Positions 1-64,000 of a stretch of 64,000 nt of DNA are shown here, piece after piece; the stretch's first letter is position 1, and each line of letters begins with the position of its first letter. The translations under genes and the position numbers were made by a program. The notes under the pieces were generated by a model. That model saw only the letters and a list, made by a program, of their open reading frames with translations. It searched no databases and was not told the DNA's origin. This DNA is from Ectocarpus siliculosus (taxonomy: Eukaryota > Sar > Phaeophyceae > Ectocarpales > Ectocarpaceae): assembly GCA_000310025.1 (NCBI GenBank), contig FN649727.1, positions 5,948,745 through 6,012,744 of the forward strand, written 5' to 3'.

Positions 1-17
1 TGAGGCACCACACTCAC

Positions 18-1311
18 CGTGTACAGCGCGGGGAGCATGGCCTGGTTGATGGGGAGGTGCTGGGTGAGGTCCCCCTCGGGCACACGGTTGAGGAAGGTCG
101 ACGTCACGTGCCCGTAGAAGCTGCCCCCCCGATCGCACACCACGAGGTACGGGGAGTACCGGTCGTGGTGTGCGATGGACATGTTGAACGAATCGTGGCC
201 CGTGATCTGCCATTCACGTTCGAGTGTGGCGCACCGGCGCCGTGAGTCATACATCGAAAACCGGCACGACGAAATAAACTGCAGAGAGCGCGAGGCATGT
301 ACCGTACGACGATATCATGTAGAAACCGGCACCAGGAAAAAACGCGAAAGCGCAAAGCATAACGTTTCATGCATCATACCGAACCCGTCAACCGAAATAC
401 ACCGCAATAGCACGAGCATTAGTATTTGTTGCTCGCTGGCGGTTTGGCCGTGTGTGCGTGCCGTATGAGGTGTGTGAACCGCAGAAGATCGCGTGTGTGT
501 GTCACCGCGGTAGCTGGCATGCAATATATGACGATGTGGCACGCGCCTATATATTCGAAAGAAAAATGAACAGACTATTTACGCGAGTCTTGTACTTCCC
601 TGCGTGTTCAGGCAGCAATAACCACCTTTTTCGTCCAGGTCGTAGATGTCATGTCCGTGCTACATTGCTGTCCACGACGTCGCAATAAGGTGACGAGGTG
701 CTGGACAAGATTGGACTCGCGCACGCTATCTGCCACAAATCTTCGCGACAGCAGAAATGATACCACTAAACCAGAAAACGGCATCGTTCGAATCCTCGGT
801 AGCCGGCACCCCGTCCCACCCTCTTCGCCAAGGCACTCTTCGGACCGTACCGTACGTTCGTACAAACAATACTGGACCAAAACTAACCAAACCCCCGGAC
901 CACTACTGCGGCTCGTGCGGTGGTCGAGACACGCTCCTTTTCACTTCCTCACCTCGAAACGGCCGGCCGAAGGCGCCGCGCACACCGGCGGCGGATCGTC
1001 CGCTTCCAGATCGCTCATCTCAAGCAGGGTGGTGAAGTACTGAGATGTCATGCTCTCCGCCACGACGACGAGGTAGGCTACGCCGTTGCTGCAAATACGT
1101 ACAAAGGTCGGAGGCGAATTGAGTCGAGTCCGGTAGGGAGCGAATACCACTCCTCCCACAGGCGCGCCCGAAAAGCTCGGGACAAACGTCTGACGGCTGA
1201 AATCCCGCGTCGCCGTTCCTCTTCGCCAACGAGGACATGGGGACGGCCGCATGTCGGCAGTGCTGGAGACTCAAACAGAACGGTCGACTGGCATGCCACT
1301 CTCTCTGTCTC

Positions 1312-1342
<31 letters not shown>

Positions 1343-2094
1343 GTTGAATTGTCCACTGGCAAACTTCTGTCTGTCTCTCCGTCTCCCTCTCTCTCTGGGT
1401 CCCTTTGTCTCTCTCTGTCTGCCTCTGCGTCTGTCTCCGCCTGCGTCTGTCGGCGTGTATCTCCCTCTCACACACATGCCCACACTCTTTTACGTGCCTG
1501 CTGTACCGCCCGCGACAGCATACGTGCCTGCTATACCGCCCGCGACAGCAGGGAAGAGCACGAAGGTGTTCACGTTCTGTTGGCTTGGTGCACCCTCACC
1601 GACTGCCTCCTTTGCACCTTGCCCGCAATTTCACAGACTATTCGATATGTGGAACTTCGTGGCCGCCTATAGCTAGAATATGTAGCCAGCTGTTGAGGGT
1701 TGAGGCGGTGTGTCATGATGGGATAACTATCGATTGTGTGCATTTTGTAGAGAAAGCAACCTGTAGACTAAAGAAAGTACCGCGGTGGTATGCTGTAGAT
1801 AGATGCTTCACAAAAACAGATGCAAAACGTAGCAAAACAACAAAGAGATGTGCAATATCGACGACATACTGATAGATCACACCCAAACACAAACACATGC
1901 ACTCACCTCCGCCAATCGGACGTCGGCTCAACTTCGAAATGCATATACCCCCCCGCGGCGGCCCCGAACGCATCAGCCACCAGCGTGGCCGAAACCCCCG
2001 ATTCTTCGATCAACTCGGTGCTGACTAGCGCCAAGCAGTGTTGGGATAGCATCGCCATAGCCATGATACCGAAAAGGCCACCATAGCGAGCCAT
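18..2094 (-). CDS. GPR107/GPR108-like lung seven-TM receptor, N-terminal part (partial)
   Basis: Three minus-strand exons join in phase: 2094-1907, 1262-953 and 206-18. The last ends at a GTGAGT donor, so the gene runs off the left edge. The visible 229 residues are the lumenal N-terminal domain only. They begin with a signal-peptide-like segment (MARYGGLFGIMAMAML) followed by a GGYMHFEVEP strand. Exon 3 carries YSPYLVVCD and a stretch ending LPINQAMLPALY, which resembles the conserved end of the ectodomain just before TM1 in GPR107/GPR108 and plant relatives (human: YSLYFHKC ... IPLPKLY). Family members are Golgi/endosomal seven-TM proteins implicated in membrane traffic; the seven-TM part would lie outside the window. 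The exon 2 start is uncertain, because a second in-phase AG at about 1212 would shorten it. The family call is moderately sure; the individual member (GPR107, GPR108, GPR180 or TMEM87) cannot be told. Confidence 0.6.
1297..1440. repeat. CT-rich simple repeat
   Basis: A CT dinucleotide run followed by degenerate CTGTCT units. It lies in the first intron of the minus-strand GPR107-like gene, so the transcript carries the purine (GA) strand. Confidence 0.85.
1491..1550. repeat. 30-bp tandem duplication
   Basis: Two adjacent 30-bp units (1491-1520 and 1521-1550) differ at one base. The unit starts TACGTGCCTGCT. It lies in an intron of the GPR107-like gene. Confidence 0.85.
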
Positions 2095-2350
2095 ACCAAC
2101 CCAGTTCGGGGTGGAGCGGGTGCTCACGGGCTCGCCCAACCAACTCGCACAGCAGGTAAGTTGCAGCACAAGTCCGGCGGGGGCGCGCAAGTGCGAATAT
2201 GGAACACACGATACCCCGGAGCCCCTGAGAGCACCGGGGACCTTCACCAACTTTGCTGTGTTGCGTCTTGTTGCGCTTGCGTCTTTGCAGCACCCACAAC
2301 ACACCGCACTGCTGCGCGTGCTGTGAGGCTTGAGACTCTCGACACCTGCA
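2095..2350. promoter_or_regulatory. Shared divergent promoter interval
   Basis: These 256 bp separate the start codons of the minus-strand GPR107-like gene and the plus-strand EIPR1-like gene, so both 5' untranslated regions and both promoters must fit here or overlap the genes. No TATA box or other core element is obvious. Promoter function is inferred from the head-to-head arrangement only. Confidence 0.5.
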
Positions 2351-5300
2351 ATGTTTTCCAGTGCATCCTCGACGTACAACCTCAAGCGACCCGCACGGTG
2401 CATCGCTGCGTTGGCGCCGCAAGAGGAGTCACCAGAAGAAGAACAGCAGGGTGGCATCAGCAGCTCGCGCTTTGTAGTCGGCACGTGCAGCTTGCGGGAA
2501 CCCAACGAGCTGCACGTCTTGGGATTCCACGAAGAGAGCAACGAACTATTGTGTCATCAGGTGTGTGTGTAGTGTGGTCGAGGTGTGGAGCAGTCGAGGT
2601 GCCGCTTTTTTTCGCGGGTGAACTTCACCTTAGAATGGGCGAGGTTCCGCCGCACATGTACAGTAGATGCCCATCCCACTTCGCCGCCGCACATGTACAA
2701 TTGTAGATGACTTCCTTCCTTGTGTGTGTTCTCTTACAATATGCATACGGAGGTAATTCCGTTTTGTATCGCCCATGGGATAAAACAAGATGACTGCTAC
2801 TGCAGGTACGGCTGGTCCTTCATTACCCGTAAGCACTGATTTTCCCCATGTATCCACCCTCTTTCGTTCGTGTTGCCCCCCGCCTCTCTGTCATCGGTTC
2901 CTCTGTCTCCCCCCGTGGACGACATACTACGCTGTAACAGGCTCTTTCACATCCGAACGAGATTTGGGGAGTTAGCCCTTCACCGACAGACCCTTCGCTG
3001 CTGGTAACCTGCAGCAATGGCGCCAAGGCTGGACAGAACAACGGGGGCGTGGGTTTCAAGGTGACTACAAGAGGGTGTATGATGACAGCGGCGGTCTTTG
3101 ACCGCTCAAGTCTGCAGACGAAATTCGGTATCAACCTTCCGGTGCAAGGAGTCCCGATCTTTAGATGAAGCAACCCAGTAGAGGGCATCATGGAGCAGCG
3201 ACATACGCGTTGGCACTCGCAGGTATGCTGCTTTGGGGCTGCTGTGATATCGAACGCTGTCGCTGGATGAAAATAACTCCTCACTTCTGGACCCAAACCG
3301 TGATATGCTGGTGGAGACAAGTCTCAATCGTTGCTCTTTGTGACAACTACTGCTGGAAGGGTTTTTTATTGCACAGCAGTACTTCTTCCCCAACTGGTCG
3401 TATGTATCTCGTGTGTGCTTGCTGAGTGCTGTTTCCGTCCTTTTCGAAACCAGTCATTCCTTGGACAAATGCGTGACTCAAAAAACGTGGCAAACGTGGC
3501 AAGTGCAGCAGAGCTTGTTTTTTCTCTAGGGAAAGGCCTTAACGTATAGACTAGTCTACCGCTTCAAAGGCGACCGAGACCGAGTGTGTCAGCATGTCAT
3601 CATCCACCCCCGACGTATAGAAGCAGTGTAGCAGATTGTTGGGATGTGAACCTGTGTAGGTTGTATCCCTGGCACTGAACACTGTGTATAGAACAGTGTA
3701 GGTGCAGAGGCTCACAGAGTCATCGTAAAATCACTTGGATATAGGTCGAAACAGAAGTTGGTTTGGATTGGCGCTTAGGTGGCCGAAAGGTAGAGACAGA
3801 TGAAGAGTGAGCAGCTGGCGGGCGAACACAACAGGGGTGAGCCGTCCAGCCTGTCACGGGAAAACGTCACACTCGGGCTATTGCTAATCAACCGATAATC
3901 GGATAGTCCGATGTATCCCAGTATCCTAGAATATCCTTGTGGACATCTGTAGCTAAATGTAAGCTTATGGCTAGGATTTAACCCGATGGGTGTGTACAAA
4001 AATCCGGTCACTCAATACAATTTACCGAAGACTATTCCAGTAATAGTTGCTGGAATCCCATGACTTGAGACTATGTATGGTAGCTTACAGCAGTGCCAAT
4101 ACTGACTAAATACTGAACATTGAATATTCCAACACAGACGCTTCCATACACCGATACATGAACCGTGCGCCGATCTTTCACTACAGGTTCGTCGACAAAC
4201 GTTACCGCCGCTGTTTGCCACTGGGCGTGCTCTCGCTCCCTTCGACCCTTCTGTCCAACAACGAACCCAGCAACCGACGTCGCTCTTAAATCATTCACAG
4301 ACGCATGCATGCATGCATAAAACATTGAACGAAACAGGTGAGCCTGTGGAGATTGCCCACGCCTGACCCCAATGACGACCCCCTCCACGAGCACGTCATG
4401 GGTGGGGAAAGGGGGCACCCGCTCGAACCAATTGGAGAACCGCTCGCCGAGTTGGGGGGGCTGAAGGCGGCGGCCACGGCGATGTTGTGGAGTCCACCGG
4501 GCGGGGGGTCAACGTCATCGCGAGGGGGGGCAGGAGAATTCGTTACGCTAGCGGATGGGCTTTTGAAGCGGTGGAACTTGGGTGATGGAAGGTACGCCCG
4601 AAACGTTGTGTTGTGCGCGGGGCGGGTTGCGGTAGTGTCTTTGAACTGGGCAGGATGATTTTTGACGCCTCTCCGGGTTATCTCAACACGACGAAAGGCT
4701 ACTGCTGTAGATTGCGTTTTTTTGTTCCCGTTCGTTGGAGGTGGATGTATTGAGTGGAGTCTAACACAAAACAACTGCCTGGGCTCAGCTAAGGAAAAAC
4801 AATGTGATATTTGCAAGAAAGTTTGCTGTGGTCTAAGAGTACCCGGCCAATATCGGTTGTTTCGTTGACCAAGCCCGACCGCCTTGGGCCTCCCTACCGT
4901 GCCACAGAGCCGACAACCATGCCGTAGCTTTCTAAGTGCTTCTCAGAAGATGCTACTGAACAAGGCGCTTCCCGTGCTCTTGTTTCGATTGAACCGCTGC
5001 ATTTTCGTCTTGGTCCGTAGCCGTCGCCCTGTCCAGAGGTATCTACGAAGCGTCCTTGACAGCGGTATCGATCACGCGGACGAAGCCACGCGCACCCGAT
5101 CGACGCCCCTGTGTCTTCGTCGATCGCTTCGTCGTCGCTTGTGGGCGCACTTGTTGGTGTGCCCTCCAACCGTTGACGTCAAGTTTGGTCAGAGACGCTC
5201 ATCTGCTGTCGTCCTGTTTGATCTTGGCAATGGCTGACCCGGTCAATCACAGGTTTGAAGAAGCGGGCTCGGCAACTGTTTGTGAGGGCGGCCAGGGCGG

Positions 5301-7019
5301 CGGCGCCACCGCCGCCGGGCGGGGAGCGCCTGCGGCGGCGTGGGACCCGCACCGCCCGGTGGAGGTAGCGACGGCCGCGTCGTGTAGCGTCACGTGTTGG
5401 GACCTTCGAACGATGAAGTGAGTAATATGGAGCTTTTGGAGCGCATCTCTGCGTATGGGATTATTACAAGGCAACCAAGGGGCGAGTACGCGTTACAAGC
5501 TCGGATTACTCCCTCCCTGACCCGTGACGCAACGAAAACGGTCTTTGTCCATGGCGCGTGCGGGATTAGGCGTCGACGGCTTCGTTTGCATCGCACTGAT
5601 TTTCACACCCAGCCACGTATCTGGCGTGCTAACACTGCTCTCTCTTCGTCGCCCACGACCAATCCTCCCGTCTCTCCCGGCGGCCGTGGATCTCCGTAGA
5701 GCTACAACCTCGGTGGCCGAAGCGCACCGTTTCGCGGTTCGAGACTTGGACTACAACCCGAACAAGCCCTTCTGCCTGGCCACGTGTGGCGAGGACCGGC
5801 TCATCAAGTTTTGGGACCTGCGGAGACCGAACGCTCCCGTGAAGACCATCGTCGGACACGACCACTGGTGATTGACGAAATCGAGCAGCCATCAATCATC
5901 CTTTTCTTTCTTATTGCCTATGCATAGTTTCGATACGGATATAAATTGCAAAGGAGAAAATGCCTTTTATGGGTTTTAACGGTTGTGCACGACGTGCTCA
6001 GCCCGCTCGGGCGGAGTTTCTTCTCCTTTATTTGTTGTCGCGACGGCAGTGGGTGCCGCAGAAAAAAAGGGCAGGTCTGCAGGCCGTACCTGGGGGAAAC
6101 AATGTGAAGACCCTGTTGGTTGTGTCGTTGCCGTTGGTATCATGATACTCGTACGGGTCACCGCTTGCTTGTTTGTTTTGGACCCGACCATATATCTGTG
6201 GCCCCGCCCTATGATCGCGTCCATCAACGTCACCATCTTCCAGGGTAAACACCGTCAAGTACAACCGTTTCCACGACCAGTTGCTGGTCAGCGGTAGCTC
6301 GGACTGCATGGTGCACCTCTGGCGGGTGTCTTCCGTCTCTTCCGCTCCTTTGCTCGAGCCCGAGGACGACGATGCCGGTGGACTCGATGGCGACGCTGGT
6401 GGGGACAGCGGGGGAGGATTTGGCGGTGGCAGCAATGGGTCGAAGGGGGAAGCTGCTGACATCCGAGTGAGTGTCGTTTTTTTTTGTGCTAGCTTTTCCG
6501 CCTCCTCTCTCTCTCTGTGTCATTCTGTTTGTGTGTCTCTCTCTGTGTGTCTCGTTCTGCGTGTGTGTCTCTGTGTGTGTGTCTCTCTCTCTGCTTGTGT
6601 CTCTTCTCTTTTGCGCCTGCTCCCTCTCTCTGTGTGTGTGTCTCTCGCTCTGTGTGTGTGTCTCTCCCCCCCTCTCTCTCTTTCTCTCTCTCTCTCATAC
6701 ACACACGAAGCGTTCCCCATCATGCCAATGCACCCTGGCCATATTTCTCGGGGTGTTGCTCGCTCGCTGCTTGCGCGTTTTCGGGAGTGTGACTTGACCC
6801 GACGCACTGCTGCGCGTTATGACGCGCCGGTCGTGCTCCTTTGTTCCCTCGCCCCCCGCACCGCGCCTTCAGGTGCGAACCTTTGACGAGCATGAGGAGA
6901 GCGTGTACTCGCTCGCCTGGAGCGCGTCCGACGCATGGGTTATGGCATCGCTGTCGTACGACGGCCTCGTGGTGCTGAACCACGTGCCGTCCACGGAGAA
7001 GTACAAGATTTTACTCTGA
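2351..7019 (+). CDS. EIPR1: EIPR1/TSSC1-like WD40 protein
   Basis: Seven exons join in phase: 2351-2560, 2941-3060, 4338-4591, 5253-5417, 5700-5867, 6244-6466 and 6873-7019 (428 aa; human EIPR1 is 387). It matches along the whole length: N-terminal FVVGTCSLREPNELHVLGF, EIWGVSPSPTDPSLLVTCS, LADGLLKRWNL, VRDLDYNPNKP with FWDLR, DQLLVSGSSDCMVHLW, and C-terminal EHEESVYSLAWS with ASLSYDGLVVLNHVP. These are WD40 blades. In animals EIPR1 binds the GARP and EARP tethering complexes and acts in endosome-to-Golgi retrieval and dense-core vesicle formation; a conserved trafficking role is inferred. The extra length is a Gly/Asp-rich loop in exon 6 (about residues 325-375) and a Gly/Ala-rich linker in exon 4. 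The ATG at 2351 was chosen because homology begins just after it. It is divergent from the GPR107-like gene. Confidence 0.92.
6501..6708. repeat. CT/GT-rich polypyrimidine tract
   Basis: About 200 bp of alternating CTCTCT and GTGTGT blocks inside the last intron (6467-6872) of the EIPR1-like gene. It is a microsatellite-like tract with no coding content. Confidence 0.85.
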
Positions 7020-10000
7020 AAGAGCCAACGATGGAGAACGAGAGGAGAGTTTACGTTCAGCAGCAGTCTAGCGGCGTTGTGCGCCCTTTCAAGTCCCGGA
7101 ATGGGGAGCGGGATATGCGGAGGAGGGGTGCGATCTTGTTGTTGGTTAGCTCTTTTCTTCCTCTGTTCCGCCTACACCCAGGGATCGGAAAACGACAACA
7201 ATAACCCGTAGCAATAGGCACCAAGCGGACAACAAGCGCGTGGACTTTGGCGTTAAAGGAGTGAATAGGCACAAGCGGAACAAAAGCGTGACATGGTTGG
7301 TGGGAAATTTCCGTGATGATGGCGTTGCGTGTCGCAATGTGCATACTGGTGCACTTTTGGTACGCTTGTTCTGCTCTCGGCCGGTATATCATTTGCCGTT
7401 GTTCATCATCCCGGGCGAACTTGGGCCATTGGAGAGTTTTAGTTAAAGTAGGAGAACCGGAGATAGATGGCGACGGTGCGGATAATCCGCACGCCCTGTT
7501 TGCGTTTCACGAGGAACATCGCTCTCACCGCGTACCGGCCATCTGGCAGAAAAGACCCCCCGAAGTTTGCGTTGGAGGACCCCTTTTTTTTAATTTTCTT
7601 AATATGACACCACGAAACCATCTCCATCATAGAAAAGAGTCTGAGACAGATTAGCAATGGATTCATAGCGTCAGAAAAGTACCTGTATGTCTACGATTTC
7701 CCAGACAGCATATAGGGACATCTCCCCTGCGGGTAACAGGCTCAACAAGACAGTTTGGTAGTTGTCTTGTGTGTCTCATATATGTTATGTTGGGAAGGTG
7801 CAGATGATATGTGTTAGGTACTGGTCGGGCGTTTTGTGTGTGGCACCCTTTTAGCCATATGGAATGCAATCTTCCTCGGTTTTCAAACGTATGTTCAATG
7901 TGGTACGCGTATGTACCGGGTATTTGGGTATGTATATGTGTGGATACATTTCGGGGTATGTTTGGTCGTTGTAAGAAGAATCCGAGTGTACCAAATGATT
8001 TCTGGTTGTTTCGAATCAGCCCACTTTTGCCTTTTGCCCCTAAATTCTTCTGAAGGCGCCCCAGCTACAACAGAAACACTGCATGCTGCACGAACCATTC
8101 ATGTTTTGATCACGAACAAACCCTTTGCCACATGAACGAATGAATCGAAAAACTCTTCCGCGTGGCCTCGACTCCCAGCTCCTTGCGTAAGGTTGCTTTC
8201 ATTCATTTCGGGACACACCCTATTTGGACGCACCCCAGCCGGGATCACACGATGCATGTGCTGCTGTCTTACATTGAGACGACGGTCGGCGTGTTTGGTT
8301 ACCAACCTGGGAGTCAAGACAAATTCAGGGTAAAAAAGTACCACATGTCATATGAACGAACGAGTGAATGAAGTTCCTGTTAGCGCGCAAGACAAAAGCA
8401 TAAAACTGAGAGAAATAGCACCTTGTGAGGCAAAACACTCACTCCAGACGCGCTTCTGCGTTATCCTAATTTAGCCTTCAAATCCTGACTTGCGTGAGAA
8501 GATTATAGAGCCTGCACCAACTCGTCTGCTGTATTCAGCAATCGATATATTGGGATACCCCACCCGATCTCACATCTTAGTGATGGGAGGAAAGACGCGG
8601 AGCATCGCGGGCAAACAAATTAGTCACCTTCTATATGTTACTACCTTAGTACGTTACGACATCTCAGAGAGGCAGCAGCAGCAAGCAGTGAAAAAACACT
8701 GCATGCACACCAAGAACAACATGAAAAGGCCGGGCCAAATCCCCTTTCCACCATTACATTGACCAATGCACGAGCTGGGGTCTTACAGACAGAAGGAAGG
8801 CCCGACAAAAGCTCGCAATTATGGGTTCATGGACATTTGTGTTCTTGGACGGGCAAAAAAAACTCGTCTGAAAGAAGATGAAAAAGCCCGGGCAATATAT
8901 CCTCACTTTCCTCCACCAATCTCCGTTCAACACCAAACAACTTCCCGTATCCAGATGCCGTATGAATACAACAGCAAGCAGGCGGTTGCACGGCGCGGTG
9001 CATATACACCAGAAGTAGCGCGCCGGGCCACGCCGTTGCTACATTGTTGTATGAAAAAATACATTTGTAGAAGTTGCACGGCAGCATCACAGCAGAGGTA
9101 CCAGCGAGCGGTAGATCTAGGTTGAAAAAACGAACACGATGATGGTCAGAATAGTATTAAAAAATAAATACACGCACAGAAAGACTACTACCCATTCAAA
9201 TAGTATTGTACAGCGCAGCAGCTGATCATGATGTAGTATGTGGTGTCACAATCCATACGCAAAAGAACAATCAATACAGCGCGCTGTGTACACGCAATAA
9301 TTACGCACACATCCACTTGTCTCGTCAACCGTGGTACGATATAGACGTGGAGAGAGGTGGGTGTGCGTGCCAGAGAGAGGGGGGGGGGAGCATTCTTTTC
9401 GTGAACCGAAGACACTTGCTTGCAGGATACTCTGCATGATGATCGAGTGGATTTGATGACAAAAAAAAAAAAATCATAAAAAAATCCATGTTTTGGATCT
9501 TCGGCGACAGCAGTATGTAGGAGAGACGAGAGAGACACACCGCCGTATCACTACAAAGCGCAAAATACTCCCCAGAGTGCAAAGGTCGTCGCCTGCCACC
9601 TCGCAAAGGCGAGCGACCGGCGCTGCGCATCGGACGGCAAGGCCCCCAAGAGAGAGAAGCAAGCGAGAGAGAGAGAGAGCGAAAGACGAGAGAAAACGGG
9701 CAAGGTGCCGATATTCAGGAAGATTATCCCCCCCTCTCCACCAGCATCCAAAAGAACGTTCCGAGATCCGAGCCGCGCACAGATAACCCGCTGTCACGTT
9801 TTGATTGGCCGACGGGTTATACGACAACAATTTATTGCCGTCTTTCCGAGATAGACCGCCCCCACCCCGTCGAGTCACTCGCTCCCGTTCCAGACCAACG
9901 AGCCACCTACAAGTTACACTTGGCACGATAATCAGCCTGCGGAGGCGGTGATATATTTCGGCCTGCCCCTCACGACCGCGCCACACGGCAAGGCATCACA

Positions 10001-10293
10001 CCCCCTTCCCCCCGCGACGCGAGAGCCACGTCATCCGGCGGCAGCAGCACCCGGGGAGAGCACACGAGCACACAAGTTTTTTTCTCTCTCTCTGCTCTTT
10101 GGGTCCTTCCGCACTTCTCAGACTTCGGACGTACACGCGAATTCGCATTCCAGTCGTCGGGAGGAGCGCCGGACAAACCGCAAGAGAGGGCGTTCGTTGG
10201 CAGCGCCACGTTGGGAGATACGCTGGCGGACTTCTGGGCCCTCGACGTGCACCAGCAGGCACAGCCCCAGCCCCAGCAGCAAGAGAGGCAGCT

Positions 10294-10326
<33 letters not shown>

Positions 10327-10360
10327 GCAGCGGCAGCAGACGGAGAGCATAGGAGAGCGG
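7020..10360. other. Intergenic stretch without recognisable gene
   Basis: It holds the 3' untranslated region of the EIPR1-like gene and the 5' flank of the KH-SAM gene. Short open frames exist on both strands (for example 8766-9125 on plus and 9474-9986 on minus), but none shows a known motif or convincing splice partners. The region 9400-10100 is rich in GA and CT runs. In the KH-SAM reading frame, sequence upstream of 10361 stays open back to about 10000 without an ATG. Confidence 0.6.
10287..10342 (+). repeat. CAG trinucleotide repeat
   Basis: An imperfect (CAG)n run interrupted by CGG. In the frame of the downstream KH-SAM gene it would encode a polyglutamine block, but it lies upstream of that frame's first ATG (10361), so it may be 5' UTR or part of an N-terminal extension started in an unseen upstream exon. 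Confidence 0.85.
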
Positions 10361-13300
10361 ATGGCACCCATATTTCACCAGCAGCAGATGGATCACCACG
10401 CCCACCACGCGGCCTGGGAAGACGGCAGACAAGCCCGCCCGAGCACCCACTACCCCCTCCAGCAGCACCAGCACCAGCATCAGCAGCAGCAATGGCCTGC
10501 TCAAGGCCGGCTGCACATCAACCCGGCGATGGTCCGCGACGACGGATTCGCCGCTGCGCCGCAGATGCAGCAGCACCACGGCAGCATGTCCGCCTCGCGC
10601 CACCACCAGCCCCAGCAGCAACCGCTCGGCTCGTCCTCGGCCGGGCGTGAGGTTCTCGGGGAGGGATCCTTCATGGGGCGAGGCTACAGCATCAAGCGGT
10701 GTCAAGGGTTCGTGAGGTGCGACATGGACATCGACGCTGAGGTGGTCGGATGGGTCATCGGAAAAAATGGTGAGTCAAGTTGTTGGGGATCGTGGGGGTG
10801 TTGTTGGTGACATACTTTGCTTTACCTATATTTGTAGTTGCCGAAAGAGTCATCCATGACGGGCAGGAAAGAAAAGTATAACTGCGTGACACGCGGGACA
10901 TTTCGCGATGAAACACCCGAGGCAAGGTCTGAGAGAGCATCTAGCGCAGCGATCCACAAGCTAACTGCCCTGTGCCCTTGGCATCGCAACCCCCTTTGAT
11001 GACGCCGTGATTTCGCCAGAGACCGCCCGGTTTCTGCCGGGGCCTTTTTTCAGACCGAAAAAAGAAATATAATTTTTCTCGGTCGTTCTAGAAAAAGTAG
11101 AAACTGCTGCTGCTCTCGTCTCATGTCGTGGTGGTGGCACAAACGACGTTCCGATATTGGTGGATCGACCTCCTTTCCTCGCGCTGCTGCTACCTCCACT
11201 GCCCGACACGAAAATGAAAAAGAGGGTTTGACCTCTCGCGCCTCTCCTTCCCGAGAAACGTGCAACAGTTTTCTTGGGACTTCAACGTTGGATAGACAAG
11301 ACACATTGTACAAGCTTCCTATCATGTATCACAACTTGATTATTGTGGTATGTAGATGCAAGGCGCATCCCACAAAAAGGGCCAAGAAATGTGTTGTACT
11401 GCCACGATCGATCGCGATCGGAGAGATGATCCGCTTTTCCGACATGATCCTCGTGCAACTCCTACTGCTCTTTATTTCTAGTGAATCCTCATGTGGCCGC
11501 CGGTGCCGCATTGAAGAGAAAGGCCCCGGTTGAAGTCCACTAGATATTTTTCCGTGCTGACGGTTGTGTTACGGAGAACCGACCTCCAGCTGACGAAGTG
11601 TATTGTACAGGCTTGCTTATGTTGTGCCGCACCATCTCCTCACCATAAATATGCATACTCGTCTGGTACATACGTAGACCGAAACTGCACACACCACAAC
11701 CAACACACGGAGATTGCTGTTGCGTGAGAGATTTGACACGTTGGTTGCTTGCTTCTAAAATAGAGGAAGGTTGATGGGAGTAGGTGTGTATAGAAGTACA
11801 TGCCTTACAGCAGTACTAACCTGTCGTTGATGAGATATCTGTCTGTAGTTCGATCAATCCTCAACGCTCATACATACCGTGCCGGTGTGACTGCTGCTGG
11901 TCGTGTGCATCTCTCAGGAGAGCCGTTGGTGGCGTCGTTTTACCTGCTCGTTTTTTTCCTCTCAGTTTGTATTCGTTTTTCCAACGGTGAGCAGCGGAAA
12001 GAACGGGGCTGCTGTTGGCTATGACACACTCTGACGCTCCTATTATTTTTACGAGCGGGCTTCCGGGTGGTGGAAAATCAACGAAATAAAAAACGTCCCA
12101 ATGATATCGCTTTCACGTACTAACAGCAGCAGGTGGTTCATTTATTTTTGGTGTTGGAAAATAATTATACAACGTCCCAAAGCTCAGACGTCCCTATTCA
12201 CGTACTTCAGGGTGGTTCGGAGTATTATTTTTCTGTTTGCAGAGCTTACGTCCCAACGAGGCCCTGTGTACGTGCCGTGATTGCTTTGTGCGTCAACCAA
12301 GGCCTTGTGACAAGCGGCAAGAAACACGAAGTACATGTCTTGATGGTATTCTTGATCGTGAAAGTCGTTTGCTATGCTTGTTTTGATTGGTTGACTAGTG
12401 AAGGGTACTCAAAACCCACGTTCGCAGTGTCGTTTGGCGTTACGTCATTTGCCCCCGCTCTTTCCATCGTGTCGTGCGCACATGTAGAGCAATGATACGT
12501 TTTTCTGCAGAAGAAACCACGCATGCACGCGCGTCGCTAAAACACAAGTCGATTTTTTTCACATCTCGTCGTCAACCCGACGCACATGTGTAGAATATTC
12601 CTCATCATAATACATACTGCGGACGGACGAAGCATCGCACGGCAGCTCTCGGAATACACAGTGATCGCGCCCACTGACACGTATCCCTCCGCTTTCTCTC
12701 CCGCCCCTCCTCTTGTCTGCGCGGACTTTCAGGTAGCACAATCAAGGACATGAAGCACAAGACCGGGTGCAACATGTGGGTGGACCAGCGCGCGCTCAAG
12801 CTCACCATCACCGGCCCGGACCTGCCCTCGGTCGAGCACGCCGCCAAGTCGGTCGACGCCTACGTTGCGGCCGCGCCGATCAAGGCCGGCGCCGTGGAGG
12901 CGGCGGTGACCAAGACCATCGAGTGCCCGCCCCAGCTGCTCGACGACCTCGGGGACCGCACCACGATCGCCCGCATCGTCAAGGAGACCCACGCCCAGGT
13001 GGTGGTGAACAAGAAGATCGGCCGCATCATCGTGCGCGGGGACCACCGCTCCGTCGACCTCGCCTACGAGAGCGTCCGGGCCATGATCCACAACGCCGTC
13101 CACGGAAGCTACGGCCTCGGCCTCCGGGTCAGCACCCCCGACAGCCACGGCTCCTTCGGCGTTGGCGGCGGGGCCGGCGGTGGCGGCGGCGGCGGGGCGG
13201 GGTACTTCCCGGATGGCGCCATGAGCAGCAGCGGCCGCGGCGGAGGCGGCGGTGACATGCGGTCTCCTCTCGTCAGCGGCGCGGTGGCCGGGGCGGCGGC

Positions 13301-14405
13301 GGGAATGCACCACCTGATGCTCCCCTCCACGGCCGGCGGCGCCGGCGGCAGCTCCCACGCCGACCCGGACTTGCACCACCTCGCCGCCCCCGACTATCGC
13401 CACGCGCGCGACACCGCCGAGTTCCACCACCTGGCCACGTGGCAACAGGAGCAGCAGCAGCTGGAGCTCAAGTCGGAGCACTCGCACCAGCCGCTGCAGC
13501 GCCACCACCACCACCACCACCACCACCACGGGCGCGGGGTGGGCTCCGACACGGACGACTCCGAGATCGAGACGGTGTCCCTCGGGTCCATCGGCGCGCG
13601 CACCCCCGTGAGCTCCACCGCGGGCTCCCCGCGCGTGGTGGGGTCGTACAACACCAGCCCCGCCCTGTCCGGCACGGCGTCCACGCCCGTCGGCGACTGG
13701 TCCCTCTTCTCCGGCGGCTTCGGCATCGGCATGGCTGCCCTCCAGGAGGGGGAGTCGTCTACCTCGCGCTCCAGCACCCCGACCACCGCCCGCACCACCC
13801 CGCGCGTCCACTTCCCCGAGGGCCTCCGCGCCCTCGTCGGCGGCGCCGGGCGCGCCTCCGCCGCCTCCGCGGGCGACCTTGCGGTCCTCAAGGGCTCGGG
13901 GCTGCTGTCTCCCGCTAGCGCCGCCGACGGCAACAGCGGTGGCGGCGGCAGCAACGGCGGCGGCGGCGGCAAGCCAGCGGGATCGCTCGCGCCCCCGCCG
14001 TCGCCGGCGTTGACGGCCGGCGGCGAGGCCTCCCGCAGGATGGCCGGGCTGCCGGTGCCGGAGGCCCAGGTGCTGAGCGCGCTGGAGGGGCAGACGTCCG
14101 ACGGCGAGGAGGAGGAGGAGGAGGAGCAGGAGGGATCGGCGGGGGCGGGGGCGGCGGCGGCGGCGGGCGGAGGCGGGGAGGACATCTCGGACAAGGTCGC
14201 GCGCCTGGGGAAGGTTCTCCAGACGATGGGGCTCGGGAAGTACTGTCCCAAGTTCGCCGAGAACGAGGTGGACCTCGAGGCCCTGGGCCTGATGAGCGAG
14301 AGCGACCTGGCTGACATCGGGATCCCCAAGGGCCCGAGGCTGAAGATCCTGAACGCCGTGGGCGCCCGTGCGGCGGCGGCGACGAACCACGCCCCGGCCG
14401 TTTGA
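10361..14405 (+). CDS. Bicaudal-C-like RNA-binding protein (KH-KH-SAM)
   Basis: Two exons, 10361-10769 and 12733-14405, join exactly inside the first KH signature (IGKN/GSTIK), giving 693 aa. KH1 (about residues 112-185) has the GxxG loop GKNG at 134-137. A second KH-like unit (about 190-255) reads KTIECPPQLLDDLGDRTTI and keeps VVVNKKIGRIIVRGD, but GDRT replaces the usual GxxG, as in degenerate KH repeats. A long Gly/Ser/Ala-rich linker with a nine-His run (about 394-402) leads to a C-terminal SAM domain (about 620-685: LGKVLQTMGLGKYCPKFAE, GIPKGPRLKILNAVG). KH repeats plus C-terminal SAM is the architecture of animal Bicaudal-C, a post-transcriptional regulator that polymerises through its SAM domain. 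The ATG at 10361 is the first in frame, but an open Gln-rich frame continues upstream, so the N-terminus is uncertain. Confidence 0.8.
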
Positions 14406-16478
14406 AGTCGTCATGATCCTGAGACGGCTGAAGCCGAAAGGAGAACAACTTTGCAACATGGAAATGAAAAGGAGGAGGAGGAGGAGGAATGGGTAAGAGA
14501 AAGTGCTTGTGCTACCCCCCTAAAAAGAGAAGAGTGGTAAGAGATATAAAAACAAGCGCGGGGTGGCTGTTTTTCGGAGTCGTCGTCGTCGTCGTGGTGG
14601 TGGTCTTATTTTGTTTTTAACGGGAAATTATAGAAGTGTGGTCATGTTTGTCCCCCCCCCCCCCCCTTTCTTTCCCCCCGTCCCCTGGGGGCGGGCGCGA
14701 GTGCGATAGTATTGTACGGTTCGTAGGAGCTATTCGCAACGCCTGCCTCCCCACATGGGAAGCATGACGGCGATCTATAGTGGTAGCGAAAATACACTGG
14801 AAAATCGATCAGAGGAGTGTTGGGTTTTTTATGGTTTTGGAGAAAGGAGAAGAATACGCGCGGGAACCCTTTGACGTTCCCGATCGGCGAAGAGCCCGAG
14901 CGCCTGTAGTAGTGTTTGAATGCCATCCCACAGAATGTTTACGTTGTTTTTTGAGAATGGAGGGTCAAGTTCGTTTTCGGTCGTGCGTGTTGGATGGAGG
15001 GCTTAGTATATTTTCTCGTTTTGGTTCGCCTCCTCACTCCCTTGGCCTCGGGTACCATTTTGTTATCATGGGTGTCTTTTTTGTTTTCGTTTTTTTCCTT
15101 GGGCGGGGTGGTGGGGGGGGGTTGTTGAAGTCATTTTGTGTAGATTGATGGAATTGAAAATGACCAAAAAGAGCGATTGGGTCTCATGTGTTTCTTCTCT
15201 CGTTCCTCTGCTACCTATTGTGTTGGTGTAGAAAACTGATCCATCGTCTGGATGCGTGCGTGCTGTCTCGAGTTTGACCCCTTTTAAGCTGCCCCGCGAT
15301 TGTAGTCGCAAAGCTTCGCGGGCGGCGTCTGTTGGCCTAAGAGTGGCGCTGCGCGGCATATGGAGGGCAGATATTTCACGCACGCATCTATCCGCAGTTG
15401 TTAAAGCAACCGCCTTGTTTGTGTGACGAGATATATCGTTTTGTGCGTTTTTTTTTTCATTTATGGCGGTCTTGTGTTTTTTCCCTGTGATATTCGGGTG
15501 TCTGTTTTTTCCGGTTTTGTCGAGAGAGGGCATGGCGGAGGTCCGTACCATGCGAGTACGAGGTGCAGTTTCAGTCAAGCGTTCGGGTTGGGTCCGAGGG
15601 ATTGGATAGGATAACATATCGTTACCTGTGCCGCATTCTGCCCCCCTGCAATCCCCCCCCCCCCCCCCCCTTCCCTTGGCCTGGGACACTGGGCACGCGG
15701 GGGAGGGAGGGAGTAATTCAAGAGAGTGGGGTGTAGCCGTTGGGTGTTTTGTCGCGTGCACAACTGGGGGGCCAAGCAGAGAATCAAAAAAAGGTACGGT
15801 CGAGAGACGTACGCTAGTCGTTTTGTATTTTTTTTATGACTTTGCTGCACGGAGATATTTTACTCGAAACTACTTGTATCGTTCTGGGTGTGAATTTTAG
15901 GTTAAACGCAAATTAATCATACATATTCACGTGGGTTGTTTGGCCATAATATCTAGTCGCCTCTTTTGTGTGTGGTTAGATGATGGTCTTTTTTCAGTCA
16001 GCGAGCTTGCCAGCGAGCGGCCTATATCGGAGCCTCGGATAACAGAATGGCCCTGACCGTCAAGCGGTTATTGTTGATTGTACCACGGTTTTGGGGACAC
16101 GCAGGAACAACACTTGCTGCATGGCCCTCCCCTTTTTTGGTGTATGCGGTGCTGCCGCTTTCTGTGGCGGATGGCGGGCGGGAGGGCGGGCGATTTACAT
16201 TACATGTGTGTATGTTCTTTTTTTTTTAGGGTTTTCTGATCTGTTGTCTTGCGCGAAGGAATCAACCTTTTATTTCCAGCGGGACGCACCCGTAGTGTCT
16301 GACGCGTGAGGCAAGACACGCTTCATGTTCGGATGTTGGTCTTGTATGTTCTGCGTGTTACTTTATTCCGTCTGTCCTGCTAGCAAGAGCAACGTTATGT
16401 AGGCACGGGCCCTCCGTTGGCCAGAGGTGGAGACTTGATGGGGCGGGGGAGTTGGGGGGGGGGGGGGGGGGGGGGGGG
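14406..16478. other. 3' UTR and intergenic sequence up to the assembly gap
   Basis: T- and G-rich sequence after the KH-SAM stop codon, with homopolymer C runs near 14647 and 15651 and a G run (16454-16478) that abuts the gap. No coding frame with motif support was seen on either strand. Confidence 0.6.
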
Positions 16479-17311
16479 NNNNNNNNNNNNNNNNNNNNNN
16501 NNNNNNNNNNNNNNNNNNNNNNNNNNNNNNNNNNNNNNNNNNNNNNNNNNNNNNNNNNNNNNNNNNNNNNNNNNNNNNNNNNNNNNNNNNNNNNNNNNNN
16601 NNNNNNNNNNNNNNNNNNNNNNNNNNNNNNNNNNNNNNNNNNNNNNNNNNNNNNNNNNNNNNNNNNNNNNNNNNNNNNNNNNNNNNNNNNNNNNNNNNNN
16701 NNNNNNNNNNNNNNNNNNNNNNNNNNNNNNNNNNNNNNNNNNNNNNNNNNNNNNNNNNNNNNNNNNNNNNNNNNNNNNNNNNNNNNNNNNNNNNNNNNNN
16801 NNNNNNNNNNNNNNNNNNNNNNNNNNNNNNNNNNNNNNNNNNNNNNNNNNNNNNNNNNNNNNNNNNNNNNNNNNNNNNNNNNNNNNNNNNNNNNNNNNNN
16901 NNNNNNNNNNNNNNNNNNNNNNNNNNNNNNNNNNNNNNNNNNNNNNNNNNNNNNNNNNNNNNNNNNNNNNNNNNNNNNNNNNNNNNNNNNNNNNNNNNNN
17001 NNNNNNNNNNNNNNNNNNNNNNNNNNNNNNNNNNNNNNNNNNNNNNNNNNNNNNNNNNNNNNNNNNNNNNNNNNNNNNNNNNNNNNNNNNNNNNNNNNNN
17101 NNNNNNNNNNNNNNNNNNNNNNNNNNNNNNNNNNNNNNNNNNNNNNNNNNNNNNNNNNNNNNNNNNNNNNNNNNNNNNNNNNNNNNNNNNNNNNNNNNNN
17201 NNNNNNNNNNNNNNNNNNNNNNNNNNNNNNNNNNNNNNNNNNNNNNNNNNNNNNNNNNNNNNNNNNNNNNNNNNNNNNNNNNNNNNNNNNNNNNNNNNNN
17301 NNNNNNNNNNN
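16479..17311. other. Assembly gap (833 N)
   Basis: A run of N. The left edge is a pure G homopolymer, which suggests sequencing failed there. Frames reported across the N run are meaningless. Confidence 0.99.
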
Positions 17312-18262
17312 TGGTGGCAACTCATCTTTGTTATCACGCGCGTTTAGTGTTGGAACCCGCTGTCCGCGTGTTGACATCGATCGATCGTCGTATCCTCTCT
17401 GGCACGTCACCACCCACGGCGACGCAATTGTCCGCCAGTCAACACGTGACACGGCACGACCAGTTTTGGTTGTGCATGCTTATGACATGTGTCTTGTCGG
17501 AAACCAAGGTACTTCGTTGCTGCTTAGAACTAGTACACTTGGTCTACCAGCAGGCAAGAATCAGTGCTTGGCCAGCCGTCGGTAAACACAAGACAGATGA
17601 GAGACTGACTGTGCCACCAGAAAAAAATAGTCATATCCACCTTTTTCGGCAACAGCACGCTACTCGACACTGCTACGCATGTCGTTCACTTCCGTCCCAC
17701 TCTGCGCCGAAGATGGCGGCGTTGGAATCGTCTCGTCGAGATCTTTCCGACAAAAAAATGCACCTGTCCTGTTCGTGCCCTCTTCGCTGTTGAGTCCTCG
17801 AAACTTGGTCCAAACGGGTGTGACATCTCCTTCTCCTACGGTACTTCCGCAACGTGAGAGATTTATGATAAGTCAAGATACGACGGAGATTTCGTGGATT
17901 CCACATACAGACATGTCCTTATCCTCCCTTGATTGGGTGTGATAACGAAAAGGGCACACCCCAGCACCAACAACTTGTAACACGGCACAAGTTCCGCAGC
18001 AGTGAGGACATGGACCAAAGCATGGCGCAGACTGCACGCACGCGTGTACGGCCACTGATCACGGTACGCCAACAACGCGGACAGCATACTGCTGTACCCG
18101 GTAACTGCACGAAAAACCTCACACCACCTGTGACACATCAACTACTGCGTGTAAAGACACACAAAAACAATTACACGCACACACAGGTTGGTGCACGACC
18201 ATTCATCAATCAACTTTCGGCCTCAAGAACAATATTTTGACGTGGCATATATCTATTTGTGA
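17312..18262. other. Intergenic sequence, 3' flank of the AlaX gene
   Basis: Between the gap and the minus-strand stop codon at 18263. It probably contains the 3' UTR of the AlaX-type gene. No supported coding frame or RNA gene was seen. Confidence 0.55.
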
Positions 18263-21200
18263 CTATGATGGCCGGGAGGAGGAGGAGGAAGGCGCGAGAG
18301 TGTAGCTGACACGAAGAGTGCCCTTCTTCGCCTTGACCTTGGTGATACGCACGCCCTCCATCTCTCTGGTACTCCGCACGTGGGTTCCGCCGCAGGGGCA
18401 GGAGAGGCCGGCCACCGTCACGGTGCGCGTCGCCGCGCCATACTTCGTCGCTGCCGCCGCGGTTGATGACGCCGGCACCTTCCCCCTCCCCCCTCTTCCT
18501 CCTCGCTCTGCTACTACTGTTACCTCCTCCCTGCCTCTGCCTGCCGCCCCTCTCGAGGGACCTTCTTGTGCTGATGACGACGACGACGATGGAGCCTCAT
18601 CGCCGTGTTCCTACCATTGTTGTGCACGCGAGACAGACAAGCGGAGCGAAGAAACCAAGTGTCGAATCATTCAGGAGCGAACTACACTCGCCAATCTTCT
18701 TCCTCCCACTCTGTTCTTGCGCATGATTCGGAGAGAGAGTCCTCGAATGCATCCAGGCACAACCAACCGCCGTTGTGTAGAGCATTCGCGCAGCAGTAAA
18801 CGTACTACTTCAGTGTGTGTGGGGGGTGGTACGCAAAAATGAGAAATGTACGGTCAATGGCAAAAAAACACTTCGAAAGCACAACCTTTTGTAGTCCGTT
18901 ATCCGGTGGGATACAGTGTCCGAAGCACTATCACCCCCACTCTTTGGACAACTATGCATAGCTGTGTGCATCCGCCGCTAGTTTGGTCAATGCTTTCCCC
19001 CCAAAACGGGCCGCACCACACACGAGACTCGAGGACCCGTCGTGGAGCATGCTCCCCGCCATGCCGCCCACGCCCCCTGGACCCCACGCACGCACCTGAT
19101 CCGCCATCTTGACCATAGTCTCCATATTCGCCATTACCAGCTTGTCGAGCTCGCTGTTACACTGTGGCGTGAGTGACGTACATACAGACGCAACAGGAAA
19201 GAAGAGGTTAAAAACTGACTTGTGTATTTGAAACGATTTAGTCTGGAACCCTTCTGTGTGACCACGGGTTGGAGTAAAAGGCACAAGTAAGTGCTGTGAG
19301 CGCTAATTTGAAGTGAAGACAAAAAAAAAAAAAAAACGATAGCAGCGTCAGGCTCAGCTTCTCGCCGAGGGTCACAAGGCTGCAAATTATCTCTGTCAAG
19401 TACGTAGCGCTCTACTACCACTCACTATGTAGCATGTATACCTTCTCGATGAAGGCATCCTTCTCCAGGCCTGCCGGCAAGGTTCCTCGGTACTCTACGT
19501 AGGGCGAGTCGTCGAAGTGGTAGCCCTTGAGCGGCGAGAACACGCCCGCGCCCACCGCGCCCACGACGGCCTTGTCGACCGCGTGCCCCGCCGAGTGCAG
19601 AGCCGCGTGCCTCAGCCGCTTGGCGCTGTCCAGCGCCAGGGATGCTGGCCGGCCCGCCTGTTCTTCCACGAGGGCCGGAAAAAACGCGAGCGGTAGGGGG
19701 GGGGGCGGGCGGTGGGTGGATAGGCACGAAAGGAAGGAGGGCGACCCGCTGTTCGTCTTGATGACGAACGATGGTGGCGCGTTTAGTCTAATGGTTGCGC
19801 CCGCCGATTTGTGGGCTGGTTAGTTCGGTACACGCGTGCATGAGGCCGATTGATGCTGAGGATGAAAGGTACCCAGGATAGCGAAGGATACCATCGAGTC
19901 ATACGTCCGCCCCGTAAGTGCGACAAGGCAACCAATCAATCGGGACTCCACCAGACTCTAGCCAGCACACCCCCACGCACGCACGAACGCACGGGCACGT
20001 GAATGACTCGGAGGGTTCCCCGAGAACCCTATCTCACAGAAGTGAAACTATTTCATCTTGTCCGAGAACGTTTCATGCATATGCCCATACCTTCCGGCCA
20101 AACACTGCCACTGATGGGAAGGTCTGCACGGGAATAACAAAAAAAAAAACTCCTGAGCCATTCGACCTGGCGAGGGGGGTTTCATCGCCTGGTCTGTGAC
20201 CACCGGCTAGATTTCGGCTAATGAGCGAACAACAAAATAACGATTCCAGAGATCGGTGGGAATGCCTGGATCGATCGGGCCGCCTTGGCGGCGTGATCAA
20301 CTGGAAACGAACGCGGATTCCACCATATACTCCCGAAGCCGACGCGCACGCGCGAAAAGAAGTTTATACATTGCGTTCTTTGGTCGTGTTGCATTCTGAT
20401 TGGCCATTGCTGCTGGACGACGACGGGCCGCGCGCTTACCTCCAGCCGAGGTTGTGGTGTTCCCGACATCGTCCCGTAGTGGTAAATCACGCCACCCACG
20501 TCTCTAACCTTGCTCACAGGCACGGTGCAGTCTCCGCACGTGATAGTTCCTGCATGAAATTAGGTAGTGCGACAACGACATATATTTAGAGAAGAACCAA
20601 GGGCATATGAGCAGGCCTACGGTCAATCGTTTTCACGGCAGGAATATGACAACTAGCAATGTATTCGGGGATGACGCGTGGGCATTGGCCTCACAAACGA
20701 GGTTTTGGTGGGTGTTTCAATCGGCAGAACAAAAGGTAGGGTCAACAGACTTTTGGTGTGACAAGACAGACTCGATCACACGATCTCGTACGAAGGCACA
20801 AGTAAGTGTCAACGGCTGGAAGGAAAGCGAAGCATAACTAAACCACAAAACCACAACATCCTGACTGTAGTGAGAGTTGACGTGCCTCAACGCGATAAAC
20901 TACCACTTCACTGTGAGCTTGTGCTGGTTGTGTGTACAATCATCAGACGAGCGGCCAGGCAGCGTCTGGCTAAATTGGAACGTCACCCTTGCTGTCGACA
21001 ACTCTTCTCATGGACGGCGTACATTCAAACCGGAGACGGCATGTTGAACCGTCATTTAGAAACCGAATCGAACCATTAGATTCCAAAGTCGCTTGAAACA
21101 CGTGCTACCCCCACCACTCCAAAACATTTTGCCACAGGGGACAGGTATAACGGTACGTCCATAATCAGCCCGGCGCACCATGCACCTTCATCGCTTGGCT

Positions 21201-22372
21201 GCCCCCCGCCCTGAGGGTGGAAGATCGTGCGGTCCAAAATGATCGCAGAACCTTGGGAGTCATCTTCGACCACGCCCAAGACCGTCGCCTCTGTGAAAAG
21301 AGACCACGCCCACACGGTCGATTGCAAGGGGGCACACACGATTACACACGATTACTACTGTCATAGCAGCTGCGAATGCGGGGTATAGCCATGTGTGACG
21401 GTCTCGCTCGATTGACATCTATCTACATGCATCTTGCATCTATGAACATGCACGCTGCCTGTATGTAGTTGCAGTAGTAGTTGCACACGGGGATGTGGGA
21501 GTGCCAACGGCTCTTTTGTTCAGCCGTCGTAAATACCTGCCAGCGCCAATACACGTCGTTTTCGGAATGCCCCTGCATGCTACTCCTATGCACGGTTCCG
21601 CGTCGTTTGTTTGTGGGTGTAGAAGAATGTAATTGCCATCACGATACTGGTTTCTCCTCCCCGGGCGATCGACCAAACATACAATAAAATGAACTCCTGA
21701 TGGTCCGGATGTGCTTGTTCGGTATATTGTACTTCGTATGCAAGACGAGGATCGATCCCGTTTGGCCGGACTACACGCATATGCCTTGTTCCGGCGTGGA
21801 ACCAAAGAAGAACTGCTTGTTGTGCTATTTAGAGATGAGAAAAACGATTTATGGCACCACGACGATCAACATTTACAACGTTTCCCATAAAATTCCAACC
21901 GAGCAAAATGGTGTATCCGCAACTAACTTCGAAGGAACGTGCTACATGTATGCATGCTGCAGGACAGGAATTTGGTGAGTGCTGCTGGTTGCGGATCGCC
22001 CGCCGTGTGGAGCTGCGTACCGAAAACGAAAATCCAAATCTTCGAGAAAACGGAAGAATCAGCGTTTGCATTTCAAACAAGATATTCATTATGCACAGCT
22101 GATGTGGGGGTGCGTACGTCAGTAAACATGAGAACCAAGTGACTCGAAGCAGACCTCTCACCAGAGGTCATGAGGTAGGTATCTTGCAGGTACATCCTCT
22201 CGGTACAGCCAAACACGGTGGTGTTGGTGATGTTGGTGATGTTGGTGGGGCTGCTGCGTTGCTCCTCCTTTGGGCCGCCAGCAACGGCAACACCGCCAGC
22301 TTTGCCATGATGTTCCAATACAGAATACCTCGGAGTTTTCGCCAAGGTGAGTCGTGGCCCCGTTGTTGCCAT
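18263..22372 (-). CDS. Free-standing alanyl-tRNA editing protein (AlaX type)
   Basis: Six minus-strand exons agree in phase: 22372-22162, 21290-21186, 20549-20440, 19657-19442, 19161-19096 and 18610-18263 (351 aa). Key blocks are RMYLQDTYL, LDRTIFHPQGGGQPSDEG, VSKVRDVGGVIYHYG, the zinc motif HSAGH (H163, H167) and CPCGGTH (C309, H313) followed by VRSTREMEGVRITKVK. These belong to the AlaRS editing-domain superfamily that hydrolyses mischarged Ser- or Gly-tRNA(Ala) in trans. No aminoacylation domain is present, so this is a stand-alone deacylase. Exon 6 carries a low-complexity Ser/Gly/Arg insert before the second zinc motif, and its acceptor (18611) is less certain than the others. The ATG at 22372 is the nearest in-frame start; an upstream in-frame extension rich in Arg/Leu exists and could add a targeting peptide. 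It is head-to-head with the glucosidase II beta gene. Confidence 0.88.
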
Positions 22373-22576
22373 CAAGAGACTAGTGCCGACCAGTGCCAGC
22401 ACACCCGGGACACTAGTGCGAGTGGTGGCGTGGCTGCTCCGCGCCCCAGACCCCAGACCCCAGACCCGAACAACAAGAAGAGTGCGGCGGAAACCACCCC
22501 GTCGAGCACGCACAACCAAATCGCGGAGCCCCCGAGATGGTTCACCTTGCTGTAGCACACAGCGGGCATCACCGCC
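22373..22576. promoter_or_regulatory. Shared divergent promoter interval
   Basis: Only 204 bp lie between the start codons of the AlaX-type gene (minus) and the glucosidase II beta gene (plus). A bidirectional promoter is inferred from this spacing. No core motif stands out. Confidence 0.5.
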
Positions 22577-25500
22577 ATGGCACCGTGGCAGCACCGCCTC
22601 CTCGTGCTAGGAGCTTCCTTTGTCGTGTCTGCTCGAGGATCGTCGATATTTACATGTGATGGAGGTGCAACAGCTTTGGAGCAAAACAAAGTGAGAGAGA
22701 TATGGATGTATTCGTCCAACCGCCGTGGGTTCTGCCAAGTGCTGTGGATACTTGGCCGACTGGCAGTGTCTTGTAGGATATGAGGATAGGGCATGTGGCT
22801 ACTGAGACTCTATCTTTTAGCAAATCTTTGCCGTGCCGGCAGTCGAGGAGGGAACGGGGCGAGAAGGAAGAGAGCCGAGTTGGGGGGATTCTGCCCATAA
22901 TGAAACCTAAACCTGTCTGGGGTGTACAGGCTGGGAGTGGTTACATGACTTTTGACTCTGGCACTACTGTACAAAAGCTACACTTGTACACTACAACAAC
23001 ACTCTTTTCGCGAAAGATTGTTCTGCTGCGATTGTATGTACTGCAATAGGTTAACGACGACTACTGTGACTGCCTCGACGGCGCGGACGAGACGCTTACG
23101 CCAGCCTGCTCTCACACCGGGCAAGCGAGGTGTGTCGCTTTTGTTTTTCCTCTGCGTCTTGCAATGGTGTAGGGCCGTAGGATCCGCAGGTATGGAGGCC
23201 ACCCGTACATGGCCAATTGTAGTGTATCCTCATGGCTTGCAAGCAGGGCGATCATTGATGAACCATTAAGTTGTGTACGGATATTGTCGATGCACAGCAG
23301 TACTGCTGCAGCCTCATACGGCGGTGCCCCTTCGAGCGCGAGCCAAAACACACGCACATGTGGTGGGTCATGTTGCCCCTCGCGGGTCTTTGTAAAACCC
23401 TTAACCTTGTCTAAACTCGCCAACATTTCAACAAACTAGCCACCAACTTTGCTTCATCGATAGAAATATCGTACTCTCTGAAGCGCCGCACCTCTTCCTC
23501 GCTGTGGCTGGATATTTGGTATGTTGACCCGAAAGCGGGAGACGTACGTATGTACGTACGCGAAAGAAACCCGTCTCATCTCTTTAGCTACAAAGCTGTT
23601 TTGGGTAGGTTTAGCTCATTTGAATCCCAGCAAGGCATCGGTGTTCTCGTTGACTCCATTGGTCAAGCTCTGCTCTTTTTGTCTCTCTCGTACCCAATGA
23701 GTTTGCAGGGGACGTAACAGTACTGCTGGATGCTTTATCTTACAGGGGTCCTACTACTCCAGATTCATCGAATACAGTAGTATTGATTTGTGCACATTCC
23801 CCTCTCACAACCCTTAGCCTGCTCCCAGTCTGCGTAGAGGTGCCCTGAGCCATGAAAATTTCCCCACATTTTACACCCGGTTTGTACTTCTTTTTGTCCA
23901 TGCGTTGCCTCGCATCGTAAAGGTTCGGGTGAGTACACAAGTGCCTCTGTGGGCGTCGTTGTCGAGAATGTCTTCGTACTGCGCCCACGCTCGAAACCAA
24001 CACGTAAGGAGCAGTAAGTGTGCCTGGCCTCCGTTGCCTGGTGACGCAAAACGATGCCAAAGTTGAAGTACCCATATTTTCGTTTCTGCAACTGACAGAT
24101 AGAACAACTGCAGCAGTGTCTCCAACCGCTGGCGTTATTTCGCATCCCCACCTTTCTTTTCTTTCGAACCCCGCCAGGTTTGCCTGCACGGACACGGGCC
24201 CGCTCAACCATACGATCCCTACGTCCAGGTTGTGGGACGGTGAGTTCCGCAGAGGTGTTTGCGCTTTTTTCTTACCGAGGGATGACAGCATCGCTGGAGC
24301 ACGCGGTGGGCTGGTGGTGCTGACACTGCCTGTGCGCATGCATGCCCCTATTTTTGCCCTTGCTGGTTGATCACCTCTTAGCTCGTGTCACGCGTCATGG
24401 CCTCACTGGTCTGCAAGTCGATTGTGTGCAACGGTACTTGCTAGTGTAACGGCCGCCATCCCGGCTATTATAGTGCTTACTTCACACCCGGACGGAACGC
24501 ACATGCCGACATATCATAGGAGTGTGCGACTGCTGCGACGGCAGCGACGAGCTTGTCGAGCGGGGGGGAGTTGGCGAGAGGTCGATCGGTGCTGCTGCGG
24601 CGGCGGGTGCGGCGGGGTCTGCAGCAAGAGCAACAGCAACATGCGATCGAAACGGTTGCGAGCGGGTCCTAGAGGACGCTCGGACAACAGCGATGGAGGC
24701 GTATAGAAGGCAAGAGAGACAGAGAGACAGAGAGACAGAGAGACAGAGAGACAGAGAGAGGCGACGTAACGTCTTTTCCCATACATGTACAGCGTGCCTC
24801 GCCTTTAGTGGACAGCAACAATAACGAGTCACCAAGTGTGCTGTTGTGGCAGAACTAGCGGTTATCTATCTCTTCTGGTGTTGTCTTTGCTGGAACGACA
24901 AGTGCCTTACGCGCATTTTCGCTTGTCTTGGCGTTGCCTGTCGGCGAAAACCAGCCGAACACAGTGGTATAGTATGAAGACGATAGCTGTGGTACTGTCG
25001 GTGGACGGTCGCCCCTGGCATGACATTGATCGCACGCTCCCGCTCTGTGACTCACCCACGGCTGACTACACCGGAGTTATCGACGTCCAGCATGAATTGG
25101 GCGACAAATACACATGCTGTTGATGTGTTACTCTTTGTCTTTCGTGTATGCTCGGATCGACGCCGAAGATGGGTAGGCGGCCGGCCGTCATGGCGGGCAC
25201 GTGTAGTGAGTGAGTTGTCCGACAAGATAACATCGGCAGCAACAAACAACAGAGAAGTTGCCGGGGGTTTGTGAGGGTTGCGGTAGGCGGTGGGAAAGGT
25301 GCTTGGTGGGTGAAGGATGACGTTGAATTGACCGGTGTTGAATACATGTGACGCTTGTCCTGGTACGCATGCGCTTATTGGTGTATGCAGGGTGGAAGCC
25401 GGGCTCGAGGCTCGGAAGGGGGCTGAGGAGAGGAGCGAGCGGGTGGTGGCAGAGTGGCAGGCTACCCTGAACGCGGGGGAGGTGGACGAGGAGGTTCAAA

Positions 25501-28500
25501 AACAGGAACTCAAGGCGGTGGAGAAGCTGGAGGTGCTCTTGAAGGTCAGCAGCGCGCGCGAGAACGGAAAATGAGCCAATAAAATAGCAGCAAGAGAAAG
25601 AACACCGCTGTTGCTCGTCGTGGTTGGTTTTGTTTTCGCCCGGAAATCGATTGTATCTCGCGACGGTGTGTGGCACGGTCACCTCATGCAACGCCTGCTT
25701 TCGTTGGTGTTGCCCCTCCTTTCCGACGCTCATTGGTCGGGATCATCTATAGCAGCTCATTCGCTGTGTTGTACGCTGATTCGTCGGTTGATTCATCAAC
25801 CCCCCCCGTCCTCCGCTGTAGCGCCTTCATCGTACAGCAAGGAAACAAGCACCCCTAATTTGTACGTATATCGCTGCTCTTCTGCTGCTTGCCGTCTCTT
25901 TACCCTGCGCCCGATTTTTCTCAGGTGTACCTGCAGGATGAGGAGAGAAAAGAGAGGAGAGAGAGGGTGCAGCTGGCAGAGCAAGGGCGCTGTGAAACAG
26001 CCTCGCGGCGGGAGGGAGGCGACGGACAGGGTGGCGCTGGGCGGAGGGCTATGGCAGCGGCGCTAGGCCCGTGCGAAGAAAACACCACTGAGAGGGAAGC
26101 AGCTGCGAAGGTCGGTTGCCATCGTTGTGTATCATGCGCGTGTTGCGATGCCCACGATACACCCCCATGGTCGCTGACTCTTACGCTTGCCGGATGCTTC
26201 TTGATTGGAAAGCGCGTTTGCCTTTTTTATTACAGTTCTTAGACTGACGGCATTTCATTGGTCAGCCGGCTAGCGCGGTCGATGCTAATTTATTCCCACA
26301 CGTGAAACCCCCTCATCAACAACCCCGACCCAAAGCATGGGTGCATGGCCGGGTGTTTGTTGTCGGCCGGGGTTTGATTCGGGGACCCAATACATGCGCT
26401 CCCGCGCCGTTGTGAAATTGAGAGTAGCTAGGAATGAGGGAACCAATGGCCCTCGGCAGGCGCAGGACAGGTATAAGCCTTTCTAAATGAAGGTCTTAGG
26501 GTTGTCTCCACACATCCCTCCCTTCCACGCATGGTGCCAACAACCCATTTTATTTGTGAGCACCACCGTGAGTGTCCGTTCAGAATAAGCGGTGAAGTGT
26601 GCGCTCTCGTTTAGAGGGGGGGGCTAGCTTCGCTCGGACCTACGCAGCGGCGCCCCGTACCTCCTTAGCGTCCCACCCCCCTCTTGAATAAACCCGGCCG
26701 CTATGGCGCCGCCTCGCGTCTGCTGCCACACGTTTGTTGTTGATGAACCGAAACAAAGGTCCGCGCGGCGCGGGCGGCGGCAAGGACACGTCGCGACGCC
26801 GACGAAGGCCAAGAACTGAAGAACAAGAACAAGAACAAGAACAAGAAGAGAAACAGCAGTAGGGGGGACCGCGACCGTGGGGGAAGCGGAGGAGAAGGCG
26901 GTAGAGAAAGGAATCGCGGTAGAGGCGGCGGTGGCTTGGAAGAAGGCGCCTCGACCGTGGAAGACATTCTTGGGCTCGAGTGGGTGGTAGATGTGAGTGC
27001 CGACGACGATGATGGTGCTTTCAGAGATCGTGGGACTGGGGGAAATCGTGAACCCGGTGGCGGTAGCGGTAGCGGTAGCGGCACCGTTAATGGTGGTGGG
27101 GGACGGGACAGGGAGGAGGAAGATGCGCAGACGACCGCGCTGAGCTTGAAGGCGTACGTGAAGCAGCGGCAGGCGGGGAGCGCGGCGGCCAACGGGGGTC
27201 AAGGTCAGGCGAAGGCGGGGGAGAAGAGAGCGGAGGAGTTGCGCAAGACGGCGCTGTTGGGCCCTGTGCTGAACGACGGAGAGAGGTACGCGCGTACGCC
27301 TCCTTTTTGTGTGTTTTCGGGGTATTTTGTGTTTGTGACCTTGGTGATGTTTGTTTGTTCGCCGCGTCGCTTGGTACTGCTGCTCGGACGGACTTCGGGC
27401 AAGCATGTGTCCCAAGATAAGCACCACCCGGCCTGGCCGCCCGGGTTTTCGACTTGACCCATCTCCGTAGAACTGGCGTGGCCCGTCTCACTTGCTCTAC
27501 TCGCCCCCCTAAAACCCCGACAAACTGTACTGCATCGGAACACTAAAGGGGTGTCTACCTCGGACTGACGATCCTCTTGAGGCTGGCGGGGCTCCCCCTG
27601 CTGTCCCCGCTCCGCGGCCTGGCGGCGGCGTTCGGATTCTTGCGAGACCGGGCGGCGAGGGCCGCGGCCGGGCTTGCGGCGTCGGAGTCGTGGGGCCTGG
27701 CCCCTGCCTCGACGGTGCGGGTCGCCCTCGAGGGCTACCGGGATCGCGGGCTGCCGGGGATAAGCCCGCACCTGGACTACCGAAGGTATAGGAGGCAAGG
27801 GGGAGGAGGAGAAGGGTGGGAAGTCGTCCTCGGACGCCTCGCGGTCTGATGAGTGAGATAGATCTGAAAGCGATTGTTATGTTTTTGTTTTGTTTTGTGG
27901 TGGGAGGAATCCACTCTTTTTTTTTTGGTGGTTCGACGTGGTGTTTTTCTGGCCCTCTACATGGCATCGCTGTCATTTGGGGCGGCACTGGCCCTGGGGG
28001 GGGGAGGGGTCCGCGCTACGGTAATCTGCTAATGGTATTTAGAATGAAGCGTTTTGCCTCCTTGTATGATCGATTCAATATCTCTCGATCCCCCTTCCTC
28101 CAGAGGACAGAGCGTCAAGGCCGCTCGTGTGGTACGTATACCGGTTGCGCGAGGAGCACCCACGTGTTGGACACGACGTTATCTAGCAACGGTTCTTGAT
28201 GCACGTGTAGCCCCCCCCCCTTCCATGCCCTTTCGGCGCTGAACTCCCTTGTCTTTGTCTTGTCCTGCCGCAAACAGGTACCCGACCCTGCGCTCCGTCG
28301 TTCTCCACTGGGACGAGTTCTTGCACGGAAACGGGAAGTCCTTGCTGGTGATGTGGGACGCTCCCGTCGCTTTGTGGGACTTCTGTTTCCCGTACCGTGA
28401 CGACAAGCACGAGAGGCCAGAGGTAACGCTGCCACATGTAATTTGGTGCTCATCTTGAAATTGTGCTCTGTTGGGGTTTCCAATTATGGGCCGTCGGGAG

Positions 28501-31500
28501 GGTGTGGCATTGCCCTTGGACACGCGCTTTAGTTTCTGGCGAAGTCAAGGGGGGTAGTGTTGTTGCTGCCAACGACCGTGTGCGTGCTTTGTTGAAATGG
28601 CACCGATCGCGTTGATGAGTAAGCGCTTAGAAATACAGCAGACGCCGGACTAGCAAGGCCAGCCTGATACAGTAGGTCGATTAAGATACCACGCCCCCTG
28701 GACCATTTTTCAAAGCTCAACTACAGTACTCTGCAGCGAAAAGCAGTTACGGTGTGCCGACATTGGGTGAACGTTGTTTCGTCGAGAGCTTTCCGAAAAC
28801 GTATGATAGATACGCGTATCGTTTGTTTTCGGCACCCTCTTCGTCGTGGAGCAGTCGAGATTTGAAGTTGGGTGCAGGAGGTGTGGCGTCTTTCAGTAGT
28901 GTGGCTAAACGACGAAGAGGCCCGTGTGTGTGTGTTACGTGTCTTTGTGGCCCAGAGCCGTCAGAAACGAACCGCCGACGGAAGAAGTGCTCGAAAAGGG
29001 CTATGCTATGCTAAACCTCCTCAGAGTAGAGTAAGATGCCCTCTTTCCTTCGAGAACGTTCTTTAGTTTTGGGAAGCACGTCTACCCTGGTGTGCAGGAC
29101 TTGTTTTTCATATCTGTAGATGAGGAGTGGGTCGAAATTTCTCTTGTGGGAGTGTAGGTGGCGTGGGGGTCTGTCTTTCGAAACCGTTCCAGATGGAGGT
29201 GAATAGAAACGAGGATGGTGGTGATCTAGCACGGGCAGCAGAGGAGGGTTCGAACAAGCAGCAGTCAAGTTCTCCTGGGGGTGACGCGAGTCCTGAATCT
29301 CGTATTTAGCATAGGGGTGGACCCCCGGTACCCTGCCCGTCTCGGAGGGGGATGTTTTGCCTTGTCTCTCCCGCGACTGCCGCCATGTGGGCAACATAAA
29401 CCAAACAAGAGCCCCCCCCCCGTGAATCGAAATTTGGTCCTCACCGTTCGATCCTTCTCGCCTCAAAAACAGGCGGCCATGTTACGCGAGGGAATAGCGC
29501 GCGCCAGGGCGATACTGCAGGAGAAAAAGCCCGACACCGCCGGAAGGGGGGGACGGGGGAAGCGGCGACGAGAAGAGTCGGAAGCGAAGCGCTTGTCCGG
29601 GCTTGACCTTGGGGAGGGCTCGAGGTTCGCAGCGCTGGCGGAAAAATGTCTTGATCTTGAGGAAGGGGTGAGTGCTGATGTTGGAAACGGGGGTATGGAA
29701 AAATAATCTGGATCTGCAGTAACTGTTGAACCTGCTGGTGATGGACACGGGTATGACTAAACGGTTTTCCGGGGTGTGTGAAGTCGCGCGGGCATACTGC
29801 CCTCCAAAAGAGCATATTTATTTCCACATTGTAGGCATCGAAGTGCGCCAAGACAAGCGCGGGGCGTCGGGGTTTTCTAACAGGGCAGGCAGGCGTGTGC
29901 CCTCGTCAGGTGGGGGTCGCGAGACTGCCGTACACCACGGGGACCCCCGTCGATGGCTCGACCGCGATGCTCGTGAAGAAAAAGCGTAGTCTACACACCG
30001 GTTCCTTCCTTCCGCGTGGGCGAGGAAAGATAGATAGGAGATGGTTTCGTGGAGAACTGTTTCATGACACAAGAGCTGCGTGGGCCCCCCTTCCCTCGGC
30101 CGGCTCGCATGCTTTCTCGAACTACTGGTGCTGTAGGAAGAAGAGGGTTAGGCGGTAGGCAGCGTGCCCCCATTTGGTAAAAGCTTTGCGACTTGTGGCG
30201 CGTGTACGCGGGCGTACAATAAGAGAGGAAAAGTAAAATGTAGCTGGTCACGTATTGTGGGCGCGGCCGTGTCGCGCCTGTTGGTGCACAGCAGTGGTAG
30301 ATGGCCCGAACTAATTGTATCTCGCAGCTGTCGGTTCCAGCCAACCGCTGAGGGATAGGGTTCTCGTGGGAAGCGTCTCGTACGACTTTGCCGCGGCAGT
30401 GGCCATTTTTCCCGGAGTCGCCCCCTCGCACCTCTCCCCCCCTTACACGCCCTCTCCGTGCCTGCACATGTGCTCGCGTATCTGCCGTGTCGGTGTGTAT
30501 ATCGAGCGAAGGGCTACCTCTACAGCTTGTGCCCCTTCAAGGAAGCCAAGCAGGACAAGCACAGCCTGGGTCGGTGGAGAGGGTGGGGACCGGGCGGCCG
30601 CGGGCGGGCGGGGCGAGGGCGGGACCGGGTAATGCTGTTCGACGGAGGCAGCCGCTGCCACAACAACAAGCAGAGGTGGGTTTGGTGTGTTTTCTTGTAC
30701 GCTCTTGTTGATGCGATGAGATCTGTGTGACGTTTCACGCGAGTGTTTCTCGACAAGAGGCTACACTCTCTCCTGCTGAAGCTCAGGCTGTGCGACGAAT
30801 GGAGGGTCAGGCCATTGCTGCTGTCTTCCGGACTGGCCGTATGTGTGCCCATGCGGCTCGAACCTCTGTTTTTCTCTGGGCACCTGCGGCAAAGGTGAAG
30901 GTGAAAATACATGGAGTTTAAGTTAACTGGGCGAGCCATCACTTCACTCTTGCTTCAATTCTTAGCGCACCGACGCTTGGTTCCACCCCCGCGCTCAGCA
31001 TGTAATAACATCTCTATTTCCGAGAAAAAACTCGCGTACGTACGCTAGCTGATGTTCTTTTTTTGGTCAGCAGGGTAGCGCGGTCGATGCCGTAATTCTG
31101 GTTTTACAACCACGCGCGGGCACATCACAGTTGGAGTTGTCAGGTGCCGATACGTCTTGCAAAAGAATATTCGGCACTATAATACCACATCATCACCACA
31201 ACTACACACAATAGGCGAAATAAATTTAGGCATCGTCAAAAGAGATGATATGATCATCATCCAGGGGCAAAGGCGGTGTTCCGTCTCCTCGGAAAACCGA
31301 GAGGGGGGGGATTGGGTCAGCGGTGAACACCTGGCGGCGAGCACCCCCCCCCCTCCCCCCCACATACACTCACGAAAACCGACAACTGCATGGCGTTGTT
31401 ACTATCCACTGCGGCGTACGTGATTCAAAGTAGCACCTGCTTCGCGTTGCCCCGCCAACTAGGGCGTACCACTCCGCCCCTGCGTTGTAGGGGCGCTGGG

Positions 31501-31955
31501 TCAATGGTCTAACGACTACGGCACGCGTTTACACGAGTACCCTCCCGCCCCACACTCGCACACACAACCCGACGATTATAACTGCACGGCGCTCTTACTG
31601 CTGTAACTCGTCCACTGCGGCGTACGACGTGACTCAAAATAGCATTGCCCCGTCAACCGTACGCGGTCTTCTCAGGTCTTGCGAGGTGTCGGTGCAGTGC
31701 GGGTCCGAGGACGCCCTCGTCGCCGCGGAGGAGATCGAGATTGGGACCTACCGCCTCAGACTGGAAACCCCTCTGGCGTGCACCGAGGCTCACCTGGCGG
31801 AGGCCGAGCGAGGGCTGGAGGCCCTTGGCTTGGTTCGGCCGTCGGCACGGGGGGGGCTGCGACCTGAAGAGGAGGGGGCGTTTTCTTCTTCGGGGAGGGT
31901 GGAGGGATGTGGCACGGCGGGCGCAGCAGGCGTCTGCGCCAAGCGGGAGTTGTAG
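22577..31955 (+). CDS. Glucosidase II beta subunit (PRKCSH-like)
   Basis: Twelve in-phase exons: 22577-22690, 23050-23129, 24178-24239, 24520-24700, 25391-25544, 25925-26110, 26759-27285, 27549-27785, 28278-28422, 29473-29667, 30512-30675 and 31676-31955 (774 aa; human is about 530). A signal peptide (MAPWQHRLLVLGASF) is followed by two LDLa-like modules (NDDYCDCLDGADE and VCDCCDGSDE), a charged coiled coil (about 120-260), low-complexity sequence, then the MRH lectin domain: CLDLEEG joined to GYLYSLCPFKEA, and RSCEVSVQCGSED. The subunit retains the catalytic alpha chain in the ER and binds N-glycan mannose during glucose trimming in the calnexin cycle. Two oddities: exons 8-9 (about 435-562) encode a hydrophobic, then Trp-rich insert not known to me in this family, and the C-terminus is KREL rather than HDEL. 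The exon 4/5 junction and exon 7 acceptor (AAAG at 26755-26758) are the weakest. Confidence 0.9.
24715..24763 (+). repeat. AGACAGAG tandem simple repeat
   Basis: About six copies of an 8-bp GAGACAGA unit, immediately after the chosen donor of glucosidase II beta exon 4. Although in frame with that exon, it is treated as intronic because splicing at 24701 restores the coiled-coil frame. Confidence 0.8.
31498..31548 (-). repeat. Dispersed repeat, copy 1 (GTTAGACCATTGACC family)
   Basis: Read on the minus strand, a G-rich lead is followed by TACTCGTGTAAACGCGTGCC and then GTTAGACCATTGACC. The same order recurs on the plus strand at 35912-35968 and twice at 38251-38363. This copy lies in the last intron of the glucosidase II beta gene. 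Confidence 0.65.
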
Positions 31956-33601
31956 AGAGTGTTCTTATGTTCTTGAGCAGGCATGGCCATCATGTGCACA
32001 AGAGAGAATTAAGTGTTTTCGGACGTTGGTGGAAAGCTGGGAGCCGTGGGAGTGGGTGGGCGTTTCGCGAAATAAACTAACTCTTAGATGCGATAGACGT
32101 GGTGTGCCCCGCCTACCCAGAACATCTCAGCTGTTGGTTGGTGTGTGGAAAGTAAACGAGACAACATGTCTGCTTGTGCCTCGGCATGCACATGCCGTGC
32201 CGTTTTCGTGTACAAGCTTTGTAGGGGTGTACGCGGTATCCAGACTCTCGCGCTTGTTGTGGGCATCAGCTCGTGTCAGGTGTAGGGCACCTACCTGCTC
32301 CATCGGCTCTGATGCACATGTACAAACAACGCAAGATATATCTCTCTACGTACACCTGCTGTCCTCCAGCGAGGCACCCACTGCGCCCCCAACACACCGC
32401 CCGGCTTGTTGGTCGGTAATATTGCAGGACTTTCGTCTGCACGACACGCGCAAACTTGCCGACCCATGCATTCCCACGCACCCCTCTCGTTAATTTTCTT
32501 CATCATGTAAAGGCCCTATAGTACACCAACACACGAAAAGAGAGCGAGCACGACAGCACCTAAAAAAAAATTGATCAGGTCTCGTCAGTGTTTTTTTCGA
32601 AAGCTACATTTTTCTTCCTCACACACCTAACATGCCACGCCACAGAGTGCGCCTTTGATCTACACACGACCCGGTCGAAGAAATCGTTAACGGCGAGCAG
32701 TGTTCCCGCTACCACACCGTAAACAAGCGACACTGCACCAAAAAAAACGGGGGGAGGGGGGGGGGGGGGGATCGTTGCCTCGACTCCGTGGAATAAAGAG
32801 TCCGAAGTTTCCCGACGCAGCACCAGTGGAAGCGCTAGTTTCCTTCCCTTCCCTGTGGCATGGCGGGGAACGCCAAGCAACCGTGGTCGAGGGCCAACCC
32901 GAACCCGTACAGTAGGTTTCTTCGAGCATGACCACGCCTCCGAGGACACGCCTTCCCGCCGAGAGAAATCAAACCAAAAGGTTCGCGTCTGCCGGTGGAT
33001 GGGCCGTGAATTTTACAGGGAAAAAAAACATCATTCCTCGGACACCGTTGGAAAAAAATGTTCGACCTACAACAGTTCACCGGGCCGTGACTACACTGCA
33101 TGTTGAGTCTTGTCACAATATAGGAGATTTGAAAAATAAGCTTGCCCTCACACAAACCATGCTACGCTTCCTTGCCCTCGTCAAAAACCAGAGGGGAACA
33201 AAAGGCGAAACTCGGCACGCAACTACTCCCCGACAGAAAGAAAGAGGATCAAAACCACAGGTAGTGCCTCAAGCTTGAAGCCTTGAGAGCGCAGGTCACC
33301 GCCCGCGGGCTACAGTAGCGGTAGAGCCGAAACACCCAACTCAGCGCACTTGAGCGCGTGTCGCTATTAACAGGTCAAAACGCCCAAGATATCGTCTCCG
33401 ATATCCACAAAACGCTCCAAAGATACCGCCTTCGACATCCACAAAACGCCAACATATCGCCACCGACACCCACGCCGCGGCAGGGACCCACAGGGGGACG
33501 AAAAAAGCCTTACCCCTCCCCCAGGAAAATATGTCTTCCATGTACTTGGGAGCGCCAATTTACTTGCTGGCGCTTTGTGTTTTGGTTGTACCAACGTGTT
33601 T
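31956..33601. other. Convergent 3' flanks of glucosidase II beta and vWA-U-box genes
   Basis: Between two convergent stop codons, so it should hold both 3' UTRs. It has a G run near 32752-32770 and a three-unit tandem repeat at 33380-33478. An open plus frame (31645-32493) overlaps the real last exon in another frame and has no motif. No gene was seen. Confidence 0.6.
33380..33478. repeat. Imperfect ~34-bp tandem repeat, three units
   Basis: Three degenerate units, each built on CGCC..(A)GATATCG..C..GATATCCACAAAA, in the 3' flank of the minus-strand vWA-U-box gene. Confidence 0.7.
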
Positions 33602-36600
33602 TTAGTACCCTCGCTCCCGGCGGAAGGCCTCGATGCTGTTTCGAAGAGCGTGGTTGGGCACCGCCATCTTGCTGTTGAGGTGCGCGTTGGACATAGGGCT
33701 GGTGTCGTGATTCCGCAACCAGGCCTCCAGTGCCCCGCGTTCGTAGCTGTGTCCGTCTTCGCAGACCACGGGATCGATCATCACCTGACGCGTCCATACC
33801 GTTACAAAAAGGAGGCGTTCAAGCGCGGGGGCGCAACAGGTGTTCCAGGGCACGCACGCGCGTCAGGGCTGGTAGTCTTTGTGTTTCAAACGCGCCACGA
33901 TCAACGCTCAACGGGTGGGGAAAGAGATGAGGCTCCCGGCCATGAAGTTAACCCTCCGTGTGGTACAAAAAGCAAGGGCTGCTACGTCAAAAGGCGATGC
34001 ATACCGTATGTACGGTTACGCATACCGTGTGTGTACGGTTACGCATACCGTATGTACGGTTACGCATACCGTATGTACGGTTACGCATACCGTATGTATG
34101 TTCCACTGTGGAACCATCCACGCCGGTTGAAACATCATGAACTAGAAAACAAGAGGTAGAAAATAACACCGACGCACAGGGTCGGTGTGTGGGGGTGGCG
34201 GTGATCGGAAGAAGAACAAGGTGGGCGTCGGCCCTCGTCGCTATTTGGACCCCTAGGCCGCATGCAGGCAGCCTTCCTGAGCTTGCGGGTTTGTCTCCTC
34301 GTATAAAATCGTCCGGGCAGGGCGTTTCGACCAAAACCTTCTGCAACAACATCCTGCGCGAAAACATGCTGACCACGAGGCTGTGCGACAAAACCGCGGC
34401 CCTCAAGAGATATCGGGCTCACTGCAAGCACAGCATACATGCCCAACGAACAACAACAACAATGACCGACACATCCAAAACACCCCCACTCACCCCCCCC
34501 CCAAAAAAAACAACCCCGCTCACCTCCAGAGTCAAGGGGCAGATAAAGTCCTGAGGGACGCCCTCATCCTCGTCCAACTCCGAAGGCGGGGCGCTTGGGG
34601 GCGCGCTCCCCGACATGACCATGTTCACCGGCGCCATGCTCGGAGCCGACCCGGAGACCCCTCCACCTGCCACCGAGGCCGCCACGGACGTTGGACCGCT
34701 TCCTGGAGCTCCAGCGCCTGTCGTATAGGTACAACCACGGCGTTTGATTTTTGCGAGGAGATCATTTTAGTACGACTGCTGCTGTGGTGGACAATTAAAC
34801 TATTACTCATATATGATACGAGCGTGCTGTTGCAGCGAAGTGATGGTGACTCGTCGTTCGCCGCCCACATTGAAAGCCTTGACGATTCATATTGAAAGCG
34901 TCAGGGGCACCAAATGAACGACGACAAAGCTCAAAGGCGCCGTACGGATCGTGTCGCCAGAGGAGATTCTGGCTGTCAGCGACAGGAACCGAGAAAGCAC
35001 ACCTTCTCATTCCCAATACGACAACCTAGACTGGAACTTCCTTCTCCACCACCTGAGGACTCGACCTTGCTTCATCTCCACCTCACCTTCCATGATGCCA
35101 AGAGCACGGATGGCGCGGTACTGGTCCGGCACCTCCGCGAGAGCAGACAGCGCCAGAGCTTCCGCGTCCCCGTACTTGAGCCGCCGGTGCTCCACGAACC
35201 GGAAGTTGTCGTACCGCCTGTCGACAGCATCATCGTCGTCAAGCACATCATCAACTAAATAATAATAAAAAACATCAACGACAAATACAATAAAAACACT
35301 ACAATAAGGACGGGAGAGCCTAGAGCGTTCACATGTCGCAACAAGGTGACGTTTCGTTGCGGACAGACAGTTACGACAGAAGACGATCAGGGCCGGGGGA
35401 ATGAGGAGGGGGGAGGTGAGTGCGGAGGCTAGATCAGGGCGGCGGGAAAACGGAAAATTAGAACAACCAAAGGTAGCAGCAGCGGCACCACCACCACCAG
35501 CCCAAGAAAAGTACAGCCGCCTGAGGGCGGTCTCATGGAATATGCCAACCGGGATTGATTCTTCCTCGCCACAACCTTCTCCCTTGCACAAGACCCTCCA
35601 AAAAGGAAGAGACCAAGCATTGCCAAAAGTACCGACACGCATGCAGCGTAGTGCAGTGCATGTCACGCTGTAGAGGGGAGGAGTGCGAGAGCTGGGCTGC
35701 TGCTGTTGCTGCTGTGATAGGTCGGATGACGGATGACGCACCTGCCGGGAAGTCGGTTGTCGAACTCTCGGCACGTTTCCCACGGGCCCTCCCCGACCCC
35801 GACCATGATGATGCTCAGGGGGTAGTTGGAGGCGTCCTGGATCGCTCTGACAGTATCGCGCTCTTTCGTCACCTGCAGTAGTACGCCAAACATCGGGGTC
35901 GCGCGGAACGGGAGAGGGGGGGGGGTTACTCATGTTTTGCATGCCCTAGTTATTAGACTATTGGCCACGCGTGTTCGAGAGGGTGGAGCATTGTTCCCAC
36001 TATACCGATCAACCATGGCCAATCAACCCTTCCTACTTTGCAAAAGGTGGCTCAAAATTGCTCTCGGAGCGGGCAACATCAGCAACGGCGTGCAGGCGCG
36101 TACATACGTCGGAGTCGAGTATGTTCCGATGGGATATGCATACGACGCCGCCGCCAAGCCTCAAGCAGTGGATGGGCCAGACGCCGCCAGCCAGCTAATC
36201 ACCTTAGCCCGTACATGCTGTCGGGCAGTCTTTAAAAAAAAAGTTGTTCGCGATCCGTCACCGAAGCCGGCTTGAGCTCTCACCAAAACAATCGAAAAAA
36301 ACCGCACCCGAGCCCCTCTTCCAAGCAAAACCCCCCAAAAATCTCTTCCCCCGCCTCCTGTTCGAAACGGAACCCCCGGTCTCTCACGCTACCCTGATCG
36401 ATTCACGGTGCCCCCCTCCCTAACAACTACCTCACGGTGCTAGAGTTTCGCGCTTGGTGATGTGAGAGCCTGGTCCGGTGAGAACCCGGCGTGCTTCGCC
36501 CCGGCTTTGTAGGGATGCGAGGTCAACGGTCTGACGACTACCTAAGGACGCGGGTCTTGGCACGGATCGGCTACATGGCACAGGCCGGGGTCTTGGCACG

Positions 36601-39600
36601 GAGGGTGTAAAAAATCGGGTTCAAAGGAATTTAATTGATTATCGCACAGGTATCGTTCACTTCGCACAGGGGTGTGCGGAGACCCCGATACCTTCGACTC
36701 CGATACCTTCGGTGAGGTTGGATGAAACCATGGTACCCAGCTGTTTTTGTCGCGGGCCGCTAGTGTACCAAGGTACATGCATAGCTTGTATCATGGGCTC
36801 CACCGCTGTACTTTGGCATTGTAACGTTGCTCATGTGCAAGTGATGTTGTTCAACATTGTCGTTTTTGTCGGAATCGGCAAACGGTTTCTACTCAATCAA
36901 CCAAGAACGCGTACAAACCACACGAGACCAAACGACCACAATCAACTACGGTACTACGAAAATTACAGGTAGGATACAGGGAAACAATATGATTACATGG
37001 CCAAGGACTGCCAGGCAAAATGGTACATCCCCCGTAGGCCACTGTGTCCTTCTTCGTTCATGGCACCGAACCAAACCTTTCCTCCACTGGCCAATACCCC
37101 GCTGCAATTAAAACGTTCTAGCGCCAACCCGCTACCAACTGGTCCACATCAAATCTCAACCGGCAAAAACAAAGCATGATAGTTCACAGCTCGGGCCCGT
37201 CTCCTTCGGCGTCCCCATTCCACGGCCCGTCTACGACTTCTACATCACTGTCGTCTCCCAAGATCTCTACATCGCTGTCGCTGTCATACTCGGTCCCTGG
37301 CCCGGAGAGGAAGAACTGCCAGCACCAGCCTGTGAGGCGGCGGTAGACTCCGCGCTTGCACCCTCTGACATCGTAGCCAGCGTGTTACTTGTGTGTGGTG
37401 TGTGTGTGAGCACACACCTCTGTGTCGGGGAATTTCAAAGTAATTCGCCGCCTCGCCGCCTCGGATTTTTGTTTCGCCGCATTTTACTTCGCCGCATGTG
37501 TTTTGTGTGTGCTGGGGTGCTGGGGTGCTGGGGTGTCTGTGTGTGTTCGTTATGCTGTGGTCCTGATGCTGCAATACCTGCACACGCAACCAAGCGCTGG
37601 TGTATGTCTGCTGTGATTTGTTTAGGATCGCACACATCGGAGTCTTGGCACGGGGGTGTGCGTTCAAAACACCCCACATCGTCGCTTTGTATTTATTCAG
37701 AATCGCACGGATCGGAGTCATCGCACGGGGGGGTGCGTTATATTTTCAGGACCAAACATTTAATTCATGTTCCGCACAGGTATCGGGTACATGGCACGTA
37801 TCGGCGTCTTGGCACCCCTGTGCCATAGAAAAACCGGAAATGAAAACATTTAAAAAAACGACCGCACAGTGTGCCAAGACCCGCATCCTTACGGTACGGC
37901 ATGCACGACTATGAGTGTATGAGTACCTCCCCCCCCCCTCCTAACCTGGCCGTCGGCGATGATGACGAGGCAGTGGTACTCCCGGGTGTCCTGCACGATC
38001 TCTATCGCCTTGCGGATCAGTGGCGCGAAGGAGGTCGGCCCGGAGAGAGACACCGCCGGGGCGATGCTGGCGTACCGATCCAGGGCCTGGGCCAGGTTGG
38101 CGCAGGGCTGGTCGTCGGCCATGAAGCAGAAGACAGCCTCGTCCCGCGTGTTCTCGTCGCCGAAGCCGTAGCACCAGATCTTCTCGGCGCGGTTCAGGGG
38201 GCCCAGTCCGCGACCCACGCCCCTCAGGACTTCCTGCGGGTGGCGTTTTAGAGGGGGGGGGGAGGGCGTACTCAAGCGTTGCACGCCTTAGTTCTTGGTA
38301 TACCATTGGGAGGGGGGGGGCTACTTATGTTTTGCGTGCCTCAGCTGTTAGACCATTGACCGGGCGAGGGGGGGGGGGGAGATCAGTACTTGCTTGTGCC
38401 TGGGTTTACCAAAGCCCATTGGCCCTCGTGTATATCTCTACACAGCCGGACGAAGCACGTTATGTTTTTCAACGGCTGAAATTGGTTGACTGGAGGTAGG
38501 AGATACTCACGCTATTTTGACTGCCTTCGTCTGGTGCCCGCAGAGATAGGTTGGTCGGGTGCTGGGGGCGCTGAGGACGTAAGAAGCGTTCTCCACTCGG
38601 GCATCGCTCGCGCACTCTTCCACACAGCGGAAAAAGTTGTTCTCCAAGCGAGCTGGGGTGCTCGCTAATTGTTTTCCCCCTACATCTAAAACACCCAACC
38701 AGTGGCACACCGTATTTAGCTCTTCTTATTTTTCCTCGCACAAACGGTGCTTCAAATACAATACATGCCTATGGTACCTGGTAAGGGTTGGGCTTCCGGT
38801 CGTCGATGTCGTGCATGCTCCCGTTCCCGTATACCCTCTCCCCGGTCCTGCCAAAACACAAAACACACACGAAAGACAACAACGACAAAAGACTTGCTCG
38901 GTCGAACGGCAACACTTGATGGCATAACATCCTTATGGCGGTAGATACGGCGGACTTGAGATCTACAGAAAATAGCCTAAACCTTTTCGCTGGTCACGCC
39001 ACGTTGCCCGAGCACAGCATGCCTAAATACGATGCATATCGACCGATAGCATAGTAACATGAATGTGTCGACCGATAGTATGACTGCACACGTTACTTCC
39101 CGCTTCTTCGCCCTGCATGTTTTTGTAGAACGCAACATTTTACCCGTTGGCACACGGACGACGGCGACGCGAACATGTCGAATTCGTCCATGCTTAGCGA
39201 GGCCGTTTACAGCAGGCACGGGCAGAGAACTACTACACCAAGACCGAGACACAGCAGCAGTGCACACAAAACAGTTGAAAAAACAAAAAAAACTGCAGTT
39301 TTGTTTTGCTCTTGGCCTACATAGGATCTTCCAATGGAAGTAATTTGATTTGAATGATGTCCTGCTGTATGGTTGCTGTTGGATCATGCAATGTAAGACA
39401 TTTGACTTGGATGAGGCCTTCAGCTCTGAGGCCGGCGGTCCAAAAGATCTGTACTGCCGCGTTGAGGACTACAATTCCTCTTTTGCTCTCACCACTCGTT
39501 GGAGCGCGTGAAGTCGACGCCGACGATGAGTCCGGCCTTGCTCACGCCCGCGTCCTTCAGCGCCCCCACCAGCTCTTCCAGGCTGCTCCCGGGTCGCGTC

Positions 39601-39614
39601 GCGCCCGTATGCAT
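33602..39614 (-). CDS. Copine-type vWA plus U-box E3 ubiquitin ligase (RGLG-like)
   Basis: Seven minus-strand exons agree in phase: 39614-39493, 38847-38778, 38233-37946, 35872-35742, 35217-35087, 34717-34524 and 33784-33602 (372 aa). The vWA domain (about 12-250) shows the copine-type metal site [11 protein letters not shown] (D34), [65 protein letters not shown] and [11 protein letters not shown], closely following plant RGLG ligases. A Gly/Ser-rich linker leads to a C-terminal U-box (about 300-372: [36 protein letters not shown]). RGLG proteins end in a RING; here a U-box, which lacks zinc ligands, occupies that place. It is predicted to recruit an E2 and ubiquitinate membrane- or signalling-associated substrates. 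The start is the first ATG after an in-frame stop. Introns of 1.9 and 2.1 kb contain repeats. Confidence 0.9.
33999..34101. repeat. 21-bp tandem minisatellite
   Basis: Five near-identical units of GCATACCGTATGTACGGTTAC; one unit has GTGTGTGT in place of GTATGT. Each unit contains a short palindrome (CCGTATGTACGG). It lies in the last intron of the minus-strand vWA-U-box gene. Confidence 0.9.
35912..35968 (+). repeat. Dispersed repeat, copy 2 (GTTAGACCATTGACC family)
   Basis: A G run, then TTACTCATGTTTTGCATGCC, then TTATTAGACTATTGGCC. It is in the same order as the copies at 38251-38363 and the inverted copy at 31498-31548, and lies in an intron of the vWA-U-box gene. Confidence 0.65.
36541..37880. 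repeat. Interspersed short GGAGTCTTGGCACGG / CGCACAGG modules
   Basis: At least eight scattered short modules (GTCTTGGCACGG, ATCGCACGG, CGCACAGGTATCG, GGTGTGCG) on the plus strand within the 2.1-kb intron 37945-35873 of the vWA-U-box gene. They look like the decayed remains of a tandem array. A partial GTTAGACCATTGACC-family copy sits just before it at 36521-36540. Confidence 0.55.
38251..38363 (+). repeat. Dispersed repeat, copies 3 and 4 in tandem
   Basis: Two adjacent diverged copies, 38251-38311 and 38312-38363. Each has a G run, then TACT(C/T)A, a GCGTGCC-like block, and TTAGACCATTGACC (second copy) or TTGGTATACCATTGGG (first copy). The left copy begins just upstream of vWA-U-box exon 3. 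Confidence 0.65.
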
Positions 39615-39671
39615 AGCATGTTAAACAAGGGTAGGCAGACAGACAGACGGTCGCCACGAGATTCGCATGTC

Positions 39672-39675
<4 letters not shown>

Positions 39676-39712
<37 letters not shown>
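39676..39712. repeat. (GA)n microsatellite
   Basis: An uninterrupted GA dinucleotide run of about 18 units, 60 bp upstream of the vWA-U-box start codon. Confidence 0.95.
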
Positions 39713-39713
<1 letters not shown>

Positions 39714-39803
39714 GGGGGACAGCCAATCGTAACGCTTTCCTCCTGAGAAGAGTGGTGCAGCGGTTGACCCTACATCTGCCTGCCACAAACAAAACTAACT
39801 CCC

Positions 39804-40096
39804 TTGGAGCCACCGCTAGCTGTGACACAGCTTTTTCTTGCCCGGCGACCCTGTTCGTCTGCGTCGTCTCGGGGGTATGCTATGTTGCGGCAACAGCCAG
39901 GTAGGAGTTGGGTCAGTCACCTCAGTACATGGGCAGGCGTCGCCGCCCACCGCGATCGAGTTGGGGTAGCGACCCTGCCCATGAACTTGGCGACTGACCC
40001 AACTCCTACGTGGCGGCTGCCGCAACATAGCCCCCGAAAGACGCACACAGGAAAGAACGCGGTTATATAGCTTTTCAAAGCGAGCGGTGGCTCCAA
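39804..40096. mobile_element. Fold-back/MITE-like element with long inverted repeats
   Basis: Terminal inverted repeats TTGGAGCCACCGCT (39804-39817) and its complement (40083-40096) bound a 293-bp element. Inside, a second inverted pair is stronger: GGCTATGTTGCGGC-like and GTAGGAGTTGGGTCAGTC blocks on the left (about 39873-39950) reappear complemented on the right (about 39960-40040). The element could form a near-complete hairpin. No coding capacity and no clear target-site duplication were seen. Confidence 0.75.
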
Positions 40097-41379
40097 AGGA
40101 GGGCTTCGTATATGGCAGCCAGAGGTTGTGCCAACTGCTGCACCACTCCTTCTCCGCTGCTCTTGATACCTTCCTGACGCCCAGCGAGGGCCATTTCCCT
40201 CGAAGGCGTGTTGGCGAAAGTCAGGCATGCTATCAAGTGCCGGATGGGTGCGCCCGCGTAAAAGCACACGCACCGTGCGCGGGCCAAACAAGAGGAGCAT
40301 TTACGACCAGCGCTGGCGTGAGCCAACACCAACAAGAAACCACCGAGCAGCCAAAACAGGACTGCCGAGCGGGGCACAGCCAAAACACTGAACAAGCGCA
40401 AGATTGAGGGCGTCACCGAACGTACTGGCTGTTCGGGTAGGTGTAACAAATTTTTCCACGCATCGCGATCAGGACCACTCATGCCAACTTTGTGGGCTCC
40501 GACCCCCTTAGGCACTACAAGCTGGTCCGGCCAAGAAGCCCACATTGTGTCAGATGGTCATAACTTTGCCGCATTTGCGATTCATCTCAAAGCAAAGACA
40601 TTGCCGTGATCGGGAGACTCTGGCGCTGATGATGGAACTCTGTATCAGTTCATAGCGGAGGATTCTCAAATAGAAGCATATTTTGAGGCTTGAAACCGTC
40701 AAAACAATCAACAATAAAAAAAAAAAAAGCGGCGAAATTACGCAATTCGGAGCGCATCAAGGCACATCACAGCAGCACACCTCTCTCGATAGCGCGCTGC
40801 GTATGGCTACGGACGCGCAGAACACCCAGCGGTGGGAGGGTACTTCTGCCCCTGTGATAAACCATGACAAGAGTGCAGATCGGTGGCGACTGGAGCTGAA
40901 CTACACCCCCAAGAAGAAAAAAACTGCGAGGAAGAGGTCCGCATGGTACACCGCGCGCGAGGAGGCTGAAGCATGAACAAGTTGGTGGAGACTGAGTTGG
41001 GAGCAAGGCAACAACGGCAAGAAGATCAACCCAGGCACACAATCCGATGAACCCCGAAGCAACAGCTCCGGATCATCGCCGGCCGATGTCGAGCTTCCTC
41101 CAGGCAAGTTGAGCAATGAGTTGTACGAGTGGGTCTGGTATGCTGCTGTTCCGCGGACTGGCTCCGCCGCTGCTGTTGTCAAGAAGTCATGAACATGATA
41201 CCACCGCTTCTGCTGCGCTCTGCATCTAGGACTAGGTGCTGCTACTGCTGTGTTCACCCCACTGCTGCCTATATTCGTGCAAGACTGCTGTACAATGTAC
41301 ACTGCTGCTCTACAAGTACAGGCGCAGCCGCCATAATGCCGCCATGATGTTCACGTGCACAAGAAAACGGTCCGTGCTG

Positions 41380-41925
41380 TGAAGGTTTTTTAGCCCTGTC
41401 TGTTGCTGCCGAAGTAAGTGTGCTTGTACTGCTGCCTACCTGTGCATATGACTGCTGCACGACGTGCGCTGCTGCTGTACATGTTGTACAAGCAGCGCAG
41501 TTGCTGTGCAAGGGGCTGCTCCGTACGTAATATTTACTCGTAATTGTGATACAACCGCGGAATGCTTTATTTGTAGAAATTGAACCCATTTTGTCCCGTG
41601 CCTCCTGCTGTTTGGGGGTGTACTTGTACTGCGTGCCAGTACATGCGCGTACGTGCACGTCGGCCGCACAGCATGCACCACTGCTGTACAAGTACGAGTA
41701 CCACAGTCATTGGCTCAGAAGCTGCTTCGTATGCGTGTGTTGTAATTAAATTTACACCGTGCTACAAGACAAAACCACTGCTTGTTTTGAAGAGATTCTG
41801 AACCAATTTTGTCCCCAAGTTTGCTGCTGCTGTTCGATGTGCACTGATGTCTGCATGCGTGAACGACTGCTGCACGACTTTCGTTGCTGCGCAGTCATTG
41901 TACCAGAGGCTGCTCACACTGTGGA
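41380..41925. repeat. Degenerate CTGCTGCACGAC-rich tandem units
   Basis: Three diverged units (about 41380-41530, 41575-41735 and 41800-41925). They share an A-rich lead with TTTTGTCCC, then CTGCTGT and GACTGCTGCACGAC blocks, then GCAGTCATTG..CAGA(A/G)GCTGCTC. They lie directly upstream of the transposase fragment, as subterminal repeats of a DNA transposon might. Confidence 0.5.
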
Positions 41926-41938
41926 GGCACGAGAGCAC

Positions 41939-42280
41939 ATTCTGGTGCTGTCCCCCAAGTTTCACCCGGAAGTTGCAGGCGTGGGAATCGAATATTCGTG
42001 GGGGGTGTCGAAGCTCAAGTTTCGGCGGGAGCTCAACGATGAGATTCCGAACAACCTGCACAACAACATCTTGACATCCATGAACAGGGAGACGATCCTT
42101 ACGCTACCGCGGGTTCGCCGCTTCGCACGTCGCACGCGAGACTAATGCCGGGCATACTTCAAGCTCGAGAAGGATGCTGTAGGGGCCGAATCCAAGGACC
42201 GCATCGAGCAGATGCGCAAGTCCTGCAAAGCGCACCGCAACATCATTGACATGGAACCTGGCTTCATTGACAAGCAGTAG
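41939..42280 (+). pseudogene. DDE-superfamily transposase C-terminal fragment (dead)
   Basis: The frame reads SPKFHPEVAGVGIEYSWG, then KLKFRREL, RVRRFARRTRD, a stop codon at 42143-42145, then CRAYFKLEKDA. It ends at a stop at 42278-42280. The order (Pro-Lys-Phe-His-x-Glu ... Glu-Tyr-x-Trp-Gly ... Lys ... Arg-Arg-Phe-x-Arg-Arg ... Tyr) resembles the C-terminal catalytic region of a DDE transposase family common in fungi and other eukaryotes, where the E of the triad lies in the E-x-x-WG segment. The TAA falls where a Tyr codon would be expected, and the N-terminal DDE part is not present in frame. It is inactive by inspection. Confidence 0.5.
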
Positions 42281-42864
42281 ACTTTCTGTGGCCGGGCATT
42301 AGCGCTTCCTCGTGCATGGGTGGGGGTTGCGGCGGGAGAAGAATGCAGCCGGTCTTGATCTTAGCGGCAGCACCAGCTCCTCAAGTAGTTTTCGTTCTGT
42401 CGGTACTTGTGGCGTTACTTGTGTCATCGTTTGCGTGCTGACGGCGTATTGTTTGTTGTTGTCAAGTGCTCCACGATGCAACAATCGTGATGTATTTCTG
42501 TGTCTAAGAATATGGTTACTTGGTACAAGTGCCTGTACTCTGGATTTTTTTTTCAACACACGGTGCGACGCACTGTACAGTATTGTACAACGGCGCTGGC
42601 GATGGAATGCCGGGGGTATGATCCTAAAGCCTTCGCAACATGGCCGAATCCTGAAGCACTCAAACCTCCATGAAGATTTCCATCACCAGAGCAATAAAAA
42701 TTTGCGTTGCTCAGGCGCTCTCGTCGAACTCCTTGTCAACGGCGCGAGGTATCAATCTCTGTCACAATCGGCCTTTCTTCCACTTCAAAAGTTTCCTCCG
42801 GGCTCGTTGAATCGTCACACGTGTTTCGCCCATTTTCGCTCTCACGAAGGCAATTTTGAAAATT

Positions 42865-43140
42865 GGCCACGCGACGCTGATTTTTTCGAGTTAGAACCTG
42901 AAAGTTTGAGACGTTGTTTGGAACAATCTCACCAAGACACCAATTGAAAACCCGAAGCTTTTTTTTTTTTTTTGCCGACTTACACCCGTCTTTGTATTCC
43001 TGGAAAAGTGGAAGTTGGCCATATCTCGGGAAAAAAAGCAAAACATGCTGGGGGTTTTCAATTGGCGTCTTGAGGAGAACGTCCCAAATCACGTGTCAAA
43101 AATTTAGGTTCTAACTCGAAAAATTCAGCGTCGCGTGGCC
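42865..43140. mobile_element. Fold-back element (89-bp imperfect inverted repeat)
   Basis: The left arm 42865-42953 begins GGCCACGCGACGCTGA and ends CCAATTGAAAACCC. The right arm 43052-43140 is its imperfect reverse complement. The spacer is about 98 bp with a poly-T run. Both arms, read outside-in, encode the same peptide pattern (WPRDA-FFELEP), showing that the arms are copies of one sequence. Confidence 0.8.
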
Positions 43141-43521
43141 ATATTGGCGAGTCCCGGCTGTCTTGGCCGGACCAGCTTGTATGGCACCTGGGAAACCGGG
43201 TAACTCGACAAACTTTCTCGCCAGCCGTGCAATGATTCCGGTTCTGCATTTGTGAATGTCGCCTTGGACCGCCTCGTAGATTGTGGCGTCATGTGACCCG
43301 TCGGAGATCATCTACCTTCTTCGGGGGATGGTGCCACAGATTGAGCCAGTGGACACGCTGAACCCGCGTGCAGGTATAGCGGACCAGCTGCCCCCCCCTC
43401 TCTCTCACAACCCGTTAGTACCGAAGTATAATGTTTTCTCTCTCTCTCACGAGTGGTTGGAACCTGGTGCGTCCTCCTCCGCGCCACACATCCCGGAGGA
43501 CACTTGAAACACAGCAAGGCG

Positions 43522-43875
43522 AGCCTGGAGACCCCCGTCTCATATCTGGCGTCAGCGGCAGCGGTGCGTTGGGCGCTCCACATTTTTGTCTCGCGGCAAG
43601 TGTGGGGATTTCTTTTGATAGCTTCAGGCGCGTGGTTGACCCCCCTTGAGGCCGTAGTGAGTGACAACTACAAAGCAAAACGACTGGTGTGTGGGCCATG
43701 ATGCCCCGCACAGTTCGGTTTCTTTGGAGTATTTCTCAATACGGCCTCAAGGAGGGTCGACCACGAGCCTAAAGCAAGCAAAGGAATCCCTACATTTGGC
43801 CGCGAGACAAGATGTGGAGCTCACAAAGCACTGTCGCCGTTGCCGAAGCCAGATACGAGACGGGCGTCTCCAGGC
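43522..43875. mobile_element. Fold-back element (~134-bp imperfect inverted repeat)
   Basis: The left arm 43522-43655 starts GCCTGGAGACCCCCGTCTC and ends TTGAGGCCGTA. The right arm 43741-43875 is its reverse complement with scattered substitutions and small indels. The spacer is 85 bp. No open frame with motifs was found. It is MITE-like, or an inverted duplication. Confidence 0.8.
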
Positions 43876-44646
43876 CCGCGCTCTGTAGGCAGTAGAACAT
43901 TTGGTTTCATTGAAAAACTATTTGGGATTGAAGTTAGTGCCGATTTTCCTGGCGATACGTAAGTCAGGAGTACCCAGACACCCAGACCATACGAACTGGT
44001 CTGTGGGGCTGTGGAGGCTGTGTGGGGGTTACGTGGGTGTGTGGTAGGGTCAACGGGGCCCCGACAGGGCACCACAACAACGTTGTCTCTCTCTGATACT
44101 GTGATAATCTGCAAGTGCAGCATTCAAGGTCCTCGGGCAACTTTTTCTCGCTGGGTTCATGACAAGAGGTTCCCCACCACCTTCAAACTGCAGTTCCAAA
44201 TGAGAAAAGACCCCCAAAGAAGGGCTCGTATGTACAGTGCGTGGGCGAACTGCAGTTTTAGAAGAAACAATCCGCGTGGCCCCAGAAAGCGCCCGCGGTC
44301 CCCGCGGTTGTACACGTGTCCCATCAACATGTGTATGTAGCTCAAAGACAAAACTTCCCAGTGAGAAAACACGGCACATGGGCGCTAAAAAATTAAACAG
44401 CAGCGATTGCAACCGCATTTACAGTTCGTACCACGCCACCGGGCAAGATATCGTTCAAGGCGGCGAAACAACCCGGCACCGGTGGAAATATTCATAACTC
44501 CTATTTGCAATTCTCAAATTTGATTTTGAAAAATGAGACCAACCGACCAACCATTATATCACACCGCAACACGCAGGGCGCCATATATATATCTACGCAG
44601 CAGCACCTGCTCAAGGCCAACGGACGCTCTTGCCACGCCTATAAGC

Positions 44647-44886
44647 TCACCTCGCGAAGCCGGGAGGGTCATTTCCGCCGAAGCCTACGCCAAGAGCCTC
44701 AAGCCAGCCCTTGTTGGCGTCCTTCCCTCGGAGCTTCAAGTAGATCCAGCCCAACGCCATCAGCAAGACGATCACCGCGACACGCATGTCATCATCGTGC
44801 CACGAGTCTGTGTTTCCGTAAGCTGGGAGGTCGTAGCGGCCATTCCTGCTGTGCTGTTCTCCTTGGGCGTACTTTCCGCCAGCCAT
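44647..44886 (-). CDS. Small single-pass membrane protein, unknown function
   Basis: A single open exon of 79 codons (start 44886). The N-terminal half is polar (YAQGEQHSRNGRYDLPAYG, then DSWHDDD), followed by one hydrophobic helix (MRVAVIVLLMALGWIYLKL) and a Gly-rich tail (LGVGFGGNDPPGFAR). I do not recognise the family. The stop codon is embedded in AG/GTGAGC, a good donor, so splicing there could extend the protein with an unseen exon further left. It is divergently paired with the SAM-cupin gene, 217 bp between starts, which supports it being a real gene with its own promoter side. Confidence 0.5.
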   Translation of the reverse strand: MAGGKYAQGEQHSRNGRYDLPAYGNTDSWHDDDMRVAVIVLLMALGWIYLKLRGKDANKGWLEALGVGFGGNDPPGFAR

Positions 44887-45103
44887 GGTTACTGCCAGAA
44901 TGTTCTGCTTGCTAAGGTTATGTTGTGGTTGTGTTGTGGGGATGCGCGGCACGACCAGGGCAACGCGTTGGGGGTATACAGCAGTTCCAGGGTGCAGCGC
45001 CCCCTCAAGCTCCGCGCTGGCTCTGTTTGGTTTGTGCTGCTGCTGCCCGCGCCGTGAGAAAGCAGCAGTTGAGTTGAGTGGTTGGGTGGTGCGATCAGAC
45101 ACG
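44887..45103. promoter_or_regulatory. Shared divergent promoter interval
   Basis: These 217 bp separate the start codons of the small membrane protein gene (minus) and the SAM-cupin gene (plus). The interval includes GCTGCTGCTG and CTCAAC runs but no clear core element. Promoter function is inferred from arrangement. Confidence 0.45.
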
Positions 45104-48100
45104 ATGAGCAATCTCGGTGCACCTCCTTCGTCGTGGTCGGCCTCACGGCTTAGTGCGTGGCTCGGAGAGGATGAGAAACTAAACCCCGAGGTGAGCGACT
45201 TACAGAGTGCCACCACCGAGTGTCTCTCAGTGTGAACAGGCAACAGCAGGACCGCCCATGCAAACTCTGATCAGTTTGCTCTTGGGTACAACGTAGCCAT
45301 CTGCAAGAAAAATGAAGGCATCACGCTACATAACCTGCTCACATGAGCTCCTATTTAGTACCGCTACTGAGCCCACCCTTTTCGGCTATGGTTTGGTTAG
45401 CAACAACTTTCGTGGTTGGTTGCAAGAGTATCCTTTATACTAATCATTCCTCGCTACGACGAGCACCGCTCTTCTTGTTCTTCAACTCTGCAACCAAGCA
45501 GATGTCTGTCTACGCACGCAAGACGACCTGCACACCACCTTTATAGTTTACTTCTCCATGTACGAGTATTCGTTTGCTGGCAATGTCGCAACACGCAATG
45601 ACGACTCCAAGGACATTCCCTTTCTCAATCGGTTTAAAATCAATGCCGGCCTCAGCAAAGGACACCTAAATACAGCAGTCCAACAACAGGTGCGTGCGGT
45701 AAGGAGAGACATCGCCCTCGTCAGTCCGCCGCTTCCGTATTCGGTATATGTTGTCGACGTGCCCATTGTGCTCCTCTCCCTCTTTGCATCAATATCTTCA
45801 CGATTTCCCTTCCTCCCTACTGCTGCTTGTCTCTTCGCCTCAGGCAATCGATGCCTTGGCCCTGTGCGATGTGGACGGGCGCATGTTCCTGGAGATGGAT
45901 GAAGAGGATCTGGCCGAATCGGACGAGCTGGGCTTAGATGTGGGTTTCTCGCGTGGTCCATTCTACATGTATTGCCCAATGATCCTGACCGTGTCGCTCC
46001 AAGCATAATTCCTGCCACATGCATATCCACACAGTACAACAAGCATTGCGCGTGTTTGGGGGTCTTGACTCAATCAACAACCAACCGTTGATGGTTTTCC
46101 GGCATGCAGGGAATCGCAGTCTTTTTGCATGCGTGCGGGCGGGACTCTCGACATTGATCGTCAGTGCGTTCAGGGTAGGCGGTAGTGACGTCGTGGTTGG
46201 TTCTGTTGTTTAGCTTGCGGCGCGAGAATTGGTTCTAGGAAAGATACCATGCGATTGCTCGGATTTGGTTGGGTAGCTCGAGCCGGCGCGCATTCCCGTC
46301 GTTTCATGCGGCGCTTTGCTGGCTTCCCGTCGACCAGTTCTACCGAACGCGCGCTGGCCACACGTTACACGTCTACTTGTACTTCTCTCGCGGTATTGTT
46401 TCACAATCGCACCTTCCGCCCGGGGCGCTCCAGATTTTTCTCTCGATGTAGCGCGCATCAATGACCCAAACTCAGCTCTGACAAGGACGGGTGCACCCCC
46501 CCCTCCCCCCAACCCGACGCTTACATACCTCAACATCCCCACGCACCCTGTCCTTCCCTGGCCCCTTCCGGCACCCGCAGATGAAAAGCATCCACGCGTT
46601 CTTGAAGCTCCAGGCGGACCTCGAGGCCCTGGAGCTGTCCCACCACGGCGAGCGACCCCCGCTCCCCGGTTCCTCCGTTCTCCCCTTCAACACGGCGAAC
46701 CCACAACCACGACCCCCCCCTCCAGCGACGGCGGCGGCGGCAGCAGCAGCAGAGACGGCAGGTTCCTCGGGGGAACCTCCGTGTACACTAGGAGGAGAGA
46801 GCTCTGTCGGTGGTTGTGGTAGTGGTGGTGGTAGTAGGTCATGGTCGCTGCCGTGCGTATCGGTTGACGCGGAAGGAAACAGCTTCTTTTGCGACAGGAA
46901 GGTTGCTCTCGGGGCGGGGACGACGGGGTCTGGGATCGGAGCGCTGTCGGAGCTGATTCCAACCACAGGTAGGTGTGCACACGCGTGACGTGGGTTCGAA
47001 CCCACACTGCTCTTGGAATACTCAGCATCATTCAATTGCATTTGTGCTGCTGTAAACTGCTGCATGCTCCAGTTCACCAGCAGAGTAGAGGTTGTACAAG
47101 TACGGCACTTCGCTGTTGCTAGAGTACAGTAGCCAATCGTACCGGGTAGATTGGAGTGGGTTTGGTTGGGAGGGTGGATGCCGAGTTTCTCGCCACCGCC
47201 ATTCTCTGCTGGATGGCGATCGTGTCACGTACACAATGCCTTACGAGTTGTCTCGTCTCGCATCCTCTCGATGACCCGCCCTCTCTGCGTCTGCCGTTTT
47301 TCCGACACATCCCACCATCCGGTTCGACACTTTGTTTTCGTGACGGCCGCTTGGGCGCAGGTCTCAAGTTCAGGGAGACTCCGGGGGACTACGACTTCGA
47401 CTTCCACTGCGCTCCCGCGAGGCAGCTTGTGGTGAGCCTTGACGAAGGGGTGGACATCGAGGTCACGGACGGCACGCGCCGAGTGTTTCCGGCAGGCACG
47501 GTGATGCTTGCGGAGGACACGTGGGGGAAGGTGTGTTGTTCTGGAGTGAAGGGTTTGGCAGAACAGGACACAAGACAGACAGAGAACGTCGAAACGCCTT
47601 GCGTCTTTCTGAGTGTAAAAGCCTTTTGGCCAGACAGACGGGGCACATACGTAAAACTGCGGCGGTGCGTCTTCTTCGATTGGTAACCATCGCGAGTTCG
47701 TCAATTGGAGTTGTGTGTGTTGTAAATGTAGGCGTCGACCGCTCTATATCCCCGAAGACAAAATACGTCATTCTAGCCCTGGAAAGTCGAGAAACAGCTG
47801 TGATGTGGCTGTCGCTTAGCACCAACAGCGTCGTTGTATGAATATTTAAGAATATCCCGTTCGAATGTGGGTATATCTCGAACGGGTAGTCTTTCTGTGT
47901 GTGTATTTATTTTTCCTAATATCCATCCAGTTGCTTTTGCTTGCGCTTCAGAGGGAAAATATCGAATTTCGGTTGCCACAAGTCGAAATGAGGGACGAGT
48001 GGAGCAGTTTGATGCCCCCCGATGCTTACGTCTTCTTGCGTCATGCTGCCTGACCGCCGCACACAGGGTCACCGCTCACGCGCTGTTGACGGGAAGTCGA

Positions 48101-48150
48101 GAAAGTCGCTCTTCCTCGTCCTGCCTGACGACTTCAAGCTGGGAGAGTGA
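45104..48150 (+). CDS. SAM domain-cupin fusion protein
   Basis: Six exons join in phase: 45104-45190, 45612-45689, 45844-45939, 46581-46968, 47361-47530 and 48067-48150 (300 aa). The N-terminal part looks like a SAM domain: WSASRLSAWLGED, then AIDALALCDVDGRMFLEMD, EEDLAES and MKSIHAFLKLQADLEAL. A Pro/Ala/Ser-rich linker follows. The C-terminal 85 residues form a small cupin: GLKFRETPGDYDFDFHCAP, RQLVVSLDEGVDIEV, DGTRRVFPAGTVMLAEDTWG, GHRSRAVDGKSRKSL, LPDDFKLGE. This is the stand-alone bacterial/plant type whose ligand is generally unknown. The exon 2 acceptor is uncertain: 45567 is also in phase and would add 15 residues. The two halves are each recognisable. Function is unknown; SAM-mediated self-association of a metal- or ligand-binding beta barrel is a reasonable guess. 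Confidence 0.75.
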
Positions 48151-49080
48151 AGTCAAGCTGAGGCGGACATCCATCCCCATCCTCGTCTTGTACAAATCAT
48201 GAAAGATTGTCAGGACTATTAGGAGCAGCGGCTAAATAAGAAGGGGCGGGTCGGACGGTGGGTTCCAATCTTGGTCAGGTGTTTCGTTTGTGTGGAGGTC
48301 AGCCGGCCGCCACTGTGTGTGAACGTGGTGCGCTCTGTTATTCCGGTAGAGTTGAAGCACCGCACGCGACGAATCTCCAAGGCTCGAACCAACAAGCCAA
48401 TTCCTTAGAGACAGCCTGAGCGTGCCTTCGGCTGCCCGACACACCGCATGTACCCGTGGGGGCACCGTCTGAGCACTGACGTTTTGCGCGGTTTCGAGGA
48501 GAGGTGGTGCTCCGACCTCGTTGCGTGAGCATAAAAAAAAACTGGCACAAGAGGTACTCTGTAGCGTTCATATCAAGAACGAACGGGCAACTTTCTCGAC
48601 GCAAGCAGCCAGCAACAAGAAAGAAAGCGGGACTGCTGCCGTGAAGAGTGTTGCACCCACCGCGTGTCGTGTAGGTAGGCAGCGCAAAGGGTATCCTCGC
48701 TCTTGAAAAGAGCCTCAGAAACCGGACAATTATGGTCAACTTTTTTTTTTGACAGGGCACCTGACCCATGCTTTAAGGGATGCACTCGCCCCTATCGCCG
48801 TGGACAAAGAAGAACGCGCGCGTGAAACGCAACACCATCAAACAGCAGAACTAGAGACTCGGCGCCAACTGCCCCAAGTCAAAAATCCATCGCCTACGAG
48901 AGCGTCAACGCGCGGCAGGGCAAAAAGTGCTGACGACAAGAATCGACAGCTTCTTCGCCAGTCACGGCTGCACGCTTGGCGTGTGCGCAGGCAGATTTCG
49001 CTTTCTTCCTTCATCGAAGGCCTCCTTCGAACGTTACCCTTCCCCCTAGCAAGGTGTTCCGAAAAGACGCGGCACGCTTC
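48151..49080. other. Convergent 3' flanks of SAM-cupin and uS17 genes
   Basis: Sequence between two convergent stop codons, expected to hold both 3' UTRs. Short overlapping open frames in all phases (for example 48749-49084 on plus and 48769-48338 on minus) lack motifs. Nothing else was seen. Confidence 0.55.
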
Positions 49081-52000
49081 TTAGAACATACGGAACTGCT
49101 TCCGCACCGACACGGCCTGTCAGGCACGGAACACGCGCCGGAGAAACACAAAAAACAGGCGAACCGGGGGAGAAACGCGAAGGACGAGAAAAGAGAAGCT
49201 TAAATAAGAGAAAACGTGTGTCAGGAGTAAATTGAAACTCTGTGTAAGCGAGCGGGTCCGCCTAGGATACAGTGCATGGGGCAACCCAGCAACCCATTGG
49301 ATATGTAAATAAACCGCCGTGGTGTGTCCATTCCATTCGCCTTACCGGGTAGAACGAGAATGAAACTACGCCTGTAGTAGAGCAGTCATAAACCTCGTGT
49401 GGGTTCTCCCCTTGCCCGTCATCCCATTTTTGTGTCCACCTGTCTCTCTTGCCCCCGCCCCCCCTTCTCCGGTCATGTAATATATTAATTTCACTCCTGC
49501 TTGTCTCCCCGCCGGTTTGACTGGGTTTACTCACCGTGTTGATGCACGGCTCGTGCTCGAGCACGTTAAAGCGCACGGTCTTGGACAGAGGCCGGCACTG
49601 CCCGATCGTCACGATGTCGCCCTCCTTCACGTTTTGCCAGCAGGGAGCGCAGTGCACGGTCATGTTCTTGTGCCTCTTCTCGAAACTGGTGATCATCAAC
49701 CGCGCACGTTGGGAAAACAAAAATCAAGGTGAGTTGACCAAACCAGGGCGTCCACGAGGACGGGAATATTGGCGGGTAAACACAACGGACGATTCGACCG
49801 GTCCAATTCTCGACTTCATCGACATCTGCTGACCCCTGGGTGCAAGACAGGGAGTCAAGCGTGGCAACAACGGGAATCAATTTTTTTTACGCCCCGCCCT
49901 ACGCCTCTTTCAGGCCCAGGAGGCATCCTCCTGCTGACAAAAGGAACCCGTACAAACGCGGCTCAGGCTTCCCCGTCTTCATCCAGCAACTCATACACCA
50001 CAACTCCCATCAGCCATGACCAGGGCGCAGCCGTCTGTGTCACAAAATTTAGCTCACCCACACGCCTGTGTCGGTACACGCGCAATTGCCTCCCATCTAA
50101 GAACGTATGGACCCTACCCAACCCAACCGAAACGGCAACAAAGCCCGCAGCAGCGGCGGCGGGTGCACGCGCGCTTTGCTTACCGGCGGTACTTGGATAC
50201 GAAGTGCAGGTAGTCACGCCTGATGACGATGGTGTTGGTCATCTTGCCGGCGGAGATTACCAGGCCCTGGCGACAGACGGGGTGGATCGAAAAAAGGACG
50301 ATAAACATCAGAACCGAACACGCAAAAATGCTATAACCCAAGGACCCCTAAACTGTCGCGCCTGCAAGCATGCGCTATCCGCAGTAGTTGCTGGGCCTCT
50401 ACAGACAAGCGGGTTCTTCGAACAACAACAACACACAGACAGACAGACGGCAAGCAGCCTCTGTTGTTCCTTTGCCAAGAGCGAATCCCAGTCCATCTTC
50501 GTCATGTGCAGACGTCTCCATGCGTGTGTGTGGTGCGAGTTCCGCGAGCCTGCCGACTCGAGCTACACAAGCCAACCACGGACGCTACAAACTGGCGACG
50601 AAATTCACGCGAGCTTTCCATACTCCCTCAGGGAAGGCTTTGCATGAAAAGTGATGCAGCTGTTCATGGGTGGCCTCAGGGAAGGCTTTGCATGAAAAGT
50701 GATGCAGCTGTTCATGGGTGGGCAACAGCCAAGAACCCCAAACACAATCCCCGGTATGGTGGCCCCGCAGGCTTCGGTGGGCGGGCGCTGCTGCCGGGGG
50801 TGGGGGGCTCCTTCCAAGCATGCGCCAAAAGCAAATAAGAAAAATTTATGAATCACCTTGAGGATGCGGCCGCGGATGGACACGTCGCCCGTGAAGGGGC
50901 ACTTCTTGTCCACGTAGGTCCCTTCCCGCGCGGTCTTGGGGGTCTTGAAGCCGAGGCCGACGTTCTTCACGAACCGCATGCCCTTGCTCTGCGTCATCAG
51001 AGAGAAGAGGCGAGACAAGAACAGAGAAATGATCAGGGGGTCAGCGACAGCCAACGGATGGGTTGGAGGGTAAAATATGGGGCGACGCAACACACAAAAG
51101 GACATCAATAGAGTCATCCAATCAACTTCCTCTGCGGCCCTCTATCGAGGGAACCGACGGATTGGATGAAGAAAACCAATTTGACATCTGATGGAGGTTG
51201 TTCAACTGATAGCCGTGAACAAAGCAAGCACGTCTTTTCTCCTGAGAGCAACGACGATAATGTCCGTGAGCCGATGCGTGAGAGAGAGATGCGAAGCGGA
51301 GCAACCTCGACACAAAAAAGATAGGAGGGCGGGGTGTTCGCACCTCCCTACTCACACTTCGTGAATTATGAGGGGGGTGAGTTGGGGCAGGCGACAGCGT
51401 CGCCAACCTTACTCCGCAACACCAACTTACTGGAACAATGCGGGTGCCGCCATGGCAGGGTTAAGGGGCAAGGGCAGGAGATGGCACCAAGGCTCGGACA
51501 AAAAGCACGTTGTCTTCAAACAGCCCATAAGCTGATCTGAAACTCTAGTCCGTTCACTTCATTTCGTCATTGCCTTCCCTGCCTTCTGTTCTACACCTCC
51601 CGCTGTATAACATGGTACCGCAAGCATCTCGTCTATTATGCTTTTTGATGGAGAAACTGACCGACAAATCGATAACTACCTCAAGCTACTCTCGTACAAA
51701 AGCCGTCTTCCTACGCCACATCTTCCACAACAGACAATGCAATACCTCCCCACTATGCAGCAAGGCCCAACGAGAGGTCAAGCAAGCCTCGCGGGTGGGG
51801 CAACGTCGAGGGCCGTATTGGGGCACCAAGGCTCGGACGATAAGCACGTTGTCTTCAAACAGCCTCGAGGCTGATCTGAAACTCTAGTCCGTTTACTATA
51901 TTTCTTCACAGCCTTGGTTTCTATAGTTCGCCCATCAAACATCTCAGCTTCGTGTCACACCCCGCAATACCGCAAAAACTGCGCCAATGAAGGAGCCCGG

Positions 52001-54651
52001 CAAGCCAGCATCTCTCAAACTGGAGCCGTGTTCGTACGCAACGAAACTACGCTCTGTCGTAGATTCGAAAACCATTCTGCATTGTGTATGCATAGATGAA
52101 GCTGATTCTCACTCACAAAAAACCAGGGTCCAGTGATACACGCCGCTCCAAAAGCTACGCCGGCACAACCACGTGTGCTGCGTCAAGATATTCTACGCGG
52201 TAAGAAAGCTAAAACTACGCTACCTGGGGCGCCGGGCGTAAGGGCTCGGACAAAAAGCACGCTGTCTTCAAACAGCCGAGAGGCTGGTCTGAAACTCTAG
52301 TCCGTTTACTTCATTTCGTCATGGCCCCCCCTAATGCCCTCGGGCGCGCCCACGTAAAAAACCTCCACCTCCACCTTTGCCTTCGTCAGAACAATCAAGA
52401 TACCGATCAGCTTCTCTTCATGGCGAGACCTTACAACCAACAGCCATCGATACCGTTTCCGTAGATCCCACCCCCCAACACTTACCCGACCACATCAAAG
52501 TAAACCGCGCTGCGAAAACTCACACTGGGTGAGCTGGTGGGGCTTGTTAAGACACGCTGTCTTCGAACGGCTACAATAAGAGGCCGACGCAATACAACAC
52601 TGACGTAATGCTCTGATTTGCTGTTGTCTTTTAGACACGCAATCGCTTGTCACATCAAAGGGGTTTTGGTCGCTGCAGCTCTACAAACACCACATGCCTT
52701 GCACCAAATTACGACATTTCGTTTGACCGGCAAAGGGCCAAGAAAAAACATAGAGGGTACCGGTCTGCAAAGGCTCGGACAGCCAAGGGTTGTATCTTCA
52801 AACCCAGCATAAGCTGGTTTCAGAAACTCTAGTCCGTTTCATTTCGTCACCGCCAGCAGCCTTATGCCCCAAATTCAACTCCAACCCAATCATCGTCTCT
52901 TATTCCGGTCACGGGGTTGACGTCTGTGGATAAGATGCCACACCTCTATCCTTCCGAGCACCTACGCTACATCAGTGGAAGTGGCCTCGACGCAGTTGCG
53001 GAAATAACAAGGATATAAAGCTCCTATGGACAGGAGTAGACACAGGTGTACGAGGTTGGTGCACTACAGTGTAGTAGGTTCCCTCCCTCGATGGGGAAAG
53101 CAGCACAAAGCTATAGTGTACAAGGAGATGGACCTACTTGCCGGTAGACACGAAAGATAATACATGTATGTAGAAAAAACTTTTGTTCAAGTCGACTTTC
53201 CTCATTCGGCGAAATAGGAATGGCCTTGAGGCCAAGGCCCTCGAGTTTCGAAGCCATAACAGGCCCGCAATGCTCGCCAGAGAGAACACTACAGCAGTGC
53301 TCGATGTGCACGCTTGTTCCAGATGTTAACGAACGAACTATGGCTGACCATTCGAATTGGAGCAGTCTAGACTCGAAAGGCAGCAGGCGGCAGCTTGCGC
53401 TGGCAGGTAGAAACTCTTTTTTGAACAGTAACATAACCGTCTTACCAACGCGCGTGCTGCTTTTAGCATGGCAGCGGGGATGCCCCATCCCGCCTTGTTC
53501 CGGCACGTGTTGGGGTAACCAACACAGCATCGTTTCGGGAACACCCACCCGTCTGGTTCGATGAAGTTGCAGCACAGCTGGAACAGGTTTACCGAACTAC
53601 TGCCCTTCCCCTTGAAACCAGCAACGCAACTCTTTCGCGCGGGGGCTTACCTTGGCGACCTTCTTGCCGAGAACACGCTTCGCTCCCACAAAGATCGCAT
53701 CCTGCTTCTGGTACGCCTTCTCGTGCTGTGGGTGGGAAAAGTGGGCGCCAAGTACGGGCAACAACGGCGGTTGTTCCGAGTTACTTTGTTGGGTCGGTTT
53801 CGACATCACCATTCATGCTACGAAAAGAGCCACAGACGAGAGAAATGGGGCAGAAATCAAAACGGTCGTCCTGTGATGAAGGCAGGCGCGCCCAACGGTC
53901 GGACGTCGGGCTGGCAAAATGTTTCCATAATTCCCAGTTTTTACACTAGGTCGTAATGCATATGCATACGGTGGTACACTTCTGCTGTGTACATGCCGGT
54001 GGTTCCGTTTCAGACTAGTCTATGCAACGGGATAGTTGCGCAACGGATGGAAGGTCGGATACTGCTGAATAGTGTTGGACACAGAATAGAGAGCCAGCAT
54101 CATACAATTGTACACCTGCCGCGCGTCTTCTACCCAGCAGTCGTAGGAAAAGACATGACGCGCAGACGGAGTGTGGGAATGAGAGTGCGCCCCAGAGGCG
54201 GCGCAACCCACAGGCCCACGACTCATGACTGCTGTGACAACAACAAGCAAGGAACAACTACGTATTGAACAGCTTTTGTCTCCATTCACTCAGCTAGCTC
54301 CCTTGGAAGAGTGTTGCACGACGGTGTTAGGACCCTGATACGTCGCAGTCACAGCGATACAGCGATACAGAGCACTAGGCGACCCCACCGCGCGCTTTCC
54401 ACGCCACATCGTTCAGAGGGCTCCATTTCGAGGACTACATGGTCCAAAACACGATGGCCGTGTGCAAAGAACCATAGAGGGGTATGAGCAACAACGAGCA
54501 AGCCATCCACAAGCAGTGCTGTGCTCGAGGCAGACCGTCCATTGCCCGCGCTGCTCTCCCACGCCAAACACCACCCATACCCCTTGGCTACACAAGCGAG
54601 CCACCAACCAAAACGCACCTGTTCAGCCTCCCGGTAGTCCTGGAGTCCCAT
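49081..54651 (-). CDS. RPS11: 40S ribosomal protein uS17 (RPS11)
   Basis: Six minus-strand exons join in phase: 54651-54619, 53725-53651, 50988-50857, 50266-50184, 49685-49535 and 49116-49081 (169 aa; human RPS11 is 158). Recognisable blocks in order are [107 protein letters not shown] and the C-terminal VRKQFRMF. uS17 is an early-binding small-subunit protein that contacts 18S rRNA. The first exon is only 11 codons and the last 12 (stop included); both were found by homology and phase. The second intron (50989-53650, 2.7 kb) is unusually long and carries four diverged copies of a conserved hairpin module, and ribosomal-protein introns commonly host small RNAs. Confidence 0.95.
50626..50721. 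repeat. Perfect 48-bp tandem duplication
   Basis: Units 50626-50673 and 50674-50721 are identical (CCTCAGGGAAGGCTTTGC...). They lie in the third intron of the uS17 gene. Perfect identity points to a recent event or an assembly artefact. Confidence 0.9.
51484..51570 (+). ncRNA. Conserved intronic hairpin module, copy 1
   Basis: A block of about 87 bp repeated four times with unrelated DNA between copies. It has CTCGGAC near the 5' side and CTAGTCCG near the 3' side (CGGAC/GTCCG can pair), the block GTCTTCAAACAG, and an inner stem CAGC-CCATAA-GCTG. The strand is arbitrary: uS17 is transcribed from the minus strand, so an intron-derived RNA would be the complement, which keeps the same stems. 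Class unknown. Confidence 0.35.
51822..51909 (+). ncRNA. Conserved intronic hairpin module, copy 2
   Basis: Same layout as copy 1. The inner stem is CAGCCTCGAGGCTG, a perfect palindrome, although its bases differ from copy 1, so pairing is kept while sequence changes. The flank TCTGAAACTCTAGTCCG is identical to copies 1 and 3. Confidence 0.35.
52233..52320 (+). ncRNA. Conserved intronic hairpin module, copy 3
   Basis: Inner stem CAGCC-GAGA-GGCTG (5 bp with a tetraloop), preceded by GCTGTCTTCAAACAGC, which can form an alternative stem (GCTGT/ACAGC). The outer CGGAC/GTCCG pair is retained. A further partial copy (GACACGCTGTCTTCGAACGG) lies at about 52551. Confidence 0.35.
52763..52850 (+). ncRNA. 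Conserved intronic hairpin module, copy 4 (most diverged)
   Basis: Inner stem CCAGC-ATAA-GCTGG and outer CGGAC/GTCCG retained. The middle block is changed (GGTTGTATCTTCAAACCC), yet it still allows GGTT/AACC pairing. The 3' block AAACTCTAGTCCGTTTCATT is close to the other copies. Confidence 0.3.
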
Positions 54652-55215
54652 GGTGCCTTTTATCAACAAAACGAACACGGCATGCACGAGACAACAGGGT
54701 TGATCAGGACACAATCTCAATGCATGCAGCAGGCCAACCAACAAGGACCGCGTTCAGCGATGCCCTCTCTGATCTGGGTGGGAGCAGGGCGGTCGCTCAC
54801 ACCACACCACCCAGGTATCGACGGGTTGCCATCACTCCATTTCTTTTGATCCACTGAGCGACAGAGCAAATACAAAGGCCTCACTTACTATCTACCCCTG
54901 AGGCAAGCGCGTCGTGCTCACCGGAGGTACAAGGAAGCGATGCCCTGTCAATGCCAGGCTCCCCACACACCACGGATCACGGCCATCCAGAAGCAGCATT
55001 CACGGGGCAACCACCCCCCTTCAATAACTTTAGAAATATGCGGAACCCCCTAATTGTGCCGCATTTCGCGGATTTGCATGAGCCAGCACTTAGCCCATCA
55101 TGCTCATTGAATGCCGCGACACGTGGGCCCTGCCGCTACCGCTGTGTTGCTGGCGCTGTTCTGGTGTTTCCGTATAGTTTTTTCCTTTCTGCCCGTACCG
55201 CACCTATCTTTTACA
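54652..55215. promoter_or_regulatory. Divergent interval between uS17 and DNA glycosylase genes
   Basis: These 564 bp separate the uS17 start (minus) from the glycosylase start (plus). If the glycosylase starts at the in-frame upstream ATG (55111), the gap is 459 bp. No clear promoter motif or pyrimidine-tract start was identified. Shared regulation is inferred only. Confidence 0.35.
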
Positions 55216-57237
55216 ATGAGTTTGGAGCAAAATGATGAAAACCCTTTCAACGAGTTTGCTCTCGGAGCATCTCCAAGTGGCAGTGGGCCAATCCCCGGGG
55301 TTACAAGAGCCCGACCCGCAGCGGCCAGGTTACTCATGGACAGCCTTGACAGCAAGCCAGTCAAGAAAATGCGCACATCTACCGGTGCTAAGGGGCAGAG
55401 TACAGCGAAAGGCTTGGTGGAGAAGTACAGGTGAACATGTGATTTGAAAGTTTTCGACTAGTGTATGTAGCCCCCCTGAATTTCTCATGGATGTGCCGCA
55501 CAAGGCAAGGTTGCTTTGGGCGACAAGCGTCCACCCGGCATGTGGCTAACCTCGTCACGGTCATCAGTACACATAACCGACGAAAGTGTTCGATACTTTA
55601 CTCTGTAGGCTGTGGAGCTGTGGAGCATACGCCATGCAGACAAATAGCGGCCGAGAACAATACAGAGGCACCGCCGCCCACAGCTCTGCCGAGAAGATAC
55701 TCAGACACAGACATCCTCCCACCTCCCACACAGCTCTCCCCGCGCTGCTGTAAACCGCCGTCGTTTCTCACACGGAAGCAGGTCCCCTGGAGAGCCCGAG
55801 TGGCCGCTGAGGTTGATCATTGTCGGCCATAACCCGAGCGAGAAGGCGTGGGAACTTGGTCATTACTACGGCAACCCATCCAACCGAATGTGGAAGTTGC
55901 TGTCCAGTGCGGGCATCATCCCTCCCGGCTTCACCGCTTCGAACGACGAGGATTGCCCCATCACGAGCGGCGTGGGCTTCACGGATGTGGTGTGTATTTT
56001 TATTTATTGTAGGGAGAGAATGGTAGAAAGCGCACTGAAAGTCCTTCTTCTATTCCATGTCATCGGTGACCAGCCGGGTTCCGTGACAGCCGAATGTCTC
56101 CTTCGATTTGTCGAGTTCTGACCGTCGTACGAGGCAGGGATTCCAACGGGGAGCGCTGATACACGTATGCAAGGGGAAAGTTGGCAACAATTTCGGTTTG
56201 CCTCGAAACAAGCACTGCTGTACGCGTATGGCTTCATTGTAACAACACACTAATCACCTCGACGTACAGCGAGTGTCGCTGAACGACAACTCACAACCGA
56301 CACTCGCCAACTGATTTCACCAGGGCTTCTCGATTCCCGGCACCGTCTCCAGCGAGTTCGGCAAAAAAGAGCTGCATTCCTGGCGGAGAGGCTTTTACGA
56401 CCGATTAACAGCCCACGCTGAGCGCGCGGCGGCCACGGTAGCAGCGTCAAAATCATATCCAGCGGAACCGGCAACGGAGCGGGGCACAGATAGTACCTCC
56501 GCGGCGGGCAAGGGGGCTGACCAAGGAGTGGCAACGGCGGCGACAATCAAGGCCAAGATCGAGGATGGTTGTCCCAGGATCATTGCCTTCGCTGGAAAAC
56601 GCCAGGTACTACAGCTGCAGTGCTCCTGTCAAAACTAGGTGTTGATGGTGGCAATACTCGATCGGTATGCAGTTTTTGCCTCAACCATATCAACTACGAT
56701 TGCTACAGAGACAGATCGGGCAGAGTTGTGGAAAGCTTTTGAGCCCTCCCACCACGGGAAAACACCCCGGGTCGTCCATTATTCTTCGTTACGGTCTCCA
56801 AAATCAAAACAGCCCGTTGTCCGAACCCCCGGGCAAAAAGAGCTGTGGGCCCAATATCGCTCCATATTTCTAAAACGCGCTTTTCTCTGCTTCCGCCGAA
56901 ACAGTGGGAGGAGCTGTTTTTCGACGCTAGCGCGAAGGACAAGGCCAAGACAAAGGGGGGCAAGACCGGCCCCTTTCGGTTCGGCCTGCAGCCGGCCGAT
57001 CTGCGCCCGCCCGGCTGGCCGTTCCCCGCGGAGCGGACCGAGATGTTTGTTGTGCCGAGCAGCAGCGGCGCGGCCGCTATGACCAACGAGGCTCGTGAAA
57101 CCCCGTATCGGGACCTCGGGCAGCACATGTTGAAATCGGGAGGAGAATGGACACATCGCCGTGGACAGCAAAGCGGCGGCGGAATTTCCTCTGGAGAGAA
57201 TGGGGCGACGGCGCCACCACCGCCGCAGCAGCGATAG
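55216..57237 (+). CDS. TDG/Mug-family G/U(T) mismatch DNA glycosylase
   Basis: Four exons join in phase: 55216-55430, 55782-55989, 56324-56605 and 56905-57237 (345 aa). Motif 1 of the family appears as IIVGHNPSEKAWELGHYYGN with the conserved Asn at about residue 89, followed by NRMWKLL and SGVGFTDV. PGTVSSEFGKKELHSW, PRIIAFAGKRQ, FGLQP and the second catalytic-loop motif VVPSSSG (286-290) complete the pattern of thymine/mismatch-uracil DNA glycosylases. These excise uracil or thymine opposite guanine to start base-excision repair. An unusual Ala/Ser-rich insert sits in exon 3 (about 165-205), and the Gln/Pro-rich C-terminus is low complexity. An in-frame ATG at 55111 would add 35 residues with a strongly hydrophobic leader, so an organelle-targeted isoform is possible. 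It is convergent with the SLC25 gene. Confidence 0.88.
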
Positions 57238-58902
57238 AAACGGCATTACCTACCACCCATCAATCTAGCCAAGCAGCACAGATTAGGCACGAGGAAGTCT
57301 CGCCGACCAGTATGGAAAGAGCTCCAATCTGCGGCAATGAGTAATGTGTGGTGGTCCGTCACAGAGTTTTCGCTGATTCAGGAATGGTGCGCCTTGTGCG
57401 TGCAGCTTTGACTCGAGACCTGGCGCTGCTTTGAGGTGTAGGCCGCGGTGGCAAAAGTGGCGCACCGCAACACGCACACCCACGGTGGACACATGTACAC
57501 GCGGAGTTTCGCGTCAAAAGTAGGGTTTCCGAAAAGTAATTTAATGGCGTCCGTCGTGAACCAACTATTTGATTGTACAGCACGTTTTTTTCTGGTGTGG
57601 CTTTAGGAGTCTCGAACGATCGTCGACCATTGTGGAATCGGCCGGTCATTAGTAGTGCGTCGTGTAAGTAAAAGCGTAGGAGGTAAACAAGGGTAGACTT
57701 GAGAAGCGGTAGAAGTAGGAGCGGAAGTGGTGATCAATACGCAGAAAAATGGTCGATGAAATCGTGGACAATGGAAGCAAGAAACCCTAACAGAGACCTT
57801 GGCCATAGCGGTCAGTGGGTCGAACGAGGAGTTAGAAAGGTTGTTTGCGTGGCCTTCGCGTTGCGTTTTTCCCGTTTCCGCCTGCCTACAGGCAATGCAC
57901 GCTCTTGGGCGCGATTACCTTCTAGTCTGAGGACTCATAATCCACCACATCTAAGGGCATTAACTAAATCGGAGGGGGCAAGAACAAACGATACCGTAAA
58001 GAGGCGGAGAGACGGCAACCCCCCTAGAGCGACTTTCAAAGGTCGATTGCTCCACAATCAAGCTTGTGCTAATACCAAGATTGATCGACATGGAACAATC
58101 TCGTCGAGGGCTTTCCGTAGACGTATCGGCTCTTTCCGCATCCCCTTGGTTGTGTAGCAATCGAATCAAGCTTTGAAAGTCGCTCTAGGGGGGTGCCGTC
58201 TCTCCGCCTCTTACGGTAAGTCGAGCCCATACACGTGCGTGTCATTTGGGAAACGAAAAGGAGAGGAGGGGAAATGCCCCTTCGCGTACTCAATTATCTG
58301 CTCGCTTTTTTGTAGACGATGACCACACCTAGCTTGGTCTCGAACACGCCTTTACCGGGGGTGCACAATTAAAACGGAAGGAGGCATCTCAAAGGAATTT
58401 TTAAAGGTACTTAACCACATATCGAGACGAAAATTGCAAGCGTCCAGCCTGCCAACTCTAGCACCACTTACGTGGTCCACCGACAGCTACATTACTCAAG
58501 ATTCTCGTGACACAACCAACGACTGACCATATCCACAAATTGATGTCGACAACAACCACGCATGAACCACACGATCTCACATCACAGACTAAAGAACTTA
58601 AAATTGTCGGGACACAACAAAAATCGAAGCACGACGTGCTCACCGGCAACGTACGAAACGAAAATCCACAGCGAGAGCACATCTCAACTCCATATGTTCA
58701 TATAAGAGTAGCCCCGGGAAGCCAACACGGACTCTCAAACCCGAAGCAGACGGCACCTACCGCCACACCACAACATCGGGCAGCAGCAGCAGCAGATAGT
58801 ACGCAGCAGCGCTCTCGATTATTAAAAACTGAAAGAAAAAACAGGAGGCACCAACAACACAGTAGGAGCACCAGAAGCTAGCAAGCTGCAACACACCCAA
58901 GC
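57238..58902. other. Convergent 3' flanks of glycosylase and SLC25 genes
   Basis: Between two convergent stop codons, with a hairpin element at 57992-58218. Remaining sequence shows no supported coding frame or RNA gene. Confidence 0.6.
57992..58218. mobile_element. Fold-back/MITE-like hairpin element
   Basis: The left arm (57992 to about 58062) begins TACCGTAAAGAGGCGGAGAG and includes CCCCCCTAGAGCGACTTTC. The right arm (about 58145-58218) is its reverse complement with few differences. The spacer is about 80 bp. No coding capacity. It lies in convergent 3' flanks, so it may be transcribed from either side. Confidence 0.8.
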
Positions 58903-61900
58903 CTATGCCAGCGCCTTGAGCACCTCCTCATACACGACGAACGTGATGGCGGAGGCGGGCGCGGCTCTCACGGCGTGCGCCACGCAACCCTTGAAGAAAC
59001 CCCTGACACCCTCTTTTCTGCCGATCTCGGACGCGCAGTGCAACGTCCCCCGATAGCGGGAGGATCCCGCCTGGGTCTCCTCCGCGGTGCCCCGCTGCTG
59101 CAGCCTCGACTTGATGACCTTTTCGGGAAGGGTTGATCAAAGGGGGGGAGGTTGGTCGGACAGACAAGAGGCGAAATTAAAACAGCAACGTCGGGTCGTC
59201 GGAACGAAACGGTCAGAAAGCGCTTTCCAAATAATAGGTACCGTTGACCGGTCTCCTCATCATACAGTGATACATACTGCGGGGCAATGGATGACTCTTG
59301 TGTGCAATTTACCGGTGAAGGTACTGCCGGCGGTGCCAATAATTTAGGAACGAAGGCGATGTGTGGTGGGGCTGCAAAATCAAGGAAAGGTGCCCACAGA
59401 TCCACTTCGTGGTGCGGAGTCTGGAAGCGACGTGCTCACCTGGGTAGGGTAGGTCACAAGGGTAGACAAAATCTTGGACGCACCTCCCATCAAGAGCGAC
59501 TCCTGCGGCGTCTGGGGTAAAGGGCAAGCCGAGCGAGACACATGCACAGTGGGGGGGTACGGGACAGCCAGAGAGGGCAAACTTTAGTTCTCCAAGTGTC
59601 TTCGATGCATTTCTCTCAGATGCCGAAAATTACTCACAAGCATCCCTCGCTACACAGACATGCAAGGCTTGCGAGCACGAGCAGGCACGGGATCTGTTCG
59701 CAAAAAGAAAAAAAATCTGCGGACAAACACGATCGGAGAAGTTTACAGGGGGCAGACAACAGCAGTTGTGAGGGACGCTCGTGCTTGTCGCTGCCAATGT
59801 ACCACCAACGAGCCATGTACATCACGATGCACCGTTTCAGCAAAAATATTAAGTCGGCACAGGGCTACCTCAAACACAATAGGAACCGTGCACTCAATTT
59901 CTTCGAGCCACAGCATTTCGACGCCAAAGTAAAACGCGGCGAAACACATTAAAATGGGTAACGTATTTATCGTATCAAGTTACATTTTCGTTTCGCTTCG
60001 GCACTCTCGCTTTCAGCCACTCGTACACGGCGAACTGCACCGCTCCTTGGCCGCACAGCATCAGCGCTGGCACCGCTCCCTTGTACAGCGCCAGCGGCCC
60101 CTCTTCGCGCGTTATTGTTCGTACCGCATCTGGGTTTCGTAAAGGTAGGATGGTATCAGGTGGTGAGCAGACCGCGCTTTGCAGGAACCACACGATCACA
60201 TCATAACACGACGAGCAGAAACACTGGCATCCTTCTCTCGAGCTTGGGAGCAACTTTGCAAAGCAAAACCTGCACCGGGTGCGAATATTTCTTGTTGTCA
60301 TCCAATCCTCTCGGTGTGCCGCCGGTGGTTGCAGATGGCGCACAGGATTCACAGAAGCACCTCCCTAAAACAGAATCCAACACAACGTGGTACACTGGAG
60401 GCACGCAAGCACACACCCATCAGCCCCGAGTAAGGACGAACCCCCCCGCTCTTAGCCTTCTTGTCCTGCAGCTGCATCCTGGTCTTGATCATCCACACGG
60501 GGTTGGTGGCCAACACCATCATCGCCCCCGCGACGTATCCCGCCCCGAGGTGGTGAACCGCCCCTAGATCAGCCTCTTGTGGTACTCTAGCGCGGATCGC
60601 GGTCTGCACGCACGCACGTTGGTACAAATCAGAACGGCGCGCGAAGAGGGGGGGGGTGGGGGTGGCGCACAGCAACGAACGAATGGCATCGGGAACGTGT
60701 AGAACGACCGCGACCCGCATGCACAAGGCGACCCCGCATGCACAAGGAATTACACTTCGATTAAACCTACACGATACCCCGTAGCAATGGCGCCATCCTT
60801 CCTGCAAGGGCTTACAACGTAGCTTGACGCGAGGATGGAGGTTTCGAGAAACTGGCTGCGGACAGTAGAAGGGTGAGTCAATGGCGGCCAGAAATCTCCG
60901 CGTTCAAGACAGCAAAAACTATGTCACCCTCGAAAAAAAAAATCGTTAGTTAAGCCAGGCGGACAGGTTGTCGCCAAAAACGGTTTGTTCTCGTGCCAGT
61001 TCTCACCGAGGACAACTCTCGCATCCCCACGTGCTTGTTTCGTCGGGCAATAAGTACTGTAGAGCGCTCACCCCGTAGAAGACGGAGATACCCCAGAGAC
61101 AGAGCCCTCAAAGCGTTTCGACCAAATATTAGTTGCAAACAATCCCAGAGAAAGCCCCCCCAAGAAACGAAAACAAAACCAACACAATACATATGCATAC
61201 ATACCTTAATCTTCTCGTAACAGTAGAAGAATCCTCCCCAGGCGACGGCGTTCCCGAGTAATGCTGGACCCAGGCCCTGCGCGGACAATAATAGTCTACA
61301 TTAGTTTCCGTTCGGCATGAGAGCGATCATGCCGCTGACATACGCAACCTCTTGCCGTCTTCTGCCAACATTTCATCTTGGCGTTACAGCAGCGGCGCTT
61401 TGCAACTCAGGGGAACAAAAGCAACAAGCCACGCACACCATCTCTTGCCGCCGTGTGATACATACGACGGAGACCGAGTCCATGCATGGGCCGGACTCAT
61501 GTTTCAAACTCTCACTCGACAAACACGACCAAGCGTCGGCGGAATCCCGCATACTAAGCTCATACGCATGATGCATTCAAGCTTGAGGTTGAAGCACCTG
61601 GTAGAGCGCTCTTGCCCCCTCCTCCCGGATGATGGTTCGAAACGCAGTCCCGAGCGACTTGTACGGCGACGGGCCCTTGTCGTAAACCTGGGCGGTTACG
61701 AATTCACGCGTCGAAGGCGCACCCGAACGCATGGAAGGGCCGGTGACCAAATACGTGTTGCCGTGAGCTCTTCTTACGACTCCGAGACCCCCGTGTTGAC
61801 CAGCGACTGCTGTACCGCCCACCACGCGCGCCTCGGGGGATTGGTTCATCCGGCGCTCTGTTTTCTTGGAAACTCTTTTTGAAAAAAATGCAGGACATCA

Positions 61901-62654
61901 CAGAAGGACCACCCGCTCCTGACAAATCTCAGAGCGTATGTATTGAAGTATTTACAGTGAGGGTTGAGAGAAACCTGCTGGATTCTAGACAATAGTTGAG
62001 TCTACCGTGAGAAACCAGTGCTGCAGTGCAGCAGCCAGCCGGAACGCCGGAACCAAATCATCAACTCGGAAACTGCGACGCGGCGGAATTCGAAAATGCG
62101 GAGTTCTACTGCAGTTACTGCGCATCTGCGCGTCGCTGTAAGGCTGCACGCTGCACGCACCGCCAGCCCGCTGGAAAGGCTGCTTCTGTTGAAAGTTCTC
62201 GAGAAGTACACAATGGCAGCATCGGTAGAGCGCTGGCACCTTATAGCGACGTATTGGTGGTGAGAAGCGAAAGGAGACATGGCTGGTTCTCGACGGACAA
62301 AACGTCAACTTGACAAATAGCCAGCAGCCGCAAGTACAGAGCACCGACTAAAGCTCTCAGAAATTTGTGATGCACAGCCCATCTGGTTGGTACAGAGCAC
62401 GAGCACGTTTACGAGCACGAAACTAAGCGTCCTCGTGTCCTTGCCTGGTATCTAGTTTTGACTAGGTCTAGTGGGTAGAGAGCAGCGGTCGTCACCACTC
62501 CCGCTGTGGTTCCCGCGATGAGGTGGTTGGCCCCGTAGTGCCGTTTTCCCTTAGATTCGCGCTTCGAAAACATCTCCAGCACACGATCTCGGAAGAGGTA
62601 CTGCTGCTGTCTCGTCGACACGCTCGTTGTGTTGGACCGTGAGATCTCCGTCAT
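58903..62654 (-). CDS. Mitochondrial carrier, SLC25A32-like (folate/FAD transporter)
   Basis: Seven minus-strand exons agree in phase: 62654-62445, 61687-61598, 61276-61205, 60603-60417, 60129-59984, 59511-59440 and 59118-58903 (330 aa; human SLC25A32 is 315). All three carrier repeats are present, with matrix signatures PLDLVKTRYQ, NPVWMIKTRMQLQ and YPTQVIKSRLQQR. Other family blocks are NHLIAGTTAGVV, EEGARALYQ, GNAVAWGGFFYCYEKIK, EEGPLALYKG, GAVQFAVYEWLK and ITFVVYEEVLKAL. The Trp in the second signature (P-x-W-x-x-K-T-R) marks the folate/FAD/pyrimidine-nucleotide branch, and the closest remembered match is SLC25A32, an inner-membrane carrier for folate or FAD. The first intron starts with GC (CAG/GCAAGG) instead of GT. 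Start 62654 follows an in-frame TTG-only extension. It is head-to-head with the gene at 62931. Confidence 0.9.
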
Positions 62655-62930
62655 GACTGCTGTGTACGGTGTGCAGCAGCAGAGCAACTTGAAGGCCCAG
62701 GCGTCAAGTCAGTCAGTGCCGCTGGTGCGCTGCTGGCGGGGGCGAACACAGGCCGCCAAAACATGCATACCCTACCTTTGGGTGTGTGATTATGCGACCC
62801 CCCCCCTATTTGAGGCTCGGCTCCGTTGGCTGTTGGGTTGTTTCGTTGTGCCGTGTACCTCGCCAGAAACACAGAGACAGCACACCCAACCCATCACGAG
62901 AGTACCCCTTCCTTTCTCCCACTCCAGGAG
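62655..62930. promoter_or_regulatory. Shared divergent promoter interval
   Basis: These 276 bp lie between the start codons of the SLC25A32-like gene (minus) and the Ser-rich gene (plus). A bidirectional promoter is inferred. The interval may also contain a 5' UTR intron of the plus gene, because CACTCCAG/GAGATG looks like a splice acceptor just before its ATG. Confidence 0.45.
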
Positions 62931-63352
62931 ATGGACTCGCCTCCGTACCGACCACCTCTTCCGCAGCAGGAGGCTTCCACAGAAACAACACCCGAATTTG
63001 AAGATAATTGCCCGCAGTCAGTAGGCCACGGCTTCGAATCGGCGTCGCTGGAGAAACAACGCAGCCACAACCAAGGTGCCACCACAACAGACACCAGCGG
63101 GCCATCGGCGTGCTCCGACGACGACCTGGATGATAGCAGCAGCGTCGACTTGCTGGACGGAGGATCATCATCTGTGACCCCTCCTCCACGCACCTCGTCA
63201 ACCGCATCATCAATGCCCCTGGCAATGGCTCCGACGGCGATGGGGTCACCCACGGATTCCCCCGCGAGGAAAAGGTCTTTGGACGGCGGTTTCTCGATAT
63301 CATCATCAGACGAGGACGAGTTCTGCATGACAAGCTCCAGTCGGCAGCGCGG
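62931..63352 (+). CDS. Unknown Ser-rich acidic protein, first coding exon (partial)
   Basis: The open exon starts at ATG 62931 (MDSPPYRPPLPQQE) and runs to a GTGAGA donor at 63353; read through, it would stop three bases later at 141 residues. The product is rich in Ser, Asp, Thr and Pro, with acidic patches (SDDDLDDSSS and SSSDEDEF) and no predicted fold. I do not recognise it. Likely it is the disordered N-terminus of a longer protein continuing beyond the right edge, or else a short single-exon protein. Divergent pairing with the carrier gene and sustained codon-like composition support coding. Confidence 0.5.
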
Positions 63353-64000
63353 GTGAGATTTTGAACCGCCGTGCAAATGAGCAGCAGATAGAGGAGGGGT
63401 GAAACGAAACGCCCGCATGGTGACCAGACGAATTTGCACTTCAAGCGACAGAGAGAGAGAGAGATGTAAAGATAATGTCGACACTTCGGGATAATACTGC
63501 TGTGTAGCTGTTTCATAACTTGCACGACAAGCAACAAACCAAAGGTTCATTGTTGTGCTGTCCTTCTCCGCATTACCCTAGGTGAACCACGAAATTCGGC
63601 CCTCCCCGCATATTTTTTCGATTGTCACACTGGCTGCCGTTGTGCGGTCGAAAAGAACGCATGAAGCTGTAGACCCTGCACAGAAATAAAATCGGCTTGT
63701 ACTCCTGTACACCGTAGCTTGTAAAGCAGTACACAACGACACATTCGACGTACACAAGACAGACAGCAAGACGGTAGTGAAAGAGCACCCGCACAAGCTT
63801 GTCCATTGAATATCGTTGAGTTGACCCTAGTGCGAAAACAGTTTTAGAGTGGTCGTATGATGCTGCCACCATCTCTGTGTCACGTTACGTTTGTACCGTG
63901 TTTTTGGGAGAGCGTACCTCACGCAGGTGATTGGCTCCTGATCGCAGTCAACCCCCCCCCCCCCCCCCCCCCCCCTTTTCGTTTTCCCCCCCCCCCCCCC
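63353..64000. other. Probable intron, ending in poly-C
   Basis: AT-richer sequence after the donor at 63353, with a GA microsatellite near 63450. The last 50 bases are two poly-C runs broken by TTTTCGTTTT, probably the edge of an assembly gap. No exon continuing the frame was found. Confidence 0.5.

Follow-up and report, generated by a model that had tools for sequence, protein, structure and literature searches.

Four repeats in a uS17 intron of Ectocarpus siliculosus match the box C/D snoRNA family RF00333, and three of them differ in the D-side arm

One intron within the analysed stretch of Ectocarpus siliculosus DNA (64,000 nucleotides; hereafter the window) carries four repeated blocks with paired segments, which raises the question of what kind of RNA these blocks encode. 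The original prediction had read them as hairpin modules and suggested, as an alternative to a structured repeat, that a ribosomal-protein intron here hosts a possibly new family of small RNAs whose pairing is preserved. Such a family was indeed recovered, in the form of RF00333 copies in the intron of uS17, and its class is not a new one, as Rfam already names it. The module very probably is the box C/D snoRNA RF00333, with one copy (D) being a complete double guide and three others (A, B and C) being local duplicates in which the D guide was lost or replaced. The repeats would belong to a known kind of housekeeping RNA that had been read on the wrong strand.

The host gene is defined by two exon pieces, which join into one unbroken reading frame once the intron is removed and give a match to Pfam Ribosomal_S17_N with E = 2.6e-33:

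53651..53728, minus strand: uS17 exon piece upstream of the intron, from translation and Pfam match
50989..53650, minus strand: uS17 (RPS11) host intron, 2,662 nt, GT...AG splice sites
50860..50988, minus strand: uS17 exon piece downstream of the intron, from translation and Pfam match

The snoRNA copies lie on the minus strand and thus run in the same sense as uS17. Downstream of the exon piece at 50860-50988, a perfect 48-bp tandem duplication is present at 50626-50721.

Reading of the sequence and self-comparison found the four blocks at the positions originally proposed, and the letters of the inner stems and the loops were read as described before. Copies A, B and C (51483, 51822 and 52235) are in register over 94 nt, with B and C being 86-87% identical to A, the first copy in register. 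Copy D (52765-52859) is more diverged and has two short blocks in common with A-C. The fragment suspected near 52551 exists as a decayed piece at 52549-52580 that aligns to A-C; its score was reached by 0, 1 and 0 of 500 shuffled sequences in comparisons with A, B and C, respectively, and by 268 of 500 in the comparison with D. The 200-nt flanks were without similarity in nine of twelve pairwise comparisons (44-194 of 200 shuffles scored as high), and in the remaining three 5, 9 and 15 of 200 shuffles scored as high as the observed similarity, which extended over at most 19 nt.

51486..51579, minus strand: copy A; RF00333 30.7 bits; D′ guide kept, D-side arm replaced
51825..51918, minus strand: copy B; RF00333 42.8 bits; D′ guide kept, D-side arm replaced
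52238..52331, minus strand: copy C; RF00333 33.3 bits; D′ guide kept, D-side arm replaced
52549..52580, minus strand: decayed copy fragment of the derived (A-C) type, from local alignment to the copies
52765..52859, minus strand: copy D, double guide with both ancestral guides; RF00333 58.6 bits, gathering score 55

All four copies matched RF00333 (snoZ157/R69/R10, a C/D snoRNA) over the full length of the model (positions 1-100) on the minus strand. Copy D exceeds the curated gathering score (58.6 vs 55 bits) and is a member of the family by this cut-off. Copies A, B and C stay below it (30.7, 42.8 and 33.3 vs 55 bits), and to judge from their sequences they appear to be derived paralogues of the family. 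Their E-values were 5.4e-7 (B), 0.00026 (C) and 0.0014 (A) in the search of the intron and 1.3e-5, 0.006 and 0.032, in the same order, over the whole window; as copy A is weak on its own at the latter value, its assignment rests on its likeness to the other copies. All five Rfam matches within the intron are on the minus strand. The model TtnuCD15, a Tetrahymena C/D snoRNA, weakly overlaps copy D (E = 0.11). Elsewhere in the window, weak Rfam matches that are probably due to chance were seen at 34002-34060 (mir-4012, 24.7 vs 80 bits) and 35259-35330 (CrcZ, 22.9 vs 95 bits).

A genome search with RF00333, in which 58 of 5,723 candidates received a score, found at least five places. Four are the copies of the window, and the fifth, copy E, lies on contig C18. 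Copy E scores 45 bits, below the gathering score, and contains the ancestral D guide. The word of the D′ guide occurs in the genome at exactly these five places and at none on the opposite strand. An ordinary repeat with many copies outside host introns is thus not what was found, four of the five copies being in the uS17 intron. Two reading frames scanned for a host gene of copy E gave no Pfam match above the cut-off. Beside copy E (L002, about 1565-1690) some 60 bp seem, by eye, to be duplicated in tandem as a second half-copy, which takes in box C and the terminal-stem strand of this copy. On viral contigs, the D′ guide word was found at 30 places, and a model trained on the five copies (R1) gave 21 matches at E ≤1, the best with 21.5 bits (E = 0.0068), while its own training copies score 73.9-109.8 bits. 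The viral matches of this model were taken as chance, as two of them inspected by eye did not exhibit snoRNA features. A search for snoR38 gave no match in the genome, which carries no weight as it was run without a positive control.

In the sense direction, the order of elements in the copies is terminal stem, box C, D′ guide, box D′, hairpin, box C′, D arm, box D and terminal stem. The original prediction had reported no C/D box pair, but it had examined the plus strand, whereas gene and RNAs are on the minus strand. There, box C can be read as UGACGA, box D′ as CUGA or CAGA, box C′ as UGAAGA and box D as CCGA. Box C departs from RUGAUGA by one base, with GUGAAGA in copy B and RUGACGA in the other four. 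Box D′ reads CUGA in D and E but CAGA in A-C; for box C′, A-D share UGAAGA and E has UGCAGA. A terminal stem core of GGC/GCC is found in all five copies.

Box D is CCGA in all five copies, where CUGA is canonical, with the GA being kept and the U changed, which is a point against the assignment. This notwithstanding, copy D passes the Rfam cut-off, and the partner base in box C is also a C in four of the five copies. Two U14-like loci read by eye (of four matches, all below the family cut-off) and two U3 loci read by eye (of four) keep CUGA, which suggests that the change to CCGA is not general in this genome. Together with box C, this box D would presumably turn the U-U pair of the kink-turn into C-C in the four copies with UGACGA and into A-C in the fifth. 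A reading which combines amplification of a double-guide snoRNA, gain of a shared new D-side guide in three copies and a C-C kink-turn that could, by the published 3b/3n rule, fold free of protein appears improbable to us.

Both guides of copy D were located, and the word of its D′ guide recurs in the other window copies:

52779..52789, minus strand: D guide of copy D in its ancestral form, which makes 11 Watson-Crick pairs with LSU rRNA; D+5 is the equivalent of C2366
52823..52835, minus strand: D′ guide core of copy D; D′+5 is the equivalent of U2422
51539-51551 (A), 51878-51890 (B) and 52291-52303 (C), minus strand: the same D′ guide word, from a word search

The D′ guide is kept in all five copies and the D guide to the C2366 equivalent in D and E only. 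The sequence used for the target comparison was a foreign eukaryotic LSU contig from among MAG records (L019) and not Ectocarpus rRNA. On this LSU, the D guide of copies D and E matched over 11 nt with no mismatch, and two of 100 shuffled guides were as good in each case. The D′ guide matched over 10 nt with one G-U pair, which 28 and 26 of 100 shuffles equalled; as this match is not significant alone, it is homology together with the 56-nt spacing on which the D′ site rests. In the foreign LSU, the predicted +5 nucleotides fall on a C (position 2734) and a U (position 2790), which gives a spacing of 56 nt.

For the LSU of Ectocarpus itself, an exact pattern search on the genome gave no match and an intact gene was not found; an LSU query returned nine dispersed pieces of 35 to 253 bp:

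contigs C78, C10, C25, C2, C229, C340, C21, C5 and C22: the nine dispersed LSU rRNA pieces

Of the three pieces that were cut out, a degenerate one retains the core of the D target, another continues into N, and the last stops short of the site. A pattern scan for 18S rRNA found no place. Two isolated 5.8S-like sequences above the Rfam cut-off are present (L015 2339-2480 and L016 2270-2432), and 7,001 bases around each of them held no other Rfam match at gathering level. The exact D′ target word also occurs on a viral contig, L018, which was set aside as the neighbouring LSU word is absent from it. Eukaryotic LSU sequence was also seen in records labelled as bacterial MAGs and on one viral contig (L019, L020, L021 and L017), likely due to contamination or chimeras.

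The two predicted sites can be compared with those of a characterized snoRNA. Arabidopsis SnoR37 is assigned to C2366 and U2422, 56 apart (PMC8053127, Table 1), and the spacing predicted here equals the one in this table. In the other numbering used in PMC6461891, SNOR37 is placed at LSU U2411 and C2355, which are likewise 56 apart. As both predicted sites and the 56-nt spacing agree, we infer that RF00333 is, by its targets, Arabidopsis SnoR37, although none of the sources consulted makes this equation. Against this equation stands the Rfam name, which says R69/R10; Arabidopsis SnoR69Y and SnoR10 are given at other sites, C2949 and U2651, in PMC8053127. The copies described here share the D′ guide and the hairpin between D′ and C′ with RF00333/SnoR37, and D and E share the D guide as well. 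The differences from RF00333 are the changed D-side arm of copies A-C, whose scores also stay under the gathering level, and the CCGA of box D in all five.

The same LSU U is listed for human SNORD52 in PMC6461891, and for the Neurospora U site snR78, snoR37 and U52 are listed in PMC2780460. The likeness to human SNORD52, yeast snR78, Neurospora CD5 and GtNM-R6 of the Guillardia nucleomorph concerns this listed U only. According to the same two papers (PMC6461891, PMC2780460), CD5 and GtNM-R6 use the D′ side for this U, as is the case here, and CD5 is described there as pairing this guide with a different D guide.

The most probable scheme for the locus would be as follows. The snoRNAs would be part of the uS17 intron in its sense orientation and be released from it by trimming. 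Copy D would then direct 2′-O-methylation of the 25S/28S U equivalent to Arabidopsis U2422 by its D′ guide and of the C equivalent to C2366 by its D guide. Copies A, B and C would have arisen by local duplication, with the D′ guide and the hairpin between D′ and C′ being retained and the D guide being lost or replaced, and one further copy would have decayed. The direction of this change is suggested by D and E sharing the ancestral D guide with the Rfam consensus, and duplication followed by loss of the D guide is the most economical reading. On the basis of their sequences, A-C most likely act as extra guides for U2422.

The two guide regions have changed to very different extents. Over 14 columns of the D′ guide, no difference was observed among A-D and one versus E. 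Over 15 columns of the D arm, A-C differ from D and E in 9-11, and among each other in two (A and B), one (A and C) and three (B and C).

51498..51513, minus strand: derived D-side arm of copy A, from sequence comparison of the copies

The core of this arm, common to A-C, could reflect selection, and it could be that the D arm in its new form directs methylation of a further RNA, such as a species-specific rRNA site, an snRNA or an mRNA, besides the U2422 site. With one to three of 15 columns changed among the three copies, with part of the arm present in the decayed copy and with the letters of box D identical in all copies, such a re-targeting deserves to be weighed, but we consider it unlikely. 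The comparison covered the foreign LSU (L019), U2 (one of nine matched loci), U6 (the sole match) and the host pre-mRNA, and no match of a derived arm stood clearly above shuffles: on the LSU 9 (A), 17 (B) and 29 (C) of 100 shuffled arms were as good, and for the other three RNAs the counts ranged from 14 of 100 to 188 of 200, so that the lowest counts were 9/100 (A, LSU) and 14/100 (C, pre-mRNA). Moreover, B departs from A and C at the D-proximal positions which would set the target. An earlier and looser comparison of the arms, without shuffles, had used L017, L020 and L021. Two candidate matches were set aside. An 8-nt match of the D arm of copy E to U6 (9 of 200 shuffles) was given no weight, as it lies 10-17 nt from box D, and a supposed short similarity between the arms of A and C and a conserved part of 18S was not taken further, as copy B breaks it. 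In A and C the D arm can also pair with the copy's own spacer between C and D′, which in A-C has 4 nt that are absent from D and E. If this modelled pairing forms, the arm could be structural.

Low family scores, the changed D arm, the degenerate D′ box (CAGA) and a decayed copy nearby would also fit with A-C being pseudogenes without a product and copy D alone being functional. We regard this as quite unlikely, as the changes in A-C are not spread evenly: boxes D′, C′ and D and the D′ guide are unchanged, the spacer, the hairpin and the strands of the terminal stem vary, and stem and hairpin nevertheless still pair, in some cases by compensated changes.

The proposal that pairing is kept while letters change stands for this stem and hairpin, with moderate covariation support from five related copies. 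Terminal stem and inner hairpin were paired in 80% of cells over the five copies on the sense strand, and 5 of 13 pairs have changed on both sides. The observed percentage of pairing was reached by 39 of 500 shuffles, the number of pairs changed on both sides by 26 and that of cells so changed by 27; for the covariation score and the number of pair types, 18 and 189 shuffles came as high. Versions of the structure slid along the alignment were lower on every measure. The alignment was fitted to the tested structure, with the hairpin of copy D being out of register, so that the hairpin is under-counted in these figures. The inner stem originally noted corresponds to the hairpin that the Rfam model already has between D′ and C′. 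The outer CGGAC/GTCCG is present, letter by letter, in all four window copies, but it probably does not form a helix. It was rejected as a conserved element, since its two halves are explained as the edge of box D and the D′ guide, and copy E has lost the outermost pair (TGGAC).

Free-energy z-scores were -1.9, -3.7, -1.7, -1.0 and -2.0 for A to E on the sense strand and -1.0, -3.8, -0.7, -2.5 and -1.2 on the plus strand; the folding energy thus does not decide the strand. To a new structured intronic RNA class or structured repeat transcribed from the plus strand we give next to no credence, and a new plus-strand hairpin family was rejected: the plus strand folds as well, in particular in copies B and D, but the Rfam matches in the intron are all on the minus strand, guides and boxes are readable there only, 35, 46 and 32 of 200 shuffles fold as well as A, C and E on the plus strand, and the copies in the genome, by the lower bound of the family search, are few.

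As a box C/D snoRNA cluster, the locus can be placed among known arrangements. Intronic snoRNA clusters with several snoRNA genes per host gene are described for rice and Drosophila, and for chicken, cis-duplicated paralogues which vary in sequence and maintain guide regions and structure (PMC2780460, PMC2653536). Unlike in these cases, four copies of one family reside here in a single ribosomal-protein intron. Duplication with loss of one guide is a known route; for snR72/snR78 in Neurospora, splitting of a double guide by duplication and specialisation is one of two possible histories offered in PMC2780460. The uS17 intron may thus offer a snapshot of guide loss, in which a gene with both guides intact stands side by side with three derivatives that have one guide and with the remnant of a decayed copy.

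Ectocarpus snoRNA loci were earlier predicted by CDseeker and ACAseeker, as stated in PMC4513859, and among the listed matches from the literature on snoZ157, snoR69, snoR37 and Ectocarpus or brown-algal snoRNAs, in the parts available, no description of the uS17-intron cluster was found. In PMC5122169, snoR37 is among the families conserved in land plants, and green algae are said to have no identifiable homologues of land-plant snoRNAs except U14 and snoR96. Neighbouring pairs of U14-like sequences below the cut-off were seen in the Ectocarpus genome at C16:6159731-6160803 and C61:76874-77570 (957 and 582 nt from start to start), which suggests that local duplication of snoRNAs may be common in this genome.
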